Shown here in pieces: positions 1 to 10,905 of a stretch of DNA of 10,905 nucleotides (its first letter is position 1; each line of letters begins with the position of its first letter). The stretch is from an uncultured Lachnospira sp. GTDB taxonomy: Bacteria; Bacillota; Clostridia; Lachnospirales; Lachnospiraceae. The DNA lies in contig CAMVRH010000020.1 of the NCBI GenBank assembly GCA_947169835.1, positions 1 through 10,905 on the forward strand, written 5' to 3'. A model generated the notes under the pieces. The model was given only the letters and a program-made list of their open reading frames with translations. It ran no database searches and was not told the origin of the DNA. A program made the position numbers and the translations under genes.

Positions 1-551
1 ATCTTTTTACTATAGACTTTTTTCTTTCTTGCTTTTTTACCCTTTAGTTTTTTTGTAAATTTAACTTTAGGTTTTATTTTTAAACTCTCTCCTACACCCA
101 ATTTATAAACTTTTTTTACATTAGTAAATCTAGCAACATTTATTTTCTTAGACTTAGCATTTGTTGCCTTTACTTTTATCTTATAACTCTTTTTACTCTT
201 TGCTATTTCACCATTTATTTTTTTATAAGATTGTATTTTATAGCTATATGTTCTATTTAGTTTTACTTTCTTATCCTTATATGATGTTTTTGTTTTCTTT
301 AATTTTTTTATTTTTTTGCCGTTTTTAAATAGATAATACCCATTTACATTTACATCTTTTTTCCACCTTATCTTAATAACACCTTTGCTGGAGGTTCCTT
401 TAAAACTCAATGGGCTGTTAATAACATTAGGATTGCTTTGCTGCGTTTTCACATTAATAGTTTCTGCCATTATTAATTGCGCATTATACGATACCAGCAT
501 AATGTTTATTGATATTATGGTTGCAAATATTCTTATTACTACTGTTTTCAT
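1..551 (-). CDS. Secreted lysine-rich FN3-like protein (N-terminal part, cut by window edge)
   Basis: The reading frame opens at ATG 551 and stays open for 183 codons to the left edge, so the C-terminus is missing. Residues 1-29 are a signal peptide (MKTVVIRIFA, then a hydrophobic core), probably cut near IMA/ET. Residues about 46-130 look like a fibronectin type III module: IRW strand, then VNGYYLF, then TYSYKIQSY. This is the form common in surface proteins of Clostridia. Residues 137-183 (INVARFTNV, then LGVGESLKIKPKV) look like the start of an Ig-like (Big2-type) domain. About a quarter to a third of the residues are lysine. It is likely exported and cell-surface or cell-wall associated; the specific role is unknown. 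The ribosome binding site is weak (AAAGGA at 568-573, 16 nt from ATG). The gene lies 99 bp downstream of bioY in the same direction but probably has its own promoter. Confidence 0.8.
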   Translation of the reverse strand, partial: MKTVVIRIFATIISINIMLVSYNAQLIMAETINVKTQQSNPNVINSPLSFKGTSSKGVIKIRWKKDVNVNGYYLFKNGKKIKKLKKTKTSYKDKKVKLNRTYSYKIQSYKKINGEIAKSKKSYKIKVKATNAKSKKINVARFTNVKKVYKLGVGESLKIKPKVKFTKKLKGKKARKKKVYSKK

Positions 552-584
552 TTTCTTATAAAATAAATCCTTTAAATTTCTTCA

Positions 585-613
585 ACTGTAACACTAAATG
601 ATTGTAATATCAA
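585..613 (-). promoter_or_regulatory. Candidate promoter of the FN3-like gene
   Basis: On the minus strand TTGATA (608-613) is followed after 17 bp by TACAGT (585-590). The -35 matches 5 of 6 consensus bases and the -10 matches 4 of 6. Predicted start of transcription is near 578, just ahead of the weak AAAGGA ribosome site. Read-through from bioY is the alternative, since no clear terminator lies between the two genes. Confidence 0.3.
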
Positions 614-650
614 TTGTTAATCAAAGAGTTAATATGTCAACCCTCGGTAT

Positions 651-1226
651 TTATTTATCTATAATACTAGTCTTATTAACTTGTGTTGAAACTATTAAGG
701 CCACTATAATTTTTGCAAGATCTGGAATTATAAATGGAATAACGCAAGCAGAAATTGATGCTGCCAAACCCATATGCATTGGGTTGAATTGCCAAAACCA
801 AATAGTTCCAAAGATGAAACAAGCGATGTCACCTAGAACCATTCCAATTCCCAGATAAAGTGCTTTCATTTTATTATCTTTATCCTCCGATAGCTTTTTG
901 AAGATTCCGATTATTATTACTGTAAGGATAAAGCCTAGAATGTATCCGCCTGTCATTCCCGTCTCTGTGTTTGGAATGAATTTTACTATTCCAGATGAAA
1001 ATTCTGAGAACACTGGCACTCCTACTATTCCAAGAAGTATATATACGATTATTGCTATTGTTCCTCGCTTTAGTCCAAGTACTCCACCTGTCACACAAAC
1101 TGCAAATGTCTGTAGTGTGAATGGTACAGGGCCTAGTGGGATTGTAATCCATGTACACACAATGATTAGCGCTACAAATATCGCAATCATCGCTAAATCT
1201 CTAACTGATAAAAATTTCTTTTCCAT
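651..1226 (-). CDS. bioY: Biotin transporter BioY (ECF S component)
   Basis: This 191-aa, six-helix membrane protein binds biotin and imports it with the energy-coupling factor module (EcfA, EcfA', EcfT). Those partners are not in the window. Family signatures are clear: VPFTLQT at 34-40, GLKRG at 51-55, GVPVF at 69-73, GMTGGYILGF at 90-99, GxxxGD around 127-133, and PFIIPDLAK at 164-172. The length is normal for the family. The start at ATG 1226 is set by AGAGGA (1233-1238), 6 nt upstream. The gene is transcribed divergently from birA, and a BirA-like operator overlaps its -35 box, so it is expected to be repressed when biotin is plentiful. The identification is firm. No biotin synthesis genes (bioA, bioB, bioD, bioF) are seen nearby, which fits an organism that scavenges biotin, although the window is too small to prove this. 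Confidence 0.95.
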   Translation of the reverse strand: MEKKFLSVRDLAMIAIFVALIIVCTWITIPLGPVPFTLQTFAVCVTGGVLGLKRGTIAIIVYILLGIVGVPVFSEFSSGIVKFIPNTETGMTGGYILGFILTVIIIGIFKKLSEDKDNKMKALYLGIGMVLGDIACFIFGTIWFWQFNPMHMGLAASISACVIPFIIPDLAKIIVALIVSTQVNKTSIIDK

Positions 1227-1259
1227 ATCTTTTCCTCTTTTCTTTGTTTGCCAATGGAT

Positions 1260-1288
1260 ATTTTAGTCCCCTCACTTTCTATTGTCAA
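1260..1288 (-). promoter_or_regulatory. bioY promoter
   Basis: On the minus strand TTGACA (1283-1288) and TAAAAT (1260-1265) are separated by exactly 17 bp. This is a near-consensus Sigma-A promoter. Transcription should begin near 1253, giving a leader of about 27 nt that contains the bioY ribosome site. The -35 box lies inside the left arm of the BirA-like operator. Confidence 0.8.
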
Positions 1289-1312
1289 CCTTGTTTTTGA
1301 TTTGGCTAACAA
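1282..1312. promoter_or_regulatory. BirA-like operator between divergent bioY and birA promoters
   Basis: TTGTCAACC (1282-1290), 13 bp, then GGCTAACAA (1304-1312) form an inverted repeat with 7 of 9 arm positions paired. The arms resemble known BirA boxes of the type TTGTNAACC...GGTTNACAA (established for BirA regulons in Firmicutes and Proteobacteria). The left arm covers the bioY -35 box, and the right arm abuts the birA -35 box. An extra right-half-like copy (TTGCCAACAA, 1313-1322) follows directly and overlaps the birA -35. One BirA dimer here could therefore repress both genes. Binding is inferred from position and sequence. Confidence 0.75.
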
Positions 1313-1341
1313 TTGCCAACAATTAAGTGATGTGCTATACT
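1313..1341 (+). promoter_or_regulatory. birA promoter (extended -10)
   Basis: TTGCCA (1313-1318), 17 bp, then TATACT (1336-1341) preceded by TGC, which gives an extended -10. The expected transcription start, seven bases past the -10, is base 1348, which is the A of the birA ATG. The transcript is therefore predicted to have no 5' leader. Confidence 0.75.
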
Positions 1342-1347
1342 CTCGCT

Positions 1348-2322
1348 ATGAATGTTAAAGAGCAAGTTTTAAACCAACTAGAAAAGAATAAGGGAGAATA
1401 CATTTCTGGCGGCAGCCTATCCGAAGAGCTTGGTGTAAGTAGAAATGCTATTTGGAAAGCCATCCAAAGTTTGATTAAGGATGGTTATTTGATTGAGTCT
1501 AAATCTAGAAAAGGTTACCTTTTACAAGAAGATAGCGATATTTTATCTGCTCAAAGCATAAATAAATATTTAAAAAACGATTTAGATATAAAAGTTATCC
1601 CTACTTGTTCTTCTACTAACGATATGTTGGTAGATCTAGCTCACGATGGTGCAAAGGAAGGAACTGTGATTATATCCACAGAACAGACTAAGGGAAAAGG
1701 TAGAACAGGCAAGTCTTTTTACTCGCCAAAGGATACTGGAGTTTATATAAGTATACTTCTACGCCCTGATACATCACCTGAGGATTCTTTGTACTTTACT
1801 ACTATAGCTGCAGTGGCTACCGCCAAAGCAATAGAGAGCGTGTCTGATAAAAAGGCTGACATTAAATGGGTGAATGATGTTTATATAGAAGGAAAAAAAA
1901 TCTGTGGTATTTTGACAGAGGCTGCTCTTAGTATGGAGATGAACAAGTTAGATTACGCTGTGGTTGGAATAGGCATTAACATTACTCCACCAAAGGGTGG
2001 TTTTCCTAAAGACATAAAAAAAATTGCTACCACTGTTTTTGATAAAAAAGCTGATAGCAAAAATAAGACAAGTATTCTAGTAGCAAATCTACTCGACTAC
2101 TATATGGATTACTATAAATCAAATGATATGAAATCTCATTTGAAAGAATATATCAACCGCTCCAACATCATTGGCAAAAACATTGAAATTGAAAAAGGGA
2201 ATATGAAAATAAGAGCTAGAGCGATTGACATTGATTCTAAATGTAGGTTGAAAATCAAAGACGAAGAGGGGAAAGTATCTCTTCTATCATATGGTGAAGT
2301 CTCAATAGACATCCAAGACTAA
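1348..2322 (+). CDS. birA: Bifunctional biotin-protein ligase / biotin repressor BirA
   Basis: This 324-aa protein makes biotinyl-5'-AMP and transfers biotin to carrier lysines such as those of acyl-CoA carboxylases. With its corepressor bound, it also represses biotin genes. Residues 1-60 are a winged helix-turn-helix (ISGGSLSEELGVSRNAIWKAI at 19-39), so this is the DNA-binding class. The ligase core has STN (89-91), KGKGRTGKSF (115-124, the biotinyl-AMP loop, usually GRGRxGR), KWVNDV (173-178, usually KWPNDI), GKKICGIL (182-189, with the reactive-site lysine) and GIGIN (207-211). A C-terminal beta-barrel domain follows. A GTG in frame at 1327 would add MMCYTLA, but that stretch lies inside the promoter and has no ribosome site, so ATG 1348 is preferred. 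There is no Shine-Dalgarno before ATG 1348 either, because the -10 box is only 6 nt away. The BirA-like operator implies autoregulation. Confidence 0.93.
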   Translation: MNVKEQVLNQLEKNKGEYISGGSLSEELGVSRNAIWKAIQSLIKDGYLIESKSRKGYLLQEDSDILSAQSINKYLKNDLDIKVIPTCSSTNDMLVDLAHDGAKEGTVIISTEQTKGKGRTGKSFYSPKDTGVYISILLRPDTSPEDSLYFTTIAAVATAKAIESVSDKKADIKWVNDVYIEGKKICGILTEAALSMEMNKLDYAVVGIGINITPPKGGFPKDIKKIATTVFDKKADSKNKTSILVANLLDYYMDYYKSNDMKSHLKEYINRSNIIGKNIEIEKGNMKIRARAIDIDSKCRLKIKDEEGKVSLLSYGEVSIDIQD

Positions 2323-2349
2323 TCAGCTATATTTTTTCAAAATTAGTCT
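2316..2349. other. Inverted repeat between convergent birA and the pilus operon
   Basis: AGACTAAT (2316-2323, overlapping the birA stop) and ATTAGTCT (2342-2349) are perfect 8-bp complements around an 18-base, AT-rich loop. The site sits where the birA and pilus-operon transcripts converge, so it may act as a weak two-way terminator. There is no T-run directly after the stem on either strand, so termination is uncertain. Confidence 0.25.
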
Positions 2350-2368
2350 GCAAATAAAAGAAATCAAC

Positions 2369-2737
2369 CTACTCATAAATGGCACACTTTCTAACTGTAA
2401 TAGTTTTTTCTTTGCCATTTAAATATTTAAACGTCTGAGAGACTTTCACATCTAATAAACCATCTTTATAGTTAACGCCCATTACTTTGACGGAAATTTT
2501 TCCGTCACTTTTTATGTTTGTACATATAGTATTTATAAAATGGGCAACCATTTCCTTGTTTGACGTGATATCAGTTTGACCATCTGCATGGGAAGCTTTT
2601 ACAGTTTGCTTAACCGCTCCTGATACTGCTTTGTCCAGTTCATCTGCTCTAGAGTTTCTACTCTGCTCAGACAAAAGTGTCAAACTAATCAAAGTCACAA
2701 TGACTGCAATTCCTATAATTGTTATAAATTGTTTCAT
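2369..2737 (-). CDS. Small TadE/pseudopilin-like membrane-anchored protein, last gene of the pilus operon
   Basis: This 122-aa protein has one N-terminal hydrophobic helix (residues about 4-23) followed by a soluble domain that should lie outside the cell. The helix is followed by SRADELDKAVSGAVKQTVK (30-48), a polar, probably helical stretch, and then a mixed beta region. This is the shape of TadE-type minor pilins and pseudopilins, but no family signature was recognised with certainty, and the helix lacks a typical cleavage glycine plus Glu+5. ATG 2737 is set by AGGGGGAT in the end of the adhesin gene; the adhesin stop codon is 9 bp upstream. The tight junction implies co-expression with the adhesin. 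It may be a partner or anchor for the beta-helix protein; this is inferred from gene order. Confidence 0.8.
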   Translation of the reverse strand: MKQFITIIGIAVIVTLISLTLLSEQSRNSRADELDKAVSGAVKQTVKASHADGQTDITSNKEMVAHFINTICTNIKSDGKISVKVMGVNYKDGLLDVKVSQTFKYLNGKEKTITVRKCAIYE

Positions 2738-2746
2738 CTCATCCCC

Positions 2747-5269
2747 CTACTGCTTTTCTATGACTTTCCAAGAAACAATATAATTCATAGTGTGATCTAT
2801 CTTATGTCCATTCATTCTAATGTTATCTCTAAAAGCATCTTTATAATCTTCATCAAGTTCTACAGAATAAATGTAATCATCCTCATTGTTGAGTGATTTC
2901 ATAAGTTCACTTTTCTTCGCCCTATTCCACTTTGATCTAGGGTCAAGTGTGTTTACAAACTCTGCCGAAATGAATCTTACTTCTGTTTTGTCATAGTAAT
3001 CTTCTATAATATAAACTCTCATGGAACCAGAGCATGTGACAGAGCCACTCTCATTCGAAGACTCAAGATATATTTTATAATTGGCAGCTTTACTAGTATC
3101 AATATAGTTTTCCGTTTTCAAGTTAGAGCCCGTAGCCACAATCTTTCCATAGGTATCCACAATTTTTGTCACCCTTATTTTATATGTGATGGGAAGATTT
3201 AAATCGTTCTCAACTTTGACCTTCTTAGTAAGTTCCTCCGCCGTCAAAGTAATCTTTTGTCCTACCACATAATACCTATCAACAGGAAACATTGTTAGTG
3301 ACGATATCACCAATTCATCCCAGATAGCATAAAGAGTAGTATCTGAAGAAATCAATGTATCAATTCCTGGCTTCATTACTGCTCCAGTGCCATCTGCTGA
3401 CAAATTCCAATGCTTATTTACGTTCAAGACAAACCCAATGCGGCTAACAATATTGTCGTTTACTTTATACTTTTCACTCCAAAAAGCGATTTCATCTTTT
3501 GGAAGATTAGCCACTTCATCTAGTGAATTACCATTATATTTAACATCATATCGTTCGCTAATAATGATGTATCTAGAGGAATCAAACGAAGTGTTTTTAT
3601 TTGTAGGTCGGAGTGTATAGCCACCCTTTGCAGCAAACTTTTTAGTTACATCTTGTCCATTTGCTTCCGCGTCACCAGATCCTTCGTAGTACAATTCATC
3701 TTCGGCGTTCATTTGGCCGTAACATACGTCAACCAATATTGTTCCTTTAGTTTTAACTTCTGAATCAATATATGAAACCAGAATGTTTGATACCTTGATT
3801 GCTCCTGTAATATCTATGTGTTTTCCTTTAGGCAAATATACAGTGTTGTTTGAATTAACATATCCCATATTTGACAGTTCGAGAATACCACCTTGGTACA
3901 CTCCCTCACCTTTATTTGCAGTATTGCTTTCTATAACACTGCTAGGCATTTTAAGTGTTCCCGTATCTGAAATTGAAACTCCTCCACCTACATTTGCCTC
4001 ATTATTCTTAATTGTACAATCTGTTATTTTTACAGCAGTATTTACATATATTCCTCCACCGCCTGTGGATGTTTTGTTTCCAGTAATAGTAGTGTTAGTA
4101 ATAGGAACTTCATCTGTAGTTTTTCCTTTGGCGCCCTCGGAAAAGTTGATGCCACCGCCAGACTGAGCAGCTGTGTTGTTAGTGATCTTTAGATTTGATA
4201 TCACAACTTTTGACGCACAACCACTACTAGGTTTTCCGATTGATATACCACCACCTGATACATCAGTCCGATTTCCTGTGATGGTTCCACCATTAAATGT
4301 GCTAGTGCCTCCTGACTCACTACTTCCTCCGTTACACCTAATACCTCCACCACTTTTCTTGGCGTAGTTATTAGATATTGTAGGGCCGGAGCCATTCACA
4401 CCGCACGAAAATGTTGAGTGATTTCCCGCAAACACTCCACCACCAGTCTCACCGGCAGTGTTGCTATAAATACTACCTTTTTCTATTATCAAGCCACTCT
4501 CGGTAACAAATATACCTCCGCCTTCTTCAGCGGACTGGTTACTGTAGATAGAGCCTCCGTTCATAGTTATGGTCGCAAAATCTCTTCCATATATAGCTCC
4601 GCCTTCTGTTCCAGATTTGCAACCGTGAATCTTAGATCCATTGTAGAGATTTACTCCTCCAGCCAAACACTTAATGGCTCCACCATTATTACCTTCGCAA
4701 TTAGATATTTCGCCTTTAACCTCCACCACTCCATATGCTCTAATAGGAGCAGCTTCGTCAGTCCTCATAGTATTCTTTGCGTTTGTAAAAACACAGTTAG
4801 TGCCAATAGTCAATGTGGCATTCGTCGCGACATAGAAAAATTCATGACACTGTCTACTATCAGTAAAGTAATTTTTTGATCCATTAAGCGTCAGCTTATA
4901 AGATGTGGCCGCATAACCCCACTCTATTTCTGTAGTTCCATCTATCTTTATGCAACGAAGCGGTTTCGACGAAGAATTTACAGTAGCACTCATGCTCTGC
5001 GAACGTCTAATAGTCTTATTTCCACCACTGGCATAAATCCTAAATTTTCCTTTAGATACGGTAATAGTCTCTGTTATAGCTGCTGTGTCTGTGACAGCTA
5101 TGTACTTCCACGAAGTAGTTCCTTTGGACAAGGCTTCTTTCAGTTCACTGCCAGTAGTCACAATATATGGACTGCTGCTTGTTCCGCTTCCCGTCAAAGC
5201 CTTCACTTCTTTTTTATAAACACACACTACAAATAGTGCGAACATAAGCATTAATAATATTTTTTTCAT
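2747..5269 (-). CDS. Secreted right-handed beta-helix adhesin-like protein of the pilus operon
   Basis: This 840-aa protein begins with a signal peptide (MKKILLMLMF, cleavage likely after VKA at 22-24). Residues about 170-465 form a parallel beta-helix: GG[G]-[AIV] turns recur at 197, 223, 250, 276, 307, 339, 371, 404 and 428, each rung rich in Asn, Ser and Thr. This is the pectate-lyase-like repeat found in surface adhesins. Residues about 573-651 resemble an InlB B-repeat/Flg_new unit, ending in TTLYAIW (644-650). Residues 652-840 are a further beta-rich region and a charged tail of unknown type. There is no LPXTG motif, C-terminal membrane helix or cell-wall-binding repeat. The start overlaps the previous stop as ATGA, so translation is coupled to the pseudopilin gene. 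The likely role is a displayed adhesin of the pilus. No catalytic residues of polysaccharide lyases could be identified. Confidence 0.88.
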   Translation of the reverse strand: MKKILLMLMFALFVVCVYKKEVKALTGSGTSSSPYIVTTGSELKEALSKGTTSWKYIAVTDTAAITETITVSKGKFRIYASGGNKTIRRSQSMSATVNSSSKPLRCIKIDGTTEIEWGYAATSYKLTLNGSKNYFTDSRQCHEFFYVATNATLTIGTNCVFTNAKNTMRTDEAAPIRAYGVVEVKGEISNCEGNNGGAIKCLAGGVNLYNGSKIHGCKSGTEGGAIYGRDFATITMNGGSIYSNQSAEEGGGIFVTESGLIIEKGSIYSNTAGETGGGVFAGNHSTFSCGVNGSGPTISNNYAKKSGGGIRCNGGSSESGGTSTFNGGTITGNRTDVSGGGISIGKPSSGCASKVVISNLKITNNTAAQSGGGINFSEGAKGKTTDEVPITNTTITGNKTSTGGGGIYVNTAVKITDCTIKNNEANVGGGVSISDTGTLKMPSSVIESNTANKGEGVYQGGILELSNMGYVNSNNTVYLPKGKHIDITGAIKVSNILVSYIDSEVKTKGTILVDVCYGQMNAEDELYYEGSGDAEANGQDVTKKFAAKGGYTLRPTNKNTSFDSSRYIIISERYDVKYNGNSLDEVANLPKDEIAFWSEKYKVNDNIVSRIGFVLNVNKHWNLSADGTGAVMKPGIDTLISSDTTLYAIWDELVISSLTMFPVDRYYVVGQKITLTAEELTKKVKVENDLNLPITYKIRVTKIVDTYGKIVATGSNLKTENYIDTSKAANYKIYLESSNESGSVTCSGSMRVYIIEDYYDKTEVRFISAEFVNTLDPRSKWNRAKKSELMKSLNNEDDYIYSVELDEDYKDAFRDNIRMNGHKIDHTMNYIVSWKVIEKQ

Positions 5270-5610
5270 CTCGCATACCCCTCTATAACTGCTTGCTTTG
5301 AATAGTCAGTTCCAAATAAACTAAAAACTGGAAGGCTGACATAATAAGTAAGCGTTACGTATTTGCTAGGCTGATCTTCATATACAGTTACATCCTCTAC
5401 ATTCAAATCATAACCTTTACTTTCTGCATCACTTTTACATTCGTTTATTACTTGGTCGCTATAATTACTGTCCTCGATTCGATTTACTACAACATTATAG
5501 TAATCTCTCGCATAGCAGTTTTGATTGTTGCTGCTAATGATCGAGGTAAATAGCACGCACGCCAAAGTAATTGCTATCACTATCGAAAATACTTCTATAG
5601 CTATCTTCAT
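5266..5610 (-). CDS. TadE-like pseudopilin
   Basis: This protein of 114 aa (ATG 5610) starts with a hydrophobic helix (residues about 4-24, MKIAIEVFSIVIAITLACVL), directly followed by a soluble domain with many Tyr and Asn residues and two Cys. It ends SLFGTDYSKQAVIEGYAR. An N-terminal membrane stem with an external C-terminal domain is typical of TadE-like minor pilins. An alternative GTG at 5622 adds MVKS, but GGTGGTG lies at a good distance ahead of ATG 5610, so 5610 is preferred. Its stop overlaps the adhesin start by four bases (ATGA). The role is likely a minor pilin or pseudopilin that primes or caps the fibre, or links the adhesin to it. The family is assigned on architecture and context, not on a firm motif. 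Confidence 0.8.
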   Translation of the reverse strand: MKIAIEVFSIVIAITLACVLFTSIISSNNQNCYARDYYNVVVNRIEDSNYSDQVINECKSDAESKGYDLNVEDVTVYEDQPSKYVTLTYYVSLPVFSLFGTDYSKQAVIEGYAR

Positions 5611-5640
5611 ACTTTTCACCACCCATCTTCTCTAGCAGTT

Positions 5641-6042
5641 TCATTCAACTACTACATTTACATACTTCGTACATACCAAATTGTTGGAACGCACAACACA
5701 TTTCATTCTATAAATATTTTTTCTAAGTACATCTACTTTGCCAAAGACCTTTAAGTCATCCGTTATATCTTTACCTGTGTAATCTTTGGCTTTTACATAA
5801 TCTTCGAACACAAAATTTGTATCCTTGTAATCTGCATATATTACATCGTCACTCTCAATGGTTGGGTATTTGTCCTTTACACCATGTGCAAACTCCTTGT
5901 TGGATGGGCTCAACTCCGTTTTGTAGCTGGGAGAAATATGTTTCCATTTTCCGTTGCACACAAGACAAATCAAGCAAACTAACATAATACCAACAACTCC
6001 ATACAGAATGGCTTCTCCATGTTCTCCTAACAATAAACTCAT
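5641..6042 (-). CDS. Mini-pilin-like stem fused to an Ig-like (Big_3-type) domain
   Basis: This 133-aa protein begins M-x5-E-H-G (MSLLLGEHG) and then a hydrophobic helix to about residue 29, the same start as three shorter products of the operon. Residues about 58-133 resemble a bacterial Ig-like domain of the Big_3/DUF5011 kind: a YPTI strand, DYVKAKDYTGKDIT (82-95), KVFGKVDVLRKNIYRMKCVV (98-117), and a final VNVVVE strand. In that family the G-x-VD and Y-x-[VM] pattern marks the core strands; the match is from memory of the pattern. The start is set by GGAAGGGGG. It sits 16 bp after the 45-aa mini-pilin gene. It may be a pilin subunit carrying an exposed binding or spacer domain. Confidence 0.85.
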   Translation of the reverse strand: MSLLLGEHGEAILYGVVGIMLVCLICLVCNGKWKHISPSYKTELSPSNKEFAHGVKDKYPTIESDDVIYADYKDTNFVFEDYVKAKDYTGKDITDDLKVFGKVDVLRKNIYRMKCVVRSNNLVCTKYVNVVVE

Positions 6043-6058
6043 TTAATCCCCCTTCCTA

Positions 6059-6196
6059 TTATCCGAGCAACGTTCCAATAGAACTTAAATCCATATTTCC
6101 CATCACTTGAATAACTAGAAACATTATTACAATTGTCATAATTGCAACTATTCCACTCACCAATGTCCCTCCATGTTCTAAAATAAATTGTTCCAT
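6059..6196 (-). CDS. 45-aa mini-pilin-like protein (EHG family)
   Basis: This short frame starts at ATG 6196 and encodes 45 aa: M-x5-E-H-G (MEQFILEHG), a Gly-containing hydrophobic helix (residues about 10-31), and a short tail ending SSIGTLLG. It has a good ribosome site (GGAAGGAG) that overlaps the stop of the preceding 34-aa gene. The start aligns without gaps with the other three EHG proteins. It is expected to be a single-pass membrane peptide. Assignment as a Flp-like pilin subunit rests on size, placement after the platform protein, and the shared E-x-G-before-helix pattern. It lacks the Glu at +5 that marks classical Flp and type IV pilins. Confidence 0.8.
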   Translation of the reverse strand: MEQFILEHGGTLVSGIVAIMTIVIMFLVIQVMGNMDLSSIGTLLG

Positions 6197-6209
6197 ACTC
6201 TTCTCCTTC

Positions 6210-6314
6210 CTAGCCTGTTATCACATTTAACACTTGATAAAATGCTGCGGCCAAACAAACGAAAATGATTCCAAACACTATACACTGTCCCAATTCTGAC
6301 ACTAAAATTTTCAT
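6210..6314 (-). CDS. 34-aa mini-pilin-like protein (ELG variant)
   Basis: This very short frame starts at ATG 6314 behind a perfect AAGGAGGT site and encodes 34 aa. It starts MKILVSELG, so Glu7 and Gly9 fall at the same positions as in the other three operon members, with Leu in place of His8. A hydrophobic helix (residues 11-27) and a short tail, NVITG, follow. The gap to the platform gene is 19 bp, and the next gene starts 13 bp after its stop. The strong ribosome site and conserved start argue that it is real despite its size. If Gly9 is a processing site, the mature peptide would be only 25 aa. Function beyond a membrane or pilin-like peptide is unknown. Confidence 0.75.
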   Translation of the reverse strand: MKILVSELGQCIVFGIIFVCLAAAFYQVLNVITG

Positions 6315-6333
6315 AGTTTACCTCCTTGCATTA

Positions 6334-7644
6334 TTAATTGATTGCATTTCCAATAGATGTTGTAAACACCATTATCATCAAAACCATATCTATCATTATC
6401 TTTACTATTCCAACTATCATAGGAACAGTGGCTAGCATAGATGCTGCTCCTATTTGATCTTGATTCTTCATCTCCTCTGCGTGGCCAGCCAACTTGTTAT
6501 TCCTATCCAAAATGGAATTGATTTGCTGATCAGATTGTTCTTTTCCCAATTCGTTTATGGAATAGAACATCTTCATCGAAGACTTGATTTCGTCTAGGTC
6601 AAATTCCTTTAATAGATTGTCATAAGGCTCAATGCCTACTGGATATTTTTCAAAATCTAAAAGCAGTTTTCTGATAGGTCTTTGCAGGATAAACGGTGAA
6701 TTCTCGTATGAGTTTTCAATGGCTGATTGAACAGTATCATTTTGCAAATTGATTGCCACTTCTCTAATCCAATCAGGAAAGTACTTTGATAGCTCTTTCT
6801 CCATCCTCCTCTTAGCACTTTTGTACGAGAGTTTTTCACTCCAACTAAGTGAGTCATAATCTTCATATCCTTTTTCTACCAAGTTGTAATATCGCATCAC
6901 TTGATTGTTGTTTAGCGTCTGCTCTTCTCTCAACCAGTCGATATTCATTTTTTTGACAATGAGTAAATATGAACCCATCATCATAAGAAGCATTATGGTA
7001 GAAGCTATTTGATAAACAAGATTTGGCGTGTAACTATATTCCGACGGCACAATGTATGCCATAAAGCCACAAGTGATTACCGTTGAAAAAACTGAAATCA
7101 AAACATTTCGTTTTACACGTTCCACATTTTTAATAAACAAAAGTGTTCTATCATTCCAGTCTTTTATATCTTTGAGTAGGATATCTATATAGTCGTCGTA
7201 CTCTCCTCCGTGTTCTTCTATCTTTATCAAAAACTTGTGAAGAGACTTAATTCTTTTACACTTGTACTCCTTTTCAATTAAACTTAGTGATTCCTCGTAA
7301 ATATTTTCCGATTCTTTTGTGTCTATATTTACTATCACTTCCTCTAGCAATTCTTTGACTTCGCTAGATCCAATCTTTTGTGCATCCTGCAAAGCTAGTC
7401 TAATCTTTGGCTGCTTCTTGAACGAATAGATCATCTGCTCCATATACATAACAGCATCTTTGAAGCGCTCGAACAGTCTTTTTCTTTTTATCTCTTCCCT
7501 TTGATAAAAGTAATTAAACACGACGCCCGCACACATACATAAAATAATGGAAATAATATTTAATCTGTATGCTAGACAAATACCTAATATTATCAATAAT
7601 ACTTTCGCTGAATCTTTAATCAGCCCTAAAACTTTTCTTTTCAA
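6334..7644 (-). CDS. TadB/TadC-like (T2SF) inner-membrane platform protein
   Basis: This 436-aa protein is predicted to be the membrane platform on which the ATPase acts to push pilin subunits into a fibre. Hydrophobic segments lie at about 13-27, 31-48, 180-199, 210-231 and 398-428. Between them are two cytoplasmic helical regions (about 50-178 and 235-395), as in TadB/TadC and GspF proteins. The position between the CpaF-type ATPase and the pilin genes supports the call. Canonical Tad systems encode two separate platform proteins of about 300 aa, TadB and TadC; here one longer protein seems to stand for both. The start is TTG 7644, supported by GGGGGAG six bases upstream. The next Met (residue 37) would remove a helix. 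The sequence is divergent, so the family is assigned on topology and context. Confidence 0.82.
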   Translation of the reverse strand: MKRKVLGLIKDSAKVLLIILGICLAYRLNIISIILCMCAGVVFNYFYQREEIKRKRLFERFKDAVMYMEQMIYSFKKQPKIRLALQDAQKIGSSEVKELLEEVIVNIDTKESENIYEESLSLIEKEYKCKRIKSLHKFLIKIEEHGGEYDDYIDILLKDIKDWNDRTLLFIKNVERVKRNVLISVFSTVITCGFMAYIVPSEYSYTPNLVYQIASTIMLLMMMGSYLLIVKKMNIDWLREEQTLNNNQVMRYYNLVEKGYEDYDSLSWSEKLSYKSAKRRMEKELSKYFPDWIREVAINLQNDTVQSAIENSYENSPFILQRPIRKLLLDFEKYPVGIEPYDNLLKEFDLDEIKSSMKMFYSINELGKEQSDQQINSILDRNNKLAGHAEEMKNQDQIGAASMLATVPMIVGIVKIMIDMVLMIMVFTTSIGNAIN

Positions 7645-7667
7645 AATTTTCTCCCCCGCAAATGGTT

Positions 7668-8684
7668 TTAGTTTTCACTTTTCACAAACGGATCATTTAT
7701 TCCTGCCAGTTTAAACTTTCTAAGCAAATCCTCTGGCAAATCCTTTGTCAAAATTTTTCCATCTTCATATATCATTATTTTTTCATTTTTCTCTTCATTT
7801 CTAGACAAGCACATCACTTGCGATATCCTTCGCGTGATCTTTTCTCCTTCTTTTACAACTGATTCCAACTGAACAACTAAGTTTATGAAGGAGTAAACAT
7901 CGTTTTCATTTATGGCTTGCCCCATATTTCGCAGTCGGTCAGGAGTCTTGCTAGAATCATCTAGATGGAGTGTAGTCAGACAAGATACTCCTGCCGAAAT
8001 ATTCTCCAACAAATATTTAACTTCCTCTCCTCTAGCCTCCGCCAACAAGACCCATGTAGGTAACTGTCTCTTACTAGCCTTCAAAGCATCCGAATAGCCG
8101 AAACTATCACTTATTTTTATTTCTACACAATCTTTTCCTGGATTGATGGCTGAATATCTTAATTCTAAATTATCCTCTATCGTATATACTCGTTCATAAG
8201 GAGGTATATAATTCGTGAGGTATTTGACATACTCCGTTTTTCCTACCCCCGGCAATCCCCCTACGACTACAGTGCAATGAGCCTTAATCGCATTTTCCAT
8301 GAAAGTATCTATATCCTCACTGCAGTAATTATCGTTTATCATACTGTCCCTGTTGATACGTCTTACTGCTGGAGTCTTTCTAATACTAATGGATATACCA
8401 GTATTCGTAACCGAATCATGTAAAATTGATATTCTTAGATTATCAGTCTCGGCTTCTAATAGCGGATTATTGACATTAAATTGTACATTCATAAGGTTAC
8501 TGATCTTTGTATAAAATTGTTGAATAAAACTTTCATCCAACAGAAAGCCATCTATTTTATACCTACCCTTTTCAAGGTGATTAACCCATAACCCCTGGCT
8601 CCAATTTATATCCGTGATATTATCATCCAAAATATACTCTAATAGATTTCCAAATGCCCTATTTGGCAATGTAAGTTTTCTCAT
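7668..8684 (-). CDS. cpaF: CpaF/TadA-type pilus assembly ATPase
   Basis: This 338-aa secretion ATPase of the GspE/VirB11 superfamily powers pilin assembly at the cytoplasmic face of the membrane. Visible motifs: GISISIRK (96-103) before the nucleotide-binding domain; Walker A GLPGVGKT (143-150); an Asp-box-like TIEDNLEL (168-175); a Walker-B-like stretch WVLLAEARGEE (211-221, CpaF normally has VGEVRGxE); and a His box TTLHLDD (237-243). All core catalytic positions appear present. It is shorter than typical CpaF (over 400 aa) and lacks most of the N-terminal extension. ATG 8684 follows AGGAGAAG. The gap to the first mini-pilin gene is 28 bp, and 23 bp separate it from the platform gene. Confidence 0.92.
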   Translation of the reverse strand: MRKLTLPNRAFGNLLEYILDDNITDINWSQGLWVNHLEKGRYKIDGFLLDESFIQQFYTKISNLMNVQFNVNNPLLEAETDNLRISILHDSVTNTGISISIRKTPAVRRINRDSMINDNYCSEDIDTFMENAIKAHCTVVVGGLPGVGKTEYVKYLTNYIPPYERVYTIEDNLELRYSAINPGKDCVEIKISDSFGYSDALKASKRQLPTWVLLAEARGEEVKYLLENISAGVSCLTTLHLDDSSKTPDRLRNMGQAINENDVYSFINLVVQLESVVKEGEKITRRISQVMCLSRNEEKNEKIMIYEDGKILTKDLPEDLLRKFKLAGINDPFVKSEN

Positions 8685-8712
8685 ACTTTCTTCTCCTGAC
8701 CCTGCTTACTTC

Positions 8713-8886
8713 TTAGTGAATCTTTCCTGCTACAGTATCGTATGAAACTGAGCTTGAGTAGCTATTTACTACGCCTTCAACTGCATCAGCAATAATTGGG
8801 CCAACTACATAAGCTACACCTACTAGAAGTAAAATACATACGGCAATAAAAATTGTTTTGCCATGTTCTTGTAGAAATACATCCAT
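8713..8886 (-). CDS. 57-aa mini-pilin-like protein, first gene of the pilus operon
   Basis: This frame, too short for many gene callers, starts at ATG 8886 and encodes 57 aa. It begins M-x5-E-H-G (MDVFLQEHG), followed by a hydrophobic helix (residues about 11-32) and a soluble tail rich in Ser and Val (about 33-57). The ribosome site is AAAGGGGG, 10 nt upstream. As the promoter-proximal gene next to the ATPase, it is a good candidate for the main pilin subunit. The E-x-G followed by a helix resembles the ESG-ATAIEYG region of Flp pilins, but there is no Glu at +5. The other three EHG proteins lie downstream in the same operon. Confidence 0.85.
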   Translation of the reverse strand: MDVFLQEHGKTIFIAVCILLLVGVAYVVGPIIADAVEGVVNSYSSSVSYDTVAGKIH

Positions 8887-9034
8887 GGTGATTTATCCCC
8901 CTTTCCTCACTATTCCATAATCACAACATCTCTAAAGGTATCTTGAACAGAACAATTGCAACAATTTTGTCTTTTACAATATGCAACATTTACTAAATAT
9001 CACATCACTTATGCAATCCGTTGCGTTTATGGTA
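8887..9034 (-). promoter_or_regulatory. Long untranslated leader of the pilus operon with repeated TTGCA boxes
   Basis: This is the stretch between the predicted transcription start and the first ribosome site. On the minus strand TTGCA occurs at 9012-9016, 8982-8986 and 8957-8961, and a GCAACGGATTGC mini-hairpin lies at 9013-9024. No known riboswitch was recognised; in particular the conserved cores of the cyclic-di-GMP-I class are missing. No terminator-like hairpin with a T-run is present. A role in regulation is only suggested by the length. Together with 9070-9164, where nothing was recognised, this accounts for the 327-bp gene-free stretch. Confidence 0.35.
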
Positions 9035-9040
9035 AGACGA

Positions 9041-9069
9041 ATGATACCACTTCGATTTTTGAGTGTCAA
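9041..9069 (-). promoter_or_regulatory. Promoter of the pilus operon
   Basis: On the minus strand a perfect TTGACA (9064-9069) is separated by 17 bp from TATCAT (9041-9046, 5 of 6 consensus bases). Predicted transcription start is near 9034, leaving about 148 nt of untranslated leader before the first mini-pilin ATG at 8886. No other promoter of similar quality was seen closer to the gene. Confidence 0.75.
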
Positions 9070-9164
9070 CAAAAATTTCAAAAAAAGATCAACTTTTTTA
9101 TCAAAGGTCACTCGCTCGTAAAAAACTTGATTTGTTCCTTCTTTTTGTGCGACTTTTGAGCAAT

Positions 9165-9199
9165 AAAAAAAGGACAGTCGTCATTGACGACTGTCCTTT
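9165..9199 (-). terminator. Strong Rho-independent terminator after the CobL-like gene
   Basis: AAAGGACAGTCGTCA (9169-9183) and TGACGACTGTCCTTT (9185-9199) are perfect 15-bp complements around a single central base, so the real loop is formed by the innermost pairs. Read on the minus strand, the stem is followed by seven T residues (9165-9171, the last overlapping the stem). It ends transcription of the CobL-like gene and insulates the pilus promoter 96 bp further on. Confidence 0.93.
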
Positions 9200-9213
9200 A
9201 CTATCATCTTTTT

Positions 9214-10125
9214 TTATTCAGAATCTACCTCACCAGTAATCAACCATGGACTAGGCTGTGCCACGAACACACTGTTCTTATCTGTCTTTGAAACAGAAAT
9301 CTGCATTACTTCTGTTACTTTGACGCCGCACTGTTCCATAATGTATTTGATCTCTGATAGAACATCTAACTCTAATGTCCAGAAGATAAACTTACAGTTT
9401 GGATTAACCTTTAGGATACTCTCGATATCCTTTCTGATCTCGCCCTTCTTGGCAACGATAAATGCAAGACGAGGAACTGGAAGGTTCTTTAATGTCTCTT
9501 CTTCTAAGTCTGTTATAACTTCTACGTTATGAACTCCAAACTTATCTATGTTTTCTTCCATAGTACGCTTAGAACCAGCATCACGCTCATCAGCTATAAT
9601 AACACCCTCGTAAGCTATCATAGATGCTTCAATAACAACTGACTCAGCATCTACCATAAGGATAGTATCTCTGATATCTACTTCTAGTTTATTCATGATG
9701 ACTGATCTAATCTCGTGGCCCACATACTTAACTGTACCGTGCGAGAAGTTGTCATTCTTCATACCAAAAATCATTCCCTCACGAGTATCATCATTTACGA
9801 TAAAGATAACTGTAGGTCCAGAAATTGGTTCATCCATCATATCACTTACTTTGCAGTGCTTCATCTCAGATGGTTCGTAGCCTTCGCCGTAGTACATCTC
9901 GTAATCGCCAAAGCCTGCCTCCCAACATTTATAAAGCATGTTTGGATATGTCTCATCTGCAAAAATAAGAAGTCTCTTATGCGTAGAAACTAAAGCAAGA
10001 TAATTTCTTCTCTTACCACACAAGTTTGCAATCTTTATTTTTTCTGGAGTAACGCCCTGTAGCTCAGCTACATAGCCCATCCAATCTAGCATTTGTTGAT
10101 TAGTATATTTTACTTCTTCGCTCAT
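9214..10125 (-). CDS. Degenerate CobL/CbiE-CbiT-like protein, probably not an active methyltransferase
   Basis: This 303-aa protein follows the layout of the corrin-pathway methyltransferase CobL (CbiE fused to CbiT), but decayed. Residues about 42-118 resemble only the second half of CbiE (CWEAGFGD at 67-74, then YYGEGYEPSEMKH at 78-90, GPTVIFIVND at 103-112); the SAM-binding first half is gone. Residues about 119-299 follow CbiT: FGMKNDNFSHG (120-130), HEIRSVIMNKL (137-147), VVIEASMIA (163-171), DERDAGSKRTMEENIDKFG (179-197), QISVSK (275-280), PWLITGE (293-299). The glycine-rich SAM loop DxGxGxGS of CbiT is missing, replaced by MVDAES (157-162), and the later GGSGG is AKKGE (225-229). The likely role is structural or regulatory; the true function is unknown. 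ATG 10125 follows GGGAGGAAATT. No other cobalamin gene is present. Confidence 0.8.
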   Translation of the reverse strand: MSEEVKYTNQQMLDWMGYVAELQGVTPEKIKIANLCGKRRNYLALVSTHKRLLIFADETYPNMLYKCWEAGFGDYEMYYGEGYEPSEMKHCKVSDMMDEPISGPTVIFIVNDDTREGMIFGMKNDNFSHGTVKYVGHEIRSVIMNKLEVDIRDTILMVDAESVVIEASMIAYEGVIIADERDAGSKRTMEENIDKFGVHNVEVITDLEEETLKNLPVPRLAFIVAKKGEIRKDIESILKVNPNCKFIFWTLELDVLSEIKYIMEQCGVKVTEVMQISVSKTDKNSVFVAQPSPWLITGEVDSE

Positions 10126-10158
10126 AATTTCCTCCCGGACATATAATTCACTATTAGT

Positions 10159-10186
10159 ATTCTATCACAATTATTTTAGTTTCCAA
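10159..10186 (-). promoter_or_regulatory. Candidate promoter of the CobL-like gene
   Basis: On the minus strand TTGGAA (10181-10186, inside the end of the upstream gene) and TAGAAT (10159-10164) are separated by 16 bp. The -35 match is modest. Predicted start is near 10152, 26 nt before the ATG. Co-transcription with the upstream membrane-protein gene (45-bp gap) is an equally good alternative. Confidence 0.3.
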
Positions 10187-10869
10187 AATGCTTTGTCGTG
10201 CTGGGTAAACTTCACAAAATTAAAACCTTTTGATTTGTAGAAAGTTCCAGCCTTCATGCACTGTGGGAATATCGTATGGATAATGTCGTTATAGAAAATA
10301 TCCGCTATACAAATTCCACCAAGCACATAAGCAATTCCTAAGAAAACTTTTCTATTCATCTTTTTAGCGAGCCACATAATAGCTGGCACAATCACATACA
10401 CAACAAACGGCCCCGCCAAAGTAAATGCAATAATATTTCTACCGCAAATAAATCCGCCAATATTTCCAAGGGTCCAAATCTCTTCGTTGTAGTTCCACTC
10501 TCTTCTTCCGTTGTCCAAGTAGTAGATTGCCATACCTGCAATCAACTCCATCAAAGATAAAACTACACCGCTTATCAAGGCTACTAGCCATGGTTTTTTT
10601 CTAAATTTGTAAGTTAAAGCGAATGCTGCCACTGCTCCAAGACCGTAAATGTCAATCCATGGTCCAAAAGCATTTCCTCGCCAAAACCACATATCTTTCC
10701 CATCTCTAATTAGCGCATTTAGATGATAAAAGTTTATCTCAATAATAAACCCAAAAACAGCCATACTCACAAACAAGAGTAGCACTATGGCTACCCATGT
10801 TTTTTTATCAAAAACCATACTGTTATTTATATAGTTTTTGTATTTAATTTTAAACTGTCCCTTTGCCAT
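10171..10869 (-). CDS. CmpB-type integral membrane protein (putative ABC transporter permease, PF06541-like)
   Basis: This 232-aa protein has about six hydrophobic segments, beginning near residue 25. The core matches the family called ABC_trans_CmpB: GNAFGPWIDIYGLGA (65-79), FRKKPW (88-93), a MELIAGM helix (106-112), and RREWNYNEEIWTLGNIGGFI (122-141), in which Trp-Asn-Tyr and Gly-x-I are the usual landmarks. Members are widespread in Firmicutes; transport substrates are not established and no ABC ATPase is beside it here, so the permease label is only a family name. ATG 10869 lies 11 nt from AAGGAG. The C-terminal tail (about 205-232) is soluble and rich in Lys and Phe. Confidence 0.8.
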   Translation of the reverse strand: MAKGQFKIKYKNYINNSMVFDKKTWVAIVLLLFVSMAVFGFIIEINFYHLNALIRDGKDMWFWRGNAFGPWIDIYGLGAVAAFALTYKFRKKPWLVALISGVVLSLMELIAGMAIYYLDNGRREWNYNEEIWTLGNIGGFICGRNIIAFTLAGPFVVYVIVPAIMWLAKKMNRKVFLGIAYVLGGICIADIFYNDIIHTIFPQCMKAGTFYKSKGFNFVKFTQHDKAFWKLK

Positions 10870-10875
10870 TAAAGG

Positions 10876-10905
10876 TTATTCTCCTTGCAAATATTTTTGA
10901 AGCAT
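10876..10905 (-). CDS. Possible last codons of an upstream gene (cut by window edge)
   Basis: Reading on the minus strand from the right edge gives MLQKYLQGE and then TAA at 10876-10878, six bases before the start of the CmpB-type gene. The ribosome site of that gene lies inside this frame, as is common in operons. With only nine codons visible, the frame could also be chance. Confidence 0.25.
   Translation of the reverse strand: MLQKYLQGE

Follow-up and report, generated by a model that had tools for sequence, protein, structure and literature searches.

Type IV pilus subunits are described as always being made as precursors, which a prepilin peptidase must cut (PMC5389465). In monoderm bacteria, the Com pilus has been presented as a minimal machine of this kind, composed of an ATPase, a platform protein and several small pilin-like proteins (PMC10191384). 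The Flp pilins of Tad systems carry Glu+5 and Tyr+6, and Tad-like loci without a prepilin motif have been reported in C. kluyveri, C. cellulolyticum, C. bolteae, C. sp. L2-50 and D. hafniense (PMC3244431).

Here we analyzed a stretch of 10,905 nucleotides (hereafter, the window) from an uncultured Lachnospira sp. (GenBank assembly GCA_947169835.1, contig CAMVRH010000020.1, positions 1 to 10,905). Its minus strand holds an operon in which four short frames that begin with a common nine-codon tag accompany genes for a CpaF-type ATPase and a platform protein. Judging from the sequence, we lean towards the reading that the operon would encode a reduced Tad-like type IV filament machine, with the tag staying on the subunits.

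Gene content of the operon

The four tagged frames all lie on the minus strand. The 57-aa protein (MDVFLQEHG, a helix and a tail) is encoded at 8713..8886, upstream of the ATPase gene, with the nine-codon tag at 8860..8886. The 34-aa protein (MKILVSELG and a helix) is found at 6210..6314 (tag, 6288..6314), and the 45-aa protein (MEQFILEHG and a helix) at 6059..6196 (tag, 6170..6196). The frame of the 133-aa protein (MSLLLGEHG, a helix and a predicted Ig-like domain) occupies 5641..6042 (tag, 6016..6042) and thus falls outside the span of 6059 to 8886 given by the first-pass annotation, whose lengths and starts for the four frames were otherwise borne out. A Shine-Dalgarno-like stretch is present 5' of each frame, and E7-x-G9 followed by a membrane helix is common to all four products. 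Past the helix the sequences had been described as unrelated; in agreement with this, the profiles of three classes align with one another over residues 1-26, the agreement at residues 1-9 being partly built in because the members of the three alignments were picked for bearing the tag. No Pfam domain was found in the best 120 of 558 database relatives of the 57-aa protein, and the names given to these 120 are mostly "hypothetical protein". Family-model scans of the window's operon proteins left the tagged short frames without a family match, and PHROGs returned nothing useful. The 57-aa protein is a candidate for the main subunit.

The ATPase gene (7668..8684, minus strand) encodes a CpaF/TadA/VirB11-like protein of 338 aa that matches PF00437 (E 1.8e-18; 66.8 bits, cut-off 24.9). 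Against the curated model TIGR03819 it scores 63.9 bits, far under the cut-off of 373.15, and its profile matches include 2oap (type II secretion) and structures of VirB11 and CpaF. The platform protein, of the GspF/TadB/TadC kind and here labeled GspF/TadC type (436 aa; 6334..7644, minus strand), gave no Foldseek match at E <= 0.001, and a PDB sequence search gave nothing of worth (best E 0.63). Downstream, at 5266..5610 (minus strand), lies a TadE-like protein without a leader, of 114 aa from a conserved ATG (MKIAIEVF...) or 118 aa from an in-frame GTG at 5622; the label refers to its gene place and to a Glu six residues from the start, with no family match of weight. It is followed by a repeat-containing protein of 840 aa whose start resembles a signal peptide (2747..5269, minus strand). 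This candidate adhesin has a match to PF02415 Chlam_PMP (E 0.0047) under that model's cut-off; frames of 751-921 aa are found at this position in 18 loci of the genus, including the window's. The last gene of the operon (2369..2737, minus strand) encodes a 122-aa N-terminal membrane protein, also without a leader (MKQFITIIG...).

The structure model of the 133-aa protein (pLDDT 88) has a helix at residues 2-29 and an Ig-like domain at about 61-132, and its Foldseek matches include the Big_3 domain 2kpn (E 5.7e-5). An Ig-like Pfam match was obtained for 5 of 29 members of this class, the window's own member being among those without one. As modeled, the protein is a tag, a helix and an Ig-like domain. 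Judged only from this domain, the C-terminus of the tagged proteins would lie outside.

Conservation and selection within the genus

The operon is present in 20 of the 23 genus genomes, and the tagged genes are retained wherever their place is held. Glu7 and Gly9, first taken as invariant, are both kept in 78 of 79 genus copies (57 aa, 19/19; 34 aa, 19/20; 45 aa, 20/20; 133 aa, 20/20), the exception being a single copy of the 34-aa class with D7. The proposed choice of H or L at position 8 is too narrow, since genus copies of the 34-aa protein carry L, A, T or S at that site; elsewhere Tyr is commonest (111 of 151 tagged frames). The four short frames are under purifying selection, with dN/dS of 0.049 (57 aa), 0.112 (34 aa), 0.160 (45 aa) and 0.052 (133 aa) and many synonymous changes; the first-pass annotation had proposed to judge them against a ratio near 1. 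The part of its reading that is supported is that these frames are coding and conserved, and that next to a CpaF-type ATPase gene they have in common a single N-terminal signal at constant spacing.

Recurrence of the tag across genera

The expected recurrence of the tag near CpaF-type genes in related genomes was observed in all 51 operon loci examined, which represent at least 39 genera, nearly all of them Lachnospiraceae (49 loci with a genus assignment, from 39 genera and including 6 from the window's genus, and 2 from named records). Anaerostipes hominis, a gut commensal available in culture, is among the species with the operon. Three or four tagged frames were present in 39 of the 51 loci, and the consensus across loci is M-K-E-[IF]-[LI]-E-E-[YH]-G. 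A pattern search, with a pattern drawn up after inspection of the data, found 151 tagged frames on the operon strand of these loci, none on the opposite strand, and only 2 matches in 871,664 strand-bases elsewhere. We also used a separate, motif-blind frame caller, which settles on the first start that has a stretch resembling a ribosome site, misses some true starts and miscalls the window's own 45-aa frame. In 49 operon loci this caller gave 253 short frames with an N-terminal membrane segment, of which 88 have E7 with G9; 87 of these lie in the four classes of size and place, which comprise 173 frames. In 33 other loci it gave 150 frames of this sort, 116 of them within the same length limit, and none has E7 with G9. 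For the 133-aa class a later recount was used, because one earlier count had taken in 7 TadE-like proteins among 36.

Across genera, no part of the tagged proteins is better conserved than the tag, as seen best in lists that hold tag-selected members. Other ATPase loci in five genomes proved to be different systems. Judged by titles and abstracts, no paper describing this tagged set was found; the set, which has no family name, occurs in numerous related genera.

Sequence around Gly9

The absence of Glu+5, already remarked on in the window, holds broadly: Glu is at +5 in 2 of 129 and 4 of 141 proteins with G9 and in 0 of the best 120 database relatives of the 57-aa protein. Among the tagged frames of the 51 loci, G, K, E, S, P and D are frequent at residue 10, and Pro directly follows Gly9 in 69 of the same 120 relatives. 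Position 9 itself is Ala or Ser in 10 of 151 tagged frames. As for the features of a class III signal, Gly9 and the helix after it are present, the leader is acidic, and +1 is often charged or Pro. In a global profile alignment with 12 Flp proteins from the same bacteria, Gly9 falls on the Flp leader Gly with a probability of only 10%; a profile comparison with these proteins reached 72%, for the C-terminal part only. No Flp model was among the Pfam matches at E <= 0.01 for 39 members of the 57-aa class. In Flp-type proteins of the fetched loci, E-x-G likewise precedes the helix.

As Flp has Glu+5 and Tyr+6 and position 8 of the tag is mostly aromatic, we considered whether the tag is the mature Flp motif E5-Y6-G7, with no leader from birth. 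This idea was set back as less likely, because a hydrophobic stretch of about 20 residues begins past Gly9 and Gly9 aligns to the leader Gly (at the low probability given above).

Prepilin peptidase genes

A24 peptidase genes are present in all 23 genus genomes, in all 50 operon-bearing family genomes and in two genomes outside the family. In a by-hand comparison, in which some contigs were short, no A24 gene shared a contig with the platform gene in 46 of the 50 family genomes; in the other four the two lie more than 900 kb apart. Outside the genus the presence of A24 tells little, because all genomes have it and many of the genes adjoin canonical Tad-type ATPases. Within the genus, the neighborhood of ilvC contains an orphan A24 peptidase gene, with the two catalytic motifs both present, in 12 of the 20 genomes that have the operon. 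The orphan is missing from that place in the other 8 and is found in 0 of 3 operon-less genomes; the one-sided P of about 0.09, calculated by hand, is weak because the genomes are related. In four genomes (G008, G013, G014 and G022) the orphan was assigned by its place near ilvC and not by close sequence. Three genomes that keep the orphan, G010, G018 and G020 (89%, 76% and 96% complete, respectively), have no other A24 and, besides the operon's ATPase, no other PF00437 match over the cut-off. The dN/dS of the orphan is 0.19 over five genomes. An additional A24 gene, with unplaced surroundings, was seen on contig 31 of G001.

Interpretation and rival explanations

In the machine that we favor, a single ATPase and a single platform protein would work with tiny pilin-like subunits, mostly three to four in number, that all carry the tag. 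The tag would form a short acidic, amphipathic segment at the cytoplasmic face of the membrane, directly followed by the single membrane helix, and may serve as an address by which the platform or the ATPase recognizes all subunits of the set. Both roles that the first-pass annotation had offered for the signal, recognition by a peptidase or docking at the platform protein, are still candidates. That the tag is retained is the least certain step; if it is, acidic residues near the start would do the work of Glu5 in ordinary pilins. Retention is suggested by the rarity of Glu+5, the character of residue 10 and the frequent Pro at +1, a putative hindrance to A24, as well as by the conservation of the tag, the two partner proteins without a leader and the lack of A24 near the operon in 50 genomes. 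Pointing the other way are the orphan A24 in genomes with no other PF00437 ATPase, the weak match of Gly9 to the Flp leader Gly, the hydrophobic stretch that begins directly after Gly9, as in cleaved pilins, and the A24 genes in 50 of 50 genomes. A family-wide filament machine whose subunits are never cut by a peptidase, in which a retained N-terminus with acidic residues 6/7 replaces the free N-terminus and Glu5 and a 34-aa protein is one of the conserved subunits, is plausible, its chances being in our view slightly short of even.

The tagged proteins could instead be type IV prepilins whose class III leader is short and acidic, cut after Gly9 by an A24 peptidase (the orphan, or one borrowed from a canonical Tad locus) and assembled without Glu5. 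Three of the four mature pilins would then have 25-48 aa, sizes that are conditional because cleavage after Gly9 is itself a candidate reading. The register of Gly9 with the Flp leader Gly (weakly), the E-x-G of Flp-type proteins in the fetched loci, the upkeep of the orphan where no other Tad-type ATPase was found (dN/dS 0.19, five genomes) and, again weakly given related genomes, its distribution (12/20 against 0/3) all speak for cleavage, which we consider possible but rather doubtful: Glu+5 is rare (2/129; 4/141), +1 is often Pro, Lys or Glu, A or S takes position 9 in 10 of 151 frames, no peptidase gene lies near the operon, and 8 of 20 operon-bearing genomes lack the ilvC-linked orphan. 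It is improbable that the tagged proteins, rather than being filament subunits, are small stationary membrane components of a secretion apparatus, or of one resembling a conjugation system, that exports the operon's large secreted protein. VirB11 is among the best profile matches of the ATPase, the subunits are very small, and large frames with a signal-like start come next in genus loci and in part of the others; against this, a CpaF-type ATPase with a GspF-type platform suits filament assembly, no other conjugation gene was recognized among the operon proteins scanned, and a large secreted gene was not seen in every one of the loci listed. Finally, although the short frames have no family matches, the notion that they are untranslated and their motif a by-product of other constraints is hardly credible in view of dN/dS of 0.05-0.16 with many synonymous changes, the Shine-Dalgarno-like sites and protein-level conservation across genera.

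Comparison with known systems

With several tagged proteins, no nearby peptidase gene, rare Glu5 and occurrence in many gut genera, the operon makes the precursor-cutting rule directly testable. Moreover, Lachnospiraceae genomes gain a set of conserved proteins, about 32-70 aa in length, and annotators a guide to what to seek beside CpaF-type genes.

The Com pilus resembles the system described here as a minimal monoderm machine with an ATPase, a platform protein and several small pilin-like proteins; its pilins are reported to be cut by ComC (PMC10191384), and the ATPase here is CpaF/VirB11-like. The Gram-positive Tad/Flp (type IVc) loci described by Imam et al. (2011; PMC3244431) likewise have a CpaF/TadA-type ATPase, a TadC/GspF-type platform protein and tiny pilin-like proteins with a single helix preceded by E-x-G. 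In contrast to those loci, no A24/TadV gene lies near the operon, no TadZ or RcpC match was obtained among the window's operon proteins, one platform protein takes the place of TadB plus TadC, several tagged proteins that rarely have Glu+5 take the place of one Flp, and the ATPase is far under the TIGR03819 cut-off. The Tad-like loci reported to lack the usual prepilin motif are also from Clostridia, and the two groups of loci may overlap; in that account (PMC3244431) they come with tadV, tadZ and rcpC, none of which was recognized here.

The operon and its short frames

On the minus strand of the window, the operon encodes, in this order, proteins of 57 aa, 338 aa (the ATPase), 436 aa (the membrane-embedded platform protein), 34, 45, 133, 114, 840 and 122 aa, the last a membrane protein. 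The four short frames listed in the first-pass annotation were all recovered, with the starts MDVFLQEHG (57 aa), MKILVSELG (34 aa), MEQFILEHG (45 aa) and MSLLLGEHG (133 aa), and a ribosome-binding-like stretch precedes each of them; family searches of the window gave no Pfam or NCBIfam match of weight for the short proteins. The 840-aa repeat protein (2747-5269, minus strand) has a signal-peptide-like start, a weak Chlam_PMP match, a dN/dS of 0.123 and the highest pN among the operon genes; it is likely a surface adhesin. Between its gene and that of the 133-aa protein lies the gene of a TadE-like protein of 114 aa (5266-5610, minus strand). In this class (the window gene and 34 operon loci) residue 6 is Glu or Lys, which reverses the charge close to where pilins have Glu5, and the two forms separate perfectly by gene order (17/17 each way).

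Upstream of the operon, a 303-aa protein (9214-10125) had no Pfam match at E <= 1, and the gene at this place is not the same in some relatives. The adjoining genes at 651-1226 and 1327-2322 presumably encode a BioY-like membrane protein and a BirA-like biotin ligase/repressor.

Conservation within the genus and beyond

The operon ATPase was counted in 20 of the 23 genus genomes, including that of the window, because close relatives (76-100% identity, one of them a fragment) were found there; G004, G005 and G011 have distant relatives only. Glu7 and Gly9, earlier described as fixed among the four products, are present in every genus copy of the 57-aa (19/19; locus L051 is cut before the gene), 45-aa (20/20) and 133-aa (20/20) proteins and in 19 of 20 copies of the 34-aa protein, the remaining copy having Asp7. 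Pairwise dN/dS, pooled over the 7 or 8 genomes of the closest clade, came to 0.049 for the 57-aa gene, 0.112 for the 34-aa gene, 0.160 for the 45-aa gene and 0.052 for the 133-aa gene; the ATPase and platform genes gave 0.039 and 0.026. The values of the tagged genes are far below 1, the level named beforehand as counting against them, and the four short frames are coding.

Away from the operon, the same genome carries an orphan A24 prepilin peptidase gene (locus L068 on contig 13, 6500-6934), flanked by ilvC and regulatory genes; its 144-aa product has the D...IPN and GMGD motifs. The orphan is conserved in part of the genus, and G002 has a second copy with a stop codon.

A platform-protein profile matched 50 of 397 Lachnospiraceae genomes (43 of 334 genera) and five of 391 genomes drawn from the Clostridia, namely that of the window, one other of the family, two strong matches in other families (G764 and G535) and a marginal one; on these counts, the system is nearly confined to Lachnospiraceae among the genomes sampled. 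Named genomes with matches are Lachnospira sp. UBA3790, Eubacterium sp., Eubacteriaceae and Lachnospiraceae MAGs, and Anaerostipes hominis BG01.

Occurrence of the tag across operon loci

A caller of short N-terminal membrane frames, which works without the tag motif, returned 253 frames in 49 operon loci; 88 had Glu7 and Gly9, of which 87 belong to the four classes defined by size and place (173 frames in all). Among 33 other loci the same caller found the two residues in 0 of 150 frames (0/116 at the same length limit). The pattern M-x2-hydrophobic-hydrophobic-x-[EDQ]-[YHFW]-[GAS] plus helix, composed after the data were known, was then found in 151 frames (one of which, in L204, looks spurious) covering all 51 operon loci, with one frame in 6 loci, two in 6, three in 23 and four in 16. 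None lay on the opposite strand. The motif thus recurs in related genomes, a check that the first-pass annotation had proposed. The operon sequence scanned came to about 334,029 strand-bases, and the control gave 2 frames in 871,664 strand-bases of 39 other loci. In the genus of the window, the 34-aa protein falls outside the pattern, because its position 8 lacks an aromatic residue.

The commonest residues are M-K-E-I-[LI]-E-E-Y-G, with E at position 7 in 119/151 frames, Y at position 8 in 111/151, and G (141), A (6) or S (4) at position 9. Lengths are up to 41 aa in 38 frames, 42-69 aa in 79 and at least 130 aa in 33. When class profiles, whose members had been chosen by the tag, were compared, the 57-aa class aligned with those of 34 and 133 aa at 96% probability over residues 1-26 only. 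In L159 (2121-2554, plus strand) and L160 (2421-2780, plus strand) the 57-aa class occurs as two tandem copies upstream of the ATPase, with E-N-G replacing E-Y-G.

Retention or removal of the tag

On balance, we lean cautiously towards a tag that would be retained on the protein. Removal after Gly9 by a prepilin peptidase, with residue 10 as +1, is somewhat less likely, since across genera the tag is better conserved than the sequence after it, and A or S replaces Gly at position 9 in 10/151 frames. The reported absence of Glu+5 largely held, Glu being there in just 2/129, 4/141 and 0/120 cases in three sets. Moreover, +1 is frequently K, E, D or G, and is Pro in 13/151 frames of all classes and in 69 of the 120 best relatives of the 57-aa class, out of 558 in the database, a selection biased toward one subgroup. 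In none of the 50 genomes did an A24 gene lie close to that of the platform protein; it is off that contig, some contigs being short, in 46 and more than 900 kb distant in four.

Cleavage nevertheless draws some support from a global profile alignment that sets Gly9 on the Flp leader glycine, at a probability of 10% (the local alignment, at 72%, covers the C-terminal part), and from the F-L-K-D-E-S-G that stands before the helix in some Flp-type proteins of the fetched loci. The ilvC-linked orphan occurs in 12/20 operon-bearing versus 0/3 operon-less genomes, a weak association (one-sided P about 0.09 by hand) among related genomes. In G010, G018 and G020, of which only G020 exceeds 90% completeness, the operon ATPase is the only match over the cut-off to the ATPase family model PF00437, and the orphan is the only A24 peptidase.

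Relation to known systems

No title or abstract in the literature searched describes the tagged set. Because no Flp family member and no nearby TadV were found and Glu5 is rare, we class the operon system as a new variant within the Tad-like type IV filament kind, and not as a Tad pilus proper. The nearest description found, compared here by description alone, is that of tad-like loci of Gram-positives in Imam et al. 2011 (PMC3244431), which are described there as lacking any prepilin motif, yet as carrying tadV, tadZ and rcpC.
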